In this document: positions 1 to 64,000 of the stretch, one piece after another | Numbering within the stretch: position 1 is the stretch's first letter | Layout of the letters: every line of letters starts with the position of its first letter | Assembly: GCF_010501035.1 (NCBI RefSeq) | Contig: NZ_QVMH01000002.1 | Location: 23,812-87,811, forward strand | DNA: 64,000 bases | Direction of reading: 5' to 3' | From: Paludibacter sp. 221 | GTDB taxonomy: Bacteria; Bacteroidota; Bacteroidia; Bacteroidales; Paludibacteraceae | The notes under the pieces: model-generated | What the model was told of the DNA's origin: nothing | The model's database searches: none | What the model saw: only the letters and a program-made list of their open reading frames with translations | Translations under genes and position numbers: made by a program

Positions 1-25
1 GGTAATGCTCTATCTGTATCTAAAG

Positions 26-144
26 CCCCGCATGGGGCGGGATATCTATCTATATCATAATCTCGCCTCTGCGAGGCTTGTTTGCTTGCCGTAAGCTACG
101 CTACGCTTGCATACGGTTATGCATCTCTCGCCACTGCGTGGCTT
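26..144. repeat. Cluster of short hairpins downstream of prfA
   Basis: Four small inverted repeats lie between the window edge and the prfA stop codon. They are CCCC-GCAT-GGGG (26-37), GCCTC-TGC-GAGGC (65-77), CCGTA...TACGG (89-116, with an inner AAGC/GCTT) and GCCAC-TGC-GTGGC (130-142). The second and fourth sit in the same 19-nt element, TCTCGCCWCTGCGWGGCTT (61-79 and 126-144). The two copies differ at both W positions, and the differences preserve base pairing. This is directly visible; function is unknown. They could act as a REP-like unit or as 3' ends of prfA transcripts. Confidence 0.6.
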
Positions 145-244
145 CCTTTTAGTTTATTTGTGTTCAGTTTCTGTTTCACAGGCTTTTTAATCCCCGTGAT
201 TTATTAACTGTGGATTTTAAATCTGTTATTAGAAACACTCGTAG

Positions 245-1333
245 CTAACTCAACTCACTTTCCTTCAGGCGTTCTGCGTTTTCGGCTATTATCAGTTGGT
301 CTATTACGCCTTGTATGTTGCCATCCATAAAGTCCGACAGATTGTAGATGGTATAGTTTATACGGTGGTCGGTGATACGTCCTTGCGGATAGTTGTACGT
401 CCGGATTTTGGCCGAGCGGTCGCCTGTCGAAACCATTGTTTTGCGCTTCGACGAAATGGCCGACAGGTGCTTTTGCAATTCGATATCGTACAGTTTGTTC
501 CGCAGCATTTGCAATGCCATCTCGCGGTTAGCCAACTGCGAGCGTGATACCTGACATTGTATCATAATGCCTGTAGGCTTATGCGTAAGCTGCACCTTTG
601 TTTCCACTTTGTTTACGTTTTGCCCTCCCGCACCGCTCGAACGTGCTGTTTGATATTCGAGGTCGGCAGGGTTTATTTCCACGTCTACCTCTTCTGCTTC
701 GGGTAGTACGGCAACTGTGGCAGCCGAGGTATGCACACGCCCTTGTGTTTCGGTTTGCGGCACACGCTGTACGCGGTGAACTCCCGATTCGTATTTCAGC
801 GTGCCGTATACGTTTTCGCCAGTTACCTCGAAAATTATTTCTTTGTAGCCGCCTATAGTGCCTTCACTTTCGCTCGTTACCTGCATTTTCCAGCCTTTGG
901 ATTCTATGTACCTTGTGTACATCTTGAATAGGTCGCCGGCAAAGATAGCCGCTTCGTCGCCGCCAGTGCCCCCACGTATTTCCATAATTACGTTTTTTCC
1001 GTCCTCAGGGTCGGCAGGTATAAGCAGTAGTTTTATGTTTTCTTCCATACCGGGTAGCTTCGGCTCTATCTCTTCAATCTCCATTTTTGCCATTTCCCGC
1101 ATTTCGGAGTCGCTTTCGGTATCAAGAATCTCTTTTGCCTGTTCCAGATTCGAGAGAGCTGTTCTGTATTCGTCGCGCGCATCCATCAGCTTTTTCAGTT
1201 CGCTGTATTCCTTGGTCAGCTTTACGTAACGCTTTTGGTCGCCCAGCACCGAGGGGTCGGTTATAAGTGTGGCTATTTCTTCGAATTTTGGTTGTAACCC
1301 GTTTAGTTTTTCTAATAACGATTTTTCTGACAC
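245..1333 (-). CDS. prfA: Peptide chain release factor 1 (RF1)
   Basis: Class I release factor that recognises UAA/UAG in the ribosomal A site and triggers peptidyl-tRNA hydrolysis. The 362 residues match the usual RF1 length. The peptidyl-transferase motif GGQ is at residues 236-238 within [11 protein letters not shown]. The stop-codon recognition tripeptide in the [10 protein letters not shown] context is PQT (192-194), the RF1-type PxT rather than the SPF of RF2. The N-terminal ~100 residues are the helical RF1 domain. The gene is monocistronic as far as can be seen, and its 3' side carries a cluster of hairpins. Identification is firm. Confidence 0.97.
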
Positions 1334-1491
1334 GGTCTTTTTTTATTTAAGTATTTTATAAAATTAATGTTACATGTTTTATTCTTGATTATCAGAGAAT
1401 AAATTTCGTAACTCGTAACTAAATACTTGTAAAATGTGCTTACAATTTATAAAGTTTACGATTTGTTTTCTTCAAGCAGATTGGCTGAGAA

Positions 1492-2124
1492 TTATTTCTC
1501 CTCCATCTTGCTTGTTATATTCGACAATAATCTGGCAAAACGCCATTCGATGTTTTCGCGGTATTGCTTCTTTGTCATCAGGCTATAGGGCTTTTCCAGC
1601 CTTACATTTGCTGTGAATATACACTCGATGGTATTATCTGTTCTCTTGGCAATGTCGAACTTGGCATCGACATGATTAATTACGTTGTCGCAACGGAGCA
1701 TCTCATACCGGATGGTTATCCTATTCCCTTCTTGATGCTTCGATACTGTAGTTTCATACCCTGTATTTGTAAAATCCTTTTTCAGGAGTTTGATACCAAT
1801 ATCCATCACTCCATCCACTTTGTTCTGAGTTTCGTTGTAGTTGTGCGATTTCAGATTGAATGTGATAAAATCGTCTTGTTCCCCTCTTAGTTTCAGTCCT
1901 TTCAGTGCCCAGCCGAAAAGCCCTTCCAAGTTGGTGTTGTACTGGTAAACAAACAGGTCTGCGATTTTCTGAACATTTTGCCACGAGGCGTTGCTTGCAA
2001 TTTTTATGGTTGTAATAAATTCTCCTTTTTTATATTCCGACGAAATATCGGGTTCGCTCTGTTGTGCCAATCCGGTAGTAAAAGCAAGAAAAATGCTTAA
2101 CGATACTAATATTGCTTTTTTCAT
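1492..2124 (-). CDS. Secreted protein, paralogue of the next upstream gene
   Basis: A 210-residue protein with a clear signal peptide (about residues 1-20, ending in a Gly-Leu-Ala-Gln region), so it is probably periplasmic or outer-membrane associated. I do not recognise a named family. It aligns along its length with the neighbouring 219-residue product at 2364-3023. Shared features are an N-terminal YxxGxFxT segment, WALKxxxLRGExDxFI near the middle and a C-terminal xxxEWRFxxLxxN block. The two genes lie in tandem, separated by a 130-bp repeat element, and look like a local duplication. No catalytic motif is evident. Confidence 0.8.
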   Translation of the reverse strand: MKKAILVSLSIFLAFTTGLAQQSEPDISSEYKKGEFITTIKIASNASWQNVQKIADLFVYQYNTNLEGLFGWALKGLKLRGEQDDFITFNLKSHNYNETQNKVDGVMDIGIKLLKKDFTNTGYETTVSKHQEGNRITIRYEMLRCDNVINHVDAKFDIAKRTDNTIECIFTANVRLEKPYSLMTKKQYRENIEWRFARLLSNITSKMEEK

Positions 2125-2222
2125 ATTTCTTCTTTAAAGTATTTAGCAGATGGGTATTTTTGGAGAAAGGAAAAAGGGAAAACAAGAAAGTGCTTTCAAC
2201 TTTCAATTTTTATCTTTTACCT

Positions 2223-2352
2223 TAGAGGTTGTTTTAAGTTTTTCACAAAGAAACAGTTATAGTTTTACATATGTCTTTTTCGCAATAAATTATGTCCTTT
2301 TTTGAAAAAATTCCCAAAATTTATCTTGTGAGTAAAATTTAAACAACCTCTA
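2223..2352 (-). repeat. Inverted-end repeat, copy A (internally deleted)
   Basis: A 130-bp element with ends TAGAGGTTGTTTTAAG and AAATTTAAACAACCTCTA. It matches the two ends of the ~195-bp copies at 6189 and 9780 but lacks about 65 bp of the middle. It has the same orientation as the 9780 copy and begins 11 nt after the stop codon of the 2364-3023 gene. Confidence 0.85.
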
Positions 2353-2363
2353 AAACCTCACCT

Positions 2364-3023
2364 CTATAACCCGCAGTTGCTTGCGTTTTCACGTTTTTGA
2401 GCTTCGTCTTTCAGGTTTCGCGCCAGTTGCTCAAAACGCCATTCAAGATTCTTTTTATATATTTTCTTGGTAATGAATATATTGAAAAACCATCCGAACT
2501 TTACCCTTAAGTCCAGTGTACACCACGCGCTGTTTGCGTTTTCGCGTACAATTTTAAAGGTAGCGTCGGCTTCCCTGATAAATCCGGTAGCCGTCAGTAT
2601 ATCATATTGTACTACCACTTGCTCGTCAGTAAGCTCTTTTTTGTACATTTTTCCCTCGATTGTGATATCGGGTACTGTCAGTATTTTAGGCACGATTACA
2701 TCCATTTTTCCCCGTATAATCTCTGTTTCGGGGTTGTATTCGCTCGATTTCAGGTAATAAATGATAAACTCATCGCCCTCGCCACGCAGATTCATATCTT
2801 TCAACGCCCATGTAAACAGGCTGTCCAGATTGCTCCTGAACTGGATTATAAAATCGTCCATCAGGCTGTTTGTGACCTCTTCCGAAGCATCAATCCATAC
2901 CTTACATTCGGTAGTGAACCGCCCGTCTTCATAAAAAGTACGAATCGAATCTTCGGGCTCACTTCCGATAAGAGGGAATGAACAAAGAAAAAGAACGTTC
3001 AGCAGGATGATAGTATTTTTCAT
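2364..3023 (-). CDS. Secreted protein, paralogue of the downstream gene
   Basis: A 219-residue protein with a signal peptide (hydrophobic residues 5-20). It is co-directional with, and homologous to, the 1492-2124 product (see there for the shared blocks) but diverged enough to suggest an old duplication. No named domain is recognised. The protein ends in a short Lys/Asn-rich tail absent from its partner. A minus-strand TATCTTTG box lies about 240 nt upstream (3261-3268), so it may have a long leader. The role is unknown; the phylum has many small secreted proteins of this size. Confidence 0.8.
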   Translation of the reverse strand: MKNTIILLNVLFLCSFPLIGSEPEDSIRTFYEDGRFTTECKVWIDASEEVTNSLMDDFIIQFRSNLDSLFTWALKDMNLRGEGDEFIIYYLKSSEYNPETEIIRGKMDVIVPKILTVPDITIEGKMYKKELTDEQVVVQYDILTATGFIREADATFKIVRENANSAWCTLDLRVKFGWFFNIFITKKIYKKNLEWRFEQLARNLKDEAQKRENASNCGL

Positions 3024-3369
3024 TTATTGCAGTAATCAACCTGTACGAGTTGATTAAGAAACTGTTTTGAATTTTACGAATATTTTTAAGTCTGCTTTTT
3101 TTGATATTCTTTCATACTCATTTTCGCCCTTTTTCGTGTTTTTCAATTTAAATTTTTCTCAAACAGCCCGCTGTTATACGAAAAACTTAAATTAAAATCC
3201 TTCGAAAAATAACCTATGAAGAAATTCAAAACAATATCTAAATATCCGGATTTCTCACTGCAAAGATATAATAATGTATCCAATTCTGAATCTTAGAAGT
3301 TGTTTTTATTCGGTGAATCCTGCTTATGAGAATTTTGAAAGGTGTTTTACGCAAGATTTAAAACAACCT
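3024..3369. other. 346-bp intergenic region
   Basis: AT-rich and without a credible ORF. It holds an 11-bp inverted pair GTTTTGAATTT/AAATTCAAAAC (3064-3074 and 3222-3232) spaced ~150 bp apart, a minus-strand TATCTTTG promoter-like box (3261-3268), and the degenerate repeat copy E at its right edge. Confidence 0.5.
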
Positions 3370-3372
3370 CTA
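3294..3372. repeat. Inverted-end repeat, copy E (degenerate)
   Basis: About 79 bp bounded by TAGAAGTTGTTTTT and AAAACAACCTCTA. The interior is mostly unlike the full-length copies, apart from a GCAAGATTTA-like piece beside the right end. The right end supplies the TAG stop codon of the DUF4421 gene. Confidence 0.6.
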
Positions 3373-4314
3373 AAGAAGCCGGAGTTTTTTTGCAGGTTTT
3401 TCGAGAAATGCCGGGGTACGGCCTACCCGTTTTACAAAAGTTAGCTGCACGCCGCCTGAGCTTAATGCTATTTTACGGCTTTTTGTATAGTAAGTGTAAA
3501 TCAGGTTGTTGACGTATGAGAGGCTTATACTCCAGCTTTCGGCATTATATCCGGTGGCAAAGCGCGGAATTGCCGTAGGGTAAATCATGAATTTCTGGTC
3601 GTTGGTGAAGCCGAGGTTAAAACCTGCCGAAGCAGAAAGGCTGATAAAATACCGTTCTGTTATAGCCCAGTTGTAAGCGTATCCCGCACTTGGGCCTATC
3701 TGGAAATTAACTTGTTTCACACAGTCCGGATTACTGAAGAATCCCGGAATATCAGAATGAACCTCGTTGTAATAGATACCGCCTCCCAGCAGAAAACTGC
3801 CTGCCGATTTCACTTGCCGTTCCTTTTGGTTGAACGCTGCGCGGTACGAGAATCGTGACGAATTGAAAATATATTGTCCAAAAAAGCCGAGCTTGATTGT
3901 TTTCAGGTCAGGATGAGTTTCGTAATTATTTTGATTATTATCGTTGTAAAACCCTTCGTAGTATTGCCCCATGAGGTCGAATACGATTTTTCGTCCGTAA
4001 TTATGATATTGCAAATCCAACGACCGTGTATGCCCTTTTTCTTTGTCGCGTAGGAAATCGAATCCATAACTGACACTCACTCCCATTTTGCCCAAAGTGA
4101 ACCCCACGCCTATGCCCGGCGGGCGGTTGGGGTCGTAAGTATTTTCTTCCAACAGGTTTTCGTGAAGCAGGGAGGCTATCTTGTTTGAAGCATATACTTT
4201 AAGCGAGAAATTTTGAGCAAAAGGCTTTATATAGGTGCTGTCGGTTTGCGAATAAGAGCAAAGAGGGGTGATGACTAATAATGTGAAAATTATTCGGGTT
4301 AAAAAAGGTTTCAT
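3370..4314 (-). CDS. DUF4421 family outer-membrane/periplasmic protein
   Basis: A 314-residue protein with an N-terminal signal peptide (residues 1-22, ending near CSYSQ). The DUF4421 signature is recognisable: an N-terminal KPFAQNFSLKVYASNK segment, GIGVGFTLGKMGVSVSYGFDF, and alternating aromatic/glycine strands to the end, consistent with a beta-barrel or beta-rich envelope protein. No molecular function is established for the family. A minus-strand TATTTTTG box (4338-4345) lies 24-31 nt before the start. The stop codon lies inside the terminal repeat of copy E, so the last codons abut an element present elsewhere in the window. Confidence 0.85.
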   Translation of the reverse strand: MKPFLTRIIFTLLVITPLCSYSQTDSTYIKPFAQNFSLKVYASNKIASLLHENLLEENTYDPNRPPGIGVGFTLGKMGVSVSYGFDFLRDKEKGHTRSLDLQYHNYGRKIVFDLMGQYYEGFYNDNNQNNYETHPDLKTIKLGFFGQYIFNSSRFSYRAAFNQKERQVKSAGSFLLGGGIYYNEVHSDIPGFFSNPDCVKQVNFQIGPSAGYAYNWAITERYFISLSASAGFNLGFTNDQKFMIYPTAIPRFATGYNAESWSISLSYVNNLIYTYYTKSRKIALSSGGVQLTFVKRVGRTPAFLEKPAKKLRLL

Positions 4315-4337
4315 AGCGTTGGAGAGTATTTCGCATA

Positions 4338-4345
4338 CAAAAATA
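4338..4345 (-). promoter_or_regulatory. Bacteroidota -7 box for the DUF4421 gene
   Basis: CAAAAATA on the plus strand, read as TATTTTTG. A TTG is present 22 nt upstream on the minus strand. The predicted leader is under 25 nt. Confidence 0.5.
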
Positions 4346-4519
4346 TTTATTTTTATACATGCGGTTTCAATTTTTCGACGAATGGGCTTTTTTGAACGTC
4401 CAATTCTTACTCATGTCGAAAAAACGGTGTTACATGTTTTTATTTTGTAGTAGTAGCATATTTTTATATTTTTTGTTATCTACTAAAGGTTTTTGACAGT
4501 TTCGGTGAACTTTTCTTTG

Positions 4520-4527
4520 TACATTTG
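4520..4527 (+). promoter_or_regulatory. -7 box for the first DUF3078 gene
   Basis: TACATTTG just before an in-frame ATG at 4530. Transcription would start at about 4533-4535, past that ATG, so translation more likely starts at the ATG at 4551. Confidence 0.5.
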
Positions 4528-4550
4528 TAATGTTTATGTTCGGTTTGACG

Positions 4551-6107
4551 ATGAGATTTAAAATAATTTTTCTTTTCTTGTTCTTTGCTGTGTTTTTTCA
4601 GGCTTTTGCCGAAGAAAACATTAAGGGTGCGCCGGGTAATACTCCGGCTCAACCTAAGGTTTTCATCGATATTGAAAAAGCCTTTAATGACTCCTTGCAA
4701 ATAAAAACAGACCTCCGGCAAATAAATCTTCCTGATTCGGTAAAACCAGATTTGAAGCATGGAGTGTCGGCTGATACCCTTTCGCAGAAGGCCGAAGCGG
4801 ATACTGTTCCGGCTATGCCTTTGGTTGGTGCGGTTTCGGCTAATGTTGCTTTAAACGATTCGCTCCCTTATGTAGATAGTGTGCAAAATACTGATACACT
4901 GGTTTTTGTCCGTGAGCCGTTTGTTCCCGTAATGCTGGATAGCATAGTCTATGTGTCGAACCCGCTTTTTAATGAGCTGGTTTACATGGAAAAAGATGTG
5001 GAGCTGGACTGGAAGAAAGATAATCCTTTCACTTTTCATACAGGACTGCAAAAAACGCTTACCGAGCCGCTTGAATCGATAGATATTCCTTCGGCCGACG
5101 AAACTCTGTTCGAGCTGAGGAATGGCGCGCGCGCGTACATAGCACAAACCAAGCCCGAACTGTATAAAAAAACCTCCAAAGAGCTACCTAAGGTGAGTTG
5201 GAGCCAGTTTCAGGCTATTGTTACCACTCCTGTAGAGCAAATACAACTGGACGAAGAGCATGCTCATGTGCCCGTCACTACAAGCGACCGAATCATTATC
5301 CGCCGTAAGAAGATAAGTCCTTGGGTAGGCAGGGCAAATAGTTTGTTGCAGTTTTCGCAAACATATATCTCTCCCAACTGGCACAAAGGTGGTAACAATT
5401 TTACTTCTATTTTAGGAGTTTTGTCGGGGCGGTTGGATTATGACAATAAGAAAAAAATAAAGTGGGAGAATAGTGCCGAGTGGCGTGCCGGGTTCAACTC
5501 GGTGGATGGAGATACGGTAAGGTTTCTGAATCCTAACGACGACGTTTTTAAAATATACAGCAAGTTTGGGCTGAAAGCCACAGGTAATTTCTATTACAGT
5601 ACCTCGGCCGAATTTCAGACACAGTTTTTTGAGAATCCTAAAGCCGTGAATTCGCATGAGTTGAAAGCGGCTTTTCTTACTCCTATCCGGGTAAATATAA
5701 ACGTCGGTATGGACTATAAATACAAAAAGCTGTCGGTGGTGCTGTCGCCGGTATCTTTCAAGTATATATATGCTACAGATACGGTAAATGTGAACCCTAA
5801 CCAGTTTGGTATCAAGAGTGGAGAGAATAATCTGAAAGAAATTGGTAGCAGGTTGGTGGTCGAGTTGAAAGACTATCGTCCGATACAAGGGTTGAAACTG
5901 AACTCGAAATTCAACTTCTATACCAATTACGAAAAAGTGGAAATAGACTGGGAAATCGTTGCCGAATTAGCGATTAACCGTTTCTTGTCTACCCGCCTTA
6001 TGCTGAATCCGCGATTCGACAATACGGTCATCATGCCCGACCACGAGAAAGCCAAGATACAAATGAAAGAAATGCTCACTGTGGGCTTCTCCTACCGGCT
6101 TTATTAA
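4551..6107 (+). CDS. DUF3078 family protein with long N-terminal extension
   Basis: About 518 residues from the ATG at 4551, which directly begins a signal peptide (MRFKIIFLFLFF...QAFA). An in-frame ATG at 4530 is rejected because the -7 box TACATTTG ends at 4527. After a low-complexity, acidic region of roughly 230 residues comes the DUF3078 core. It starts near the NWHKGGNNFTSILG segment and ends with a C-terminal aromatic strand (VGFSYRLY), as in outer-membrane beta-barrels. It is a paralogue of the shorter DUF3078 gene at 17479. The family's function is not established. A strong terminator follows. Confidence 0.85.
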   Translation: MRFKIIFLFLFFAVFFQAFAEENIKGAPGNTPAQPKVFIDIEKAFNDSLQIKTDLRQINLPDSVKPDLKHGVSADTLSQKAEADTVPAMPLVGAVSANVALNDSLPYVDSVQNTDTLVFVREPFVPVMLDSIVYVSNPLFNELVYMEKDVELDWKKDNPFTFHTGLQKTLTEPLESIDIPSADETLFELRNGARAYIAQTKPELYKKTSKELPKVSWSQFQAIVTTPVEQIQLDEEHAHVPVTTSDRIIIRRKKISPWVGRANSLLQFSQTYISPNWHKGGNNFTSILGVLSGRLDYDNKKKIKWENSAEWRAGFNSVDGDTVRFLNPNDDVFKIYSKFGLKATGNFYYSTSAEFQTQFFENPKAVNSHELKAAFLTPIRVNINVGMDYKYKKLSVVLSPVSFKYIYATDTVNVNPNQFGIKSGENNLKEIGSRLVVELKDYRPIQGLKLNSKFNFYTNYEKVEIDWEIVAELAINRFLSTRLMLNPRFDNTVIMPDHEKAKIQMKEMLTVGFSYRLY

Positions 6108-6150
6108 AATTATACGCGTACCGGATAGGAATGATGTAAGACATAATTAT

Positions 6151-6185
6151 AAATCCGCTTTGCTTGGTGCTGAAAGCGGATTTTA
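6151..6185 (+). terminator. Intrinsic terminator after the DUF3078 gene
   Basis: Perfect 11-bp stem AAATCCGCTTT/AAAGCGGATTT (6151-6161, 6173-6183) with an 11-nt loop and a short T-rich tail. Repeat copy B begins 4 nt later. Confidence 0.8.
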
Positions 6186-6188
6186 TAT

Positions 6189-6383
6189 AAGAGGTTGTTA
6201 AATTTTACTCGCAAGATAAATTTTGGTGATTTTTTAGGGAAATTTTGACTTCATTTTACGATTTTAGCGGGCTAAATGAGCAAAATGAGAGGTGAAATTT
6301 TACAAAAAAGGGCATAATTTATTGCGAAAAAGACATATGTAAAACTATAACAGTTTCTTTGTGAAAAATTTAAACAACCTCTT
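6189..6383 (+). repeat. Inverted-end repeat, copy B (full length)
   Basis: About 195 bp, bounded by AAGAGGTTGTTAAATTTT and AAATTTAAACAACCTCTT. The interior, which includes AGCGGGCTAAATGAG and GGCATAATTTATTGCG, matches copy C (9780-9977) in reverse complement over essentially the whole length. No coding sequence inside. It lies between two convergent genes, 29 nt from the stop codon of the PepSY-like gene. TA dinucleotides flank both ends. Confidence 0.9.
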
Positions 6384-6412
6384 AGTTCGAAGAATGTGTT
6401 TTTGGTGCTTTT

Positions 6413-7300
6413 TTACAAGGGTATTTCGGCTACTTTTATTTCTTTGCCGAACTCGTCGATGTAAAGGGTGGGGTTGTCATTAAACTTGAATACATACACC
6501 AATGTCTTTTCTTCGCTGGTAGTGTACATTTTCGCGTTTTTATGATTGTATAATGGAATGTGGTATTCCATCTGATAGCGCTCGTTGGGGTGTTCTCCTT
6601 CTGTTTTTTCCAATAAAGCATTGAGTACAACGGTTGGGACTTTCTCTTTTTCCGACATCTCCCAATATGTAGCGAGCCATTCCTTGTGCGAGTCGAAACA
6701 TATGGTTTTATATTTTTTTTCGTACACTTCAATGCAGAGTGGCTCTGCGTGTATATCGGCATCAACAATTACAGTTTCGTCGTTGTTGCAATTGGATTGC
6801 AGGTACAACAATATGTCTTCGTCTATCTCCAGCGGGCGGTTTTCCCAATCGGTATCAGTTTTTTTGAAAAGGTCTCCATTGCGGCGGAAAAATAAATTTG
6901 ATATTTTGTTTCCGGTTTCCACCTCAAAAACGTATCTTGGTTCTATCTTTGGGTTTGCTTCCATGAAGTCTACCCTCATAACGTTTCTTATTTTACCGTA
7001 TTTATTTTCAACTATTGGTACAATCTCTTCCGGATAATTCTTGCTGTTTAGTTCGGTTTCTGTCATTAGCCATTTGCCATTGGCAGCAAACCACGCACGG
7101 CAGAAAAGTCCGTCTTTGCGGAACGAACCAACGGGGTAACCGTCAATAATATCCCACTCCAAGTAAAGCGCGTCGGGGTATTTGTCAAACAAAGCGTCCT
7201 CTATTTCGGGGGTTACGTAAAATTTCGAGTCGGAATTGCAAGAAGTGAACAACAATAGGATTCCTATTGTCAGTATAGTGATGATTTTAGTTGTTTTCAT
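6413..7300 (-). CDS. PepSY-like (DUF2874) lipoprotein
   Basis: A 295-residue predicted lipoprotein with lipobox LFTSC and Cys21 as acylation site. Residues ~30-130 carry the PepSY-like/DUF2874 pattern. In it, a VTPEIEDALFDKYPDA helix is followed by strands with aromatic pairs (LEWDIIDGYPVGSFRKDG, CRAWFAANGKWLMTETE), a fold related to beta-lactamase-inhibitor-like PepSY proteins. A second, more divergent copy may follow around residues 195-290 (DSHKEWLATYWEMSE). Bacteroidota encode many such periplasmic proteins without known ligands. A minus-strand TATCTTTG box sits about 60 nt upstream. Confidence 0.75.
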   Translation of the reverse strand: MKTTKIITILTIGILLLFTSCNSDSKFYVTPEIEDALFDKYPDALYLEWDIIDGYPVGSFRKDGLFCRAWFAANGKWLMTETELNSKNYPEEIVPIVENKYGKIRNVMRVDFMEANPKIEPRYVFEVETGNKISNLFFRRNGDLFKKTDTDWENRPLEIDEDILLYLQSNCNNDETVIVDADIHAEPLCIEVYEKKYKTICFDSHKEWLATYWEMSEKEKVPTVVLNALLEKTEGEHPNERYQMEYHIPLYNHKNAKMYTTSEEKTLVYVFKFNDNPTLYIDEFGKEIKVAEIPL

Positions 7301-7630
7301 GTTTCTTTTGACCTTCGTTGTTTAGTCATAAGTAGATGATGCACAGCATCTCTAAATACAAAGATAAAAAGAAATTACCGGAATAATGCAAGAAAGGTGA
7401 TTTTTTTAACACTTGTGTCTTTCTAACTCGTTTATTATGAGTCTGTTTGGTTGTTTGCGAGGCGGTTTGTGTTAATAATGAGGCATTTGAAAAACTTGTA
7501 AAGGGCGATAATTGTTCTAAACTATTGTTTGTACGGTGCTGTCAATATGTCATAACATGCTTGGATGGCATTTTTTTTGTAAAACCATAGCGGTTTCAGA
7601 CTTTAAAAAACATATAAAATCATATATATT
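7301..7630. other. 330-bp divergent intergenic region
   Basis: Contains the minus-strand promoter box of the PepSY-like gene (7359-7366). Before htpG there is only a near-miss -7 element, TATTGTTTG (7523-7531), one base longer than consensus. No CIRCE-type repeat or other heat-shock operator is visible. Confidence 0.5.
7359..7366 (-). promoter_or_regulatory. -7 box for the PepSY-like lipoprotein gene
   Basis: CAAAGATA on the plus strand (TATCTTTG read on minus), with a TTG 22 nt upstream. The predicted leader is ~55 nt. Confidence 0.5.
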
Positions 7631-9685
7631 ATGGCAAAAGGAAATATAGGGGTTACGAGTAACGATATTTTCCCCATTATCAAGAAGTTTTTGTATAGCG
7701 ACCACGAAATTTTTCTTCGTGAGATAGTGTCTAACGCGGTAGATGCCACCCAAAAGCTGAAAACGCTGGCATCGGTAGGCGAGTTTAAAGGCGAATTGGG
7801 CGACCAGACCGTTCATGTTAAACTGGATAAAAAGGCAAAAACCATTACCATATCCGACCGTGGTGTGGGTATGACTGCCGAAGAGATTGATAAATATATC
7901 AATCAGATTGCTTTTTCGGGAGCCGAGGAGTTTGTGAAAAAGTATAAAGACAATGCGCAGGCTATTATCGGGCATTTTGGGCTTGGTTTTTATTCTTCGT
8001 TTATGGTTTCTAAAAAGGTAGAAATCATCACACGCTCGTTCAGAGAGGATGCTGTGCCTATGCGTTGGACGTGCGACGGTACGCCCGAATATACTATGGA
8101 GGAAACGAAGAAAGAAGACCGTGGTACCGACATTGTGTTGCATATCGATAGCGAGAACAAGGATTTTCTGGAAGAAGCACGCATACAGGAATTGCTGACA
8201 AAATACTGCAAATTCCTGCCTGTGCCTATTGCTTTCGGTAAAAAGAAAGAGTGGAAAGACGGAAAAGAGGTGGAAACGGCCGAAGATAATATCATTAACG
8301 ATACAAACCCGCTTTGGACACGCAAGCCTGCCGACCTGACCGACGAGGATTATAAAAAATTCTACCGCGAGTTGTACCCTATGAGCGACGACCCGCTGTT
8401 CTGGATTCACCTCAATGTAGATTATCCTTTCCATCTGACAGGGGTGCTGTATTTTCCTAAAATTAAGAAAAACATTGACCTGCAACGTAATAAAATACAA
8501 CTTTACAGCAATCAGGTTTTCGTAACAGATTCGGTAGAAGATATTGTGCCCGATTACCTTACCTTGCTGCATGGTGTAATCGACTCGCCCGATATACCGC
8601 TGAATGTATCGCGCAGCTACTTGCAAAGCGATGGCAATGTGAAGAAAATTTCGGGCTATATTACCAAAAAGGTAGCCGACCGCCTGAACGATATATTCAA
8701 GAAAGATCGTGCACAGTTCGAAGAAAAATGGGACGACCTCAAAGTCTTTATCCAATACGGTATGCTTAGCGACGAAAAATTCTACGAACGTGCCGAAAAG
8801 TTTGTACTGCTGAAAAACGTTGACGGCAAATACTTTACATTGGATGAATATAAAAATCTGGTGAAAGCAAATCAGGAGGATAAAGAAAGTAGCCTGATTT
8901 ACCTTTACACTACCAACAAAGACGAACAGTACAGCTACATTCAGAGCGCTAAAGACAAGGGCTACGACGTACTGCTGATGGACGGGCAACTGGATGTGCA
9001 CGCAATAAGCCAGTTGGAGCAAAAATTGGAAAAAACCCGTTTTGTACGTGTGGACAGCGATACGGTTGATAAACTTATCCAAAAAGACGAGCACAATGAA
9101 GTGACGTTGACCGACGAACAGCGTGATGCGCTGGTTGCTATTTTCGACTCGCAAATGCCGGAGATAGAAAAAACCAATTTCATTGTTACTTTCGAGCATC
9201 TTTCGCCTGCCTCAAACCCTGTGTTTGTTACTCAGAACGAGTTTATGCGCCGGATGAAAGACATGTCGGCCATGCAGGGCGGCATGATGAGTTTTTACGG
9301 CGAAATGCCCGACAGCTACAATCTGGTGGTGAATACGGCTCACCCGCTTATCGAAAAACTGCTGAAGGATGAAGAATCGGCAACAAAAGATAAGGTAGAG
9401 CCTATTGTGAAAAATCTGTCGGATGCTGAAAGCAGAAAAAATGCTTTGAAAGAAAGCCAAAAAGATAAAAAAGACGAGGAAATACCAGCGGCTGAAAAAG
9501 AGGAACTAAACGACTTGCAGAAAAAAATAGATGAACTTACAACCGAGAAAAAATTGGTGTACAAAACTTATGCAGGCGAAAATACTCAGGTAAGCCAGCT
9601 GATAGACTTGGCATTGCTGGCAAATAATATGCTGAAGGGCGAAGCGTTGGCTAAGTTTGTAAAACGTAGCGTTGAATTGCTATAA
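7631..9685 (+). CDS. htpG: Hsp90-family chaperone HtpG
   Basis: A 684-residue cytosolic ATP-dependent chaperone. The N-terminal GHKL ATPase domain shows the helix ending in EIFLREIVSNAVDA, DRGVGMTAEEI and GHFGLGFYSSFMV. The middle domain carries the catalytic Arg region LNVSRSYLQSD, and the C-terminal dimerisation domain follows. The protein is longer than E. coli HtpG because of a charged insertion near residues 600-635 (rich in KDKKDEEIPAAEKEE), typical of Bacteroidota forms. It ends with a strong terminator. A long antisense reading frame opposite it is an artefact of codon bias. Confidence 0.97.
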   Translation: MAKGNIGVTSNDIFPIIKKFLYSDHEIFLREIVSNAVDATQKLKTLASVGEFKGELGDQTVHVKLDKKAKTITISDRGVGMTAEEIDKYINQIAFSGAEEFVKKYKDNAQAIIGHFGLGFYSSFMVSKKVEIITRSFREDAVPMRWTCDGTPEYTMEETKKEDRGTDIVLHIDSENKDFLEEARIQELLTKYCKFLPVPIAFGKKKEWKDGKEVETAEDNIINDTNPLWTRKPADLTDEDYKKFYRELYPMSDDPLFWIHLNVDYPFHLTGVLYFPKIKKNIDLQRNKIQLYSNQVFVTDSVEDIVPDYLTLLHGVIDSPDIPLNVSRSYLQSDGNVKKISGYITKKVADRLNDIFKKDRAQFEEKWDDLKVFIQYGMLSDEKFYERAEKFVLLKNVDGKYFTLDEYKNLVKANQEDKESSLIYLYTTNKDEQYSYIQSAKDKGYDVLLMDGQLDVHAISQLEQKLEKTRFVRVDSDTVDKLIQKDEHNEVTLTDEQRDALVAIFDSQMPEIEKTNFIVTFEHLSPASNPVFVTQNEFMRRMKDMSAMQGGMMSFYGEMPDSYNLVVNTAHPLIEKLLKDEESATKDKVEPIVKNLSDAESRKNALKESQKDKKDEEIPAAEKEELNDLQKKIDELTTEKKLVYKTYAGENTQVSQLIDLALLANNMLKGEALAKFVKRSVELL

Positions 9686-9711
9686 CAGATAATAGCAGAA
9701 TTTATATATAG

Positions 9712-9756
9712 AAAAACCTGCTGGCAAGAAAACACTCTGTCAGCAGGTTTTTTTTA
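9712..9756 (+). terminator. Intrinsic terminator of htpG
   Basis: 12-bp stem AAAAACCTGCTG/CAGCAGGTTTTT (9712-9723, 9741-9752), a 17-nt loop, and a run of T. Confidence 0.9.
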
Positions 9757-9779
9757 TGTGTCTGTGTTCCACTTTTTTC

Positions 9780-9977
9780 TTAGAGGTTGTTTAAATTTTC
9801 CACAAAGAAGCTATTATAGTTTTGAATATATCTTTTTCGCAATAAATTATGTCCTTTTTTGTAAAATTTCACCTTTCAATTTACTCATTTAGCCCGCTAA
9901 ATTCGTAAAATGAAGTCAAAATTTCCCTAAAAAATCACCAAAATTTATTTTGCGAGTAAAATTTAAACAACCTCTTA
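9780..9977 (-). repeat. Inverted-end repeat, copy C (full length)
   Basis: About 195 bp, in reverse orientation to copy B and matching it across the interior with scattered substitutions. Ends are TTAGAGGTTGTTTAAATTTT and AAATTTAAACAACCTCTTA. It stops 7 nt short of the stop codon of the acetyltransferase gene and follows the htpG terminator. Confidence 0.9.
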
Positions 9978-9984
9978 TAGCGGT

Positions 9985-10554
9985 TTACTTGTCTGATTCA
10001 TCGTCCCGCCAGTGCTCCGGCTGGTTCAGTACGTCGGCGCATTTTATTTTTCCTTTTCCCGCGTCAAAACCTTTGTCGCTGATTGGCTGAACCATCCAGT
10101 AATCGCTGTATTTTTCCGGAATAGGATAGGGGGGCGGATAACCCAAGTTTTCTGCTCCGGAAATAAATCCGTATTTAGGATAATACTCTTTATGTCCCAA
10201 AACAAATACAAGATGTGAGCCTTTTTCCTGCAATAGTTTGATTCCGGCTTTTATCAATGCTCCTCCAATCCCCTGCCGTTGATATTGAGGTTTTACTGCC
10301 AATGGTGCGAGAATGTGCATCATTGGCTGTTCCTGCTCGCTGTCGAAGCGGGCTCTGGTAAAAAGGATATGGCCAATGGCTTCTTCATTGCAGAATGCAA
10401 GCAGCGACACGATAGGCTCGGCAGTGTGGTCGGTTAGTAATCCGGCTACCAGTTCGGCTTCTTTGTCGTAACCAAATCCTTGTTTTACTACGGTCATTAT
10501 ATCGTTGAGGTCGTTCGGATTCGTTTCTCTTATTTGGATATTATTTGAAATCAT
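9985..10554 (-). CDS. GNAT family N-acetyltransferase
   Basis: About 189 residues from the ATG at 10554. An upstream in-frame ATG at 10635 would add 27 residues that do not resemble the family. The GNAT fold is clear: an N-terminal beta strand (IQIRETNPNDLNDIMTVV), the acetyl-CoA pyrophosphate-binding motif QYQRQGIGGALIKAG, then VFVLGHKEYYPKYGF, characteristic of the YhbS-like subgroup. The acceptor substrate cannot be predicted. A minus-strand TATCTTTG box lies at 10764-10771. Neighbours give no functional clue. Confidence 0.85.
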   Translation of the reverse strand: MISNNIQIRETNPNDLNDIMTVVKQGFGYDKEAELVAGLLTDHTAEPIVSLLAFCNEEAIGHILFTRARFDSEQEQPMMHILAPLAVKPQYQRQGIGGALIKAGIKLLQEKGSHLVFVLGHKEYYPKYGFISGAENLGYPPPYPIPEKYSDYWMVQPISDKGFDAGKGKIKCADVLNQPEHWRDDESDK

Positions 10555-11067
10555 TTTTTGTGATAATATTGCTGAGTTGACATGGGGATATAATGATTCC
10601 TTGTCAAATCTTTGTTTGTAAATATGTATAGACATGAAAATAACTCCGGCATGAACAGCCTGAGTAAAAACGAGAGGATAACCTTAAGCAGAAATGCTCA
10701 AAGGTTATTTACTTCACCAAATCCTTCTTAAAATTAATAAACATCCAAAAGTTTTAGTTACTGCAAAGATATTTAAAAATATGCGATTTATAAGCGAGTC
10801 AAATAAAAGAATAGCTTGTTTTTTTAGTTCCATGACAAAAAACTGAATAGCAATCAGTAATTTACTGACATTAAATGATTTTGTTTAAGTTATCGACTTC
10901 CTTTTGCCTTGATGCAAAAGGAACAAAAACTAATTTCATTGAAGCGCCTACGCTCAGCAAAATTCAAGTAAACTTGATTCAGCTTTCGCTTAAACGGCGC
11001 ATTCAAAACTGTGCCCGCTTCGCACGAAAAACAGTTCCCCCAATCCCTCCAAAGGGGGACTTTTTAG

Positions 11068-11084
11068 CCTCCCCTTCGGGGAGG
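11068..11084. repeat. GC-rich hairpin in intergenic patch
   Basis: Perfect 7-bp stem CCTCCCC/GGGGAGG with loop TTC, flanked by further C- and G-runs (AAAGGGGGAC before, GAAGGGGC after). Only one copy is in the window. Confidence 0.6.
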
Positions 11085-11344
11085 TTTGAAGGGGCTTCTG
11101 TTTTTTCGGCTCACCGGACAAGGTCAAAAGAGCACTTATAATAGATTGAAGAAATATTCGACATTTTTTTGTCATGTACTGAGCTGCAAATAATTTGTAA
11201 TGATTTTGTTTATAGTTTTTTAATGATGGTTTTATAACCATGAAAAACTATATATAAAACAACTGATTACATTTCTTGTTTTTAATAAGTGTAGTTTCAA
11301 CTGGCTATACTTGTTGAAATAACTTGTTTTTCAATAAAAAAAGT

Positions 11345-11352
11345 TACATTTG
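11345..11352 (+). promoter_or_regulatory. -7 box for the acyl-CoA synthetase gene
   Basis: TACATTTG with a TTG (11324-11326) 18 nt upstream, about 40 nt before the start codon. Confidence 0.6.
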
Positions 11353-11392
11353 TAATAATAATTTAAAAATTAAAGAGCAAAATATATAGTTT

Positions 11393-13156
11393 ATGGAAGT
11401 GACCAGATTGTTTGATTTACTGGATAATTATTTGGAAAAATTCCCTCAACAAGATGCAGCATTGGCATGTAAGAGAGAAGGAAAGTGGATAAAATACAGT
11501 ATTCAGGAGTATATTGAGATAACTAATAATGTTAGTTATGGATTACTTAAGCTCGGAGTAAAGCCGGGTGACAGGGTAGGGATTGTTAGTGGAAACCGTC
11601 CGGAATGGAATTTTCTTGATTTTGCAGCTATGCAGATAGGAGCTGTTTCTACACCTATTTATCCAACCATCAGTCAGGATGATTATCGCTATATTTTGAA
11701 TCATGCTGAAATGAAAATTATCTTTATAGAAGGTAAAGACCTTCGTAGAAAGTTAGAACCAATTTTGCCCGAAGTAAAGACTTTGGAGCATATATATACT
11801 TTTGTCGACCAGGGCAATGGCTATAGTTATTTAGACCAATTGATAGAAATAGGAAAGCAGAATCCCCGTCCGGAAGAGCTTAGGGCGATGAAAGAAACTA
11901 TCAATGAGCACGATGTTGCTACTATGATATATACTTCGGGCACAACAGGCAATCCCAAAGGGGTAATGCTTACACATAGCAATATCGTCAACAACTTTAA
12001 GAATGTGGCACATACTCCAGCCAAATGGAGTAACAAGGCTTTGAGTTTCCTGCCTATTTGCCACGCATACGAGCGGGTTATGGTATATCTTTACCATTAT
12101 CTGGGCATGTCGGTTTACTATGCGGAGAGCCTTGCTACGATTGCGGAAAATATGAAGGAAGTGAATCCTACGATGATGACCTGTGTGCCGCGTTTGCTGG
12201 AGCGGATTTATGATAAACTGTATGCTGCCGGAAAAAAACAAAAAGGAATCAAGAGAAGCCTTTATTTCTGGGCTTTCAATTTGGCTACTCAATATCAAAT
12301 AGATGGGACAAGTGCTTGGTATAACAGGAAACTGAAAATAGCAGATAAACTTATTTACTCCAAATGGCGAGCTGTGCTGGGAGGAAACTTCGATATTATT
12401 GTTTCGGGTGGTTCTGCTATACAGCCTCACATGGCAGCTTTCTTTTCGGCAATAGGGATGCCCGTATACGAGGGGTATGGTTTGAGTGAAACTTCGCCTG
12501 TTATTGCAGTAAGCCAGCGTGGTAAGAACGTACGCAAGTTTGGTACGGTAGGGCCTCCATTGCCGGGTGTCGAGGTGAAAATAGGTGAACGCGACGAAAT
12601 CCTGTGTCGTGGGCATAATGTGATGAAGGGTTATTATAAAAATCCGGAATTGACCGCCGAGGTTATAGATAAAGACGGGTGGTTTCATACAGGCGATACA
12701 GGTAAATTCACTCCCGAAGGACTGCTTATTATTACCGGCCGTCTGAAGAGTATCTTTAAAACGTCTTTTGGTAAATATGTCAATCCTCAGTTGGTCGAAT
12801 CCAAGTTTGCCGAATCTCCTTTTATTGATAATATAATGGTAGTGGGCGAAAACCAGAAGTTTGCTGCAGCACTTATCGTTCCTGATTTCACGTATCTGAA
12901 AGAGTGGAGTAAAGAAAATGGTATTAAATATACTAACCCGGCTGAAATGATACAAAATCCTGAGGTTGTGAAAGTATTTAAAGCCGAAGTGGATAAATAC
13001 AATCAATTTTTTGGAGATTATGAACAGGTCAGACGTTATAAGCTATTGCCTGACGAATGGACTCAGCAGAATAGTGCGCTTTCTCCTACGCTTAAAGTAA
13101 AACGAAATGTAATAGGAGAGAGGTATAAAGACGAAATCGAAAAACTATTTCAATAA
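11393..13156 (+). CDS. Long-chain fatty acid-CoA ligase (AMP-forming)
   Basis: A 587-residue acyl-activating enzyme of the ANL superfamily that forms an acyl-adenylate and then acyl-CoA. The P-loop signature YTSGTTGNPKG is at residues 180-190. Further motifs are YEGYGLSETSP, GWFHTGDTGKFTPEG and the hinge motif ITGRLKSIFKTSFGKYVNPQ, which places it with the long-chain (FadD15-like) subfamily. The catalytic C-terminal lysine region (SPTLKVKRN) is present. It is probably cytosolic or membrane-peripheral. Transcribed alone from a TACATTTG promoter, with a weak hairpin after the stop. Confidence 0.93.
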   Translation: MEVTRLFDLLDNYLEKFPQQDAALACKREGKWIKYSIQEYIEITNNVSYGLLKLGVKPGDRVGIVSGNRPEWNFLDFAAMQIGAVSTPIYPTISQDDYRYILNHAEMKIIFIEGKDLRRKLEPILPEVKTLEHIYTFVDQGNGYSYLDQLIEIGKQNPRPEELRAMKETINEHDVATMIYTSGTTGNPKGVMLTHSNIVNNFKNVAHTPAKWSNKALSFLPICHAYERVMVYLYHYLGMSVYYAESLATIAENMKEVNPTMMTCVPRLLERIYDKLYAAGKKQKGIKRSLYFWAFNLATQYQIDGTSAWYNRKLKIADKLIYSKWRAVLGGNFDIIVSGGSAIQPHMAAFFSAIGMPVYEGYGLSETSPVIAVSQRGKNVRKFGTVGPPLPGVEVKIGERDEILCRGHNVMKGYYKNPELTAEVIDKDGWFHTGDTGKFTPEGLLIITGRLKSIFKTSFGKYVNPQLVESKFAESPFIDNIMVVGENQKFAAALIVPDFTYLKEWSKENGIKYTNPAEMIQNPEVVKVFKAEVDKYNQFFGDYEQVRRYKLLPDEWTQQNSALSPTLKVKRNVIGERYKDEIEKLFQ

Positions 13157-13171
13157 AAAATAATACGTTTA

Positions 13172-13205
13172 AGGAGCCGGCTGATAGCTGGCTTCTTTGT
13201 TTTTA
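13172..13205 (+). terminator. Weak terminator after the acyl-CoA synthetase gene
   Basis: GAGCCGGCTGATAGCTGGCTTC imperfect palindrome followed by TTTGTTTTTAG. Confidence 0.5.
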
Positions 13206-13274
13206 GTCAAAAAAAATTTTAGGGTTTGCAATTTTTGTAAGATTTGAGCGACTAATATAGAAAGCAGACGAAAA

Positions 13275-13763
13275 ATGAGTAAAGCGGATATAGAAAAAAA
13301 GTTTATAGAAACAATAAAAGAAAATGAGCGGGTTATTTATAAGGTGTGTTTGTTTTATGCTTCAGACGAATTTCCCTTGAATGACTTGTATCAGGAAGTA
13401 GTGCTGAATCTATGGGCTGCATTTCCAAAGTTTAAGAATCAAAGTTCTTTTTCCACCTGGATTTACAGGATTGCCCTTAATACTTGTATTTCGGGGATGA
13501 GGAGAGAGATGCGACGCCCTAAAGGTAGTGGCTTTTCAAGCGAATTGCAGAATTCATTGATTGAGCCGGAGGATATGGGCGAAGAAATAAAAGAAATGTA
13601 TCACCTTATTCACAACTTGAAAACAATGGAACGGGCAGTAATTCTGCTTTACCTCGAAGAAAAAAGTTATCAGGAAATAGCTGATATAACAGGCTTGACG
13701 GTTAGTAATGTGGCTACAAAACTAAAGCGCTCAAAAGATAAACTAAGAAACAGTTTGAATTAA
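13275..13763 (+). CDS. ECF-type RNA polymerase sigma factor
   Basis: A 162-residue group IV sigma factor. Region 2 includes LNDLYQEVVLNLWAAFPKF (the DxxQE-type -10 recognition helix) and STWIYRIALNTCI. Region 4 is the helix-turn-helix with YQEIADITGLTVSNVATKLKRSK. There is no extracytoplasmic receptor next door. Instead a small membrane protein follows 95 bp downstream and may be its regulator. It differs from the SusCD-linked sigma at 48152, so it probably serves a different regulon. Confidence 0.92.
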   Translation: MSKADIEKKFIETIKENERVIYKVCLFYASDEFPLNDLYQEVVLNLWAAFPKFKNQSSFSTWIYRIALNTCISGMRREMRRPKGSGFSSELQNSLIEPEDMGEEIKEMYHLIHNLKTMERAVILLYLEEKSYQEIADITGLTVSNVATKLKRSKDKLRNSLN

Positions 13764-13770
13764 TCACGAA

Positions 13771-13832
13771 AGAGGTTGTTTATTTGAAATCCTTTTGCAA
13801 TAAGATTTATTCAAAACTGCTTTTTAAACAAA
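13771..13832 (+). repeat. Possible decayed copy or solo end of the inverted-end repeat
   Basis: AGAGGTTGTTTA starts 7 nt after the sigma factor stop codon, and CTTTTTAAACAAA about 50 nt later loosely matches the other end. The interior is not recognisably related. Confidence 0.35.
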
Positions 13833-13858
13833 TGTCGAATTATTAAAATCAGAGTATT

Positions 13859-14455
13859 ATGGAAATAGATGAATTAAAAAAAATATGGGTGTCATTAGAC
13901 CAACAAATTGGGAAACAAAATATTGTGAAAGAAAACATACTTAAAGAAGTTATTCTTGCCAAATCGGATAAAGCGTTAAGCCGGTTGTTGAATTTTGACA
14001 TTTTTGGATTGGTGTTAACCATAGCTGTAATCCCGTTTTTGTTGTTCGTTCTTTCTCAGGATGTACTTAAACCTGAAATCCTACGCATATTGCTTTGGTT
14101 TTTTATTGCTTATATGATAATAGACCTCGTTCCAATGATATGGAGAATGGTTTTGCTGTCGAAAGTGGACTTCTCGAAAGATGTTGCAGGTAATATAAAG
14201 AATATCCAGCGTTATAATGTGTTTATCAGGGTGGAGAAAACCATTACTTTTGTTGTGATAATGCCGATACTTATCTTTTATCTTGTTTTTCCTGTTTTTA
14301 GTATGAATCTTGAGTTATGGAGGGCAGGTGCTCTTATTGGGGCTTGCCTTGTAACCATTCTCTTTGCTTACTGGCAATATAAGAGGGTATATGATAAAAA
14401 CATTAGTTCTATGTTGAAAAGCCTTGAAGAGCTAAGGGATTTGAAAGAAGAGTAA
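13859..14455 (+). CDS. Membrane protein, possible anti-sigma factor
   Basis: A 198-residue protein. A soluble N-terminus of about 40 residues (MEIDELKKIWVSLDQQIGKQ) is followed by four hydrophobic segments at roughly 48-68, 75-95, 125-145 and 152-172, then a charged C-terminal helix. It lacks a zinc-binding HxxxCxxC anti-sigma motif. Its position directly after an ECF sigma gene, and the short cytoplasmic N-terminal helix before the membrane, suggest a membrane anti-sigma. That is inference from context only. Confidence 0.75.
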   Translation: MEIDELKKIWVSLDQQIGKQNIVKENILKEVILAKSDKALSRLLNFDIFGLVLTIAVIPFLLFVLSQDVLKPEILRILLWFFIAYMIIDLVPMIWRMVLLSKVDFSKDVAGNIKNIQRYNVFIRVEKTITFVVIMPILIFYLVFPVFSMNLELWRAGALIGACLVTILFAYWQYKRVYDKNISSMLKSLEELRDLKEE

Positions 14456-14508
14456 TGCGTTTATAGCTTTTCATTTATAATGCTTTGGGGATGTCTCAAA
14501 AGGGAAAA

Positions 14509-14565
14509 GAACGCCGCTCGATACTTCGCTTGGCGTAGCCAAACGAACAAGTTCGAGCGGCGTTC
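14509..14565. terminator. Nested hairpin between sigma operon and truA
   Basis: Perfect 13-bp arms GAACGCCGCTCGA/TCGAGCGGCGTTC (14509-14521, 14553-14565). The 31-nt loop itself contains TTGGC-GTA-GCCAA. A run of A and then TTTTTA follows. It could terminate the sigma/membrane-protein transcript or be a dispersed repeat. Confidence 0.6.
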
Positions 14566-14651
14566 AAAAAAGACTTTTTAGCCCCTTTTTTTATTAACAT
14601 AGCTTCGTTGCTTTGTTTGCCCAGCTTACTTACTATTTGTATTTTTGTTGA

Positions 14652-15410
14652 GTGAAAAAAAGGTATTTTCTATATTGCTCCTATAAAGGTACGGCTTATC
14701 ATGGCTGGCAGGTACAGCCTAATGGTGTGTCGGTGCAGGAGGTGTTAACCGATGCTTTGCGTACAATACTGCGTGCCCCTCATTTGGATATAGTAGGGGC
14801 GGGAAGAACTGATACGGGGGTGCATGCTAAAATGATGGTAGCGCACTTTGACGCTAAAATTGTTGATTTTACCCTTAATGACTTATGTGGTAAGTTGAAT
14901 AGTTTTTTGCCTGCTGATATTGCTGTGGAAAAAATAGCCGAAGTGAAACCGGATGCACATGCCCGGTTTGATGCTGTGTCGCGTAGGTACGAATATCATG
15001 TTGTGCTGCAAAAAAAAGTTTTTACAACAGATTTTGCTGCGAGGATTCATCATCCGCTTGATTTTGAAAAAATGAATGAAGCTGCTGCTGTGTTGTATGA
15101 GTATCGTGACTTTACAAGTTTCAGCAAGTTGCATACCGATGTAAAAACTAATAATTGCACAATAACGCATGCCCGTTGGGCTAAAGAGGGCGACGAGTGG
15201 GTGTTTACAATAGAAGCAGACCGTTTTTTACGCAATATGGTGCGTGCCATTGTTGGGACACTTTTTGAAGTGGGCAGGGGAAAGCTGTCAGTCGAAGGCT
15301 TTCGGGCAGTTATTGAAGAGAAAGACCGCTGCAAGGCCGGAACATCTGCGCCCGCTCAAGGCTTGTTTCTTGTAGATGTAAAATATCCGGAAGAAATTTT
15401 TAAAACATAG
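14652..15410 (+). CDS. truA: tRNA pseudouridine synthase A
   Basis: A 252-residue enzyme converting U38-40 of the tRNA anticodon arm to pseudouridine. The catalytic aspartate is Asp54 in [11 protein letters not shown]. Other family motifs are [14 protein letters not shown] at the N-terminus, [13 protein letters not shown], and [13 protein letters not shown] near the C-terminus. Translation starts at a GTG, with no in-frame ATG nearby. A small membrane protein gene follows after 7 nt and is probably cotranscribed. Confidence 0.95.
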
Positions 15411-15417
15411 AATTTGT

Positions 15418-15846
15418 ATGAAAGAAAAAACACTGAGGGGGTGGCTCATCTTCTGGACTTTATTTATTAGCGTTGGGGCTTTGGGTGGAGCATTTATGAT
15501 GTTTTATGATACCTCAGGCGAGGCTTTGGGTATGGCTCCTATGCTTCCGTATTTTCAGGTTTTGCCTTTTGCCGACGTTTTATTCCGTAACTTTTTAATA
15601 CCGGGCATTGCCTTGTTCTTTGTGAATGGGGTGACGAATCTTATTGCATTTTACTTGTTGATGAAGAAAAATAAATACGGAAGCATCGCGGGTATGTGTT
15701 GCGGAATAATTCTGATGCTTTGGATTTGTATTCAGTTCTATATTTTCCCACTGAACTTTATATCTACGATTTATTTCCTTTTTGGAATACTGGAGGTTCT
15801 AACGGGCTTTTTGCTATACAACAGAGAAAAGAGCTCGTCTCATTGA
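15418..15846 (+). CDS. Small four-helix membrane protein
   Basis: A 142-residue integral membrane protein with hydrophobic segments at roughly 9-29, 57-81, 88-108 and 112-132. No domain is recognised and no charged or catalytic motif stands out. It starts 7 nt after the truA stop codon, so it is likely translated from the same message, although Bacteroidota often pair unrelated genes this way. A palindrome without a T-run follows. Confidence 0.75.
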   Translation: MKEKTLRGWLIFWTLFISVGALGGAFMMFYDTSGEALGMAPMLPYFQVLPFADVLFRNFLIPGIALFFVNGVTNLIAFYLLMKKNKYGSIAGMCCGIILMLWICIQFYIFPLNFISTIYFLFGILEVLTGFLLYNREKSSSH

Positions 15847-15918
15847 TTTGTCCTTTTATGTAAGGGTAACCAAAATCTAGAAGATTTATGTCCGTTTGAG
15901 ATTAAAACTCTTGGTTTA

Positions 15919-15957
15919 AGACTAGTTAAGTAAAGATATGGATTACTTAACTAATCT
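15919..15957. terminator. Palindrome between convergent genes
   Basis: 15-bp arms AGACTAGTTAAGTAA/TTACTTAACTAATCT with one mismatch and a 9-nt loop. No T-run. A possible bidirectional transcript end. Confidence 0.45.
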
Positions 15958-16017
15958 TGAACCTTTCATATAAATACTCTTCATTTAAAATCTAAGTTGA
16001 ATGAAAAAACATCCATA

Positions 16018-17217
16018 TCAGAACGAACGATTAAGCATCATCTCACCTTCTTCATTAAAAATCTTCACGTGAATTTTACGTGGTGTGGATTCTACCCACA
16101 AAATGCTTTTATTGTCATTTATTACTATCGGAAACGTATTGTCATACTCGCCCGTCTCAATCAAAGCGTGGCGGTGTGTATGCCCACTAAACATTATATC
16201 TATATTGCTATTATTCAGTACCGGCATGAAAAGCCTGTTGACCTCACTCAAACTATGAGCTCCGGGACGGGGAGGTTTCGTAGTGTCCACATTTACCGGA
16301 TGTCCGCCAAAAGGTGGTATGTGGATAATAACAATACGCTTGCGGGCATTGACAAATTCATCGGTCAAAACAACTTTTTTCAGCCACTCTGCCTGCTCCT
16401 CCCTATACTGGTCGAAAGCCGTGATTCCGTAATACTCCCGATGATGGTCGTACTTATCCTCGCCCGAATCCAATACCAGAACAGCCGTTTCGCCATACAT
16501 ATACAACCCATAATACTTACCATCAGGACGCAGCACATACTCCTTAAGCCTGCGGGCTAAAGGGCCCCTGGTTTCGTGGTTTCCTCTGGTGATTATAAAC
16601 GGTTTTTCGGTAGCAAACTCATCTACCGACACGTCAATAAAACTTGTAAAAGGCTGTTCGGGTTTATAAAAGTAAGTCATTATATCGCCGTTAAGAAAAA
16701 CAGCATCAGCATCTTTCAGAGGGACATGTGATAATAGTTTTTTATACTTTTCGGAGTTGTCGTGCATATCATTCACTACAACGAAAGCACTTTTTTTAGC
16801 CCGGTTATCTACCGTTTTAAAATGATACCATCCCGAAGCAATACTGTCGCCATAAGCAAGGGTATAGGGCTGAAATTTTGTAATTTCTTTCGACACCAAA
16901 CGGTACTCGTATGATGTATTAGGGGTCAGGCCTGTTATTTCTATCGTATTCATCGTATTATATGCCTCTATAAGCCCATCGTTATATGCACAATACTTTT
17001 GAACATTTTCACTTCCTTGTTTGCGTAATTCTACATAAGAAAAGCCTTTGGACGATGTCGTAAAATACACATATGTGCCTGTATCCGTAGTACCCTGCAA
17101 ATAAGGGCCATGATTAAATACATATTTATTATCTGTATTCTCCGACTCTTGCGCATTAACAAGAGTAAGCGAAAAAAAAGCCATAAAACACAGCAGGATG
17201 TTAATTGAGTTTTTCAT
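16018..17217 (-). CDS. Secreted calcineurin-like metallophosphoesterase
   Basis: A 399-residue exported phosphoesterase. A signal peptide (residues 1-22) is followed by an N-terminal fibronectin-like domain of the purple acid phosphatase type (HGPYLQGTTDTGTYVYFTT ... ITGLTPNTSYEYRL) and a C-terminal Metallophos domain. Metal ligand motifs are NDMHD (D-x-H), FLNGDIM (GD), RGNHE (GNH), IVIIHIPPFGG and FSGHTHRH (GHxH), so the active site looks intact. The substrate is unknown and could be a phosphomonoester or diester in the periplasm. It is divergently oriented from the DUF3078 gene, with a hairpin in its leader. Confidence 0.9.
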   Translation of the reverse strand: MKNSINILLCFMAFFSLTLVNAQESENTDNKYVFNHGPYLQGTTDTGTYVYFTTSSKGFSYVELRKQGSENVQKYCAYNDGLIEAYNTMNTIEITGLTPNTSYEYRLVSKEITKFQPYTLAYGDSIASGWYHFKTVDNRAKKSAFVVVNDMHDNSEKYKKLLSHVPLKDADAVFLNGDIMTYFYKPEQPFTSFIDVSVDEFATEKPFIITRGNHETRGPLARRLKEYVLRPDGKYYGLYMYGETAVLVLDSGEDKYDHHREYYGITAFDQYREEQAEWLKKVVLTDEFVNARKRIVIIHIPPFGGHPVNVDTTKPPRPGAHSLSEVNRLFMPVLNNSNIDIMFSGHTHRHALIETGEYDNTFPIVINDNKSILWVESTPRKIHVKIFNEEGEMMLNRSF

Positions 17218-17333
17218 ATTCTTATAAATATTTTTGAATTTAAACGTTATTTTCTATTTTTGCCACTCTTTTTCAACCTACATCAGCAACAACACAATAC
17301 ACTAAAAACAAGAAATACATACTATAATATCCT

Positions 17334-17372
17334 CTAAAAAAAAGAGAATTAAAATTACTTATTTTAATTCTC
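17334..17372 (-). terminator. Terminator-like hairpin upstream of the metallophosphoesterase gene
   Basis: Perfect 12-bp arms GAGAATTAAAAT/ATTTTAATTCTC with loop TACTT (17344-17372). On the minus strand it is followed by a run of eight T. It lies ~120 nt before the start codon, in a divergent promoter region, so it may attenuate or insulate transcription. Confidence 0.55.
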
Positions 17373-17478
17373 AAAAATACATCTTTTTTAAAGGATAAGT
17401 TAAACAAAATGTATTTTTCTTTTGTTAGAAGGGCAAAAGAGTAAGAAAATGAATGTAAAAATTAAAACAATAGAAATA

Positions 17479-18420
17479 ATGAAATCAAAAAAAGCTATTT
17501 TACTGGGATTAATACTGGTGCTGGCATTTCCTATTGCAGCACAAATTACATCAACTGATGCACAGTTGCGTTCGCAAGAATCTAAAGCTGCAGAAGATGG
17601 ATGGCATGCCGGAGGAGTAACAACCGTAAACTTCTCACAATTGTATCTGAGCAATTGGGCTGCCGGAGGTGAAAACTCATATTCATTAAACGGATTAGTA
17701 AGTTTGTTTGCATCGTACAAGAAAAACTCGCTGACATGGGACAATACATTGGATATGGGTTACGGATTCGTAAATCAATACCAATCGCAAGGATACCGTA
17801 AAACTGATGATAAATTTGAATTCAACTCGAAAGTAGGTTACAAGGCGTTCTCCGATTTCTACTATTCCGGTTTATTGAATTTTAAAACTCAGTTTGACAA
17901 AGGTTACGACTATAAAGCAGACCCCGAAGCCTTGAACCCTATCTCTAAGTTTTTAGCTCCGGCTTATTTAACGGCTGCATTGGGGCTAAGCTACCAGCCT
18001 AACCGTTATTTCAGCGCATTGATAGCACCTGTAACAGGACGTATGACAATAGTAAACGACGAAAATCTTTCGAGCATCGGTGCTTTTGGAGTTGACCCGG
18101 GAAGCAAAACAAGAATGGAGTTTGGTGGTTATATCCGTACCATTTACAGCAAAAACGATTTTAAACCGGAGTTTTTAAAAAATGTAACTTTAACCTCTAA
18201 ACTCGATTTATTTTCGAACTATCTGGATAATCCTCAGTACATCGACGTAAACTGGGAAGTGCTTATATCTCTGAAAGTAAACCGTTTCTTATCGGTGAAC
18301 CTGAACACTAATCTGGTATATGACTATGACGTTAAATTTGCTGACCCTGATGGCGGAGAGCCTAAAGATAAGGTTCAGTTTAAAGAACTGCTTGGGGTCG
18401 GATTCTCACTGAATTTCTAA
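17479..18420 (+). CDS. DUF3078 family outer-membrane-type protein
   Basis: About 313 residues from the ATG at 17479, which begins a good signal peptide (MKSKKAILLGLILVLAF, cleavage near AAQ). The TTG at 17422 and ATG at 17449 would only add a polar leader. The DUF3078 region covers nearly the whole protein: LYLSNWAAGGENSYSLNG, LDMGYGFVNQYQSQG and a C-terminal strand ending in Phe (GVGFSLNF), typical of outer-membrane beta-barrels. It is a paralogue of the 4551 product without that protein's long N-terminal extension. Function unknown. Confidence 0.87.
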   Translation: MKSKKAILLGLILVLAFPIAAQITSTDAQLRSQESKAAEDGWHAGGVTTVNFSQLYLSNWAAGGENSYSLNGLVSLFASYKKNSLTWDNTLDMGYGFVNQYQSQGYRKTDDKFEFNSKVGYKAFSDFYYSGLLNFKTQFDKGYDYKADPEALNPISKFLAPAYLTAALGLSYQPNRYFSALIAPVTGRMTIVNDENLSSIGAFGVDPGSKTRMEFGGYIRTIYSKNDFKPEFLKNVTLTSKLDLFSNYLDNPQYIDVNWEVLISLKVNRFLSVNLNTNLVYDYDVKFADPDGGEPKDKVQFKELLGVGFSLNF

Positions 18421-18439
18421 ATACAAGCCTGATATAAAA

Positions 18440-18485
18440 AAGAGAGGATGTGTCAAAACTACGATTTTGTCACATCCTCTTTTTC
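18440..18485 (+). terminator. Terminator after the second DUF3078 gene
   Basis: AGAGGATGTG/CACATCCTCT stem extended inward by AAAA/TTTT pairing, followed by TTTTTCTTT. Confidence 0.85.
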
Positions 18486-18486
18486 T

Positions 18487-18846
18487 TTAAAGATTTATCT
18501 TTTCGTTTCTTTTAAGCCGTTCTCTGGTTATCTTCTTGCCATTTGATTCGTTTTTCCTAGTATATAAATTTAAAACAGTTTCTAATTGTTTGGGGTATTC
18601 ACGGCGCAAAGTAGCATCGATATACATCAAATAAAAATGCTTGAAGTTTTTGAAACTACTAAAATGATAGAGTATCAATATGGTCATGATCTCACTATCG
18701 GACATTTGATGGTTGCGATTTCTCCTTTTTATGTCGGTATTGCAAGGTAATGCCTTATTTTCGTTAACTAATTGTGCATATCCTTTACAAAATTCATTTG
18801 CGGCACAAAATACTTCTGTAACTTCGTCTTGGGTAAGTAAGCTCAT
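18487..18846 (-). pseudogene. IS982-family transposase remnant
   Basis: A 120-residue frame. Its N-terminal ~85 residues match the start of IS982-type transposases: a CNTDIKRRNRNHQMSDSEIM segment, then ILILYHFSSFKNFKHFYL and LRREYP. Full transposases of this family are about 300 residues and carry the DDE catalytic triad further on, so this piece has no catalytic core. After residue ~90 the sequence becomes unrelated, lysine-rich and stops abruptly against the terminator of the DUF3078 gene. No intact insertion-sequence ends were found. Interpreted as a decayed insertion. Confidence 0.8.
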
Positions 18847-18971
18847 ATTGTTGTATGAGCTTATTGTTTGTCAAACTTAGAGATAACAATTTTATGCTTA
18901 CTTACCTAATTTTTAATACACTTTTCTTATCTGGAACTCAGGTTATTATTAAAAACAACTTTACATAAATA

Positions 18972-19006
18972 AAAAACGCTGTAAAAATCTAATTTACAGC
19001 GTTTTT
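18972..19006 (-). terminator. Intrinsic terminator of dnaK
   Basis: 14-bp arms AAAAACGCTGTAAA/TTTACAGCGTTTTT, loop 7 nt, T-run on the minus strand. It lies 33 nt after the dnaK stop codon. Confidence 0.88.
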
Positions 19007-19038
19007 ATTGTTTTTATTCAGGCTTTGTTTATGCCATT

Positions 19039-20958
19039 TTATTTGACTTCTTCAAAATCTACATCAGTCACATCATCTTGCGAATTTGCTCCGCCTTGAT
19101 TTTGTTGTTGTCCTCCGAAATCAGCTCCCGGCTGAGGACCTCCTTGTTGTGCGTTTTGAGCATTATACATTTCCTGACTTGCAGCTTGGAATACTGTATT
19201 TAACTCATTAGTTGCAGCATCAATTCCGGCAAGGTCTTGCGCTTTATGGGCTTCTTTCAGCTTGTTCAACGCAGCTTCAATCGGGCCTTTTTTATCTGCA
19301 GGAAGTTTGTCGCCAAACTCGTTCAACTGTTTTTCGGTTTGGAAAATCAAACTGTCGGCATGGTTCAATTTGTCGATTTTTTCTTTTTCCTTAGCATCAG
19401 CTTCAGCATTGGCAGCAGCTTCGTCTTTCATACGTTTGATTTCTGCATCACTCAGTCCCGAAGAGGCTTCAATACGTATATTTTGTTGTTTACCAGTAGC
19501 TTTATCTTTAGCCGAAACGTTCAGGATACCATTCGCGTCAATATCAAATGTCACTTCGATTTGAGGCACTCCACGTGGGGATGGTGGTATTCCGTCCAGA
19601 TTGAAACGGCCAATGGTTTTATTTTGGTTAGCCATAGGGCGTTCACCTTGTAGAATATGAATTTCTACCGAAGGCTGATTGTCGGCAGCAGTAGTAAACG
19701 TTTCAGTTTTCTTAGTAGGTATTGTAGTATTTGCTTCAATCAGTTTAGTCATTACACCACCCATAGTTTCAATACCTAACGAAAGCGGAGTAACATCAAG
19801 CAGCAATACATCTTTCACTTCACCTGTCAATACACCACCTTGAATTGCAGCGCCTACAGCAACTACCTCGTCAGGGTTTACACCTTTCGAAGGAGCTTTG
19901 CCGAAGAATTTTTCTACCGCCGACTGAATAGCCGGAATACGGGTAGAACCTCCTACCAAGATTACTTCGTCTATATCACCTACGTTAAGTCCTGCACTTT
20001 GCAAAGCTGTTTTACAAGGGTTAATCGTGCGTTGCACAAGGTCGTCTACCAGTTGCTCAAATTTAGCACGGGTAAGTGTACGAACCAAGTGGCGTGGCAC
20101 GCCATCCACAGGCATAATATATGGCAGGTTAATTTCGGTAGAAGTAGTATTCGACAATTCGATTTTAGCTTTTTCAGCAGCTTCTTTCAAACGTTGAAGA
20201 GCCATCGGGTCCTTGCTCAAATCAATTCCGCTATTCTCGTTTTTGAACTCGTCAACCAGCCAGTTGATAATGCGTTGGTCAAAGTCGTCACCACCAAGGT
20301 GAGTATCACCGTCAGTCGATTTTACTTCGAAAACACCATCGCCCAATTCGAGTACCGATACGTCGTGAGTACCACCACCACAGTCGAATACAACGATTTT
20401 CATATCCTTGTTCGATTTGTCGAGACCGTAAGCCAAAGCAGCAGCAGTAGGTTCGTTCACAATACGTTTTACGTTTAGTCCGGCAATTTCGCCTGCTTCT
20501 TTCGTAGCTTGGCGTTGCGAGTCGTTAAAATAAGCAGGCACGGTAATTACCGCATCGGTAACTTCAGCACCAAGATAATCTTCGGCTGTTTTTTTCATTT
20601 TTTGCAAAATAATAGCCGAAATTTCCTGTGGAGTATAAAGACGTCCGTCGATGTCAACACGTGGAGTATTATTATCGCCTTTCACTACTTTATATGGCAC
20701 ACGGTTTACGTCTCCCTGTACCTGATCCCATGCTTCTCCCATGAAACGTTTGATAGAGAACACGGTTCTTGTTGGATTAGTAATAGCCTGACGCTTAGCA
20801 GGGTCACCCACCTTGCGTTCGCCACCATCCAAAAATGCAACAACCGAAGGTGTTGTGCGTTTACCCTCGCTGTTGGAAATAACGATAGGCTCGTTACCTT
20901 CCATCACAGCCACACAAGAGTTTGTGGTTCCTAAGTCAATTCCAATAATTTTTCCCAT
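19039..20958 (-). CDS. dnaK: Chaperone protein DnaK (Hsp70)
   Basis: A 639-residue cytosolic Hsp70. The nucleotide-binding domain begins with [17 protein letters not shown] and contains [40 protein letters not shown] and [11 protein letters not shown]. The substrate-binding domain follows ([20 protein letters not shown]), then a helical lid and a Gly/Gln-rich tail ending in [11 protein letters not shown], as in many DnaKs. The usual D-x-G of the [10 protein letters not shown] phosphate loop has Cys and His where Leu and Phe are common, a normal Bacteroidota variation. grpE and dnaJ are not adjacent. No CIRCE operator is seen upstream. Confidence 0.97.
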
Positions 20959-21306
20959 AATTAGTATGTTTTATTTTTATATTATTCGATAGTATTTTTT
21001 ACTTTAAATCCTTATACTGTTTGTTGTCACAAACAATCTGCACCTCTTTTTACAAACGATATGCCATCCGGAATATGACAGTTTATTTTACGATTCGAAT
21101 GACAAAAAAGATGTTTTCAGCCTTCAAAATCGCATTTAAAACTGACAAAAGGACAGTTGATGTCATGAAAATTTCATTCTGAACAAAAAACATATACCTT
21201 TGTACATCTACAGAGAATCTTTTGTTAAAGTCGTATGTTATAAACAATCTAACCACAAATTAGTTTTTTACACCACAAATATTTTAAAACCCAAGCAGGA
21301 AAGCCA
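20959..21306. other. 348-bp divergent intergenic region
   Basis: AT-rich. It contains the folK -7 box TACCTTTG (21195-21202). No TAnnTTTG-type box, CIRCE repeat or other operator was found in the dnaK direction, so dnaK control is not readable from the sequence. Confidence 0.5.
21195..21202 (+). promoter_or_regulatory. -7 box for folK
   Basis: TACCTTTG, about 105 nt before the start codon. No good -33 element at consensus spacing. Confidence 0.45.
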
Positions 21307-21774
21307 ATGGCGACAGTTTACTTAGGATTAGGAACCAATCTGGGCAATAAGCGCGAAAACATTGAGAACGCAATTTATTATATATCCCAGCAGATAGGAG
21401 AAGTAATATCTATTTCTTCTTTTTTTGAATCTAAACCGTGGGGATTTATGTCTGAAAATGACTTTTTAAATGCAGTTATTTCTGTCACTACTACAATTTC
21501 GCCTACTCTGTTGTTGGAAAAAACACAGGAAATAGAGCGGGAAATGGGGCGGAAAACAAAAACAAAAGAAGGTGGTTATTCCGACAGGTTGATTGATATC
21601 GACATTCTGTTTTATGACACGCTCGTATTAGACACTCCCAAATTAAAAATCCCGCATCCATTAATTCAGAAGCGGGACTTTGTATTAATTCCGTTAGCAG
21701 AAATAGCACCGAACTTAGTCCATCCGGTACTGCAAAAGAGCATACGCGAAATGATTAAAACATTGAATCGTTGA
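21307..21774 (+). CDS. folK: 6-hydroxymethyl-7,8-dihydropterin pyrophosphokinase
   Basis: A 155-residue enzyme of tetrahydrofolate synthesis that transfers pyrophosphate from ATP to 6-hydroxymethyl-7,8-dihydropterin. Hallmarks are YLGLGTNLGNKRENIENA at the N-terminus, the FESKPWGF loop, FLNAVISVTT, and the metal-binding RLIDIDILFYD block, followed by LKIPHPLIQKRDFVLIPLAEI. Length is typical for HPPK. No other folate gene is adjacent. It converges with the DUF2007 gene. Confidence 0.95.
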   Translation: MATVYLGLGTNLGNKRENIENAIYYISQQIGEVISISSFFESKPWGFMSENDFLNAVISVTTTISPTLLLEKTQEIEREMGRKTKTKEGGYSDRLIDIDILFYDTLVLDTPKLKIPHPLIQKRDFVLIPLAEIAPNLVHPVLQKSIREMIKTLNR

Positions 21775-21825
21775 ACTGTCAGCAAAACAACTATCAATTA
21801 AACGCTCCTACAGTTCACCCGTTTT

Positions 21826-22059
21826 TCACTTCACATCTGCCGAATGATAATCTTTCAACAGCTCTAATGCTTTGCGGTAATCCTTTTCAAAAACATACAC
21901 TTTAAGCCCTTCGTCTATATCTTTGAACATTGGGAATAGTTCCACCACCTGTTCCTCGCCCACAAGAGCTTCAATACCATTTCTTTTCAATATCTCACTA
22001 TCCAAATTAGCATTCGCTATATTTTCGTACGTCTTTAATGCAACAACTTTATCTTCCAT
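21826..22059 (-). CDS. DUF2007 domain protein
   Basis: A 77-residue soluble protein with the DUF2007 pattern: VALKTYENIANANLDSEIL, then KRNGIEALVG, and VYVFEKDYRKALELL near the C-terminus. This ferredoxin-like fold is annotated as a putative signal-transducing protein, without a demonstrated role. Monocistronic, convergent with folK and divergent from the aspartate kinase gene. Confidence 0.85.
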   Translation of the reverse strand: MEDKVVALKTYENIANANLDSEILKRNGIEALVGEEQVVELFPMFKDIDEGLKVYVFEKDYRKALELLKDYHSADVK

Positions 22060-22207
22060 AATCCTTATGTGTGTTTTAATTATTACTCTTTGTAAATATA
22101 ACGATATTTCACGAAAAAATGTTTAAGCTCATGCGAACTTTTATTATTTTTACATCATTAAATACATACACTCACACAACATCTATTACATTGATTCAGA
22201 ATAAAAT

Positions 22208-23464
22208 ATGAAAGTTTACAAATTTGGAGGAGCATCAGTACGCTCGGCAGAAGGGATAAAAAACATAGCAGATATAGTTTCAAAAGAAACTGAAAACCTG
22301 TTTATCATCATATCGGCTATGGGAAAAACAACCAATGCGATGGAAATTGTATTGGAGAATTTCATGAAAGCCGACCGCCAAGCAGCACTAAATAAATTGG
22401 CCGAAGTAGAGGCATACCACTCCCAAATTGTAGCCGAACTGTTTGAGCAAGATACCGCAGGAACAGAAGTTTTAAAATCTGTTTTCGGCGAAATAAAAGG
22501 GCATATCAATACAGGCATTGGCGACGATTACGACCGTTGGTACGATTGTTTAGTGTCGTACGGTGAGGTTATTTCCACTAAAATTATATCTGCCTATCTG
22601 AATAAATGTAACGTAAGTAATGCGTGGCTGGATATGCGTGAACTTTTGGTTACGGATAGCAACTACCGCGAAGCAAACGTACGGATGGAAGAATCGCAGG
22701 AAAAAATGGAAAAATCTGTCGATTTCAGTAAAAGTAAAATTTACATAGGTCAGGGCTTCATAGGCGCCAATACTCAAGGCAACCCCACCACACTTGGCCG
22801 CGAAGGCTCTGACTATTCAGCAGCCGTAGTAGGAAACTTGCTTGATGCCGAAAGCGTAACAATATGGAAAGACGTACCGGGCATTTTGAATGCTGACCCA
22901 CGCTTGTTTGAGAATACGGTACATATCCCGGAAATGACATATCTTGATGCTGTAGAATTGGCTTACAGCGGGGCACAAATAATACACCCGAAAACCATAA
23001 AACCACTACAAAACAAAGAGATACCACTCTATGTTCGTCCCTTTGGCAACCCTGAGGCAAGCGGCTCGGTAATTAAGGCAACGGTAGAAAACCCTAAAGA
23101 AGTTCCGGTTCTAATCGTACGGAAAAATCAGGTGCTCGTTACCATACGCCCGCGCGATTTCTCTTTTGTACTCGAAGAAAGCCTGCCTTGGCTCTTTACC
23201 ATTATACACAAACACAGGCTGAAAGTATCGCTTATTCAGAGTTCGGCTATCAGCATTTCGGTAGGAGTAGACAACACCCGCTATCTGGAAGGTGCATTGG
23301 ATGAGTTGGCAAATGACTTTAAGGTGTCGTACAACACGGGGATGGAACTGCTCACCATTCGCGGAATAAACCCTGACATCGAAAAAGAAACTACAGCAGG
23401 CAGAGAGATATTGCTTTCGCAGCGCACACGGCGAATAGGACGTTTCTTGATGAAAGAAGTTTAG
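22208..23464 (+). CDS. Aspartate kinase (monofunctional)
   Basis: A 418-residue enzyme phosphorylating aspartate at the first step toward lysine, threonine and methionine. The kinase domain opens with KVYKFGGASVRSAEGI, followed by the TTLGREGSDYSAAVV and IWKDVPGILNADPRL motifs. The C-terminal ~130 residues form the ACT-type regulatory part (VLVTIRPRDFSFVLEESL), which implies amino acid feedback control. There is no homoserine dehydrogenase fusion. No operon partner lies close by, although metA of the same pathway is at the far end of the window. Confidence 0.94.
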   Translation: MKVYKFGGASVRSAEGIKNIADIVSKETENLFIIISAMGKTTNAMEIVLENFMKADRQAALNKLAEVEAYHSQIVAELFEQDTAGTEVLKSVFGEIKGHINTGIGDDYDRWYDCLVSYGEVISTKIISAYLNKCNVSNAWLDMRELLVTDSNYREANVRMEESQEKMEKSVDFSKSKIYIGQGFIGANTQGNPTTLGREGSDYSAAVVGNLLDAESVTIWKDVPGILNADPRLFENTVHIPEMTYLDAVELAYSGAQIIHPKTIKPLQNKEIPLYVRPFGNPEASGSVIKATVENPKEVPVLIVRKNQVLVTIRPRDFSFVLEESLPWLFTIIHKHRLKVSLIQSSAISISVGVDNTRYLEGALDELANDFKVSYNTGMELLTIRGINPDIEKETTAGREILLSQRTRRIGRFLMKEV

Positions 23465-23498
23465 TACATGACAAAAGTTACTCAATATCAATAAACTT

Positions 23499-24443
23499 TC
23501 AAAGTTGTATCTTATTCAGAAAACTTACGACATAATTTACAGTTGCATCAAACCAAGGATTGAAGAACCAGAATGTATGAGGGCTATCGTCAATCTCATG
23601 TGTTTCGGAATATATGCCCATACTATCCAGTTTTTGCACCAATTCATCTCTCCCATTATGAAAACGGGGGATAGAGCTATTAATAAAACATACCGGAACC
23701 GAGTTGCCCGACACATGAGACAGAGCCGAAGCATCTTCCCAATTACAGGGATTCTCGCTATACGTACCTCCCAGCCAAGTAGCATCCACAGGCATTTTGG
23801 TCTTTTCGAGCCTTGCACGTTCAGCCCGTTCAATAGTAGCCTCGTTCAGAAACGTTGATATACCATCAATATTTACTACCGCTCGGATATAGCTGTCTTT
23901 ATTCGCCGTGCCCACAAGACACGCCAGTTGCCCACCTGCCGAGCAACCCGAAATTACTATCCTGTTTTTATCTATTCCTAATTTTCCTGCATTTGCATAC
24001 ACCCACTTCACAGCATCCTCCACATCCTGTACTCCGGCAGGATATAATGCTTCGGGAATCAACCTGTATTCCACAGGGATACATACAAACCCTTCGCGTG
24101 CAATGTGGGTAGCCAAGGGAGTTTGCATCGAAAGGTCGCCCGAATTCCAGCCTCCTCCGTGCACCATGAGCAGTGCAGGATATTCCGCTTCATTATCCGG
24201 ACGATACACATTCAAGTGAAGGTTTCTACCTTCCCCTGTCTTTTTGTAAACCACTTTCTCCTCAGCATACAAACCTTCAAATACAGGCTTCACTATTTCA
24301 ATATAGGGTCTTTTCTTTTTTTCCTTTATGTAACTGGAATAAATGGTATAGGAGGTATCACGGGGTACTCCATCAATTAAAACCACCTGAGCCGAAAGAG
24401 GCAATGCGATGATTAAAAACAAAAGCAGACAATAGTTCTTCAT
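23499..24443 (-). CDS. Secreted alpha/beta-hydrolase (esterase/lipase type)
   Basis: A 314-residue exported hydrolase. The signal peptide is residues 1-18 (LLLFLIIALPLSAQ). The fold is of the hormone-sensitive-lipase/BD-FAE type: oxyanion motif MVHGGGWNSGD, nucleophile elbow GCSAGG (Ser in G-x-S-x-G), a late Asp in the RFHNGRDELVQ region and His in DDSPHTFWFF. The catalytic triad appears complete. Likely substrates are acyl or acetyl esters in the periplasm, but no neighbouring polysaccharide genes support a specific one. A minus-strand TAATTTTG box lies 18-25 nt upstream. Confidence 0.88.
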   Translation of the reverse strand: MKNYCLLLFLIIALPLSAQVVLIDGVPRDTSYTIYSSYIKEKKKRPYIEIVKPVFEGLYAEEKVVYKKTGEGRNLHLNVYRPDNEAEYPALLMVHGGGWNSGDLSMQTPLATHIAREGFVCIPVEYRLIPEALYPAGVQDVEDAVKWVYANAGKLGIDKNRIVISGCSAGGQLACLVGTANKDSYIRAVVNIDGISTFLNEATIERAERARLEKTKMPVDATWLGGTYSENPCNWEDASALSHVSGNSVPVCFINSSIPRFHNGRDELVQKLDSMGIYSETHEIDDSPHTFWFFNPWFDATVNYVVSFLNKIQL

Positions 24444-24460
24444 AACATGTTTTTGAGAAA

Positions 24461-24468
24461 CAAAATTA
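24461..24468 (-). promoter_or_regulatory. -7 box for the secreted esterase gene
   Basis: CAAAATTA on plus, TAATTTTG on minus, giving a leader of ~10-15 nt. Confidence 0.4.
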
Positions 24469-24599
24469 ATAAAATCGCTCCGATTATGATAGTAAAATAA
24501 AACAAGACATTAACCGTTATAAATTGTAAAAAATCGCTCATTAATTCGTAAGTCCTCATTTCCAGGCGGATAAAATTACCGTGTTTCAAAAAAGCTTAT

Positions 24600-24607
24600 T
24601 ATCTTTG
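24600..24607 (+). promoter_or_regulatory. -7 box for the M23 endopeptidase gene
   Basis: TATCTTTG followed by a leader of ~105 nt to the start codon. Confidence 0.5.
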
Positions 24608-24719
24608 TAAAATTGTTTACAAAGCAAAAGCAGTATTAAAGTGGACAAACACGTTTGCCCCGGAATTAAAATTGTAATAAACCGAAATTTGTTTACCTAA
24701 CCACGTTTTTATTATTTCT

Positions 24720-25613
24720 ATGTTCAAAAAAATTTACTTAGCACTTGCCCTCCTCACGGCAAGTACATCTTTTATAAAAGCGGGCGACCATCTACCCGAA
24801 CTGAATGTAAGCAAGCTACTACAGGACTATTTAGATTACAAACACCTTTACGACTCAATTAATGTTTACGAAAGGATGCTGAACGATTATTCAGACGACC
24901 TGATGGAAGATCATCCGGCCGACGATATTTACCGCAACATCTGGACACGGGAGAGGCTGAATCCGTACAAGATACCGATTGACAGTATTCCCGATTCAAT
25001 CAGGATTGACTGTCGTAATTTCGTACTGCCTGTTCCGGGAAACATAACTTCACGCTTTGGGGCACGCCGCTACCGCTATCACTATGGCACCGATTTAAAA
25101 CTGTACGCAGGCGAACCTGTAAAAGCTGCTTTTTCGGGCAAAATCCGTATTATAGATTACGAGCGCAGAGGCTATGGCCACTATGTGGTTATACGCCATA
25201 AAAACGGGTTGGAAACTGTATATGCCCACCTTTCAAAAGTATTGGTTGAGCACAACCAGCAAGTGAATGCCGGCGACACAATAGCCTTAGGAGGCAATAC
25301 GGGACGCTCAACCGGACCACACCTGCATTTTGAAATACGCTATTTGGGCAATGCTATAAATCCGGAAAACATCATTGACTTCAACACCGGAATACTGAAA
25401 GAAGACCAATACCTGATTACTAAAAACCAAACTTTTTATTACCAAAAAGAAGTACAAGCCCTGCAAGCTGCGAAATACATCATCGTGCGCAAAGGAGACA
25501 CCCTGAGCCACATAGCTTCGCGCAACGGCACAAGCGTAAAGCGGATATGCCAGCTAAATAATATGTCGATAAAATCAATTATCCGTCCCGGACAGAAAAT
25601 CAGAGTAAGGTAA
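24720..25613 (+). CDS. M23 peptidoglycan endopeptidase with C-terminal LysM
   Basis: A 297-residue exported murein hydrolase. Signal peptide residues 1-21, then a linker of ~80 residues. The M23 domain (about 100-220) has zinc-site motifs HYGTDLKL (H-x-x-x-D) and GPHLHFEIR (H-x-H), with TSRFGARRYRYHYG ahead and YAHLSKV between. All four catalytic positions are present. A single LysM peptidoglycan-binding domain (YIIVRKGDTLSHIASRNG) covers the last ~44 residues. It probably trims cross-links during cell growth or division. An intrinsic terminator follows. Confidence 0.94.
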   Translation: MFKKIYLALALLTASTSFIKAGDHLPELNVSKLLQDYLDYKHLYDSINVYERMLNDYSDDLMEDHPADDIYRNIWTRERLNPYKIPIDSIPDSIRIDCRNFVLPVPGNITSRFGARRYRYHYGTDLKLYAGEPVKAAFSGKIRIIDYERRGYGHYVVIRHKNGLETVYAHLSKVLVEHNQQVNAGDTIALGGNTGRSTGPHLHFEIRYLGNAINPENIIDFNTGILKEDQYLITKNQTFYYQKEVQALQAAKYIIVRKGDTLSHIASRNGTSVKRICQLNNMSIKSIIRPGQKIRVR

Positions 25614-25646
25614 GCGATAATTTATTGATAATAAACAAGACACATG

Positions 25647-25684
25647 TCCGGTAATCTCCCTCTTTACGACTACCGGATTTTTTC
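25647..25684 (+). terminator. Terminator of the M23 endopeptidase gene
   Basis: TCCGGTA/TACCGGA stem, 17-nt loop, then TTTTTT. Confidence 0.8.
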
Positions 25685-25739
25685 ATGATATAAGAAATGA
25701 ATATATCAGGAGATAATTTTATCACTTTAAAAAATTATT

Positions 25740-25747
25740 TACTTTTG
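25740..25747 (+). promoter_or_regulatory. -7 box for the TlpA-like lipoprotein gene
   Basis: TACTTTTG, 32 nt before the start codon. Confidence 0.5.
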
Positions 25748-25779
25748 TACTACAACGTAAAACCATTTTTCTTTCACTT

Positions 25780-26931
25780 ATGAAAAAGATATTTGTAATA
25801 CTATCAGTCCTTACCATCGTTTTGGCATCGTGCGAAAACAATAAAAAGTTTAAAGTACAAGGCGTGGTTGAGAACGCACAAGGAAAAATGCTGGTATTGG
25901 AGCATACAGGAATCGTAAAAACACAGGGCATAGATTCCATGAAAATACTTGCGTCAGGCAAATACACGTTAAAGGCTATGCGCCCTGAATATCCCGACTT
26001 CTATCGCCTCCGCATTGAGAATAAAACCATTGCATTTGCAATCGATTCTACCGAAACTGTTACTATAAATGCAAATTTAAACAACTTCGCAACGGATTAT
26101 ACCATCGAGGGGTCGTACGATTCGGAACTAATCAAAGAATTGCGCCTTTCGGTCATCAATATCCAAAATATGATTAACAGCCTGAAGCCCGAAATGGAAC
26201 AGGACGAACGGATGAAAAAGGTAGATGAAATAGAAGAAGAACTTGAAAAGCACAAAGCGAACGCCCGAAAAATAATTATGCAAAAGCCTGTTTCTACAGC
26301 AGCTTATTTTGCATTATACCAACAAATAAACGGACAATACATTTTCTCGCCTTACCTGCAAGAAGACTATCCTTATTGGGCTGCTACGGGCACTGCCTAT
26401 CATACATTCATGCCGAAATACGACCGTAGCAAGAATATTTACAATTTTGTGTTGGGAGCATTGAAAGAAAAACAAGCAGCCAAACAACAAGAAGCATTAA
26501 ACCAATTACTCCAAAATCCCACCGCCGGATATATAGATATCGTATTACCGGACAGAAAAGGACAAGAAAAGAAACTATCGGAACTGGAAGGGAAGGTTAT
26601 ACTCATTGATTTCTCCACCTACGAAGCGCCGGAAAGCATCGAATATACTTTTTCGCTACGCGACCTCTATAATAAATATAACAAACGAGGATTCGAAATA
26701 TATCAGGTTTCTCTGGACCGTAATAAGCTGCTTTGGGAAATTTCTATCGAAAACATCCCTTGGGCTTGCGTACGCGACGAAAACGGGCCAAGCAACCGTT
26801 TTGCCTTACTGTACAATGTAAGTAAAATCCCAACCACATTCCTTATGAACAAAAAAGGCGACATTGTTGCACGCGACTTGAATTTCGGACAATTGGATAA
26901 AGAAATAGACAAGCTGTTGAAGAGTAAGTAG
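25780..26931 (+). CDS. TlpA-like lipoprotein with DUF4369 domain, no CxxC
   Basis: A 383-residue predicted lipoprotein (lipobox LASC, Cys18). The N-terminal DUF4369 domain (about 25-120) starts at FKVQGVVENAQGKMLVLE. A charged helical region follows, then a C-terminal thioredoxin/AhpC-TSA fold (about 248-380). That domain contains GKVILIDFSTY, where redox-active members have FWAxWCxPC, and ends in KIPTTFLMNKKGDIVARD with the conserved cis-Pro. Here the segment reads TYEAPES, with no cysteine pair. The protein therefore cannot be a standard disulfide oxidoreductase. Structure is confident; function is uncertain. Confidence 0.85.
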   Translation: MKKIFVILSVLTIVLASCENNKKFKVQGVVENAQGKMLVLEHTGIVKTQGIDSMKILASGKYTLKAMRPEYPDFYRLRIENKTIAFAIDSTETVTINANLNNFATDYTIEGSYDSELIKELRLSVINIQNMINSLKPEMEQDERMKKVDEIEEELEKHKANARKIIMQKPVSTAAYFALYQQINGQYIFSPYLQEDYPYWAATGTAYHTFMPKYDRSKNIYNFVLGALKEKQAAKQQEALNQLLQNPTAGYIDIVLPDRKGQEKKLSELEGKVILIDFSTYEAPESIEYTFSLRDLYNKYNKRGFEIYQVSLDRNKLLWEISIENIPWACVRDENGPSNRFALLYNVSKIPTTFLMNKKGDIVARDLNFGQLDKEIDKLLKSK

Positions 26932-26977
26932 TGGGTAGCGAGTAGAAAAAACGAGGATTAGGGTAAATAGAGGCTTT

Positions 26978-27391
26978 ATGGCAAAAACATACGAGTATCA
27001 CATGAAAGTGCGTGATTACGAATGCGACGCACAAGGAGTAGTGAATAATGCGAATTACCTGCATTATTTCGAAGCTACACGCCACGAGATGATGGAGTCG
27101 TGCGGGCTGAAACTACGCGACCTGACTGCTGCCAATATCATCCCCCTATTGCGCAATGCAAATGTTAGCTATCGTCATTCGCTGCGTGGCTCGGACGAGT
27201 TTATCAGTAAAATATCAATCGAACGCGAGGGGCTTCGCTATTATTTTCTGCAAGAAATCCACCTTGTACCCGATAACACCCTTTGCGCTAAGGCCGAAAT
27301 AGAAATAGTTTGCCTGATTGACGGGAAAATAGCCAAACCCGATTTATTTGACAAAGCATTTGCAGACTACCTTGTATGGCGGAAAATATGA
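26978..27391 (+). CDS. Acyl-CoA thioesterase, YbgC/4HBT type
   Basis: A 137-residue hot-dog fold protein. The N-terminal signature MKVRDYECDAQGVVNNANYLHYFEA carries the catalytic Asp of the 4-hydroxybenzoyl-CoA thioesterase group, followed by the usual ARHE helix (ATRHEMMESCG). It hydrolyses acyl-CoA thioesters; acyl-chain preference is not deducible. Its stop codon overlaps the start of the following hydrolase gene, indicating translational coupling. Confidence 0.88.
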   Translation: MAKTYEYHMKVRDYECDAQGVVNNANYLHYFEATRHEMMESCGLKLRDLTAANIIPLLRNANVSYRHSLRGSDEFISKISIEREGLRYYFLQEIHLVPDNTLCAKAEIEIVCLIDGKIAKPDLFDKAFADYLVWRKI

Positions 27392-28176
27392 CAGAAGAAG
27401 CGTATGTGCATCTGAACGGGCATAGTCTTTTTGTAAAAAAGATTAACAACTGCCCGGACGCCAACGAAAAACCTGTGTTGATATTTCTGCACGACTCATG
27501 GGGCTGTACCGAAATGTGGGAAGATTTCCCCGAAAAACTGGTAAAATTAAGCGGCCTGAATGGCTTGGTATACGACAGGCAGGGATATGGCAAATCCTCA
27601 CCTTTCAATATAACGGCAAGAACCAACAATTACCTGCACGATGAAGCACATGAGCTAATCGACTTATTGAACTTGTGTGGAATAAAAAACGCTGTGCTAT
27701 ACGGACACAGCGACGGAGCAAGCATAGCATTAATAGCTGCCGCACTCTATTCCGACAGGATAAAAGGCTTGCTGCTGGAAGGAGCCCATAGTTTTGTAGA
27801 AGAATCGGGAAAAAATGCGGTAAGGCAATCACGCGAGAGGGCAAAGCACTCAAGCCTAATAAAAAGTCTGGAAAAATTTCATGGCGACAAGGCACCGGAA
27901 CTATTCAGGCTCTGGCACGAAACTTGGCTGAACGACGGATTCGTCACATGGACAATTGTACCGCTATTAAAAGACATCGCATGTCCGGTATTGGCATTTC
28001 AGGGAGAAAGCGATGAATTTGGAACTATCAAGCAGCTAAGTGTTTTAGAAAAAGAGATACCATCACCAACCATCATTACCGAAATACCAAAAGCCGCCCA
28101 CACTCCCCGAAAAGAAGCTGCCGAAGAAACGTTAAAATGGATTGAATCCTATTTCTCACAAAACCAGTTCTTCTGA
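27388..28176 (+). CDS. Alpha/beta-hydrolase
   Basis: About 262 residues from the ATG at 27388, which forms an ATGA overlap with the thioesterase stop. An ATG at 27376 would add 4 residues. Oxyanion-side motif is LHDSWGCTEMW, the nucleophile elbow is YGHSDGASIA (G-x-S-x-G), the acid lies near FQGESDEFG, and the catalytic His is in IPKAAHTPRKEA. There is no signal peptide, so it is cytosolic. It could be an esterase or haloperoxidase-like enzyme; the coupling to a thioesterase suggests a shared acyl or aromatic ester pathway, which is inference. Confidence 0.86.
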   Translation: MTEEAYVHLNGHSLFVKKINNCPDANEKPVLIFLHDSWGCTEMWEDFPEKLVKLSGLNGLVYDRQGYGKSSPFNITARTNNYLHDEAHELIDLLNLCGIKNAVLYGHSDGASIALIAAALYSDRIKGLLLEGAHSFVEESGKNAVRQSRERAKHSSLIKSLEKFHGDKAPELFRLWHETWLNDGFVTWTIVPLLKDIACPVLAFQGESDEFGTIKQLSVLEKEIPSPTIITEIPKAAHTPRKEAAEETLKWIESYFSQNQFF

Positions 28177-28286
28177 ATTTCCTTTTACATTCACATCTGC
28201 CGAGCACACAGCTCCCACCCTCGCACAAAACAAAAAAACAGGATAAATACTTATTTGTTGCTATTTAATGTCTAAAAGTAATTCAT

Positions 28287-28294
28287 TATCTTTG
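28287..28294 (+). promoter_or_regulatory. -7 box for the NagB-like gene
   Basis: TATCTTTG, ~90 nt before the start codon. Confidence 0.45.
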
Positions 28295-28384
28295 AAGTTC
28301 GATTTAAGAACATACAAGCCTCTTGAAAAACAGACTGTTAATAAGTAATTTAACAAAAAAGCAAAACATACAAACTTTACACAA

Positions 28385-30367
28385 ATGAGAAACAACCTTA
28401 GTTCTTTAATTACGCTTACACGAATTCCGCGAAAATACTATCAACCGGATGATGTGTTTGAGCTTTCGCGCGTAACACGTTTAGAAAAAATCCCGACCGA
28501 AATTTTCGAAACAGAAAAAAAAGGTGCTAAAAAAGTAGCACTTGAAATTGCTGAACTCATCAGAGAGAAACAAGCAGCAGGAGAAAACTGCGTGTTGGGA
28601 TTGACCAACGGGCAATCGACTACCGGAATATATTCCGAGCTAATCAAAATACACACCGAAGGAGGGCTGAGCTTCAAAAACGTTATTGTATTCAATCTTT
28701 TTGAGTATTTCCCTTTAGCAAATAATACGAAGGGCTGCTTTCTGCAAATGAAAGAAAACTTTTTCGACCATGTAGATATTCTGCCCGAAAACATACATAC
28801 GTTGGATGGCACGATAGATAAATCGGAAATCATAGCCGCATGTGCCGCTTACGAAAAAGAGATAAAAAAAGCCGGTGGAATAGATTATCAACTGCTTGGC
28901 ATAGGCCGTACAGGCAACATCGGATTCAACGAGCCGGGCACACAGGCAAACTCTGCAACACACCTGATACTGCTCGACAACGCATCGCGCAAAGACGCTG
29001 CCGAGCTATTCGGAACATTGGATGCTGTGCCTATCAGTGCCATAACAATGGGTATAGGCACTATACTGAAAGCAAAAAAAATAGTATTGGTGGCATGGGG
29101 CGAGCACAAATCTACAGTAATTAAAGACGCTGTAGAATCTCCCGTATCAGAAGCAACTCCGGCATCTTATCTTCAAACACACTCCGATGCAAAAGTCATT
29201 ATCGACCTCAACGCAGCTGGCGAGCTTACAAGAATAAGTCAGCCTTGGCTGGTTACTTCATGCGAATGGGACGATAAGCTGATTCGCCGTGCTATCGTAT
29301 GGCTATGCCTGAAAGTAAAGAAACCAATACTGAAACTGACCAACAAAGATTATAACGAGAACGGACTGAGCGAGCTATTAGCTCTGTACGGCTCGGCATA
29401 CAATGTCAATATAAAAATCTTCAACGATTTACAACACACCATCACAGGATGGCCGGGCGGTAAACCTAATGCTGACGACTCGAACCGCCCCGAACGTGCA
29501 TTGCCATACCCTAAAAGAGTACTGATTTTCAGTCCGCACCCCGACGATGATGTTATCTCGATGGGAGGCACATTCAAACGCCTTATCGACCAAAACCACG
29601 AAGTGCATATTGCATACCAAACTTCGGGCAACATTGCTGTGGCCGACGATGAGGTTATACGCTTTATTGCTTTTCTGAAAGGGTTTAAAGATATGTTTGA
29701 CAAAGGCAATAAGGTATTGGAAGACAAATACGTTGAATTTAAAGACATACTTTTAGGTAAAAAAGAAGGTGAGCTCGATACACGTGAAATATTGGAACTG
29801 AAAGGTTTAATCCGTCGCGGCGAAGCCAAAGCAGCATGTCGCTATGTAGGATTACCGTCGAAAAACATTCACTTCCTTAACCTACCTTTCTACGAAACAG
29901 GAACAATACAAAAAGCCCCTATCAGTCAGGCCGATGTAGATATAATCATAAAACTGCTTCAGGAAGTCAAGCCGCACCAAATTTACGTGGCAGGCGACCT
30001 TGCCGACCCACACGGAACACACAAAGTGTGTTTGGATGCAGCTTTAGCAGCTATCGACGAACTTAAGGGCGAAGCATGGCTGGACGACTGCCGTATATGG
30101 ATGTATCGCGGAGCATGGAAAGAATGGGAAATAGACCATATAGAAATGGCTGTGCCTATCAGCCCTGAGGAGTTGCGCAGCAAACGTAACGCTATATTGA
30201 AACACCAGTCGCAAATGGAAAGTGCGCCTTTCCTTGGCAACGATGAACGCCTGTTTTGGCAACGCTCCGAAGACCGCAACCGTGCCACTGCCGACCTGTA
30301 TGCGCAGTTAGGTTTAGCATCTTATGAGGCTATCGAAGCCTTTGTTCAATATATTCCTATTGAATAA
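28385..30367 (+). CDS. NagB-like/PIG-L fusion protein
   Basis: A 660-residue two-domain protein commonly annotated as glucosamine-6-phosphate deaminase in Bacteroidota. The N-terminal domain (about 40-290) has the NagB/RpiA fold. Its motifs read FNLFEYFPL (103-111) and GIGRTGNIGFNEP (172-184), where E. coli NagB has FNMDEYVGL and GGVGVDGHIAFNEP. The catalytic Asp72, Asp141 and His143 equivalents are Phe, Thr and Asn, while the Glu of FNEP is kept. The C-terminal domain (about 375-650) is a PIG-L/LmbE deacetylase with SPHPDDDVISMGGT and DPHGTH zinc motifs intact. Deaminase activity is doubtful; deacetylase chemistry looks more likely. It may process N-acetylated amino sugars. Confidence 0.88.
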   Translation: MRNNLSSLITLTRIPRKYYQPDDVFELSRVTRLEKIPTEIFETEKKGAKKVALEIAELIREKQAAGENCVLGLTNGQSTTGIYSELIKIHTEGGLSFKNVIVFNLFEYFPLANNTKGCFLQMKENFFDHVDILPENIHTLDGTIDKSEIIAACAAYEKEIKKAGGIDYQLLGIGRTGNIGFNEPGTQANSATHLILLDNASRKDAAELFGTLDAVPISAITMGIGTILKAKKIVLVAWGEHKSTVIKDAVESPVSEATPASYLQTHSDAKVIIDLNAAGELTRISQPWLVTSCEWDDKLIRRAIVWLCLKVKKPILKLTNKDYNENGLSELLALYGSAYNVNIKIFNDLQHTITGWPGGKPNADDSNRPERALPYPKRVLIFSPHPDDDVISMGGTFKRLIDQNHEVHIAYQTSGNIAVADDEVIRFIAFLKGFKDMFDKGNKVLEDKYVEFKDILLGKKEGELDTREILELKGLIRRGEAKAACRYVGLPSKNIHFLNLPFYETGTIQKAPISQADVDIIIKLLQEVKPHQIYVAGDLADPHGTHKVCLDAALAAIDELKGEAWLDDCRIWMYRGAWKEWEIDHIEMAVPISPEELRSKRNAILKHQSQMESAPFLGNDERLFWQRSEDRNRATADLYAQLGLASYEAIEAFVQYIPIE

Positions 30368-30400
30368 GAATGTCTTAACCATAAATTAATTGGATTTTAG

Positions 30401-30433
30401 GATTGCCTTGATTTCTTTTTAATCAAGGCAATC
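30401..30433 (+). terminator. Hairpin after the NagB-like gene
   Basis: Perfect 13-bp arms GATTGCCTTGATT/AATCAAGGCAATC with loop TCTTTTT. The T-run is weak. Confidence 0.7.
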
Positions 30434-30505
30434 TTGTAATCAAGAAAATCATATTCAAGACTTACTTTATAGAAAAATAACTTTTCCCTTTAGCCTTTAT
30501 TTCCG

Positions 30506-30513
30506 TATTTTTG
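30506..30513 (+). promoter_or_regulatory. -7 box for pepT
   Basis: TATTTTTG, 22 nt before the start codon. Confidence 0.5.
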
Positions 30514-30534
30514 TAAAAATAAAAATAAACTACT

Positions 30535-31764
30535 ATGAATATAACCGACCGTTTTCTGAAGTATGTAAGCCATCCTACCACTTCGGACGAAAATACAAAG
30601 ATGACTCCCAGCACTCCGGGACAAATGATATTTGCAAAATATCTGGTTGAAGAACTGACGTCAATCGGGCTTACTGAAATTGATTTAGATAAGAATGGCT
30701 ACATAATGGCAACATTACCGGCCAACACAGACCAGCAAGTACCCGTTATCGGCTTTATTGCCCACATGGATACAAGCCCCGATATGAGTGGAAAAAACAT
30801 CAAACCACGTATTGTGAAAGAATATGACGGCAACGATATTTTGCTGAACGAAGATAAACTAATCGTACTGGAAACTGAGAAATACCCCGAAATTCTCCAA
30901 TACAAAGGGCAGAATATTATCGTAACCGATGGTACTACGCTTTTAGGTGCTGACGATAAAGCCGGCATCGCCGAGATAGTTTCGGCAATGGAGTATCTGA
31001 TTGTCCACCCCGAAATAAAACACGGTAAAGTACGTATCGGATTCACTCCCGACGAAGAGATAGGACAAGGTGCCGACCATTTTGATGTAAAAAAATTCGG
31101 AGCCGAATGGGCTTATACAATGGATGGAAGCGAAATAGGCGAACTGGAGTTTGAAAACTTCAACGCAGCCTCGGCCAAAGTAACTTTCAAAGGGCTGAAC
31201 GTGCATCCGGGCTATGCAAAACGTAAAATGCGAAATTCAATGCGTATTGCACAACAATATGCTACCATGCTCCCACGCCACGAGACTCCTGAGCACACCG
31301 AAGGCTACGAGGGTTTTTATCATCTGGTAGGGATGGAAGGAAAGGTAGAGCAGTCAACACTCAGCTACATTATTCGCGACCACGACCGTGACCGCTTCGA
31401 ACGCCGCAAAAAAGAAATGCAACACCTTGTAAATAAAATAAATGCTGAATTTGGTGAAGATACCGCCGGCATCGAAATAAAAGACCAGTACTACAATATG
31501 CGCGAAAAGGTAGAGCCTGTAATGCACATTGTAGAGTTGGCTAAAAAGTCGATGGAAGAACTGGGTATTAAGCCAAATATCAAACCCATACGCGGCGGTA
31601 CTGACGGCGCACGCCTTTCGTTCGAAGGGCTTCCGTGTCCCAATATATTTGCAGGAGGACATAATTTTCACGGACGTTTCGAGTACCTGCCTATACCATC
31701 GATGGAAAAAGCCATGCAGGTAGTGGTCAAAATAATTGAAAACGTAGCCGCACCCACTAAATGA
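30535..31764 (+). CDS. pepT: Peptidase T (tripeptide aminopeptidase)
   Basis: A 409-residue cytosolic M20B metallopeptidase releasing the N-terminal residue of tripeptides. Di-zinc site motifs are [25 protein letters not shown] and [11 protein letters not shown] (catalytic Glu), then the late His in [15 protein letters not shown]. Length is normal for PepT. Monocistronic from its own promoter. It may help use peptides brought in by outer-membrane systems such as the SusCD locus downstream, but no direct link is visible. Confidence 0.95.
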
Positions 31765-31829
31765 GGGACTTAGCGATAGGTAAAAACAGGCTCCTGACAT
31801 TTTGAATAACAAATACAACAAATAAAAGT

Positions 31830-31857
31830 CTTGACTCTTGGTTCTTGACTCTTGATT
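31830..31857. repeat. 14-bp tandem repeat before gcvT
   Basis: Two units of CTTGACTCTTGRTT, one mismatch, 14 nt before the gcvT start codon. Reverse-complement relatives (CAAGAATCAAGAGCCAAGAC) occur near 52743. Confidence 0.6.
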
Positions 31858-31870
31858 CTAAATAAAACAA

Positions 31871-32944
31871 ATGAAAACAACACCATTTACAGAGAAACAC
31901 ATTGCACTTGGTGCAAAAATGCATGAATTTGCAGGTTACAACATGCCCATAGAATATCCTACAGGCATTATCGAAGAACACTTAACCGTACGAAGCGGAG
32001 CAGGAGTGTTTGATGTATCGCACATGGGTGAGTTTTGGGTAAAAGGGCCAAAGGCCTTGCCTTTCCTCCAAAAAGTTACAACCAACGACGTATCAAAACT
32101 TGCAATAGGAAAAGCACAATACACATGCTTCCCCAACGGGAAAGGCGGTATTGTAGACGACCTGCTGGTATACCGTTACGAAGATGATAAATACCTGCTG
32201 GTGGTAAATGCATCGAACATTGAAAAAGACTGGAACTGGTGTGTAAAAAACAATACAGAAGGGGCTGATTTGGAGAATGCGTCGGATAACATGGCGCAGC
32301 TTGCAGTGCAAGGCCCAAAGGCAACCGAATTGTTACAAAAACTAACAGCGGTAAACCTCTCGGAAATTCCATATTATAGCTTTAAAGTAGGCGATTTTGC
32401 AGGAGTTGACAACGTAATCCTTTCGAACACAGGATACACCGGAGCAGGCGGTTTCGAGTTATATTTCTACCCCGAATACGGAGATAAGATATGGAACGCC
32501 CTTTTTGAAACAGGAGAAGAATTTGGGCTGAAACCTATCGGATTAGGCGCACGTGATACACTCCGTCTCGAAAAAGGCTTTGCTCTATACGGAAACGATA
32601 TTGACGATACTACTTCGCCTCTTGAAGCAGGCTTAGGCTGGATTACCAAATTCGTTGATGGCAAAGACTTTATTGACCGCCCATTTTTGGAAAAGCAAAA
32701 GGCAGAAGGCGTAAGCCGCAAACTGATTCGTTTTGAAATGGTGGAGCGCGGAATACCACGCCACGGATACGAGATAGCAAACGGAGAAGGCGAAATTATA
32801 GGCAATGTTACATCAGGCACAATGGTTCCGGGTACAAAGTCTTACATTGGTATGGGATATGTAAAAACAGAATATACACAGCCCGACACCAGAATCTATA
32901 TCGTTATCCGCAACAAAAACATTGAAGCAAAAATAGTTAAGTAA
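31871..32944 (+). CDS. gcvT: Aminomethyltransferase (glycine cleavage T protein)
   Basis: A 357-residue enzyme taking the aminomethyl group from the lipoylated H protein and passing the methylene to tetrahydrofolate with release of ammonia. Hallmarks are [28 protein letters not shown], the catalytic Asp in the [12 protein letters not shown] region, and [18 protein letters not shown] with the conserved Arg. The C-terminal barrel ends with GMGYVK. Other glycine cleavage genes (gcvH, gcvP) are not adjacent. No glycine riboswitch is apparent in the 106-bp leader. Confidence 0.95.
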
Positions 32945-32969
32945 CATACATTATTTACTTAAAATTATA

Positions 32970-33017
32970 ATAGCAGGTTTTCTTACAATGGCTTTTTACC
33001 TGAAGAAAACCTGCTAT
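32970..33017 (+). terminator. Terminator of gcvT
   Basis: Perfect 15-bp arms ATAGCAGGTTTTCTT/AAGAAAACCTGCTAT with an 18-nt loop and TTTATTT after. Confidence 0.85.
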
Positions 33018-33088
33018 TTATTTGGGGCTATTCAGTAAATAGTTTCAAAATAGCATGAGCCAGTTATCAGTTCATGCAATTTTTTTTT

Positions 33089-33196
33089 AAGAGGTTGTTT
33101 AAATTTTACTCGCAAGATAAATTTTGGTGTTTTTTGTGAAAAAGACAGATGTGAAACAATAACAGCTTCTTTGTGAAAAACTTAAACAACCTCTTA
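33089..33196 (+). repeat. Inverted-end repeat, copy D (internally deleted)
   Basis: About 107 bp. The left 40 bp match copy B (AAGAGGTTGTTTAAATTTTA then CTCGCAAGATAAATTTTGGTG), and the right part matches its other end (AACAGCTTCTTTGTGAAAAA then CTTAAACAACCTCTTA). The middle ~90 bp are missing. It ends 13 nt from the stop codon of the LRR gene and is flanked by TA on both sides. Confidence 0.87.
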
Positions 33197-33209
33197 GGCT
33201 TTCTTTCTC

Positions 33210-36200
33210 TTATGGAGTGACAATCACTTTCAATGTTCTTTCTTCTAAGCCGATTCTGGCTTTTATGATGTATGCTCCGGCTTCGTTAACGTTCACTTCT
33301 GTTAGTCCGTTTGCACGTCCGGAATCAATTATTTTACCCGATACCGAGATTACTTTGTACTCATAGTTTTCTGTACCTTCGATAATGATGGAATAGTTCT
33401 TTGTGTACACATTGAGGCCATTACCGGATAGTTGTTCATCGTTTGTAGAGGTTCCTTTTGTAATGCTGATGAGGTTTGTTTTGCAAGCGGTATTGTCTTT
33501 CAGGTAAATATATCCTGCGTTGTATATTTCGCAGAATACATTTCCTGCAGGTACTTCGATAAACTGGAACTTAGCATCTTCCACTTCGTCATAGTCTTCT
33601 CCCGCTATCAGTTGCTCCTTTTTCGAACCGTTTTGGCGATACCATGTGAATGTAGGATAACGTCCTTTTTCATTATAATAATACCCTACACCTTTTTTGG
33701 AAACGTACCATTTGCTCAAGTCAATAACGTCATTGGTAGTGTATGAATCATTTACTGTATATTCAAAAGACTGAGGCATATAAGATACCGTAAAAGTTCC
33801 TTCCGGTAAATCGTTCAAAGATATATTGTTATTATAACAATCTACAGAAAAGCCGCTTACGGGATTTGGAGGTAGAATAAGTGATGTTATCTTATTATAA
33901 GTACAGTCAAGTTCTTTCAGATTTACATACTTGCTTACATCCAATGTAGTTAATGCTCCTGCCCTACAGGTTAGATTAGTTAATGCTTCAGCATTTTCCG
34001 GTAAAACCAATGTAGTGAAATTACTGTTAGCACTACTGTTCTGATTCGATGTTTCTAAGGTGGTGAGTTTGGATAGTTTACTCACATCCAGCCCATTCAG
34101 GTAGGTGTAATTACTTATCACTTTTCTTAGTTCATTATCTACTGTGTTTGGCAAAATAAGTTCTGTTAAATTCCCGTTGCTTGAACAATTCAGATTTTCC
34201 AGTTTTGTATAGCTGCTCACATCCAGATTTGTGAGGTTGTTGTAACTTACATCTAATGTTTTAAGTTTTTGCGTTTCTGACGGTAAAATTACCGATGTAA
34301 TTAAGTTGCTGCTGCCTTTGCATTCCAACGTTTCCAACGCGCTTGCTTTGCTAAAGTCAGCCGTACGTAAATACTTCGCATTACTTGATGTACTGAACAG
34401 TTTGATTTTTTCGGCATCGCCATACACTTTGATGGTAGTTCCTTTTGGTACTGTACTGAATGTTTCTCCTGTTGTAGTATTTGTAATTGTACGTACATCT
34501 TTTACTCCATTACCCCAGTCAATTTTGATTTCAGTATTAGCTTCTGTAGCCGCAAATTTCAATCCTACATTATAGGTAGTAGCTGTGTTTGTAAACAGCA
34601 TAATCGGGTCTTGAGCCGGAACGATAGTTGCTAAGCTTGTTTTACATTTTTCTCCTCCACTAAGGTCAGGATAGCTTGGGTTGTAAATAACACAATATAC
34701 TTCTCCTGCCGGAATTGTAGGGAATTGGAATTTAGCATTGTCAACAACCGTGTAATCCGTACCTTCTTCCAATGCCGTAGAACTTCCATCCTTATACCAT
34801 GTGAAAGTAGGATAACGTCCTGCTTCATCGTAATTGCTTCCGTATCCCTTTTTAGCTACATACCATTCGCTCAAATCGATAATGTCGTTTGTCTCGTACG
34901 ATTCAGCGAGAGTGTATTTGGCAAACTGCGGATAATAAGATAAATAAGAGAACTGTCCCTCAGGTAATTTATTCAGATGAATATAATTGCTTGAACAATC
35001 CAGATTCAGATTTGATTTAGGATTGGCAGGAATGATAATATCTTCTAACTGGCAGAAAGAACAATCTATATACGTCAAATTATTGTATTTGCTTAAATCC
35101 AAAATGTTGTTATCCATTTTAACACTACTACATTCCAGATGTTCTAATACATCTGTATTTTCGGGCAGTAAAAAACTTTCTAATTTACTTGCACCCGAAA
35201 CAATTATTTTTTTGAGCTTTGCGTATTTGCTTACATCCAAGTTTGTAAGTTTCGACAAATAAGCATAGTCTATCTCGTTTAGTTCATTCCCTTCAGCAGG
35301 AGGCAGGGTGATTTCTGTTAAATTCGAGTTTCTTGAGCAAATCAATGTTTCCAGCTTTGTATATTTGCTTACATCCAGACTTGTAAGATTGTTGCTGCTT
35401 ACATCCAGTTTTTTCAGGTTTTGAGTTTCGTCCGGCAGAACTACCGATGTAATTAAGTTGCTGCTGCCTTTGCATTCCAGTGTTTCTAGTCCGCTTGCTT
35501 TGCTGAAATCAGCAGTACGAAAATACCGGGCATTATTTGAAATACTGAATAGCTTTATTTTCTGCGCATCGCCATACACTTTGATGGTAGTTCCTTTTGG
35601 TGCTGCAGTGAATGTGTTTCCTGTTGTAGTGCTTGTAATTGTACGCACATCTTTTACTCCATTACCCCAGTCAATTTTGATTTCAGTGTTAGCCTCAGTT
35701 GCTGCAAATTTCAATCCAATACTGGCAGTAGTGGCTACATTTGTAAATTGCATAATTGGGTCTGTTGCCTGAATGATGGATGTGAGAGTGGTTTTACATT
35801 TTTCCTGACCGCTCAGGTTCGGGTAGCTTGCATTATAAATAACACAATATACCTCTCCGGTGGGAATCGTCGGGAATTGGAATTTAGCATTGTCAATAAC
35901 TGTGTAATCTGTACCTTCTTCCAACGCAGTAGCGCTTCCATCCTTATACCATGTGAAGGTAGGATAACGCCCTGCTTCATCGTAATTGCTTCCGTATCCT
36001 TTTTTTGCTACATACCATTTGCTCAAATCGATAATGTCGTTTGTTTCGTACGATTCTTCGATGTCGTATTTGGTGAATTGCGGCATATAATACAGATTTG
36101 AGAATTGTCCTTCGGGTAATTTATTCAATGGGATATAATTACTGGAGCAATCAATACTTAGATTTGCTTTTGGACTGGCCGGAATGATAACTTCTTTTAG

Positions 36201-37505
36201 TTCCGAATACTGGCAATCTACATAGGTCAAATTGCTGTATTTGCTTAAATCCAGAATGTTGTCATTTACTTTACTGCTGGTATATTCCAGATATTCTAAT
36301 GCATTCCCGTTTTCGGGGAGGGTAAGGTTTTCTATTTTGCTTAGGTATGTTGCTGTGATTTTTTTAAGTTTTGAGCATTTGCTTACATCAAAGTTTGTAA
36401 AATTCGACAAACTTCCTAAAACAATTTCTTGCAATTCATTATTTTCTCCGGGAAAGGTTAACGAAGTAAGCAAGCTGATACTTTTGATGTTGATATAAGT
36501 CAGGCTTTTGTAATTGCTTAAATCCAACGACGCGATTTTTCCACTGTTTATGGTTATCTTTTGCAGATTTGTTGTTACTGTAGGCAGAACGAGTGTTGTA
36601 AGGTTGCTGTTGCTTGTTAGCTCAAGCGTAGCTAATTTGCTCATACCGCTTACATCCAGGTTTGTAAGTTTCGACCAACTTCCTAAAATTATTTCCTGTA
36701 GGTTGTTGTTTTCTCCAGGGAGGGTTAATGTGGCGAGTAGGCTGGTACTTTTAATATTTATATAAGTCAGATTCTTGTAATCGCTTAAATCCAACGACGC
36801 GATTTTTCCACTGTTTACGGTTATCTTTTGCAGATTTGTTGTTACTGTAGGAAGAACAAGTGTTTCAAGGTAGCTGTTGCTTGTTAGCTCTATTGCGGCT
36901 AATTTGCTCATACCGCTTACATCCAGGTTTATAAGCTTCGTCAAACTTCCTAAAATTAGTTCCTGCAGGTTGTTATTTGCTCCAGGAAAGGTTAACGAGG
37001 CCAGAAGGCTGTTGCTTTTAATGTTGAGGTAAGTCAGGTTTTTATAATCGGTGAAATCCAATGATGCGATTTTTCCACTGTTTACAGTTACCTTTTGCAG
37101 ATTTGTGGTTACTGTAGGCAGAACGAGTGTTGCAAGATTGCTATTGCCAGTTAGTAGCTCAATAGTTGCTAATCCGCTCATGTTGCTTGCATCAATGCCT
37201 GTAAGCTGTGATACGCTCGACATTTTCAGGTATTTAATCTTTGTGGCATCCCCATATACACTTACCGTGCCTGTCGGGGCTTTCACTATATTTGTAGATG
37301 CAGTACCCACAATGTGTTCTACTGTTGTTCCATTACCCCAGTCTACTTGTATGGCTGTGTTATCTTCAGTAGCTTGCAGTACAAAAGTCATATTTGTCTT
37401 ATTTGTACTGGTGAAGGTATTGCTGATGGTAAGTATTGCATCTTCAGCGTATATTGATACGGTGGATAACAATGCTGCTATAAAGAGTAAAATTTGCTTT
37501 TTCAT
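33210..37505 (-). CDS. Giant three-module leucine-rich-repeat protein with T9SS-type C-terminus
   Basis: About 1431 residues from the ATG at 37505, which begins the signal peptide (MKKQILLFIAALLS...IYA). An upstream in-frame ATG adds 21 polar residues. Three modules each contain a beta domain with a WGNG motif (encoded near 37330, 35660 and 34510), a run of BspA-like leucine-rich repeats, and an Ig-like domain with two cysteines (YCVIYN...KCKT). Modules 2 and 3 are 1152 bp apart and nearly identical in places. In module 1 an 89-residue unit starting at GKIASLDL recurs every 267 bp. The last ~80 residues resemble a type A sorting domain, implying T9SS export to the surface. It is the last gene of the SusCD cluster. 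Likely an adhesin or binding protein; ligand unknown. Confidence 0.85.
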   Translation of the reverse strand: MKKQILLFIAALLSTVSIYAEDAILTISNTFTSTNKTNMTFVLQATEDNTAIQVDWGNGTTVEHIVGTASTNIVKAPTGTVSVYGDATKIKYLKMSSVSQLTGIDASNMSGLATIELLTGNSNLATLVLPTVTTNLQKVTVNSGKIASLDFTDYKNLTYLNIKSNSLLASLTFPGANNNLQELILGSLTKLINLDVSGMSKLAAIELTSNSYLETLVLPTVTTNLQKITVNSGKIASLDLSDYKNLTYINIKSTSLLATLTLPGENNNLQEIILGSWSKLTNLDVSGMSKLATLELTSNSNLTTLVLPTVTTNLQKITINSGKIASLDLSNYKSLTYINIKSISLLTSLTFPGENNELQEIVLGSLSNFTNFDVSKCSKLKKITATYLSKIENLTLPENGNALEYLEYTSSKVNDNILDLSKYSNLTYVDCQYSELKEVIIPASPKANLSIDCSSNYIPLNKLPEGQFSNLYYMPQFTKYDIEESYETNDIIDLSKWYVAKKGYGSNYDEAGRYPTFTWYKDGSATALEEGTDYTVIDNAKFQFPTIPTGEVYCVIYNASYPNLSGQEKCKTTLTSIIQATDPIMQFTNVATTASIGLKFAATEANTEIKIDWGNGVKDVRTITSTTTGNTFTAAPKGTTIKVYGDAQKIKLFSISNNARYFRTADFSKASGLETLECKGSSNLITSVVLPDETQNLKKLDVSSNNLTSLDVSKYTKLETLICSRNSNLTEITLPPAEGNELNEIDYAYLSKLTNLDVSKYAKLKKIIVSGASKLESFLLPENTDVLEHLECSSVKMDNNILDLSKYNNLTYIDCSFCQLEDIIIPANPKSNLNLDCSSNYIHLNKLPEGQFSYLSYYPQFAKYTLAESYETNDIIDLSEWYVAKKGYGSNYDEAGRYPTFTWYKDGSSTALEEGTDYTVVDNAKFQFPTIPAGEVYCVIYNPSYPDLSGGEKCKTSLATIVPAQDPIMLFTNTATTYNVGLKFAATEANTEIKIDWGNGVKDVRTITNTTTGETFSTVPKGTTIKVYGDAEKIKLFSTSSNAKYLRTADFSKASALETLECKGSSNLITSVILPSETQKLKTLDVSYNNLTNLDVSSYTKLENLNCSSNGNLTELILPNTVDNELRKVISNYTYLNGLDVSKLSKLTTLETSNQNSSANSNFTTLVLPENAEALTNLTCRAGALTTLDVSKYVNLKELDCTYNKITSLILPPNPVSGFSVDCYNNNISLNDLPEGTFTVSYMPQSFEYTVNDSYTTNDVIDLSKWYVSKKGVGYYYNEKGRYPTFTWYRQNGSKKEQLIAGEDYDEVEDAKFQFIEVPAGNVFCEIYNAGYIYLKDNTACKTNLISITKGTSTNDEQLSGNGLNVYTKNYSIIIEGTENYEYKVISVSGKIIDSGRANGLTEVNVNEAGAYIIKARIGLEERTLKVIVTP
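36290..37140 (-). repeat. 267-bp in-frame tandem repeat in the LRR gene
   Basis: The segment encoding GKIASLDL recurs exactly 267 bp apart (marker sequence GCGATTTTTCCACTGTTTA at 36533, 36800 and 37067). The units are highly similar at DNA level over about three copies; the last diverges toward its end. Edges are approximate. Confidence 0.8.
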
Positions 37506-37630
37506 ATTTTTCTGAATTTGATGGTTAATAATAGGTAAAAACCGCTCAGGGATAAGTTTTGCACTCACGCCTGAGCGATTTTCATCAAATTAAGGGTTAG
37601 GATAAAACTATTTATTAAAAAACTAACGTT

Positions 37631-39424
37631 TTAGAGTTTAATAATTTTGACTGGTTTGGATTGTGAATCTCCATTCATATTTACGATGTAAATTCCGCTG
37701 TTCCAGTCAGATGTATTAATGGTTGTTATATGAGAGTTCAGAATCGTCTCATACACTTTTTTGCCGCTTATATCAAATACTGATATTTCTCCTCCTACAT
37801 TCTCTGATTCGATAGTAAATTCCTCATTGAATACGGTAGGGTATATGTTGAAGTTGGCTGCTTCTACGCTTTTGTCAGAACTTTCGTAACCAAACTTATG
37901 GAATGTAACACTTGGTGCAAGGTAGAAAGACAAACCTTCCAAATCATAGAACGGATATGGTAACTCGTGAAGCGGATACCAGCCTTCTCCTACTTTCAGT
38001 TCGGGTGTAGGTGGCTCGTCCGTTTCAGGAATGTATGCGAAAGCCTTTGTGTCGCGATTGGCTTTATAGAAGCAGATGAAACCCATGTAAGTTGCAGATG
38101 ATTCTTTGAGCGATTCGTCAATCTCTATTGCTACGTAGAATGTACCTTCTACCTCAACAGGGGTGTCAAATGTTATTTTGCAATCCCTTTTTTCTGAAAT
38201 AACAGAAGTTGTTCCGAATGCTTTGCTCATGGTTGTCTGGTATGATCCAAATACTTTATCAGGATCAGGAACGCCTTCTGCATCTCCATAAATTTTTACG
38301 GTTACGGGCTTTGTCCTGTCTTTTGAAGCAACTTTGTATTCATACAGCATGAGCGATACGGCGTTGACGCTGAGTTTTGCACCTTCGGGCATGTCAAATT
38401 TTTCGGCAAACGCTTTATAATAACGGTTGAATCCGCTTACATATTCATAACCATTGTTCATCAGGTCTTCAGGACGGTAGAGGGATTTGCCATCTATCTT
38501 TTCCTGGTTTGAAATTATTCCTGAAATTTCTTCGCTTCCCAAAACGCATACGTTTACAGTATCTTTATATGTGGCAGAACCATTGAAATTAGTTGCGGTA
38601 AGCACGGGTTCATAATACCCGCTTTCGGTATAATAAACCGTAGGGTTCTCTTCTGTGGAACTTGCCGGATTTCCTAATGTTTCCCAACTGTAGCTTGAAG
38701 CGTATTTTGACCTATTGATAAACGTAATAGGTTGGTCAGGATATACGTATCTGAAGTAGTTTTTTACGTTGTTGGTAGACGAAGGGTCGCTGGCAGCCGA
38801 CCAGATTCCTCCGGTGGTTATATAATCAGCTTGTACGGCAGGTGGATTGTCTTCTGCATATACTTCGAAATTGTCGATACAAATACCGTTTGACATACCG
38901 TTATCGGTATAAACGTTGAACGCGAAATAATAGATGCCCGACGTTTCGGCTGTAAATTTACATTCGAATTGCGTCCATTCCAGAAATCTTGTTCCTTTTA
39001 TGTCTTCCAGAACAACGGTTTGCCCTTCTTTGGTTTGTGATGTTCCTACGGTGAATTTTATCTTATCACTCAGATTACCATTTGAAAAACCGGCTGCGTA
39101 TAGCCAGAAGCTTGTATAGTAGGTTTTTCCGGCCTGCAGATTGAATCCTACGCTGAATGCCCAATCGTTGCGAGGATAGGTAGCATTATTATCCGAAAAC
39201 TGCAAATAATATGGTTTCGTGTAAGGAACGCAATAAGCGTCGTTCCATGCTCCCATTTTTACGTTCGATTTACTGTCGGCAAGCCATCCGTCAGGTAAGA
39301 CAGTTCCTTCCGCATAGGTATCAAAGTTTTCGAAATACGGAAGTGTTGCAGTACCTTGTGCTACTACTTTCACTCCTGATACTGTCAAGAGAAAGAAAAT
39401 TAAGAGGTAAATGCATTTTTTCAT
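37631..39424 (-). CDS. T9SS-secreted protein with choice-of-anchor J and PKD-like domains
   Basis: A 597-residue protein with signal peptide 1-23 (VSGVKVVAQ). Residues ~27-190 form a jelly-roll-like choice-of-anchor J region (LPYFENFDTYAEGTVLPDGW ... GICIDNFEVYAED). A PKD-like segment follows (ITFINRSKYASSYSWETLGN ... GYYEPVLTATNFNG), then a large domain without a clear name. The last ~80 residues are a type A T9SS sorting domain (FNIYPTVFNEEFTIES, SVFDISGKKVYE, GIYIVNMNG, VKIIKL). It is predicted surface-anchored. It lies between the DUF4302 lipoprotein and the LRR gene. No catalytic motif seen. Confidence 0.87.
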   Translation of the reverse strand: MKKCIYLLIFFLLTVSGVKVVAQGTATLPYFENFDTYAEGTVLPDGWLADSKSNVKMGAWNDAYCVPYTKPYYLQFSDNNATYPRNDWAFSVGFNLQAGKTYYTSFWLYAAGFSNGNLSDKIKFTVGTSQTKEGQTVVLEDIKGTRFLEWTQFECKFTAETSGIYYFAFNVYTDNGMSNGICIDNFEVYAEDNPPAVQADYITTGGIWSAASDPSSTNNVKNYFRYVYPDQPITFINRSKYASSYSWETLGNPASSTEENPTVYYTESGYYEPVLTATNFNGSATYKDTVNVCVLGSEEISGIISNQEKIDGKSLYRPEDLMNNGYEYVSGFNRYYKAFAEKFDMPEGAKLSVNAVSLMLYEYKVASKDRTKPVTVKIYGDAEGVPDPDKVFGSYQTTMSKAFGTTSVISEKRDCKITFDTPVEVEGTFYVAIEIDESLKESSATYMGFICFYKANRDTKAFAYIPETDEPPTPELKVGEGWYPLHELPYPFYDLEGLSFYLAPSVTFHKFGYESSDKSVEAANFNIYPTVFNEEFTIESENVGGEISVFDISGKKVYETILNSHITTINTSDWNSGIYIVNMNGDSQSKPVKIIKL

Positions 39425-39459
39425 AAACGTTAATTTATTAATAATTAATACTATGTTTT

Positions 39460-40752
39460 TTATTTTGAAAGTATAAACCAGATTTTTTCAGGATCGTCCA
39501 GTCGGGTGAACGAAATTTCGTTCGGAATTTTAAGATTATTATAAACCAGCTCATACGGAGCTTCATCAGTGAGGTATAAACGGAAAGTACGGAAATACTC
39601 ATAATAGAACAGTAGCGCCATCTGGTCACCTACTGCCTCTTCGTCCAATGATAACCTGACCATTCTATTCCCGTCTCCTTCGTATCCGTCTTCCATTGCT
39701 TGTTCTTTTGTCAGTGCATAAAATCTCAGATAAAAGTTTGCATTAAAAGCCTGCTTGTCATTCCGCGAGTAACTATATAACGAAAGCAGTTCATATGGGC
39801 TTCGCAGGTAAACGAATAGCAGTTGCTCGTTTGCTTTTTTATCAAGGTTTTCTACAATTTCATTCCACAAGCTTGTAAACCGTGTTCCCATCCTTTCCCC
39901 ATCAAAAAACCAGTTGCCCCTTTTATTTATAAAGGCTTGGTTCAGCGGCATATGGTTTATTTGTGCAGTAACATTCTCGTCTATACATATCAGGTTGGCA
40001 TTGTTTCCCGACCATTTGAAATGCTGTAACGTCTGGTTGTGAACTTTTACAGGTTCTTTGAACTTTATACCCTCCAGTGTGTATATATATGGCACACCAT
40101 CAGTTTCAGAGATGTCGCTTGTGGATAGATAGCGACCTATTTCGGCCGATTCGGAAAAAGATATTTTCTCGTTATTTACCTGCAATTCCATGGTAAAACC
40201 GGGATTGTATTTTATAATCGTATCCAGTTCTCTCGAAAAGTCCTGCCATGTTTTGTCTTTCGGAAATTTTACCATGTTCATCTTTATTCCATGTTTTTTC
40301 CCTTTCAGGCTGATGGTGTCATTATTTGCCGACATGATTATAAATTCATAATCTCCCTCATAGCCCAGCCCGTCGGGCTCAGGGTCGGAAAACTGGTGCA
40401 GTATGCGGTTATAGGTATCGAAGCTCAACAGAGGCCCCATATCTGCTTTTAGCGCAAACAGGCTGGTTATCTTTTCGTTGTCTTCTTTTAATATCGGTGT
40501 TTCTCCTGTAATGCTCACTTTTCCGTCCTTGCTGAAATTCAGATACAGGTTGAAGCCTCCGAATTTAGTATCGTTCGGGTAGTATTCGAGCAACCAGCCA
40601 TTTTCGGCAGAGCTTAGGATTTCCAGATATTCTTTTAGAGTATTGTCTATCCTGTCTCCATCCCCGTTCCCGAAAATATCATCTTCCACAAAGGAACATG
40701 CGAAAGTGCTGAAAGCTATTAACAGAAGTATTATGTATTTTGCCTTGCTCAT
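39460..40752 (-). CDS. DUF4302 lipoprotein
   Basis: A 430-residue lipoprotein (lipobox TFAC, Cys19). The DUF4302 signature is clear near the N-terminus: RIDNTLKEYLEILSSAENGW, YYPNDTKFGGFNLYLNFSKDGKV, and KADMGPLLSFDTYNRILHQFSDP. Members regularly occur beside SusC/SusD and zinc metallohydrolase lipoproteins, but biochemical function is unknown. It starts 5 nt after the metallohydrolase gene ends, so the two are almost certainly cotranscribed. Probably an accessory surface lipoprotein of the importer. Confidence 0.9.
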   Translation of the reverse strand: MSKAKYIILLLIAFSTFACSFVEDDIFGNGDGDRIDNTLKEYLEILSSAENGWLLEYYPNDTKFGGFNLYLNFSKDGKVSITGETPILKEDNEKITSLFALKADMGPLLSFDTYNRILHQFSDPEPDGLGYEGDYEFIIMSANNDTISLKGKKHGIKMNMVKFPKDKTWQDFSRELDTIIKYNPGFTMELQVNNEKISFSESAEIGRYLSTSDISETDGVPYIYTLEGIKFKEPVKVHNQTLQHFKWSGNNANLICIDENVTAQINHMPLNQAFINKRGNWFFDGERMGTRFTSLWNEIVENLDKKANEQLLFVYLRSPYELLSLYSYSRNDKQAFNANFYLRFYALTKEQAMEDGYEGDGNRMVRLSLDEEAVGDQMALLFYYEYFRTFRLYLTDEAPYELVYNNLKIPNEISFTRLDDPEKIWFILSK

Positions 40753-40757
40753 TTTCT

Positions 40758-41636
40758 TTAGTCGTTTAAAATAGATTCAATGTTTTGCGCGCGTCTGCTG
40801 ATAATGTTACGAAGCTTATGAATATCAATATCCCAGGTGATATTCAGCCATTCCTCTACGATGTCAAATTTTTTCTCAATTTTTTTAGCCCCTTCTTCTC
40901 CTGCTTTGTCCAGCATGTTTTGCCAGTATTCGTCGGAGTTTACAAGATACATGGCTATTATTTCCACGAAATCTTCTTGTGGCTCCCTGCTTGCATAAGG
41001 TGTTACGAAACCAAGCTTCCATGCCTGTTCTGTAGTTCGGTTTTGCCAGCCTGTAGAGGAGTAATCGGCTGCCGATATGAGGTTAAACTCAACCGGAATT
41101 TCTTCGTTCTGGTGAAGAATGTGACTGAACTCGTGGTGCATTGTCTCAAAATAATACTCATTCAGCATTTCTATATCCGTGGGGTCAATGGCGTTTACTT
41201 TGTAAAGTATAACCTTTATTCCTCCTTCGGCCGTACCAAGCACTTCAGTTCCCGATGAGGAATTGATAGCCGCCGAACCTACCAACTGTATTACCTTAGG
41301 TGCGTATGTGCGCATGAAGTCCTTGTTCACTCCTGTTGCATCAAATAGTTCATCGTAAGCTTCCAGCCACAGGTATTTTATTATCTTAGCCAAGTCCTTC
41401 GACTTTTCCATATCAGCCGGAATCAGATTGTAGGTCAGGTCGGCTTCTCCGTCGTCCAGCCTGTATTTGAAGTCGATATTATACTCTTTTACATACGTAT
41501 TGAGCAACCATTTGTCAAATTCATTTCTTTCCGGTGGATTGGTGTCGAAAATACTTGGGCCAAGTTTTTCTTCCGAGCATCCTATCAGCGAAGTGAATAA
41601 TATGATTGATATAAAATATGAAAATGCTTTTTTCAT
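40758..41636 (-). CDS. Substrate import-associated zinc metallohydrolase lipoprotein
   Basis: A 292-residue lipoprotein (lipobox LIGC, Cys20). The metallopeptidase motif HEFSH (HExxH) is at residues 168-172, followed ~70 residues later by EDFVEIIAMYL, which may supply the third ligand. The family is known for its co-occurrence with SusC/SusD rather than by a demonstrated substrate. Located between susD and the DUF4302 gene, it likely cleaves the bound substrate at the cell surface or in the periplasm. A peptidase rather than a glycoside hydrolase in this position suggests protein-derived cargo. Confidence 0.9.
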   Translation of the reverse strand: MKKAFSYFISIILFTSLIGCSEEKLGPSIFDTNPPERNEFDKWLLNTYVKEYNIDFKYRLDDGEADLTYNLIPADMEKSKDLAKIIKYLWLEAYDELFDATGVNKDFMRTYAPKVIQLVGSAAINSSSGTEVLGTAEGGIKVILYKVNAIDPTDIEMLNEYYFETMHHEFSHILHQNEEIPVEFNLISAADYSSTGWQNRTTEQAWKLGFVTPYASREPQEDFVEIIAMYLVNSDEYWQNMLDKAGEEGAKKIEKKFDIVEEWLNITWDIDIHKLRNIISRRAQNIESILND

Positions 41637-41742
41637 CTTGTTTTTATATTAAGTATCCTATTAAAATCTAATGTTATGTGTTTCATTCTCGGTTTATAAG
41701 GAAATGATACTTGTAACTTATAAGCTAAATATTTGTAGCTGT

Positions 41743-43263
41743 TTATCTCGGATTTGCTTCCATACCTGCAGCTATCACAGCCGATGGAATTTGAATCACT
41801 CTTCGTAAATCATCTTTCTTCAACACATCATCGTCCTGACCATATATCGCGTGTTTTACTTCAATTCCATAACGTCTTATGTCGAACCAGCGCAAGCCCT
41901 CGTGTATAGTTTCGCAACGGCGGAAATGTAGTACACAATGCAGGAAGTTAAGTTGCTTTTCGTCTGCAATTTCAAATTTTGGATTCAATTCGGGTGTCAG
42001 TACCGATACCGCAGTGCTGTAGTAATCTTCTATTTTGGTTTCAGTCAGTTCCGGCACTCCGCTTACAGTTCTTTTGTTATACCATGCTGCCAGGTCTTTA
42101 GTAGCATTAACATAGTCTTTTTTATGAACGTATGCTTCGGCACGGCATAGCAGGGCTTCGTCGGTAGTGAATACCGTATTCACTATATTGAGAAACCCTG
42201 TTCCTGCCACCGGGTCGCTATATTCGATGAGAAGGTTGTATTTCGGAAAATAGGTAACCCTGTCAGTTCCAAAAACTTTTGCTGCCGGATAAAAGTACTC
42301 GGAATCTACCCAAGGTCCCGGTCCCCATAGGGTTTCTTCCAGCTTCTTCATATTGTGTGCATATCGGTACCATGTACGATAACCCCAATGGTTGTACGTC
42401 CATTGCGAAGCGGCAGGCATCAACAACAGATTGCAAGGCGGATTAGATTGTATGTACTCTATTGCGACATCTTTATTCGATGAGAAACTTAGATAGGATT
42501 CGTAATCACGCAACACTTTTTCGGGGTCGTTTCCTATTGCCTTTGTTGCATAAGTGATACACTTATCATAATTTTCATAATACAAGTTGAAGCGTGCTGC
42601 AAAGGCATAAGCCGCTTTTTGGTTGAAGTGATACTTTATAGCCGATTTTTTATAGTATGAATCGCTTATCAATGGTAATGCTTCTTCAATGTCGCGGTTT
42701 ATTCTTTCGTAAACGTCGGCTACCGTTCCTCTTTCGTATTTACCTTCTACAATTTTTTCCGATTCTTCTACATAAGGTATTCCCAAATCGGTAGTGCTGG
42801 TTTGCTTATTGTAATGCTGGCTGAAAATGTTGACTAAAATAAAATGAGCATAGGCACGGCATATCAACGCTTCGCCTTTGTGCGGTGAATAATCATCAGG
42901 ATTGTCAACCGATTCGATAAACTGCAAGGCATGGTTTGCTGCTGCAATTGACTTATAATACAGTTCCCATACAAATTGTGGTGTGTCTTGCTGATTGTCT
43001 GTGAAGTTTTCCCATTTATAGCTTTCTTCCACTGTTTTGTTGAAAAAAGTATATAAGGGCCCATTGTCGGTTACGTTATCCGACATGAGTTCTGTCATTT
43101 GCACATAAGTGCCGGTAGGGTAGGCCGAAACTAATAACTGGGCTACTTTTTCAGCATTATTCAATTCTGTCCTGTTATCCGGCATTTGGTTGAGGAAACC
43201 ATCACACGATGTAAACAGGATAGTCGCTGTAATCGAGAGTATATATATAATCTTCTTTTTCAT
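41743..43263 (-). CDS. SusD/RagB-family nutrient-binding lipoprotein
   Basis: A 506-residue surface lipoprotein (lipobox LFTSC, Cys20). The N-terminal part has the TPR-like helical core (SAYPTGTYVQMTELMSDNVT, then GEALICRAYAHFILVNIFSQ), and the C-terminal part the RagB/SusD pattern ending in FRRCETIHEGLRWFDIRRYG and a terminal PSAVIAAGMEANPR. It caps the SusC pore and captures substrate. The gene starts 6 nt after susC ends. The short form, about 500 residues without extra insertions, is typical of RagB-like peptide or protein systems as well as glycan systems. Confidence 0.95.
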   Translation of the reverse strand: MKKKIIYILSITATILFTSCDGFLNQMPDNRTELNNAEKVAQLLVSAYPTGTYVQMTELMSDNVTDNGPLYTFFNKTVEESYKWENFTDNQQDTPQFVWELYYKSIAAANHALQFIESVDNPDDYSPHKGEALICRAYAHFILVNIFSQHYNKQTSTTDLGIPYVEESEKIVEGKYERGTVADVYERINRDIEEALPLISDSYYKKSAIKYHFNQKAAYAFAARFNLYYENYDKCITYATKAIGNDPEKVLRDYESYLSFSSNKDVAIEYIQSNPPCNLLLMPAASQWTYNHWGYRTWYRYAHNMKKLEETLWGPGPWVDSEYFYPAAKVFGTDRVTYFPKYNLLIEYSDPVAGTGFLNIVNTVFTTDEALLCRAEAYVHKKDYVNATKDLAAWYNKRTVSGVPELTETKIEDYYSTAVSVLTPELNPKFEIADEKQLNFLHCVLHFRRCETIHEGLRWFDIRRYGIEVKHAIYGQDDDVLKKDDLRRVIQIPSAVIAAGMEANPR

Positions 43264-43269
43264 ATCTTT

Positions 43270-46200
43270 TTATAAGCTAACCCTTAATGTTACGGTGAAT
43301 TGTTTTGGTACAGGGGTAGAAACACCTCCCGAACGGAAAAACTCAGGGTCTTGTCCGTTTAGTTTTTTGTCTGCATACAGCAGGAATAAATTAGTACCCT
43401 GCACTTTAAGTTGCAGGCTATTCAGGTTCAAATGTTGTATCCATTCTTTTTTGAAATCGTAACTCAGCGATATTTCTTTCATGCGGATGAATCCCCCGCT
43501 TGCTATGCGTATGTCCGAATAGTTGTAGGCATTGTAAGCGTATTTCAGATTTGGTATATCCTTTTCCTGCCTTACGCTGGCTATTACGGGCACGTTTGTT
43601 TTCAGTTTGTCGCCCGGCATGCGCCAGCGGTTGTTAAACTCACGCGGCATAGCATCCATATCCGTGTATTTGCTTTTGAATACAGGGTCTAAGCGCACTA
43701 CATTTCCGAACGAATAGGTGATAAACAGATTAAGACTGAAATTCTTGTACGTAAACAAGTTACCGAAACTACCGTTGATGGTAGGGTCGGTAGGGCCTTC
43801 GTATTTTAGAAATCCTTTCTTTTCTATCTCCTGGAAGTCGATATCCGTAATTGTTATTTCGTCGTTTTGGTTAATGAACATAGGTAGCCCGTCTTCGCTT
43901 AGTCCAACAAAAGGTATGGAGAAAAGCGAGCGTACGGGGCGGCCTTCCTCTGCATATCCCGCACCGGAAATTAACGCCATTACCCTTGTACGCGAATCGA
44001 GTTTGGTAATTTCATTTTCAGAAAATCCGAAAATAAAATCCGTATTCCATTTGAAGTCTTTGGTAACAATGTTTTTTGTGGATAACGTGAACTCTATACC
44101 ATGCGATTTCATGGAAGCTACGTTTGCATATTTTCCAACTTCACCTCCGGCTCCTTGCGTGAATATAGGGCCTATCAAATCGAAATTGTTACGTGTATAA
44201 AAGTCGGTACTTAGGTTAATCCGGTTTTTTAGGAAACCCATATCCGCGCCGATATTAAATTCGTGTTTCTTTTCGTAAGTGAGTTCGCTGTTTTCCAGAC
44301 TTTCTATTTCCAGTCCCGACTCTTTTACACCTGCAAACGGGCGGAAAGGTGAATAGTTGCGGTAAACCACATGCGAGTTAGTGACAAATGCGGGGCCACG
44401 GTCGGCAGTCAAGCTGTATGATGTTTTCAGCGTGAAGTGCGATAATGCAGGGGTAAGCGCCGAGAAGAATTTTTCCTCGTGCATATTCCAAGCCAGGGCC
44501 ACATTCCACGTAGGCAACCAACGTGCCGCGCGGGATTTACCTAAGCGGTTTGAGCCTTCGTAACGCAGCGTTCCATTTATGGTATATTTACCTTCGTACG
44601 AGTAAGTTGCCATGCCGAAAAACGCAAGGTTTCGCGAGTATGTCACATAATTGTAGTAATACTGGTTATTTTGCTCAATTCCTTGTTTGAAAATAAGGTA
44701 ATCATAAAACGGCACACCACCTTTGTCGTATTGATATCCCCAACCTCTTGAGTAGTATTGTCCACGGTCTACCGAGTTTGCTTCTGTCCCTCCAAACAGC
44801 CGTATAAGGTGTGTGTCGTTGATACTGGTGTTGTAATTCATACTTGCACGCAAGTCGTACCCCATCATTTTGTATTCGTTCTTATCAAGAATCCCTCCTT
44901 CGGGTAATACTACAACGGGAAGGGCGTTGGCTTCTTCCAGATTTTTGTACAGCAAAGGGTTTTTGTCACGGATAATTGCGTCGCCTGCAGCACGGTAAGC
45001 CTCAGCCTGATTCGATTTATCGTGCATGGTATGTTCCTGCGAAGTAGTCTGATACTTTACAGCACCTAAAACACTTGCTTCCAACCCTTTTATGATTTTC
45101 CAGTTTAGTTCCCCTTGAAATTTCAGGTCGACAACGTCCAGTTCGATATAATTTCGTTCCAGTTCGCTTTCTATGTTGAAAGGAGCATAATTGCGTGTGT
45201 AATATTCCAAGTCGCCCGATTCGTTTCTTAACGCCAATGTACGTGATGTATTCAGGGCATAGCTGTAGGGGTTTATATCGAAGTCGCGGCGTACTTCGCC
45301 ACTTACTACGTTTACCTCTTGGCTAAGTGTTCCCGGAGCTTTTTGCTTCCGGTACGAGCTATTCGATAGCAATGTCAGTGTCAGGTTTTTAGCCAGATTG
45401 AACGATGCGTTTGTATTCGCAGTATAACGGCTCACGGAGCTAGCCTTTGTCCATCCCGGGTCTTGAAATACACTCAACGAAGCGTAATACCTTGCTTTGT
45501 CGCTTCCCGAACTGATGCTTATCGCGTGGTTTTGGGTCAGGTTTGTATTGAACAGTTCGTCAAACCAGTCTGTGTTGCGCATTTCGGCTTGTTGCAAATA
45601 TCGGTTGCGGGCTTCCGGTGTGTTTTCCAGTTCCCATGCTTGTTTTACAGGGTCGTAGGTATTTGTAAGCTGGTACATTTTTCCGTATACTCCACTGTTC
45701 GACACACGGTATGAATCAGCAAAATTGAACCAGTTTTTCTGATCCATTTCGTTATATACGCTCATCTGGTCTTGCGAGTTCATGATATTGAAGTCGCGGT
45801 AGCTTGGCTTCAGTCGTGTTGTAAATTCTCCGGTGTATGTAATGCGGTTTACGCCTACCTGACCACGTTTTGTGGTTATTACTACCACACCCGCCATTGC
45901 TCTGGCTCCATAAATAGAGGTTGCCGAGCCGTCTTTCAGTATCTGAAAACTCTCTATATCATCGGCACTCAATCCGGCAATGGCTGAGCTTATAAGAGTA
46001 ATCGCATCGCCCGACGATAAGTCGTCCGAGTCAATCTCTACAGCGTCTTCCATAATTACGCCATCCACTACCCATAGCGGTTTCGAACTGCCATATATGG
46101 AGGTTGCACCACGTACACGGATTTTTGGAGCAGTACCGAAAGTACCTGATACGTTTTGTACTGAAACTCCGGCAGAGCGTCCCTCAAGCGCACGGCTTAC

Positions 46201-46887
46201 GTCAGGTATCCCGTCCAGACGTGCTTTATCTCCTTTTATATTGTCGCTGGCTCCGGTAAACAAGCGTTTGTCCACAGCCACCATACCTGTTACTACTACT
46301 TCTTCCAGTATTTGTGAGTCTGATTTCAGAGTGATTTTCATAGGAGCATCTTTTATGCCTGTCTCCTGTGTCTCCATGCCTATATAAGAGATAACGACAC
46401 TTTTGGCTCCGTCGGGAACAGCTAAATGAAAATTTCCGTCGAAATCTGTAATTGTACCTACACTCGGAAATTCTTTGAAAAAAACGGTAACCCCCGGCAG
46501 CGTTTCACCCGATTCGTCGGTGATAACGCCTGATATTGTTTTCTGCTCCTTTGGCGGGTTGTCTTTCAGTTTGAAAATCTGGATGTATTTGTCCTTTATC
46601 TCATAACTCAGGTTTTGCCCTTCCAGAATAACATCCAGTGCTTCGGAAACGCTCTTATCCTTAATTTCTGTTGTAATTTTTTTCTTAAGGTCAATATCGT
46701 TTACATTGAACCATAGTGAGTATGAAGTCTGTGATTTTAGTTGTTCAAGGGCATCCTTCACGGTTACATCCTTGAGGTTTAATGTAATGTTCTTTTCCTG
46801 AGCCGATATTGTAAACTGGCAGCACCACAGGAAAAGAAGCATAACTCCTGCCTTTACAAGGCTTCTCATGTTTGTTTTATACATCAA
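43270..46887 (-). CDS. SusC/RagA-family TonB-linked outer-membrane transporter
   Basis: A 1205-residue TonB-dependent transporter. Domains in order: signal peptide (to ~29), STN secretin/TonB short N-terminal domain (about 50-110) that contacts the FecR anti-sigma, carboxypeptidase-like regulatory domain (ISGVITDESGETLPGVTVFF), plug with the SusC signature (KIRVRGATSIYGSSKPLWVV ... LKDGSATSIYGARAMAGVVV), and a 22-strand barrel ending in a terminal aromatic-free VSL strand. The STN domain together with the upstream sigma/FecR genes indicates trans-envelope signalling induced by the imported ligand. Confidence 0.96.
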   Translation of the reverse strand: MMYKTNMRSLVKAGVMLLFLWCCQFTISAQEKNITLNLKDVTVKDALEQLKSQTSYSLWFNVNDIDLKKKITTEIKDKSVSEALDVILEGQNLSYEIKDKYIQIFKLKDNPPKEQKTISGVITDESGETLPGVTVFFKEFPSVGTITDFDGNFHLAVPDGAKSVVISYIGMETQETGIKDAPMKITLKSDSQILEEVVVTGMVAVDKRLFTGASDNIKGDKARLDGIPDVSRALEGRSAGVSVQNVSGTFGTAPKIRVRGATSIYGSSKPLWVVDGVIMEDAVEIDSDDLSSGDAITLISSAIAGLSADDIESFQILKDGSATSIYGARAMAGVVVITTKRGQVGVNRITYTGEFTTRLKPSYRDFNIMNSQDQMSVYNEMDQKNWFNFADSYRVSNSGVYGKMYQLTNTYDPVKQAWELENTPEARNRYLQQAEMRNTDWFDELFNTNLTQNHAISISSGSDKARYYASLSVFQDPGWTKASSVSRYTANTNASFNLAKNLTLTLLSNSSYRKQKAPGTLSQEVNVVSGEVRRDFDINPYSYALNTSRTLALRNESGDLEYYTRNYAPFNIESELERNYIELDVVDLKFQGELNWKIIKGLEASVLGAVKYQTTSQEHTMHDKSNQAEAYRAAGDAIIRDKNPLLYKNLEEANALPVVVLPEGGILDKNEYKMMGYDLRASMNYNTSINDTHLIRLFGGTEANSVDRGQYYSRGWGYQYDKGGVPFYDYLIFKQGIEQNNQYYYNYVTYSRNLAFFGMATYSYEGKYTINGTLRYEGSNRLGKSRAARWLPTWNVALAWNMHEEKFFSALTPALSHFTLKTSYSLTADRGPAFVTNSHVVYRNYSPFRPFAGVKESGLEIESLENSELTYEKKHEFNIGADMGFLKNRINLSTDFYTRNNFDLIGPIFTQGAGGEVGKYANVASMKSHGIEFTLSTKNIVTKDFKWNTDFIFGFSENEITKLDSRTRVMALISGAGYAEEGRPVRSLFSIPFVGLSEDGLPMFINQNDEITITDIDFQEIEKKGFLKYEGPTDPTINGSFGNLFTYKNFSLNLFITYSFGNVVRLDPVFKSKYTDMDAMPREFNNRWRMPGDKLKTNVPVIASVRQEKDIPNLKYAYNAYNYSDIRIASGGFIRMKEISLSYDFKKEWIQHLNLNSLQLKVQGTNLFLLYADKKLNGQDPEFFRSGGVSTPVPKQFTVTLRVSL

Positions 46888-46920
46888 TATAAAGTTTTAT
46901 ATTTTTCGGAATAGAGTTTT

Positions 46921-48018
46921 TTACTTTCTTGAAATGACGATTTCGTTCTCTTTGATAGAATAATGCAGATTGTTGTTTTTCGCCATTATTTCGAGAATTT
47001 CAGTGATTGTTTCTTCGTTACGGAAATCGCCGTAGAAACGTTCATTTTGCAATGTAGCGTCTTGTACTTCGATTTTTACGTTGTATACACGTTCCAGGTC
47101 ACGGGTAATCTGGCTTAGCGGTTCTTCATCGAAAAACAGGATATTGCGTAGTGTAACGTGTGGTGTCCGTATAGATGCCTTTACACCTGTTTCTTCGTCT
47201 TTTCCTATTATCTCCAACGATTCTGATTTAGGCTCAGTCCATTTAGCATAAGCTAATGCGTCTACTTTTTTTACATTGACTTTTTCTTCTTTTTTGTCGA
47301 TAAAAGCCTGTTGGTTAGGTTCTAATAGGATAGGTGCCTTCTGGTTTTTAGCATTGGCTACAGTCAGGCTTCCTTCTACCAGAGTAACCCGCGCGCTTTC
47401 GTCTTCCAGATAAGACTTGAAGTTAAACTTGGTTCCTAATACATGTACTTTTACTTCGCCCGACTGAACATGAAAAGGCAATGACTCGTTTCTTTCTACA
47501 TCGAAGTAGCCTTCGCCATCTAATATAACATCACGGTTGCTGCGTCCGAAATTCTCTTTGTAAGAAAGCCGGCTTCCTGAGTTTAGCCATACGGTAGAGC
47601 CGTCGGGCAGGATAACTTTGGATTTGGAACCGAAGGGGATTTCTATTGTTTGTGCAAGTTTATTATCGTCCGTACCGGGTTGGAACAGATAGATGGAAAC
47701 TATGCCTAAGGCAAAAGCAACTACGAATATGGCAGCATAACGTGCCAAATGAGGAAAAATGCGTTTTTGGGTGCTTTTTTCCGTGATGCTTTTTGTTTTT
47801 CCTACAAAACGGAAATAGGCTGTTTCTGCTTCACCTTCGAAACGTGATTTGTTTTTGATTATACACAGGCTTTTCTGAAGGGCGTAATAATCGTTGTACT
47901 CTTTTTTATTTACGTCGTTGGCATTGTACCATTCTTTTAAATAAATGAGCTCATTCTCAGATATTTTACCTGACAACTGTTTCTCAATAAGCGTGTAAAC
48001 GTTGTATTTTTGTTCCAT
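46921..48018 (-). CDS. FecR-family anti-sigma factor
   Basis: A 365-residue inner-membrane protein. Residues 1-80 are cytoplasmic and hold the sigma-binding N-terminus (YNVYTLIEKQLSGKISENEL). A single transmembrane segment at about 88-110 (AAIFVVAFALGIVSIYLF) precedes the periplasmic FecR domain (IEIPFGSKSKVILPDGSTVW, VILDGEGYFDVERNESLPFH) and a C-terminal DUF4974-type domain (LSQITRDLERVYNVKIEV). It should sequester the sigma factor encoded 133 bp upstream until SusC signals ligand uptake. Confidence 0.94.
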   Translation of the reverse strand: MEQKYNVYTLIEKQLSGKISENELIYLKEWYNANDVNKKEYNDYYALQKSLCIIKNKSRFEGEAETAYFRFVGKTKSITEKSTQKRIFPHLARYAAIFVVAFALGIVSIYLFQPGTDDNKLAQTIEIPFGSKSKVILPDGSTVWLNSGSRLSYKENFGRSNRDVILDGEGYFDVERNESLPFHVQSGEVKVHVLGTKFNFKSYLEDESARVTLVEGSLTVANAKNQKAPILLEPNQQAFIDKKEEKVNVKKVDALAYAKWTEPKSESLEIIGKDEETGVKASIRTPHVTLRNILFFDEEPLSQITRDLERVYNVKIEVQDATLQNERFYGDFRNEETITEILEIMAKNNNLHYSIKENEIVISRK

Positions 48019-48151
48019 GATTTTTTCGGTCTTACTTAAATAAGACGAAAAAAGGAACTATAGGGGGTAGTGGAGAAATTGATTTTTTTTAATAAAAGAG
48101 CATGTTTTTGTAAAAAAAAGCATCAGAATGTTATAAAGAGTTGCATTTTTT

Positions 48152-48733
48152 CTAATAAAAGAAATGAAAATAGATGGCAATGGTTACTGCCAAAAATTCT
48201 TTCAATCCGCTGCGAAGAATACCAAGCGCCTGCTTGATATGGTATTTCACCGTATTGATAGAAATGTTGAGTTCTTCCGCTATCTGATTGTACGTTTTAT
48301 CTTCGTAGCGACTCATCATAAAAACCTTGCGGGTTTCGGGAGGCATAGTGTCGGTTATATCATTTATTTTATTTTGTAACTCCAAAAGTAAAATTCTTTC
48401 AAATAGTTCTTCGTCCGGAGTGAAGCAGTCTTTCTCTTGTATTTCATCGTAGTTTACAGCACTTGTTTCGCTTTTGTTTTTTCTGATAAAATCAATGCTC
48501 CTGTTTCGTACTGCACGCAAAAGGTAGGATTTGATTGAAACGGATATTTCCAGTTCCTTCCTTTTTTCCCATACATTAAGCATTACATCGTCGGCAATAT
48601 TGCGGCTGGCGTGGTCGTCCCTCACATACTCATAGGCTACGGCACACATAAGGGCGTAGTAATTGTCGAACAACAATCTGAATGCCTTCATATCGCCCAA
48701 ACGGATTTTTTCTATGAGTTGTTTGTCTTGCAT
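48152..48733 (-). CDS. ECF sigma factor, Bacteroides expansion type
   Basis: A 193-residue ECF sigma factor. Region 2: FRLLFDNYYALMCAVAYEYV, DDVMLNVWEKRKEL and IKSYLLRAVRNRSIDFIRK. Region 4: MPPETRKVFMMSRYEDKTYN then AEELNISINTVKYHIKQALG. It carries a short hydrophobic C-terminal tail (VTIAIYFHFFY), common in this group. Being the first gene of the SusCD cluster, it most likely drives its own operon, released by FecR. Confidence 0.94.
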   Translation of the reverse strand: MQDKQLIEKIRLGDMKAFRLLFDNYYALMCAVAYEYVRDDHASRNIADDVMLNVWEKRKELEISVSIKSYLLRAVRNRSIDFIRKNKSETSAVNYDEIQEKDCFTPDEELFERILLLELQNKINDITDTMPPETRKVFMMSRYEDKTYNQIAEELNISINTVKYHIKQALGILRSGLKEFLAVTIAIYFHFFY

Positions 48734-48823
48734 GAAACTGAAATACCTTTTCTGGAATACTGTTAATAGAAACGGGGATGGGGTTTTTTCTCAAAAACCG
48801 AGAGTCTGATAACAAAACGAATG

Positions 48824-48831
48824 CAAAAGTA
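48824..48831 (-). promoter_or_regulatory. -7 box for the SusCD-linked sigma factor
   Basis: CAAAAGTA on plus (TACTTTTG on minus), ~90 nt before the start codon. Confidence 0.45.
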
Positions 48832-48964
48832 TGTATTTGATTACAAATTTCTTTAATTTCGGAGAGTTAAAAAATAAAATTCGTATTTTTTTGATTCGTT
48901 TGCATTTCAGTTTTGATTTTATTATTTGTTATATCTGCCCGGGTTACATGTCATTAAATTGCAT

Positions 48965-48972
48965 TATCTTTG
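48965..48972 (+). promoter_or_regulatory. -7 box for the MATE transporter gene
   Basis: TATCTTTG, ending 22 nt before the ATG at 48994. A potential TTG start at 48970 falls inside this box and can be discarded. Confidence 0.55.
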
Positions 48973-48993
48973 TCCACCTTTTTTGCTAAAAAT

Positions 48994-50316
48994 ATGACTT
49001 CGAATAAGAATATATTCAACATAAGCTATCCTATCTTTCTTACGCTTGCGGCTCAGAATATCATTAATGTAACTGATACGGCATTCTTAGGCAGGGTAGG
49101 CGAGGTGGAGCTTGGAGCGTCTGCCATTGCGGGCGTTTTTTACATTGCCATTTATACCATTGGGTTTGGATTTAGCCAGGGGGCACAAATACTGATAGGA
49201 CGCCGCAATGGTGAAAAAAACTATTCGCTCATTGGCCCTATTTTTAATAACGGGTTAGTATTCAATTTTATTTTATCAATTGTCCTGTTTTTTCTGGCAT
49301 TTTTTTTCATGCCTGGACTGATGAAGTTGCTGGTTAGCTCGGAGCAGATTTACCATGCGTCGCTCGAATATCTCGACTGGCGTATCTATGGCTTTTTCTT
49401 TTCGTTTTTCAATGTAATGTTCCGTGCCTTTTATGTAGGCACAACGCGGACACGGGTTTTAACGGTATCAGCTATTATTACGGCAGGCACTAATGTGTTG
49501 TTCGATTACCTGCTTATATTTGGTCATGGCGGATTTCCTGAGTTGGGAATGGCAGGGGCAGCAATAGCATCGGTCATAGCCGAAGCAGTTACTTTGTTGT
49601 ATCTGGTAATATATACATTGGCTTCGGGCAATGTGAAGAGATATAATTTATTCAGGTTTGAAAAGGTAGAAGTAAAAACGGTGAAGCAAATATTGGATTT
49701 ATCAATATTTATTATGTTTCAGAATTTTATTTCGATATCTACATGGTTCTTTTTCTTTATCTTTATCGAACGTATGGGCGAACGTCCGCTTGCGGCTACA
49801 AACGTGGGCAGGAGTATGTATGTGTTGCTGATGATTCCCGGTTCGGCTTTGGCTACCACTACCAATACGCTGGTGAGCAACCTGATAGGTGCGGGATATA
49901 AGGATAAGGTAGTTCCGTTTGTTAATAAGATGGTGAGGATTGTGCTCATACTCATTGTGCCTATTATGGCTTTTACATTTATGTTTCCTGAATTGTTTGC
50001 ACGGATATATACTAACGACGCAGGTTTGATAGCTGCTTCAATTCCTGTTATGAGGGTTGTAGCAGGCGCGGTGATAGTTTGTGCTGTGGGCAGTATTATA
50101 TTTAACGCCTTGTCGGGAACGGGAAATACCCGCACTGCGTTTGCGATTGAGTTTATAGTGCTGTTCTTTTATTTAGCATATATTTATTATACAGCTATTG
50201 TTCATCCTACTACAGTATCGGTGGTATGGTTTTCGGAGTTTGTTTATTGGATTCCGATTGGTGGATTGAGCTATTTATATCTGCTGAAAGGTAATTGGCG
50301 GAAGAAAGAAATATAG
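48994..50316 (+). CDS. MATE-family multidrug/metabolite exporter
   Basis: About 440 residues from the ATG at 48994, with 12 predicted transmembrane helices in two homologous halves. Typical N-terminal half motifs are ISYPIFLTLAAQNIINVTDTAFLGRVG and the repeat of it in the second half (MIPGSALATTTNTLVSNLIGAG). It resembles the DinF-like branch, with Na+ or H+ antiport as the likely energy source. Substrate unknown. It is the first of three closely spaced plus-strand genes, but 54 bp separate it from the next. Confidence 0.92.
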   Translation: MTSNKNIFNISYPIFLTLAAQNIINVTDTAFLGRVGEVELGASAIAGVFYIAIYTIGFGFSQGAQILIGRRNGEKNYSLIGPIFNNGLVFNFILSIVLFFLAFFFMPGLMKLLVSSEQIYHASLEYLDWRIYGFFFSFFNVMFRAFYVGTTRTRVLTVSAIITAGTNVLFDYLLIFGHGGFPELGMAGAAIASVIAEAVTLLYLVIYTLASGNVKRYNLFRFEKVEVKTVKQILDLSIFIMFQNFISISTWFFFFIFIERMGERPLAATNVGRSMYVLLMIPGSALATTTNTLVSNLIGAGYKDKVVPFVNKMVRIVLILIVPIMAFTFMFPELFARIYTNDAGLIAASIPVMRVVAGAVIVCAVGSIIFNALSGTGNTRTAFAIEFIVLFFYLAYIYYTAIVHPTTVSVVWFSEFVYWIPIGGLSYLYLLKGNWRKKEI

Positions 50317-50370
50317 GGTAATTATTAGTTGTTAATTATTAGTAGGAAGTAATATAAAACGTACATAGAT

Positions 50371-50769
50371 ATGAATATAGACCACATTGCTATATGGACT
50401 GATGATTTGGAACGGCTCAGGGACTATTATGTCAGCTTTTTTGGTGGTGTATCCAACCAAAAATACGTGAATCCCAAAACGTTGTTTGAAAGCTATTTCA
50501 TTAGTTTCGGGTCGGGTGCGAGGCTTGAAATTATGAAAATGCCGGAGATTCCAGCTAATCAGAATGACTTGGTGAAACAATATAAGGGGTTGATACATAT
50601 TGCGTTTGGCGTAGGTACAACGAAAGAAGTGGATGACAAGGCAGAACAGTTGAAAAAAGCAGGTTATCAGATAATAAAAGGGCCGAGAATAACAGGTGAT
50701 GGGTCGTATGAGATTGAAACACTGGACCCCGATAATAACAGGATTGAGGTAGTTACAAATAATATATAG
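50371..50769 (+). CDS. VOC-family (glyoxalase/bleomycin-resistance fold) protein
   Basis: A 132-residue vicinal-oxygen-chelate protein with two beta-alpha-beta-beta-beta modules. It starts MNIDHIAIWTDDLERLRDYY, with a metal-ligand His5 candidate. Other possible ligands are Glu in SGARLEIM and His in GLIHIAFGVG, and Glu near the end in NNRIEVV. This set matches metal-dependent members such as lactoylglutathione lyase-like enzymes, but the reaction cannot be assigned. It is followed 14 nt later by radA and is probably cotranscribed with it. Confidence 0.88.
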   Translation: MNIDHIAIWTDDLERLRDYYVSFFGGVSNQKYVNPKTLFESYFISFGSGARLEIMKMPEIPANQNDLVKQYKGLIHIAFGVGTTKEVDDKAEQLKKAGYQIIKGPRITGDGSYEIETLDPDNNRIEVVTNNI

Positions 50770-50783
50770 ACAGTCTTAAGTGT

Positions 50784-52151
50784 ATGGCAAAAACAAAATC
50801 GGTATACGTTTGTCAGGGTTGTGGTAACGAGTCGCCCAAATGGATTGGGAAATGTCCATCATGCGGCGAGTGGAACACCTATGTGGAGGAGATTATAAGT
50901 AAGGCAATCGAGCCGAAAGTGCATATAGCCGGAGTGGAGCTTGTGAAGCAAAAGCCAGTACTGATTTCGGATGTGGAAGCTACAGAAGAGAGCCGGATTG
51001 ATACGAACAACGGTGAGTTGAACCGTGTGCTGGGAGGTGGGCTGGTATTGGGCTCGCTGGTGCTGATAGGAGGGGAGCCCGGTATAGGTAAGTCTACTTT
51101 AGTGTTGCAGGTAGTGCTGAATCTGAAAGGCAAACGGACGTTGTACATTTCGGGCGAGGAGAGTGTGAAGCAGTTGAAACTGCGTGCCGAACGGTTGAAA
51201 TTTGATAATCCCGATTGTTATATCGTAAGCGAAACTTCGCTTGAGCAAATTTTTGTACACATACAAAATGTACAGCCCGATTTGGTTATAATCGACTCTA
51301 TTCAAACGGTTTCAACCAGTGCTATCGAATCATCGCCCGGGAGTGTATCGCAGGTGCGTGAATGTGCATCGGCCATTTTGAAATTCTGCAAAACTACGGC
51401 GACACCCGTGTTGCTTATAGGGCATATTAATAAGGAAGGAAGCATTGCCGGCCCTAAAGTGTTGGAGCATATTGTGGATACGGTACTCCAGTTCGAGGGC
51501 GACCAACATTATATGTACCGTATATTGCGTGCTATAAAGAATCGTTTCGGCAGCACGTCGGAGCTGGGTATTTTCGAGATGCAGCAATCGGGGCTTCGTG
51601 AGGTAAGTAATCCTTCGGAGTTACTACTGTCGCAAAATCACGAGGGGCTTAGTGGTGTGGCTATAGCTTCGGCGGTGGAGGGAATCCGTCCTTTCCTTAT
51701 CGAAGTTCAGGCGTTGGTAAGTTCGGCGGCTTATGGCACTCCTCAGCGTTCGAGCACAGGTTTCGATTTGCGGAGGTTGAATATGCTATTGGCTGTGCTC
51801 GAAAAACGTGCCGGATTTAAGCTGGCACAGAAAGATGTATTCCTCAATATTGCAGGCGGACTGAAAGTGAACGACCCGGCTATTGACCTGTCTGTGCTTG
51901 CTTCCATATTATCGTCGAATGTGGATGTGGCAATAGAAAAGCATGTATGCATGGCGGGCGAGGTTGGGCTTTCGGGCGAGATACGCCCCATCAACCGTAT
52001 TGAGCAGCGTATTTTTGAAGCTGAAAAACTGGGATTCAAAAAAATGCTTGTTCCCGATTTTAATATAAAAAGTATTGATTCCCGAAGGTTGAATATAGAA
52101 CTGATAAGGGTAAAGAAAGTAGAAGAGGCTTTCCGTGTTTTGTTTGCTTGA
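50784..52151 (+). CDS. radA: DNA repair protein RadA
   Basis: A 455-residue RecA-like ATPase that processes recombination intermediates and promotes branch migration. The N-terminal zinc finger has cysteines 10, 13, 24 and 27 (CQGCGNESPKWIGKCPSCGEW). Walker A is GGEPGIGKST at 96-105, and the RadA-specific KNRFG motif (RAIKNRFGSTSE) is present. The C-terminal Lon-protease-like domain ends the protein (GGLKVNDPAIDLSVLASILS, HVCMAGEVGLSGEIRPI). Length matches the family. Confidence 0.96.
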   Translation: MAKTKSVYVCQGCGNESPKWIGKCPSCGEWNTYVEEIISKAIEPKVHIAGVELVKQKPVLISDVEATEESRIDTNNGELNRVLGGGLVLGSLVLIGGEPGIGKSTLVLQVVLNLKGKRTLYISGEESVKQLKLRAERLKFDNPDCYIVSETSLEQIFVHIQNVQPDLVIIDSIQTVSTSAIESSPGSVSQVRECASAILKFCKTTATPVLLIGHINKEGSIAGPKVLEHIVDTVLQFEGDQHYMYRILRAIKNRFGSTSELGIFEMQQSGLREVSNPSELLLSQNHEGLSGVAIASAVEGIRPFLIEVQALVSSAAYGTPQRSSTGFDLRRLNMLLAVLEKRAGFKLAQKDVFLNIAGGLKVNDPAIDLSVLASILSSNVDVAIEKHVCMAGEVGLSGEIRPINRIEQRIFEAEKLGFKKMLVPDFNIKSIDSRRLNIELIRVKKVEEAFRVLFA

Positions 52152-52176
52152 TTACTTTAATTGTTTCCGTTAAATA

Positions 52177-52208
52177 TTTGTTGTAAAAGCATAAAGCCTT
52201 TACATTTG
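52177..52208 (+). promoter_or_regulatory. Strong consensus promoter downstream of radA
   Basis: TTTG (52177-52180), 20-nt spacer, TACATTTG (52201-52208): the best match to the Bacteroidota -33/-7 pattern in the window. No annotated gene begins within 1 kb downstream. The predicted transcript would carry the inverted repeat and the AG tract. Confidence 0.6.
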
Positions 52209-52331
52209 CATTCACATTCTTCGAATGAAAATTGAAGAATGAAAATTGAAAAATGAATCTTTCTCTACAAATAACACCTCAGAAAAATGCCTTTACAAAC
52301 GTTAAAATGTTTGTAAATAGCGTTATTATGT

Positions 52332-52379
<48 letters not shown>

Positions 52380-52527
52380 AAACTATTTACCATTCACCCA
52401 TTTATCATTTACTATTTCCGTAAATGGGTATCATTTCTTACCATTCCTTTTTTTCTCTTATTCCATTTTATTTCTTTACTTCCTTTTATTCCCTTACTCC
52501 TTTGTTCTTTTATATCCAACTATTATA

Positions 52528-52548
52528 GGGCGAGAAATTTTTCGCTCC
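52528..52548. repeat. GCGA-AAAT palindrome, copy 1
   Basis: GGGCGAGAAATTTTTCGCTC palindrome. A related copy is at 53098-53118 (GGGGCGAAAAATCTTTCGCC). Confidence 0.6.
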
Positions 52549-52791
52549 TGCGGTTATTTGTTTTCCCTTGTTTTCTATTCGTTTCATTTAATGAATGTTG
52601 GTTGTGTAAAAAGCGTATGCACCTATGCAGATGGGTACATGCGCTTTTTTTGCATAGTTGCTTTCGCTCGCGCGGAGGCTGTTGCACACAGAATACACGG
52701 ACAAAACGGAATAACACGGATGGATATGAATATATTAAAGAATCAAGAATCAAGAGCCAAGACAAAAGATAGAACAAACAGCAACACCGTA

Positions 52792-52835
52792 ATTATCTCC
52801 GTCAAGCGGCTTTCAACCCGCTTGACGGAGATAAT
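52792..52835. repeat. Perfect 18-bp-arm hairpin
   Basis: ATTATCTCCGTCAAGCGG, 8-nt loop CTTTCAAC, CCGCTTGACGGAGATAAT. The inner 11-8-11 part (CCGTCAAGCGG/CCGCTTGACGG) has the same plan as the hairpin at 53142-53171. Confidence 0.85.
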
Positions 52836-52846
52836 GGAAGAGATAC

Positions 52847-52958
52847 CCTTTGTTCAGCGTAGCGTCTCGCTATTGTCGCTGATAGGAGGATAAAATATAT
52901 AACCAGGCGGAGCTTGGCTTTTAATAGCAGCGTAGCGGGACGCTACGCTGAACAAAGG
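52847..52958. repeat. 20-bp inverted repeat pair
   Basis: CCTTTGTTCAGCGTAGCGTC at 52847-52866 and its exact reverse complement at 52939-52958, enclosing 72 bp. Confidence 0.85.
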
Positions 52959-53097
52959 CGTAAAACGGGTGAGAGGAAAAAGGAATCGAACAAAGTAGTG
53001 TACCTACGGCACGCTTGTAATGAGGTGGCTTACACTGTTACCAAACTTAAATCCCTACGGGATATTTTAAAAATAGGAATGATGGATAACAAATGTA

Positions 53098-53118
53098 GGG
53101 GCGAAAAATCTTTCGCCC
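53098..53118. repeat. GCGA-AAAT palindrome, copy 2
   Basis: GGGCGAAA-AATC-TTTCGCCC, 8-bp arms, preceded by TGTAG. Confidence 0.6.
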
Positions 53119-53141
53119 GATAAGAAAGAAGAAAGCATTAT

Positions 53142-53171
53142 CCGTAAAGCGGACTCGAAGCCGCTATACGG
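53142..53171. repeat. REP-like hairpin, 11-8-11
   Basis: CCGTAAAGCGG, loop ACTCGAAG, CCGCTATACGG (one mismatch). Related to the inner part of the 52792-52835 hairpin. Confidence 0.7.
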
Positions 53172-53259
53172 GACGGGAATAAGACCAAACACTTGTAACT
53201 CGTAACTATTAACTTGTAACTAAATAATAATTAATAACTAACATTTAATAATTAGAATT

Positions 53260-54480
53260 ATGAACAGACAACGTTTTTCAAAGATTTTCGTAATCTTATT
53301 TACAATGCTATTTGTAGCATTAAATGGCATTATTGCCCAAGTAACAATAGGGGCAGATAAAGAACCAGAAAGTTTCTCCGTTTTGGAGATTGTGGGTAAT
53401 AAAAGTGGACTTCGTTTGCCTCAACTGACAACAACACAAAGAGATGATATGACGAATAGTAATGAGTTTAAAACTTTGGCTGATACGCAGGCCAGAGGGC
53501 TTATGATTTACAATTTGGATATAGACTGTATGGAAACATGGAATGGTATAATGTGGCTTTCAAGCTGTGGGGATGCGTTGGCTTCTTCTGTCAATTCCAG
53601 TTTTAATATCAAGACCCACCCCGATGAGTTTACGAATATCGCATTATCCAACAACTCTGCTATAACGCTGGAAGTGGAAGCGGAAGACCCTGATGATGAA
53701 AGCGCGGTATTTAGCTATCAATGGTATAAACAAACTTTCGAGCAACAAATACAGAATAGCAAGGGGACAAAAATTAATGGAGCTAATAACTCTACGCTAT
53801 TAGTTGATATAGATAGGAATGTACGTAGTAATACCAGCTATTATTGTGTGGTTTCAAGGGGTTCGGAACAATTAAAAAGTAAGTCGGGGCGGGTTTTAAT
53901 TGGTGGTTGCGGAGCCTATTTAGGTGCTAACTCTACAGGGTGGAGAGAGTTTCAGTGTCATAATATGGGGGCGAATGTAAATTCGGATCCTTTTACTCCG
54001 TCTTCAGCTATTCATGGAGCAAAATATCAATGGGGCACTGCTTTTTTTGCATATAATAGTGAAACAGATCAGGCTGATTGGGGAGCGGCTTCGTCGTGGA
54101 CTTATCCTGTAACTACTTCGACTTGGACAAGCAACCCATGTACGGCTCAAGGAAATGGCTGGAAAATGATGACGAGAACGGAAGCGGAGGCACTTATTAC
54201 AAATAATAAAATTAGCTATATAGGGAATGACTGGTCGTACAATAATGGGAATTTTTCTACAGGTACTTATATAGGCGAGTATCTTTTCTTTCCGGCATCA
54301 GGAACACGAAATTGGAGTAATGGTCTTCCTTTTTATCGCGGGGGTGTTGCTGGCATATTTACTACCGATACTCAGAGTGGTGACCAAGGAAGAATGTGGC
54401 ATCTTTGGGTTGGTAAAGATAATATAAAGTTGAATACAGGTTATAAATCGTGGGGTATGACTATTCGCTGCTTGAAATAA
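53260..54480 (+). CDS. FISUMP-domain surface protein
   Basis: A 406-residue exported protein. Signal peptide residues ~1-26 (ALNGIIAQ). Next comes a segment common to such surface proteins (VTIGADKEPESFSVLEIVGN ... GLRLPQLTTTQRDDM ... GLMIYNLDIDCMETWNGIMW), then an Ig-like domain (about 135-210; VFSYQWYKQ, NTSYYCVVSRG). The C-terminal ~180 residues match the FISUMP domain (KYQWGTAFFAYNSETD ... NGWKMMTRTEAEALI ... LFFPASGTRNWSNG ... WGMTIRCL). Members are cell-surface or fimbria-associated proteins of unknown ligand. It lies directly after the repeat-rich intergenic region. Confidence 0.85.
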   Translation: MNRQRFSKIFVILFTMLFVALNGIIAQVTIGADKEPESFSVLEIVGNKSGLRLPQLTTTQRDDMTNSNEFKTLADTQARGLMIYNLDIDCMETWNGIMWLSSCGDALASSVNSSFNIKTHPDEFTNIALSNNSAITLEVEAEDPDDESAVFSYQWYKQTFEQQIQNSKGTKINGANNSTLLVDIDRNVRSNTSYYCVVSRGSEQLKSKSGRVLIGGCGAYLGANSTGWREFQCHNMGANVNSDPFTPSSAIHGAKYQWGTAFFAYNSETDQADWGAASSWTYPVTTSTWTSNPCTAQGNGWKMMTRTEAEALITNNKISYIGNDWSYNNGNFSTGTYIGEYLFFPASGTRNWSNGLPFYRGGVAGIFTTDTQSGDQGRMWHLWVGKDNIKLNTGYKSWGMTIRCLK

Positions 54481-54542
54481 GACCTTTGATAAAAAGTCTT
54501 ACAGGATTCAATACATATAATCCTGTAAGGCTTTTATATGTT

Positions 54543-55589
54543 TTACTTTTCGGGGATGTTCAAGCTTATTGTGCGGTTGCTGCTGTTATAGCTTCCTAAA
54601 ATGCCCAGTCCTCCCTTTACATTGCTGTAAATTTGTATCGGCTCGGAGAATAAACCTCCAAAGTCGCTTGATGCTTCTGCCTCACTGCGTGTTTTCAGAT
54701 ATAAATAGTAATCGCGTGAGATGCTTTGCAGTTTGGCCGTAAGTTCGATACGGATAAGTTCCTCCTCCTCTTCTTCGGGGTCGGAATATGGGTTGTAATA
54801 CATACCATCAGGGTTGGGTTGCTGTTTGCTTTCGTAATAAGAGTAGTAATTAATCGGTATTCTTAGCGAAAAATCTTTTCCATCGTACAGGTCGTCGGCA
54901 AATTCGTTATAAGGCTCTATACCTCCTTCGAAATCGAGTAAATCCATTTGGCTGCCTGCCAACGCATCTTTTACATAAAAATAAGCCGGACGAGTTTGTA
55001 TAGTGCCACCCGAATAGTATTCAGTTATGTTAAGTACCAGCCGATAGTAGTTTTGTATGCCTCCGGGGTCCGAAAATTTCAGGTTTACATCTACAAAGCA
55101 GTTGTGATTAATTCCTATCGTATCATACTTGTTGTTTGTAATATACATAAGCGAGGCCGATTTGTTTACCCTGTAGTTGCCGGCTTCCACACTTGTCAAG
55201 GAGATTTTTTCTTTTATGTCTGTTGAGGTTTCTATCTGTTCGTAGCCACTGCTCAGTACTTTTATTTTTATTTTTTCTCCCGGAGTTGGGGTGTTATTTC
55301 CTTGATAGTAACCATCGGTGGTATAGCGTAATACTTCTTCCGAACCGTTCTCGTATAATATGCTTACCTCAGCGTTTTCTATGTTTTTGAACTGACTGCT
55401 TGGGGTGGTAAAGAAATGACTTTCGGACAGATGCACCTTGATGAGCGAATCGGGCGTGAGGAATCCGTTTACTACCAGCATAGGCTCAGTTATTTTTCCT
55501 TTGAACTCAATCTCCTGTTCGCATGCGGTAAACAGGCCGCATCCGATAAATAGTGTTATTGCTGTAATTATTATATGTTTTGTTTTCAT
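54543..55589 (-). CDS. DUF4249 lipoprotein
   Basis: About 348 residues from the ATG at 55589, where the signal peptide begins (MKTKHIIITAITLFIGCGLF, lipobox FTAC, Cys23). Twelve residues upstream are encoded by an intergenic repeat and are unlikely to be translated. The DUF4249 pattern is visible: EPMLVVNGFLTPDSLIKVHLS, a series of beta strands, then GGLGILGSYNSSNRTISL at the end. These lipoproteins are regularly paired with single TonB-dependent receptors, as here, and may act as their surface substrate-binding partner. Confidence 0.87.
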   Translation of the reverse strand: MKTKHIIITAITLFIGCGLFTACEQEIEFKGKITEPMLVVNGFLTPDSLIKVHLSESHFFTTPSSQFKNIENAEVSILYENGSEEVLRYTTDGYYQGNNTPTPGEKIKIKVLSSGYEQIETSTDIKEKISLTSVEAGNYRVNKSASLMYITNNKYDTIGINHNCFVDVNLKFSDPGGIQNYYRLVLNITEYYSGGTIQTRPAYFYVKDALAGSQMDLLDFEGGIEPYNEFADDLYDGKDFSLRIPINYYSYYESKQQPNPDGMYYNPYSDPEEEEEELIRIELTAKLQSISRDYYLYLKTRSEAEASSDFGGLFSEPIQIYSNVKGGLGILGSYNSSNRTISLNIPEK

Positions 55590-55682
55590 AATAAGTAGTT
55601 GCGAGTTACGAGTTACAAGTTTCATTATCTGATAATTGAGTATGAAATGTATAGGATTGATTTTTTGTAAACAATTCGGTTT

Positions 55683-58145
55683 TTAGAATTTGAAAGTATA
55701 GCTTATAGATGGTATAATAGGAAAAATGGTTATTTGTTTCAGTACTTTGTATTCTATCATTTCATAAGTCCAATAATCTCCTTCGGGCACATATATGGCA
55801 GGCCCTTCCGTCTGTTTCGTCCATTGTGTTATCATGAACGGGTTCATCTGGTTATATGCATTGTATATGCTTATATTCCATGTGCGCACTCCACGCTTTT
55901 TCTGCTTGTGGAAGTTTATGCCTAAATCCAGCCTGTGGTAGTTGGGGTAACGGTAGTTGTTTCGTTGCTCAATGTGGCTTATGCTTCCTGTACTGCGCCA
56001 TGGGGAAGCATCGGGTACGGGATAGGCGTAATAATTTTGCAATCCGAGCGTACCGCAGTTGCCTGTGCTGAATACCCATGTTCCGGATATGTCTATCTTG
56101 TCGTTGAACTTGTGCGATACAACTACGCTGAGGTCGTGTCTGCGGTCGTACTTGGCGGGAAACTTCAACCCGTTGTTCAATTCCTGACCGGGTCGGTCGA
56201 ACAGGCGTTCCGATTTCGACCATGTGTAACCCACCCATCCGGTGGTTTTTCCGATGGTTTTTTGTGCCAGCAGTTCTACTCCATACGACCATCCTTGCCC
56301 CATGCTTACTTTATCTTCCCAGCCCGAATTGTTGCCAAGGAATGTAGCCCCATCTTTGTATTCGAGCAGATTGCTCATCGACTTGTAATAACCTTCGATT
56401 GATAAATCGCATATGTCAAGCAGGTTGTAGAAGAATCCGGCCGAAAACTGGTGCGACTTCATCGGTTCGATGCGCTTGGTTACAGGCACCCACAGGTCGG
56501 TCGGCAGGCTTATATTGTTGTTCGACAGCAGGTGAATATACTGGTTCATATAGGCGTATCCCCCTTTGAACGACAGTTTGTCGCTAAGTAGCACACGCAT
56601 GCTAAGGCGGGGCTGCAACGACTGGTAAAACTCTTTTTGTACATAGAAGTTGGAGTAATGCAGCCCTACGTTGGCTTTTATTATATTACCGATGCTTATG
56701 TTGTCTTCGATGTAAAAAGCGCTTTCGTGGGCACGAATATTGTTATCTCCCATTGCCGTATCCAGTTTTTGTTCGTATCCGAAATCATTTTCCTGAATTT
56801 TGGCCGATGTCACTCCCGGTTTAAAATTGTGGTTGAAATAGCTTGCTCCGAATTTTATGTCGTGGTTGGGGTTGGGAGTATAATCAAAGTCTACCTTTGC
56901 CGAGATGTCTTCTATACCCGATTTGTATTTCATGGTTATGTCGTACGAGTAAGTGTTGTGAGGGTCGTTGTCCAAAATCCCTTTATCTTCCATGCCGATA
57001 TCCATATTGAACCGGTAGCGTGTGAATGCTCCGGTTACGTTCATAAACAGTTTGTTGTTTATAATATGGTTCCAGCGCAAGGCTGTTATTAAGTTGCCCC
57101 AGTCCCAGTCGGTTTTCATCGTAGTGCTTCCGTAGTATGCGTCATCTTCCTTTATGTTGGCATATATGGCATCGTCGCCCATGTAGAAACTAAGGTAGAG
57201 GCGGTCTTTGTCCGAAAACTTGTGGCTTACCTTTGCATTTAAATCATAGAAATAGTACCCGGCACGCAGTTTTTCCATACCTTCATTTCCTTCCATATTA
57301 GATATGATTTTCAGCAATGGTTGTGCTATAATGTCGAAATAAGTTCTTCGGGCTGAAATGTTGAATGTTGTTTTTTCGTTGAACAGCGGCCCTTCCAGAT
57401 TTAGTTTTGACGATATAAGCCCGACCGAAACCGTACCTTTTAGTTTTTTGTTGTTGCCGTCGTTCATGCTGATATCCAGTACCGACGATAACCGTCCTCC
57501 GAAACGTGCGGGAAATCCGCCTTTGTACAGCGTAACGTTTTTTATGGCATCGGCATTGAATACCGAGAAGAAACCGCCCATGTGGTTTACATTGTACACG
57601 GGTATGCCGTCGAGCAGAAATAAATTCTCGTCGGGTCCTCCTCCGCGCACATAAAATCCGGCCGAGCCTTCGGTTCCCGCCTGTACTCCGGGCAGTAATT
57701 GCAGGGCTTTTATCACATCAGTTTCGCCAAAAAGCGTGGGCACTGTTTTTATTTGCGATATGGGTATGGTTACCGCACTCATCTGCGAGCCCATCACACC
57801 AAGTTCCTGCCGGTTGGCTACCACGGTAACTTCTTTAAGTACGTTGTGTTCTTCAAGTGCAATGTTGATGGTGGTGTCTTTGCTTAGGTTGAATGATATA
57901 AGTACAGGCTCGTATCCTACGTATGAATATCTGAGTTGCACGTCGCCCTTTGGTATGGTAAGTGAATAGAATCCGTATGTGTTGCTGACCATGCCTTTAG
58001 CCGAATTGTTTTCGAATACGGATGCGCTTATGAGTGTTTCGCTTGTTTTGGCATCGGTAATGTAACCGCTGATGGTATAGCTTTGTGAAAAAATAATGAC
58101 CGGAAAAAGAAAAATAAGAAAGAAGCTTAAATAAGTTTTTCTCAT
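55683..58145 (-). CDS. TonB-dependent receptor with carboxypeptidase-regulatory domain
   Basis: An 820-residue outer-membrane receptor. After the signal peptide (residues 1-20) come a carboxypeptidase-like regulatory domain (YTISGYITDAKTSETLISAS), the plug (GETDVIKALQLLPGVQAGTE, FYVRGGGPDENLFLLDGIPV) and the barrel, ending in SISYTFKF. It has no STN domain and no sigma/FecR neighbours, unlike the SusC here, so it is probably not self-signalling. The DUF4249 gene lies downstream on the same strand after 93 bp. Ligand unknown. Confidence 0.93.
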   Translation of the reverse strand: MRKTYLSFFLIFLFPVIIFSQSYTISGYITDAKTSETLISASVFENNSAKGMVSNTYGFYSLTIPKGDVQLRYSYVGYEPVLISFNLSKDTTINIALEEHNVLKEVTVVANRQELGVMGSQMSAVTIPISQIKTVPTLFGETDVIKALQLLPGVQAGTEGSAGFYVRGGGPDENLFLLDGIPVYNVNHMGGFFSVFNADAIKNVTLYKGGFPARFGGRLSSVLDISMNDGNNKKLKGTVSVGLISSKLNLEGPLFNEKTTFNISARRTYFDIIAQPLLKIISNMEGNEGMEKLRAGYYFYDLNAKVSHKFSDKDRLYLSFYMGDDAIYANIKEDDAYYGSTTMKTDWDWGNLITALRWNHIINNKLFMNVTGAFTRYRFNMDIGMEDKGILDNDPHNTYSYDITMKYKSGIEDISAKVDFDYTPNPNHDIKFGASYFNHNFKPGVTSAKIQENDFGYEQKLDTAMGDNNIRAHESAFYIEDNISIGNIIKANVGLHYSNFYVQKEFYQSLQPRLSMRVLLSDKLSFKGGYAYMNQYIHLLSNNNISLPTDLWVPVTKRIEPMKSHQFSAGFFYNLLDICDLSIEGYYKSMSNLLEYKDGATFLGNNSGWEDKVSMGQGWSYGVELLAQKTIGKTTGWVGYTWSKSERLFDRPGQELNNGLKFPAKYDRRHDLSVVVSHKFNDKIDISGTWVFSTGNCGTLGLQNYYAYPVPDASPWRSTGSISHIEQRNNYRYPNYHRLDLGINFHKQKKRGVRTWNISIYNAYNQMNPFMITQWTKQTEGPAIYVPEGDYWTYEMIEYKVLKQITIFPIIPSISYTFKF

Positions 58146-58183
58146 GTTTGTATTAAGAAGGGTTGTTTTTTTGAGAATTTTTG

Positions 58184-58191
58184 CAAAAGTA
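58184..58191 (-). promoter_or_regulatory. -7 box for the TonB-dependent receptor gene
   Basis: CAAAAGTA on plus (TACTTTTG on minus), ~40 nt before the start codon. Confidence 0.5.
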
Positions 58192-58358
58192 AATAAGTTT
58201 TTATTATAACAGGGAAACGTTAATTTTATTTTGCAGACAGTAGGAATAATTGTTTTTTATACCTTGTTGAAACCATGTGTTTAAAAAATAAAATAAAAAA
58301 GAGAACTCTTTTGTTAAAAAATTCTCTTTCGTACTATAGAAATCAGTCAGGTTTTCAG

Positions 58359-60572
58359 TTATTTTATATTGTATAATATCTCGTCCAGCATGAGTGGTAT
58401 TTCGTCCGGTTCGATGCCGTTTGCTTTCAGGTGTTGGATATCTCCATTAAATGTATCCAGAAATAAAACCCAGTTGTTCTGTTGCAGGGCAAGGCTTTTT
58501 ACGTAGTATTCAAGTGCTTCTTTTCTCTTACGCCGGCTCCATGCTACGTGTCCTGCGTTCAGATAATCATGTGCAATAGGAGCATCTGCCACCAAAATTT
58601 TTTGTGCGTAATAATCAGCTTGTTTCAGATTGCCCGATGCAAATGATGCCCATGCAATAGCCCGCTGAATTTTAATATCATCTTCATTCTCAGTGTCGAG
58701 CTTGAAGTAAAGATTAAGCGCTTCTTTATATTTACCCATTTGCATGTATGAATTGGCAATGCGCATCTGTGTAGGCAAGCTGCCCGGATTGAGAAAATCG
58801 GCGTGCTGGTAAAACTCCAACGCTTTTTCATGATTGCCTGCAAGGCGATAGCACAATGCAATTTTTTTTATAGTCCAGAGGTCGTCGGGCTGAATGATGT
58901 CTGCTTTCAGGTAAGCGTTCAAGGCATCGTTCAAGTGCGAGGTCTTTTGATAGGCATATCCTATTTTCTGGTACAGAGATGCACTCGGTTCCGATTCGTT
59001 CAGCAGTTCGTTGAAAAGTTCTAACGCCTGTGGGTATAGTTTTTTTGAGAAATAATACTCTGCTATCCCTGTTTTGAAATTATCATTGGCCGAGAGAATG
59101 TCGAATAATGAAGTACGGTGAATAAGGAGCGATGAATTGAACATATCCTCGAAATCGTCTCTTTGCGGATATAGTTTGAAAAAACGGAATATATCCTGAA
59201 TGTATTGCTTTGATATGTTTTTCGATGCAACATCGGGCGACAGCATGGCTTCGTCTTTCTTCATTTCGTCAATCTGCTCCGACTCTACCTTCAGCGAACT
59301 TTTCATCATTTCGCGCTGTGCTTCGGGCATCTGCAAGATGCTCAGGCAGAAAGAATATAGGTCTGAGTCGCACATTATCTGGCTTCCTACAAAGGTAGCA
59401 AGAACGTTTCTCTGTTCGTTTTGGAACAAGCGGTTTACTGCCGAATGAGTGGGGTCGAACGGTAAAAACCAGTTGGAAAACTCATTGAAGAAAGGGAAGT
59501 TTTTCAGCATCGAGAATGTACTCATATACACGTCGGCTCCTTCCATTTGCATCTCGCTCAGCTCTTGCAGTTTGTCAGTCACTCCGCTATCTTCCAGTAT
59601 TTCCTGCCATTGCGGGTTGGTTTCTTCCCAGTCGTCGGAGTTTAAAAGATTTTCTATATCTTTATCATTCTTTAGTTTAGGGCTTATCTTGGCTATCTCG
59701 GGCAATATCTCTTCCTGTAGCTTTTTCGATATTTTTTCGGTTTCGGTAGTTGCTATAATCTGGGTTATGATATTCCGGAAATTTTCCAACGTATGCTCGT
59801 TGTCGGCAAGCAGTACCAACCTGTTACGCACCATAGGAAAATATGGGATAAACTGATTGTATTTTGTTAGTATAAAGCATAACCCCACCAAGGCGCGTTG
59901 CTTCACCTGCGGGTTTTCAGACTCGCAGCAGTCAAATAAGAGCATCAGTTTTTCTTCGTCGAACATCCGCCACAGATTCAGGGTAAGCCCCGATACAATC
60001 AGGCTTTTTTCCAACAGCCCATCGTATTCTTTATCCATAATGTGGGCAAACAGGTTTTTCTCTTCGTCTTTGTAGGTGGTAGTGAGCCAGTAAATGCCAA
60101 ATATCTCAGGCAGCAAACTTTCGTAAATTCCTTTAAGACGGTCTATTTCTTGCCTGTGCGATGCTTCGTCTTGCGATATTAATGTTGTTTGAGCATGGGT
60201 TTCCTGCAATGTGCTTAATAACTGTTTGAGATTCCTGTATTTTTGCTCGTGAGGGAAGTAGCGTTTCTTTGTGTATTCGTAATTTGATGAATTTTGAATG
60301 TATAAGTTTTCCCGTATCTCTTCGGTGAGCAGAAAAAGTTTAGCTATCAGTTTGTTGTATATCGTAATGCGTTCGGGGTCGTCTACACCGTCCACATAAT
60401 ACTGCAGCATATAGCGGTAGTTTTGTTGCAAGTTATCGAAACGTTCGTGCAGTCCCCAGTTTTGCAAATGCTCATTAAGCATTTGTATATTATCAAACGC
60501 CTGTTTGAGTTTCCCCAGTAAGAGTAACCGGAGTATCAACTGGTATGATTTTTTTATTTGTGCTATGTCCAT
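58359..60572 (-). CDS. Large TPR-repeat protein
   Basis: About 737 residues from the ATG at 60572 (MDIAQIKKSYQLILRLL). A longer frame of 46 more residues exists upstream but looks untranslated. No signal peptide is evident. The N-terminal ~500 residues are helical and of unknown type (several Leu-rich, acidic segments such as LFDCCESENPQVKQRALVGL, reminiscent of HEAT repeats). From about 505 onward there are at least five TPR units (ASLYQKIGYAYQKTSHLNDA, DDLWTIKKIALCYRLAGNHE, GSLPTQMRIANSYMQMGKYK). It is presumably a cytosolic scaffold. No neighbour suggests its partner. Confidence 0.8.
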   Translation of the reverse strand: MDIAQIKKSYQLILRLLLLGKLKQAFDNIQMLNEHLQNWGLHERFDNLQQNYRYMLQYYVDGVDDPERITIYNKLIAKLFLLTEEIRENLYIQNSSNYEYTKKRYFPHEQKYRNLKQLLSTLQETHAQTTLISQDEASHRQEIDRLKGIYESLLPEIFGIYWLTTTYKDEEKNLFAHIMDKEYDGLLEKSLIVSGLTLNLWRMFDEEKLMLLFDCCESENPQVKQRALVGLCFILTKYNQFIPYFPMVRNRLVLLADNEHTLENFRNIITQIIATTETEKISKKLQEEILPEIAKISPKLKNDKDIENLLNSDDWEETNPQWQEILEDSGVTDKLQELSEMQMEGADVYMSTFSMLKNFPFFNEFSNWFLPFDPTHSAVNRLFQNEQRNVLATFVGSQIMCDSDLYSFCLSILQMPEAQREMMKSSLKVESEQIDEMKKDEAMLSPDVASKNISKQYIQDIFRFFKLYPQRDDFEDMFNSSLLIHRTSLFDILSANDNFKTGIAEYYFSKKLYPQALELFNELLNESEPSASLYQKIGYAYQKTSHLNDALNAYLKADIIQPDDLWTIKKIALCYRLAGNHEKALEFYQHADFLNPGSLPTQMRIANSYMQMGKYKEALNLYFKLDTENEDDIKIQRAIAWASFASGNLKQADYYAQKILVADAPIAHDYLNAGHVAWSRRKRKEALEYYVKSLALQQNNWVLFLDTFNGDIQHLKANGIEPDEIPLMLDEILYNIK

Positions 60573-60870
60573 ACAATGCAGATGAATAAAGTCCTTTACC
60601 GAAACAAACAAATAAATTTTCGATTTGTTTTCGACAGGCTCTAAATGAATGTCTTTTTTCTCCGGGAGTTTATTGCACAGAAAATATGCCAATGTTGAGT
60701 AATATGCCAAATTGGCAAGTTACGGAATAAATCTGCAAGTATGTGGATGGATATATCTGTCAGGGATGAATGTGGAAAGTGAGTAGTAGATAGCGGGTAG
60801 TGAACAGCAAATAACCCGTCAACGACCGATGCCTGTAGAGTGCAGGATTTTTCCTTTATTACTCGCTAAT

Positions 60871-60918
60871 GACTTGTAACTCGTAACCGTCCGAGAAGGA
60901 CAAGGTAACTTGTAACTG
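60871..60918. repeat. ACTTGTAACTCGTAAC-type intergenic motif
   Basis: ACTTGTAACTCGTAAC followed by ACTTGTAACTG about 30 nt on. The same motif occurs near 1407, 53190 and, in reverse complement, 55600, with a weaker match near 41709. Confidence 0.6.
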
Positions 60919-60922
60919 AATA

Positions 60923-61624
60923 TCATCCCATTTTGCTTATTTTACGCAACTTTTCTTCGTCTATGATTTTTAGTTTACGTCCGTCCATTGCGATAATGTG
61001 TTCATTTACAAAGCTGGATAGGGTGCGTATTGCGTTCGAGGTTGTCATGTTCGACAGGTTTGCCAAGTCCTCGCGCGAAAGGTATATATTGATAGTGGCA
61101 CCATCTTCCTCCATACCGTAGCTTTTGCTCAGAAAAAGCAAGGATTCGGCCAGTCTGCCACGTATGTGTTTTTGGGTAAGGTTAACGGTTCTTGAGTCGG
61201 AATCGCCTAAATCTGCAGCCAGTTCTTCCAGAAAGCGGAAGCAAAACGCGTTGTTGTGGCGCAGTATCGAAATAAAGACATCTCCTTTTAGCATATAAAC
61301 AGCGGCAGGCTCAAAAGCTGCCACGTTGGTGTTGTACGTTCCGTTGGCTATCATGGCACGGTAGCCAAATGGCTCGCCCGGTTTCAACATTCTTATGATT
61401 TGAGTGCGGCTGCCTACACCTTCTTTGTATACTTTTGCTTTGCCGTTGGCAAGTACCATCATGTGGGTTGGGGTATCTCCCTCGTAGTGGATTACCTCGT
61501 TTTTTTTGTAGTACTGTACTGTCGAGTTATTTTTTACAAACCTTCTTTCATCAGGGGTAAGTACATCCCAACCGGTAAAAACTTCTTCGATTGGTTTTAA
61601 GTCTGTATATAACTTTTTCACCAT
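60923..61624 (-). CDS. Crp/Fnr-family transcriptional regulator
   Basis: A 233-residue regulator. Residues ~20-130 form the cyclic-nucleotide-binding-like sensor domain (VIHYEGDTPTHMMVLANGKAKV ... GEPFGYRAMI). Residues ~155-225 are the Crp-type winged helix-turn-helix (HIRGRLAESLLFLSKSYG, LSREDLANLSNMTTSNAIRTLS). No N-terminal cysteine cluster suggests an iron-sulfur Fnr, so the ligand is unknown. It is preceded by a TAAATTTG promoter with a well-spaced -33 element. Targets cannot be inferred. Confidence 0.9.
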   Translation of the reverse strand: MVKKLYTDLKPIEEVFTGWDVLTPDERRFVKNNSTVQYYKKNEVIHYEGDTPTHMMVLANGKAKVYKEGVGSRTQIIRMLKPGEPFGYRAMIANGTYNTNVAAFEPAAVYMLKGDVFISILRHNNAFCFRFLEELAADLGDSDSRTVNLTQKHIRGRLAESLLFLSKSYGMEEDGATINIYLSREDLANLSNMTTSNAIRTLSSFVNEHIIAMDGRKLKIIDEEKLRKISKMG

Positions 61625-61666
61625 AAGAATTTGCTAAAAAATGTCTTATAACAATGTTTTATAGCA

Positions 61667-61674
61667 CAAATTTA
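61667..61674 (-). promoter_or_regulatory. -7 box for the Crp/Fnr gene
   Basis: CAAATTTA on plus, TAAATTTG on minus, with TTG 18 nt upstream. Confidence 0.55.
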
Positions 61675-61849
61675 CTGTTTTTTGTTGATAAACAAGATAA
61701 AAATAAAAGAAAATAACAAATAACGTTTTTTTATACATAAATTTTTCAAACCGAATCGTAAATCCGGTTTTGAAAGGGTTGTCGGCAGACAAAAACAATG
61801 TAAGTGAGTATGGGAGTTAAAAAGTTTTTATTAAGTATAAAAATTATTG

Positions 61850-61857
61850 TACATTTG
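61850..61857 (+). promoter_or_regulatory. -7 box for the DUF4105 gene
   Basis: TACATTTG, 22 nt before the start codon. Confidence 0.5.
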
Positions 61858-61879
61858 ACCCCGTTTAAGAAATGGGGCT

Positions 61880-63112
61880 ATGAAAAGAGTAATATTATTT
61901 TTCCTCTTGCTTATCAGTGTGTTGTCTTTGCACTCCCAACCTCTTCCTTTTAGTGACAACGCAGTGGTTAGTTTAATTACCTGTTCGCCAGGAAAAGAGG
62001 TTTATGCGCGTTTTGGGCATACGGCTATTCGTATTAACGATCCGGCTACCAATAACGATGTTGTTTTTAACTACGGGATATTCGATTTTAATACAAAGAA
62101 TTTTTATCTCAAGTTTATAAAAGGGGAAACCGATTATAAACTGGGTGCGTATGATTTCGATAGTTTTCTTCCCGAATATGAAAACAGAAATTCAGCGGTA
62201 TGGGAGCAAGTTTTAAATCTTAATCAGTCGGAAAAGGAAAAACTGATCCGGTTGTTGCTGATAAACTACGAACCCGAAAACAGGATATACCGTTATAATT
62301 TTGTTTTTGACAACTGTTCAACCCGCCCTCGCGACAAAATCATTGAGGCTATTGATGGATATTTGGCATATAAGCTACCTGAGCCGGATGAAACTTTTCG
62401 CGAGTTAATAGATAAGTATATTAGCGACGATGCATGGCTTAAATTGGGAATTGATATAATTTTTGGCGATGAAGCTGACAGGAAAGCTACCCGTAGAGAA
62501 AGCATGTTCCTTCCCGAAATCTTAATGTCAGAATTTCAGGGGGCTGATATCTGCCCGATTCAGGGAAGTCGGGAGCGTCATCCTTTAGTATCGCAATATA
62601 ATATACTGGTAGATAAGAAACCGGAGGAAAATAAAAGTTTATCCTTTTTATTCCAACCTTTTAGTGTTTTTACTTTTTTACTTCTTCTATGTGTTCTTTT
62701 CTGTTTCAAAAACAGGAGATACCATCGTACACTCAAAGTATTTGATACGGTTTTGTTTTCTTTGGCGGGCTTGGTAGGGTGTGTTATTTTCTTTTTGTCG
62801 TTTATTTCAGTTCACCCCCTTGTTAGTAGCAATTTTAATATACTATGGCTTAACCCGTTGCTTATTTTTGCGGCTGTTATGCAATGGTTCAAGACATTGA
62901 GGTTTGCAACATTTTGTTTACAGTTGCTTAATTCGGTATTGCTGTTGATAGCGTTGATTTTGTTGATACCTTCATTTCATTATGTCAATATCTCATATTT
63001 ACCCATCATATTGTTGTTGCTCGTGCGCACGTTGAATTATTTGATTGTAAGGCTGAAAAGAGGAATAAAGGTGGGTAAAACTAAAATCAAATACTCCTTT
63101 AAGCGTCATTAA
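61880..63112 (+). CDS. DUF4105 membrane protein
   Basis: A 410-residue protein with a signal peptide (1-19) and an extracytoplasmic DUF4105 domain of ~230 residues. Typical features are VVSLITCSPGKEVYARFGHT, VVFNYGIFDFNTKNFYLKF, FDNCSTRPRDKI and REHxLVSQYN-like RHPLVSQYNILV. The C-terminal third has four transmembrane helices (about 258-275, 295-315, 324-340, 350-400). DUF4105 shares a Cys/His-containing pattern with NlpC/P60-like hydrolase folds (NCSTRPRD), suggesting an envelope amidase or transferase, but this is unproved. Confidence 0.85.
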   Translation: MKRVILFFLLLISVLSLHSQPLPFSDNAVVSLITCSPGKEVYARFGHTAIRINDPATNNDVVFNYGIFDFNTKNFYLKFIKGETDYKLGAYDFDSFLPEYENRNSAVWEQVLNLNQSEKEKLIRLLLINYEPENRIYRYNFVFDNCSTRPRDKIIEAIDGYLAYKLPEPDETFRELIDKYISDDAWLKLGIDIIFGDEADRKATRRESMFLPEILMSEFQGADICPIQGSRERHPLVSQYNILVDKKPEENKSLSFLFQPFSVFTFLLLLCVLFCFKNRRYHRTLKVFDTVLFSLAGLVGCVIFFLSFISVHPLVSSNFNILWLNPLLIFAAVMQWFKTLRFATFCLQLLNSVLLLIALILLIPSFHYVNISYLPIILLLLVRTLNYLIVRLKRGIKVGKTKIKYSFKRH

Positions 63113-63137
63113 AACTACGCATGATATCATATATAGT

Positions 63138-63177
63138 AAAAAATCACCGATGATTATCTTATCACCGGTGATTTTTT
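63138..63177. terminator. Bidirectional terminator
   Basis: 12-bp arms AAAAAATCACCG/CGGTGATTTTTT with A- and T-tracts on either side, serving the DUF4105 gene (+) and the small CxxC gene (-). Confidence 0.85.
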
Positions 63178-63196
63178 TATTTCAGTTTAAGCCTTA

Positions 63197-63352
63197 TTAT
63201 TTCTTATCTTCTTTTCCGAAGGCAGCTTCTACTTCTCTCTTCTTTGCGTCGTGGTCTTTTTTGTTATAACCTTCCACTTCGTCAACCAGTTTTTGTGTTT
63301 CTTCCAGAAATTCGGCTTCACACGGGGTACATGTTTCTTTCTTGTCTTTCAT
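63197..63352 (-). CDS. Small 51-residue CxxC protein
   Basis: A 51-codon frame with ATG at 63352 and TAA at 63197. The product is very hydrophilic, with one CTPC motif at residues 8-11 and many Lys/Glu residues (CEAEFLEETQKLVDEVEGYN, KKDHDAKKREVEA). A shared bidirectional terminator starts 20 nt past the stop, and the frame sits alone between well-defined genes. This supports a real gene. No family recognised; it could bind a metal or a redox partner via the single CxxC. Confidence 0.7.
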   Translation of the reverse strand: MKDKKETCTPCEAEFLEETQKLVDEVEGYNKKDHDAKKREVEAAFGKEDKK

Positions 63353-63443
63353 ATCAGTTTTTTAAATTAAAATGTTAATGCTTTAGATTGTTTACTTATA
63401 TAACATTTAGATACTGAATTTGTTCTGAAAGAAACATGTGAAG

Positions 63444-64000
63444 TTATATGATTTTGCTTAAGTCGTACGGAGTTTCCTGATATACAAAATAATTCAGCCA
63501 GTTTGTAAACAACAGGTTGGCATGGCTTCTCCATCTTACAAGCGGCTTGTTGTCCGGATTATTATCTACATAATAGTTTCTGGGTATTTCTATCGGCAAC
63601 CCTTTTTGTAAATCACGCTTATATTCCGTATCCAACGTGTAAGGTGAATATTCAGAATGTCCGGTGACATAAAACTCACGCCCGTTGCGTGCCATAGCCA
63701 TATACATGCCTGAATCGGGCGATTCGGAAAGTAGCGTCAGCGATGGATTTTTTCGTATATCTTCGCTGCGTATTTCGGTATGACGGCTATGAGGTACATA
63801 AAAAATATCGTCGAACCCCCTGAATATAGGGTTTAGTGGCTCTAATACGTTATGCTCAAAAACCCCGAACATTTTTTTGTCGAGCTGATATTTAGGAATG
63901 CCATAATGGTAATATAATCCGGCTTGTGCAGCCCAGCAGATATAAAAAGTAGAAGTCACATGCGTACGTGTCCAGTCGAAAATGGTCTTCAATTCTTCCC
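63444..64000 (-). CDS. metA: Homoserine O-acyltransferase MetA, partial (5' end beyond the window)
   Basis: The C-terminal ~185 residues of a protein normally about 305 long. A TTG at 63992 is not the start, since the frame continues with Glu-Glu-Leu codons to the edge. The catalytic Cys is in [18 protein letters not shown], and the conserved HisxGlu pair is in [10 protein letters not shown]. Also family-typical are [19 protein letters not shown] and VPHSRHTEI. MetA activates homoserine with acetyl- or succinyl-CoA for methionine synthesis; the residue deciding acyl preference lies outside the window. Confidence 0.93.

What the first reader, a model, noticed from the sequence alone, without database searches (positions are those of the whole stretch)
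33210..48733. SusCD cluster without carbohydrate enzymes, ending in T9SS-exported binding proteins
Sigma, FecR, SusC, SusD, a zinc metallohydrolase lipoprotein, DUF4302, a choice-of-anchor J/PKD protein and a giant LRR protein run on one strand with short gaps. There is no glycoside hydrolase, lyase or esterase, and the only hydrolase is a HEFSH metallopeptidase. The SusCD/metallohydrolase/DUF4302 association is established. Coupling it to two surface proteins exported by a different route (T9SS) suggests a surface capture-cleave-import device for protein or peptide ligands. This is the best candidate in the window for an undescribed system.
Basis: partly seen in the sequence, partly recalled or inferred. 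Interest (0 to 1): 0.6.

Follow-up and report, generated by a model that had tools for sequence, protein, structure and literature searches.

The report
Iron-capture-like SusCD island with surface proteins
This is a complete, apparently mobile eight-gene outer-membrane uptake island whose core matches, gene for gene, the system Capnocytophaga uses to take iron from the blood protein transferrin, but here it is extended with large surface proteins sent out by a different secretion route, so it is a new variant of a known machine rather than a new one.

Summary
Eight same-strand genes (ECF sigma, FecR, STN-SusC, SusD, TIGR04549/Peptidase_Mx1 lipoprotein, DUF4302 lipoprotein, choice-of-anchor-J protein "CHJ", LRR protein) lie between unrelated opposite-strand neighbours.

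The SusC-SusD-Mx1-DUF4302 core is nearly invariant in about 68 loci across Bacteroidia. It matches icsC-F of the Capnocytophaga iron (transferrin) capture system, so the core is not undescribed.

The T9SS coupling is real for CHJ. CHJ has a sorting domain above cut-off, the genome encodes the T9SS sortase, and CHJ travels with this core subtype in four genomes. In other relatives the same slot often holds an unrelated T9SS-tailed protein, or a BACON, Calx-beta or LRR lipoprotein in genomes without T9SS.

The LRR protein is weaker. Its sorting domain is sub-threshold, it occurs with the core in only three genomes, and a strong terminator-like hairpin, conserved in position, precedes it.

The whole island is shared with Bacteroides salyersiae and B. 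nordii without shared flanks. Divergence rises from SusC (76% identity) to LRR (35%).

Best reading: an inducible, ICS-type machine that captures a protein ligand, probably cleaves it and imports a product. Whether the payload is iron or peptide is unresolved, because published expression data conflict. Verdict: new variant of a known kind.

The parts
48152..48733 (-). ECF sigma factor (TIGR02985 family)
   Evidence: 51-56% identical to the B. salyersiae and B. nordii copies
46921..48018 (-). FecR-type anti-sigma regulator (FecR + FecR_C)
43270..46887 (-). SusC/RagA TonB-dependent transporter with N-terminal STN signalling domain
   Evidence: closest solved structures 8ypt/8ypu
41743..43263 (-). 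SusD-like surface lipoprotein
   Evidence: lipobox Cys20 in 58 of 59 relatives
40758..41636 (-). Zinc metallohydrolase lipoprotein (TIGR04549 / Peptidase_Mx1, IcsE-like); the only copy in the genome
   Evidence: solved homologues 4l7a and 9urd
41121..41135 (-). HEFSH zinc site (H168, E169, H172); likely third ligand in E221-D222-xx-E225 (40962-40976)
   Evidence: H168, E169, H172, D222, E225 in at least 57 of 58 relatives, E221 in 56 of 58
39460..40752 (-). DUF4302 surface lipoprotein (IcsF-like by position)
   Evidence: position matches icsF in Capnocytophaga ochracea
37631..39424 (-). CHJ: choice-of-anchor-J / PKD-like secreted protein with T9SS type A sorting domain (residues 527-596)
   Evidence: kept with the core in B. 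salyersiae, B. nordii and G903
37543..37577 (-). GC-rich hairpin (CGCTCAGG...CCTGAGCG) followed by GTTTTT: intrinsic-terminator or attenuator candidate between CHJ and LRR
   Evidence: equivalents at the same place in L030 and L031
33210..37505 (-). LRR protein, 1431 aa, signal peptide, sub-threshold T9SS tail
32953..33018 (.). 16-bp-stem hairpin with U-rich tail downstream of LRR; candidate bidirectional terminator facing the convergent gcvT gene

Best explanation
The island is an inducible outer-membrane machine of the iron-capture-system (ICS) kind that scavenges something from a protein ligand outside the cell. Proposed working, inferred except where the evidence field shows it: CHJ, and probably the LRR protein, are carried to the cell surface by the T9SS and act as a ligand-catching layer. 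The ligand is handed to the surface lipoproteins DUF4302 and SusD. The Mx1 zinc hydrolase on the outer membrane nicks or loosens the protein. SusC imports the released product (iron or peptide) by TonB power. Ligand-loaded SusC signals through its STN domain to FecR, which frees the ECF sigma factor to transcribe the island. The LRR gene is probably transcribed at a lower or separate level because of the hairpin in front of it. My split of the payload: peptide or glycopeptide about 0.45, iron about 0.35, glycan about 0.1, other 0.1.
For: Shown by computation: core order SusC-SusD-Mx1-DUF4302 in about 68 loci, with one clear exception, L121. Zinc site and lipoprotein Cys nearly invariant in Mx1. 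Same order in Capnocytophaga ochracea, identified by its exact genome length of 2,612,925 bp, followed by a lipoprotein and an OM beta-barrel, that is icsC-H-like. From literature: in C. canimorsus every ICS protein is needed for iron from serotransferrin, and the R. anatipestifer icsE homologue B739_0101 is annotated as this metallohydrolase and is induced about 8-fold, with its operon, by iron limitation (PMC5429918). The B. thetaiotaomicron copy BT3960 is enriched in outer-membrane vesicles (PMC6222051). T9SS coupling: sortase present in own genome (1148 bits); 18 of 26 downstream secreted proteins match the T9SS sorting domain; 0 of 9 loci in T9SS-lacking genomes have a tailed protein there, against 14 of 38 in T9SS-bearing ones. 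The eight genes travel as one unit, with CHJ also in G903.
Against: No ligand, binding or protease activity has been shown for any member in the sources read here. IcsG- and IcsH-like genes are not in the island, and IcsG is not found in the genome. In B. thetaiotaomicron the same operon (BT3958-3961) falls 2.6-3.6-fold under iron depletion (PMC10434189) and is reported as induced by mucin O-glycan core 1, GOS and milk oligosaccharides (PMC5238430), which points to a glycan or glycoprotein signal. A Fur-box scan found nothing, but it also failed on the Capnocytophaga locus, so it has no power. The LRR tail is below cut-off.
Confidence: 0.55

Rival explanations
1. It is specifically an iron-acquisition system that strips ferric iron from a transferrin- or lactoferrin-like protein, as the Capnocytophaga ICS does.
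For: Gene-for-gene match of four core genes with the ICS; iron-limitation induction of the Riemerella homologue; FecR-type regulation.
Against: The B. thetaiotaomicron homologue falls under iron depletion; no detectable Fur site (low power); IcsG absent; many carriers lie in lineages not tied here to vertebrate blood or milk; sigma/FecR/STN is also the usual control of glycan loci.
Confidence: 0.33
2. It is a nutrient system for peptides or glycopeptides cut from host or dietary (glyco)proteins such as mucin.
For: Surface hydrolase with a conserved zinc site; no carbohydrate enzymes in the island; mucin-type induction of the B. thetaiotaomicron operon.
Against: The only genetically tested relative, as reported in PMC5429918, takes iron; closest solved SusC proteins are 8ypt/8ypu rather than the peptide importers RagA or BT2264, and their ligand is not known from the sources read.
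Confidence: 0.4
3. It is an ordinary glycan PUL whose enzymes lie elsewhere in the genome.
For: SusCD, sigma/FecR and STN are typical of glycan loci; the B. thetaiotaomicron relative responds to mucin O-glycan and milk oligosaccharide; BACON proteins fill the fifth slot in some relatives.
Against: No carbohydrate enzyme in the island or among the downstream proteins scanned from relatives.
Confidence: 0.12
4. CHJ and LRR are unrelated surface proteins that happen to lie downstream of the operon.
For: Hairpin before LRR; LRR with the core in only 3 genomes; distant CHJ and LRR homologues occur elsewhere.
Against: The eight-gene block is shared with two Bacteroides species with no shared flanking genes; CHJ occurs twice in the G903 locus, once between sigma and FecR; downstream slot enriched for T9SS-tailed proteins in relatives.
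Confidence: 0.15

Closest known systems
Iron capture system (ICS, icsA, icsC-H) of Capnocytophaga canimorsus, with homologues in Riemerella anatipestifer (B739_0098-0103)
   Same: SusC, SusD, TIGR04549 metallohydrolase and the next lipoprotein (DUF4302, icsF by position) in the same order.
   Different: Window has sigma/FecR/STN control and CHJ + LRR secreted proteins; lacks the icsG lipoprotein and icsH barrel; iron role untested here.
Bacteroides thetaiotaomicron BT3958-BT3961
   Same: SusC, SusD, protease-annotated lipoprotein and DUF4302 in the same order.
   Different: Reported as a mucin/HMO-responsive locus; no T9SS proteins reported for it in the sources read.
Bacteroides salyersiae and B. 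nordii islands (L030, L031)
   Same: All eight genes in the same order, plus a hairpin before LRR.
   Different: 35-76% identity by gene; different flanking genes.
RagAB / BT2261-2264 peptide importers
   Same: SusCD transporter without carbohydrate enzymes.
   Different: SusC matches them less well than 8ypt/8ypu; recalled, not tested: they lack Mx1 and DUF4302.

Membership tests
ICS (iron capture system) | SusC + SusD + zinc metallohydrolase + DUF4302 (icsC-F) in order | tested here: met
   DUF4302 = IcsF rests on position in C. ochracea, not on the C. canimorsus sequence
ICS (iron capture system) | icsG lipoprotein and icsH next in the cluster | tested here: not met
   next genes are CHJ and LRR; icsG-like protein not found in the genome; icsH-like searched by position only
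ICS (iron capture system) | induction by iron limitation / Fur control | tested here: inconclusive
   Fur-box scan null for the window and for the Capnocytophaga control
ICS (iron capture system) | uses serotransferrin iron | not testable with these tools
   needs growth assays
TIGR04549 substrate import-associated zinc metallohydrolase lipoprotein | score over cut-off, lipoprotein Cys, HExxH, next to SusCD | tested here: met
   333 vs 75 bits; Cys20 and HEFSH conserved
Polysaccharide utilization locus | SusCD pair with carbohydrate-active enzyme | tested here: not met
   SusCD present, no CAZyme in the island
T9SS cargo: CHJ | type A sorting domain over cut-off and T9SS in genome | tested here: met
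   41.5 vs 23 bits; PorU sortase 1148 vs 420 bits
T9SS cargo: LRR protein | type A sorting domain over cut-off | tested here: inconclusive
   16.6 and 21.5 vs 23 bits; B. salyersiae orthologue 21.6
Sigma/FecR trans-envelope signalling locus | ECF sigma, FecR and STN-bearing SusC adjacent | tested here: met

The most novel reading that the evidence does not exclude
The core acts as a universal capture-cleave-import chassis whose target is set by an exchangeable surface protein in the slot after DUF4302. In T9SS-bearing bacteria that protein is exported by T9SS and hands its prey to a SusCD transporter, a physical link between two surface-export routes. Non-homologous proteins fill the slot in different lineages.
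Probability: 0.28. Interest if true: 0.65.

Novelty: new variant of a known kind. Interest (0 to 1): 0.42.

Why it matters
The function of a widespread four-gene module (SusC, SusD, Mx1, DUF4302), annotated mostly as glycan uptake or unknown, can be tied to one genetically tested system, which gives testable predictions for many Bacteroidia. If the downstream T9SS protein feeds the SusCD transporter, it would join two export pathways in one uptake machine and offer a route for switching ligands by swapping a single gene.

Tried and rejected
CHJ structure: three-sequence alignment gave pLDDT 41, unusable. DUF4302 structure: pLDDT 66; the fold search gave nothing at E<=0.001. Best hits were weak beta-barrel or calycin-like matches with TbpB far down the list, not used as evidence. 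Fur-box scan: null, positive control also null. Rfam: no family in the window. Bacteroides-type promoter pattern: no site upstream of the island. The supplied sigma-70 and terminator scan was not above shuffles and missed the CHJ/LRR hairpin because it allows loops of only 3-8. Homology of CHJ to the fifth-slot proteins of relatives rejected: only the sorting tail aligns. Flavobacterial 660-aa downstream gene inspected and left out: it looks like an unrelated beta-barrel protein. Literature on 8YPT/8YPU/9URD: none held.

Full report
What is there. The window holds eight genes on the minus strand between 48733 and 33210: ECF sigma, FecR, SusC with an STN signalling domain, SusD, a zinc metallohydrolase lipoprotein (Mx1, TIGR04549), a DUF4302 lipoprotein, a choice-of-anchor-J protein (CHJ) and a leucine-rich-repeat protein. 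Both flanking genes are on the opposite strand. Gaps are short except 106 bp (SusD/Mx1), 125 bp (CHJ/LRR) and 133 bp (sigma/FecR). None of the eight is a carbohydrate enzyme. The genome (3.1 Mb, 102 contigs) has a single TIGR04549 gene.

The core. Searches of 150 genomes of the window's family, about 400 of its class and 250 of a flavobacterial family, with the neighbourhoods fetched, show SusC-SusD-Mx1-DUF4302 in that order in about 68 loci. Several are cut by contig ends; L121 is the one clear exception without a recognisable DUF4302. In 58 Mx1 proteins the lipoprotein Cys and the first zinc His are invariant, and the catalytic Glu, second His and downstream Glu are in 57. So the enzyme is very likely active as a hydrolase (inference; no assay).

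What the core is. In Riemerella anatipestifer the gene named 'substrate import-associated zinc metallohydrolase' (B739_0101) is the icsE homologue of the Capnocytophaga canimorsus iron capture system. SusC and SusD are icsC and icsD, and the operon is induced by iron limitation (PMC5429918). That paper, citing the original work, states that each ICS protein is required for using serotransferrin iron. One genome in the search has exactly 2,612,925 bases, the published length of Capnocytophaga ochracea VPI 2845 (PMC3035226). Its locus reads SusC-SusD-Mx1-DUF4302-206 aa lipoprotein-205 aa outer-membrane barrel, which maps onto icsC-H and makes DUF4302 the IcsF counterpart by position. The core is therefore not undescribed.

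Conflict over payload. B. thetaiotaomicron has the same order in BT3958-BT3961. That operon falls under iron depletion (PMC10434189) and is reported as responsive to mucin core 1 disaccharide, galactooligosaccharide and milk oligosaccharides (PMC5238430). BT3960, annotated as a protease, is enriched in outer-membrane vesicles (PMC6222051). The family may serve different payloads, or a glycoprotein may be the common ligand. My Fur-box scan cannot decide, because it also failed on the Capnocytophaga locus.

The T9SS part. The genome encodes the T9SS sortase (1148 bits) and 53 sorting-domain matches. CHJ has a clear sorting domain; the LRR protein's is below cut-off. In relatives, the gene after DUF4302 often encodes an unrelated protein with a T9SS tail: 18 of 26 such proteins match TIGR04183. 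Where the genome lacks T9SS, the slot holds lipoproteins with BACON or Calx-beta domains, in one case followed by a BACON-LRR lipoprotein. Counting loci, 14 of 38 in T9SS-bearing genomes and 0 of 9 in T9SS-lacking genomes have a tailed protein there (Fisher p = 0.04). The tail profile behind these counts was trained partly on the same proteins, so the enrichment of 15/58 against 5/704 is biased upward; one search is the independent check. Apart from the tail, CHJ and the other fifth-slot proteins do not align.

The unit. Bacteroides salyersiae and B. nordii carry all eight genes in the same order, and both encode the T9SS sortase. None of their flanking genes matches the window. Their core groups with the window at support 1.0, apart from the native copies of the window's own family. 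This suggests transfer of the whole block. Identity falls from SusC 76, Mx1 71, SusD 63-66, FecR 58, sigma 51-56, DUF4302 46-51, CHJ 42 to LRR 35 per cent, as expected if the outermost proteins evolve fastest. A fourth genome, G903, has Sig-CHJ-FecR-SusC-SusD-Mx1-DUF4302-CHJ2 without LRR, which firmly ties CHJ to this subtype. LRR remains an accessory of three genomes.

Transcription. Between CHJ and LRR lies a strong hairpin followed by a U run (z = -7), and unrelated hairpin sequences sit at the same place in B. salyersiae and B. nordii. No such element was found in the other internal gaps. LRR expression is probably attenuated or separate.

Judgement. It missed the iron capture system and overstated the LRR link. 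I rate the finding a new variant of a known kind.

Noticed in passing
L030, L031 (B. salyersiae, B. nordii genomes G545, G546): Both species encode a full-length T9SS sortase (1113 and 1081 bits), which from general knowledge is unusual for the genus Bacteroides.
   Followed up: partly
L194:12478-14274 and L193:8014-9873 (genome G903): Two CHJ genes in one ICS-like island, one of them inserted between the sigma factor and FecR.
   Followed up: yes
L113 (genome G375): Tandem duplication of the SusC-SusD-Mx1-DUF4302 core with strongly diverged second copies.
   Followed up: no
L102, L120, L121 (genome G180): Three different core copies in one T9SS-lacking genome; one is followed by Calx-beta and BACON-LRR lipoproteins, one lacks a recognisable DUF4302.
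   Followed up: partly
L141:9500-10888 (B. nordii): A second, short LRR protein related to the window's, divergent from an unrelated SusCD pair.
   Followed up: no
L114:2487-6542 and L114:6608-9373 (genome G477): Two large proteins (a subtilase-GEVED protein with a T9SS sorting tail and a 921-aa protein with a similar tail) lie downstream of a core; the sortase match in that genome was below cut-off.
   Followed up: no
window:32953-33018: Long hairpin (16-bp perfect stem) between the LRR gene and convergent gcvT.
   Followed up: partly
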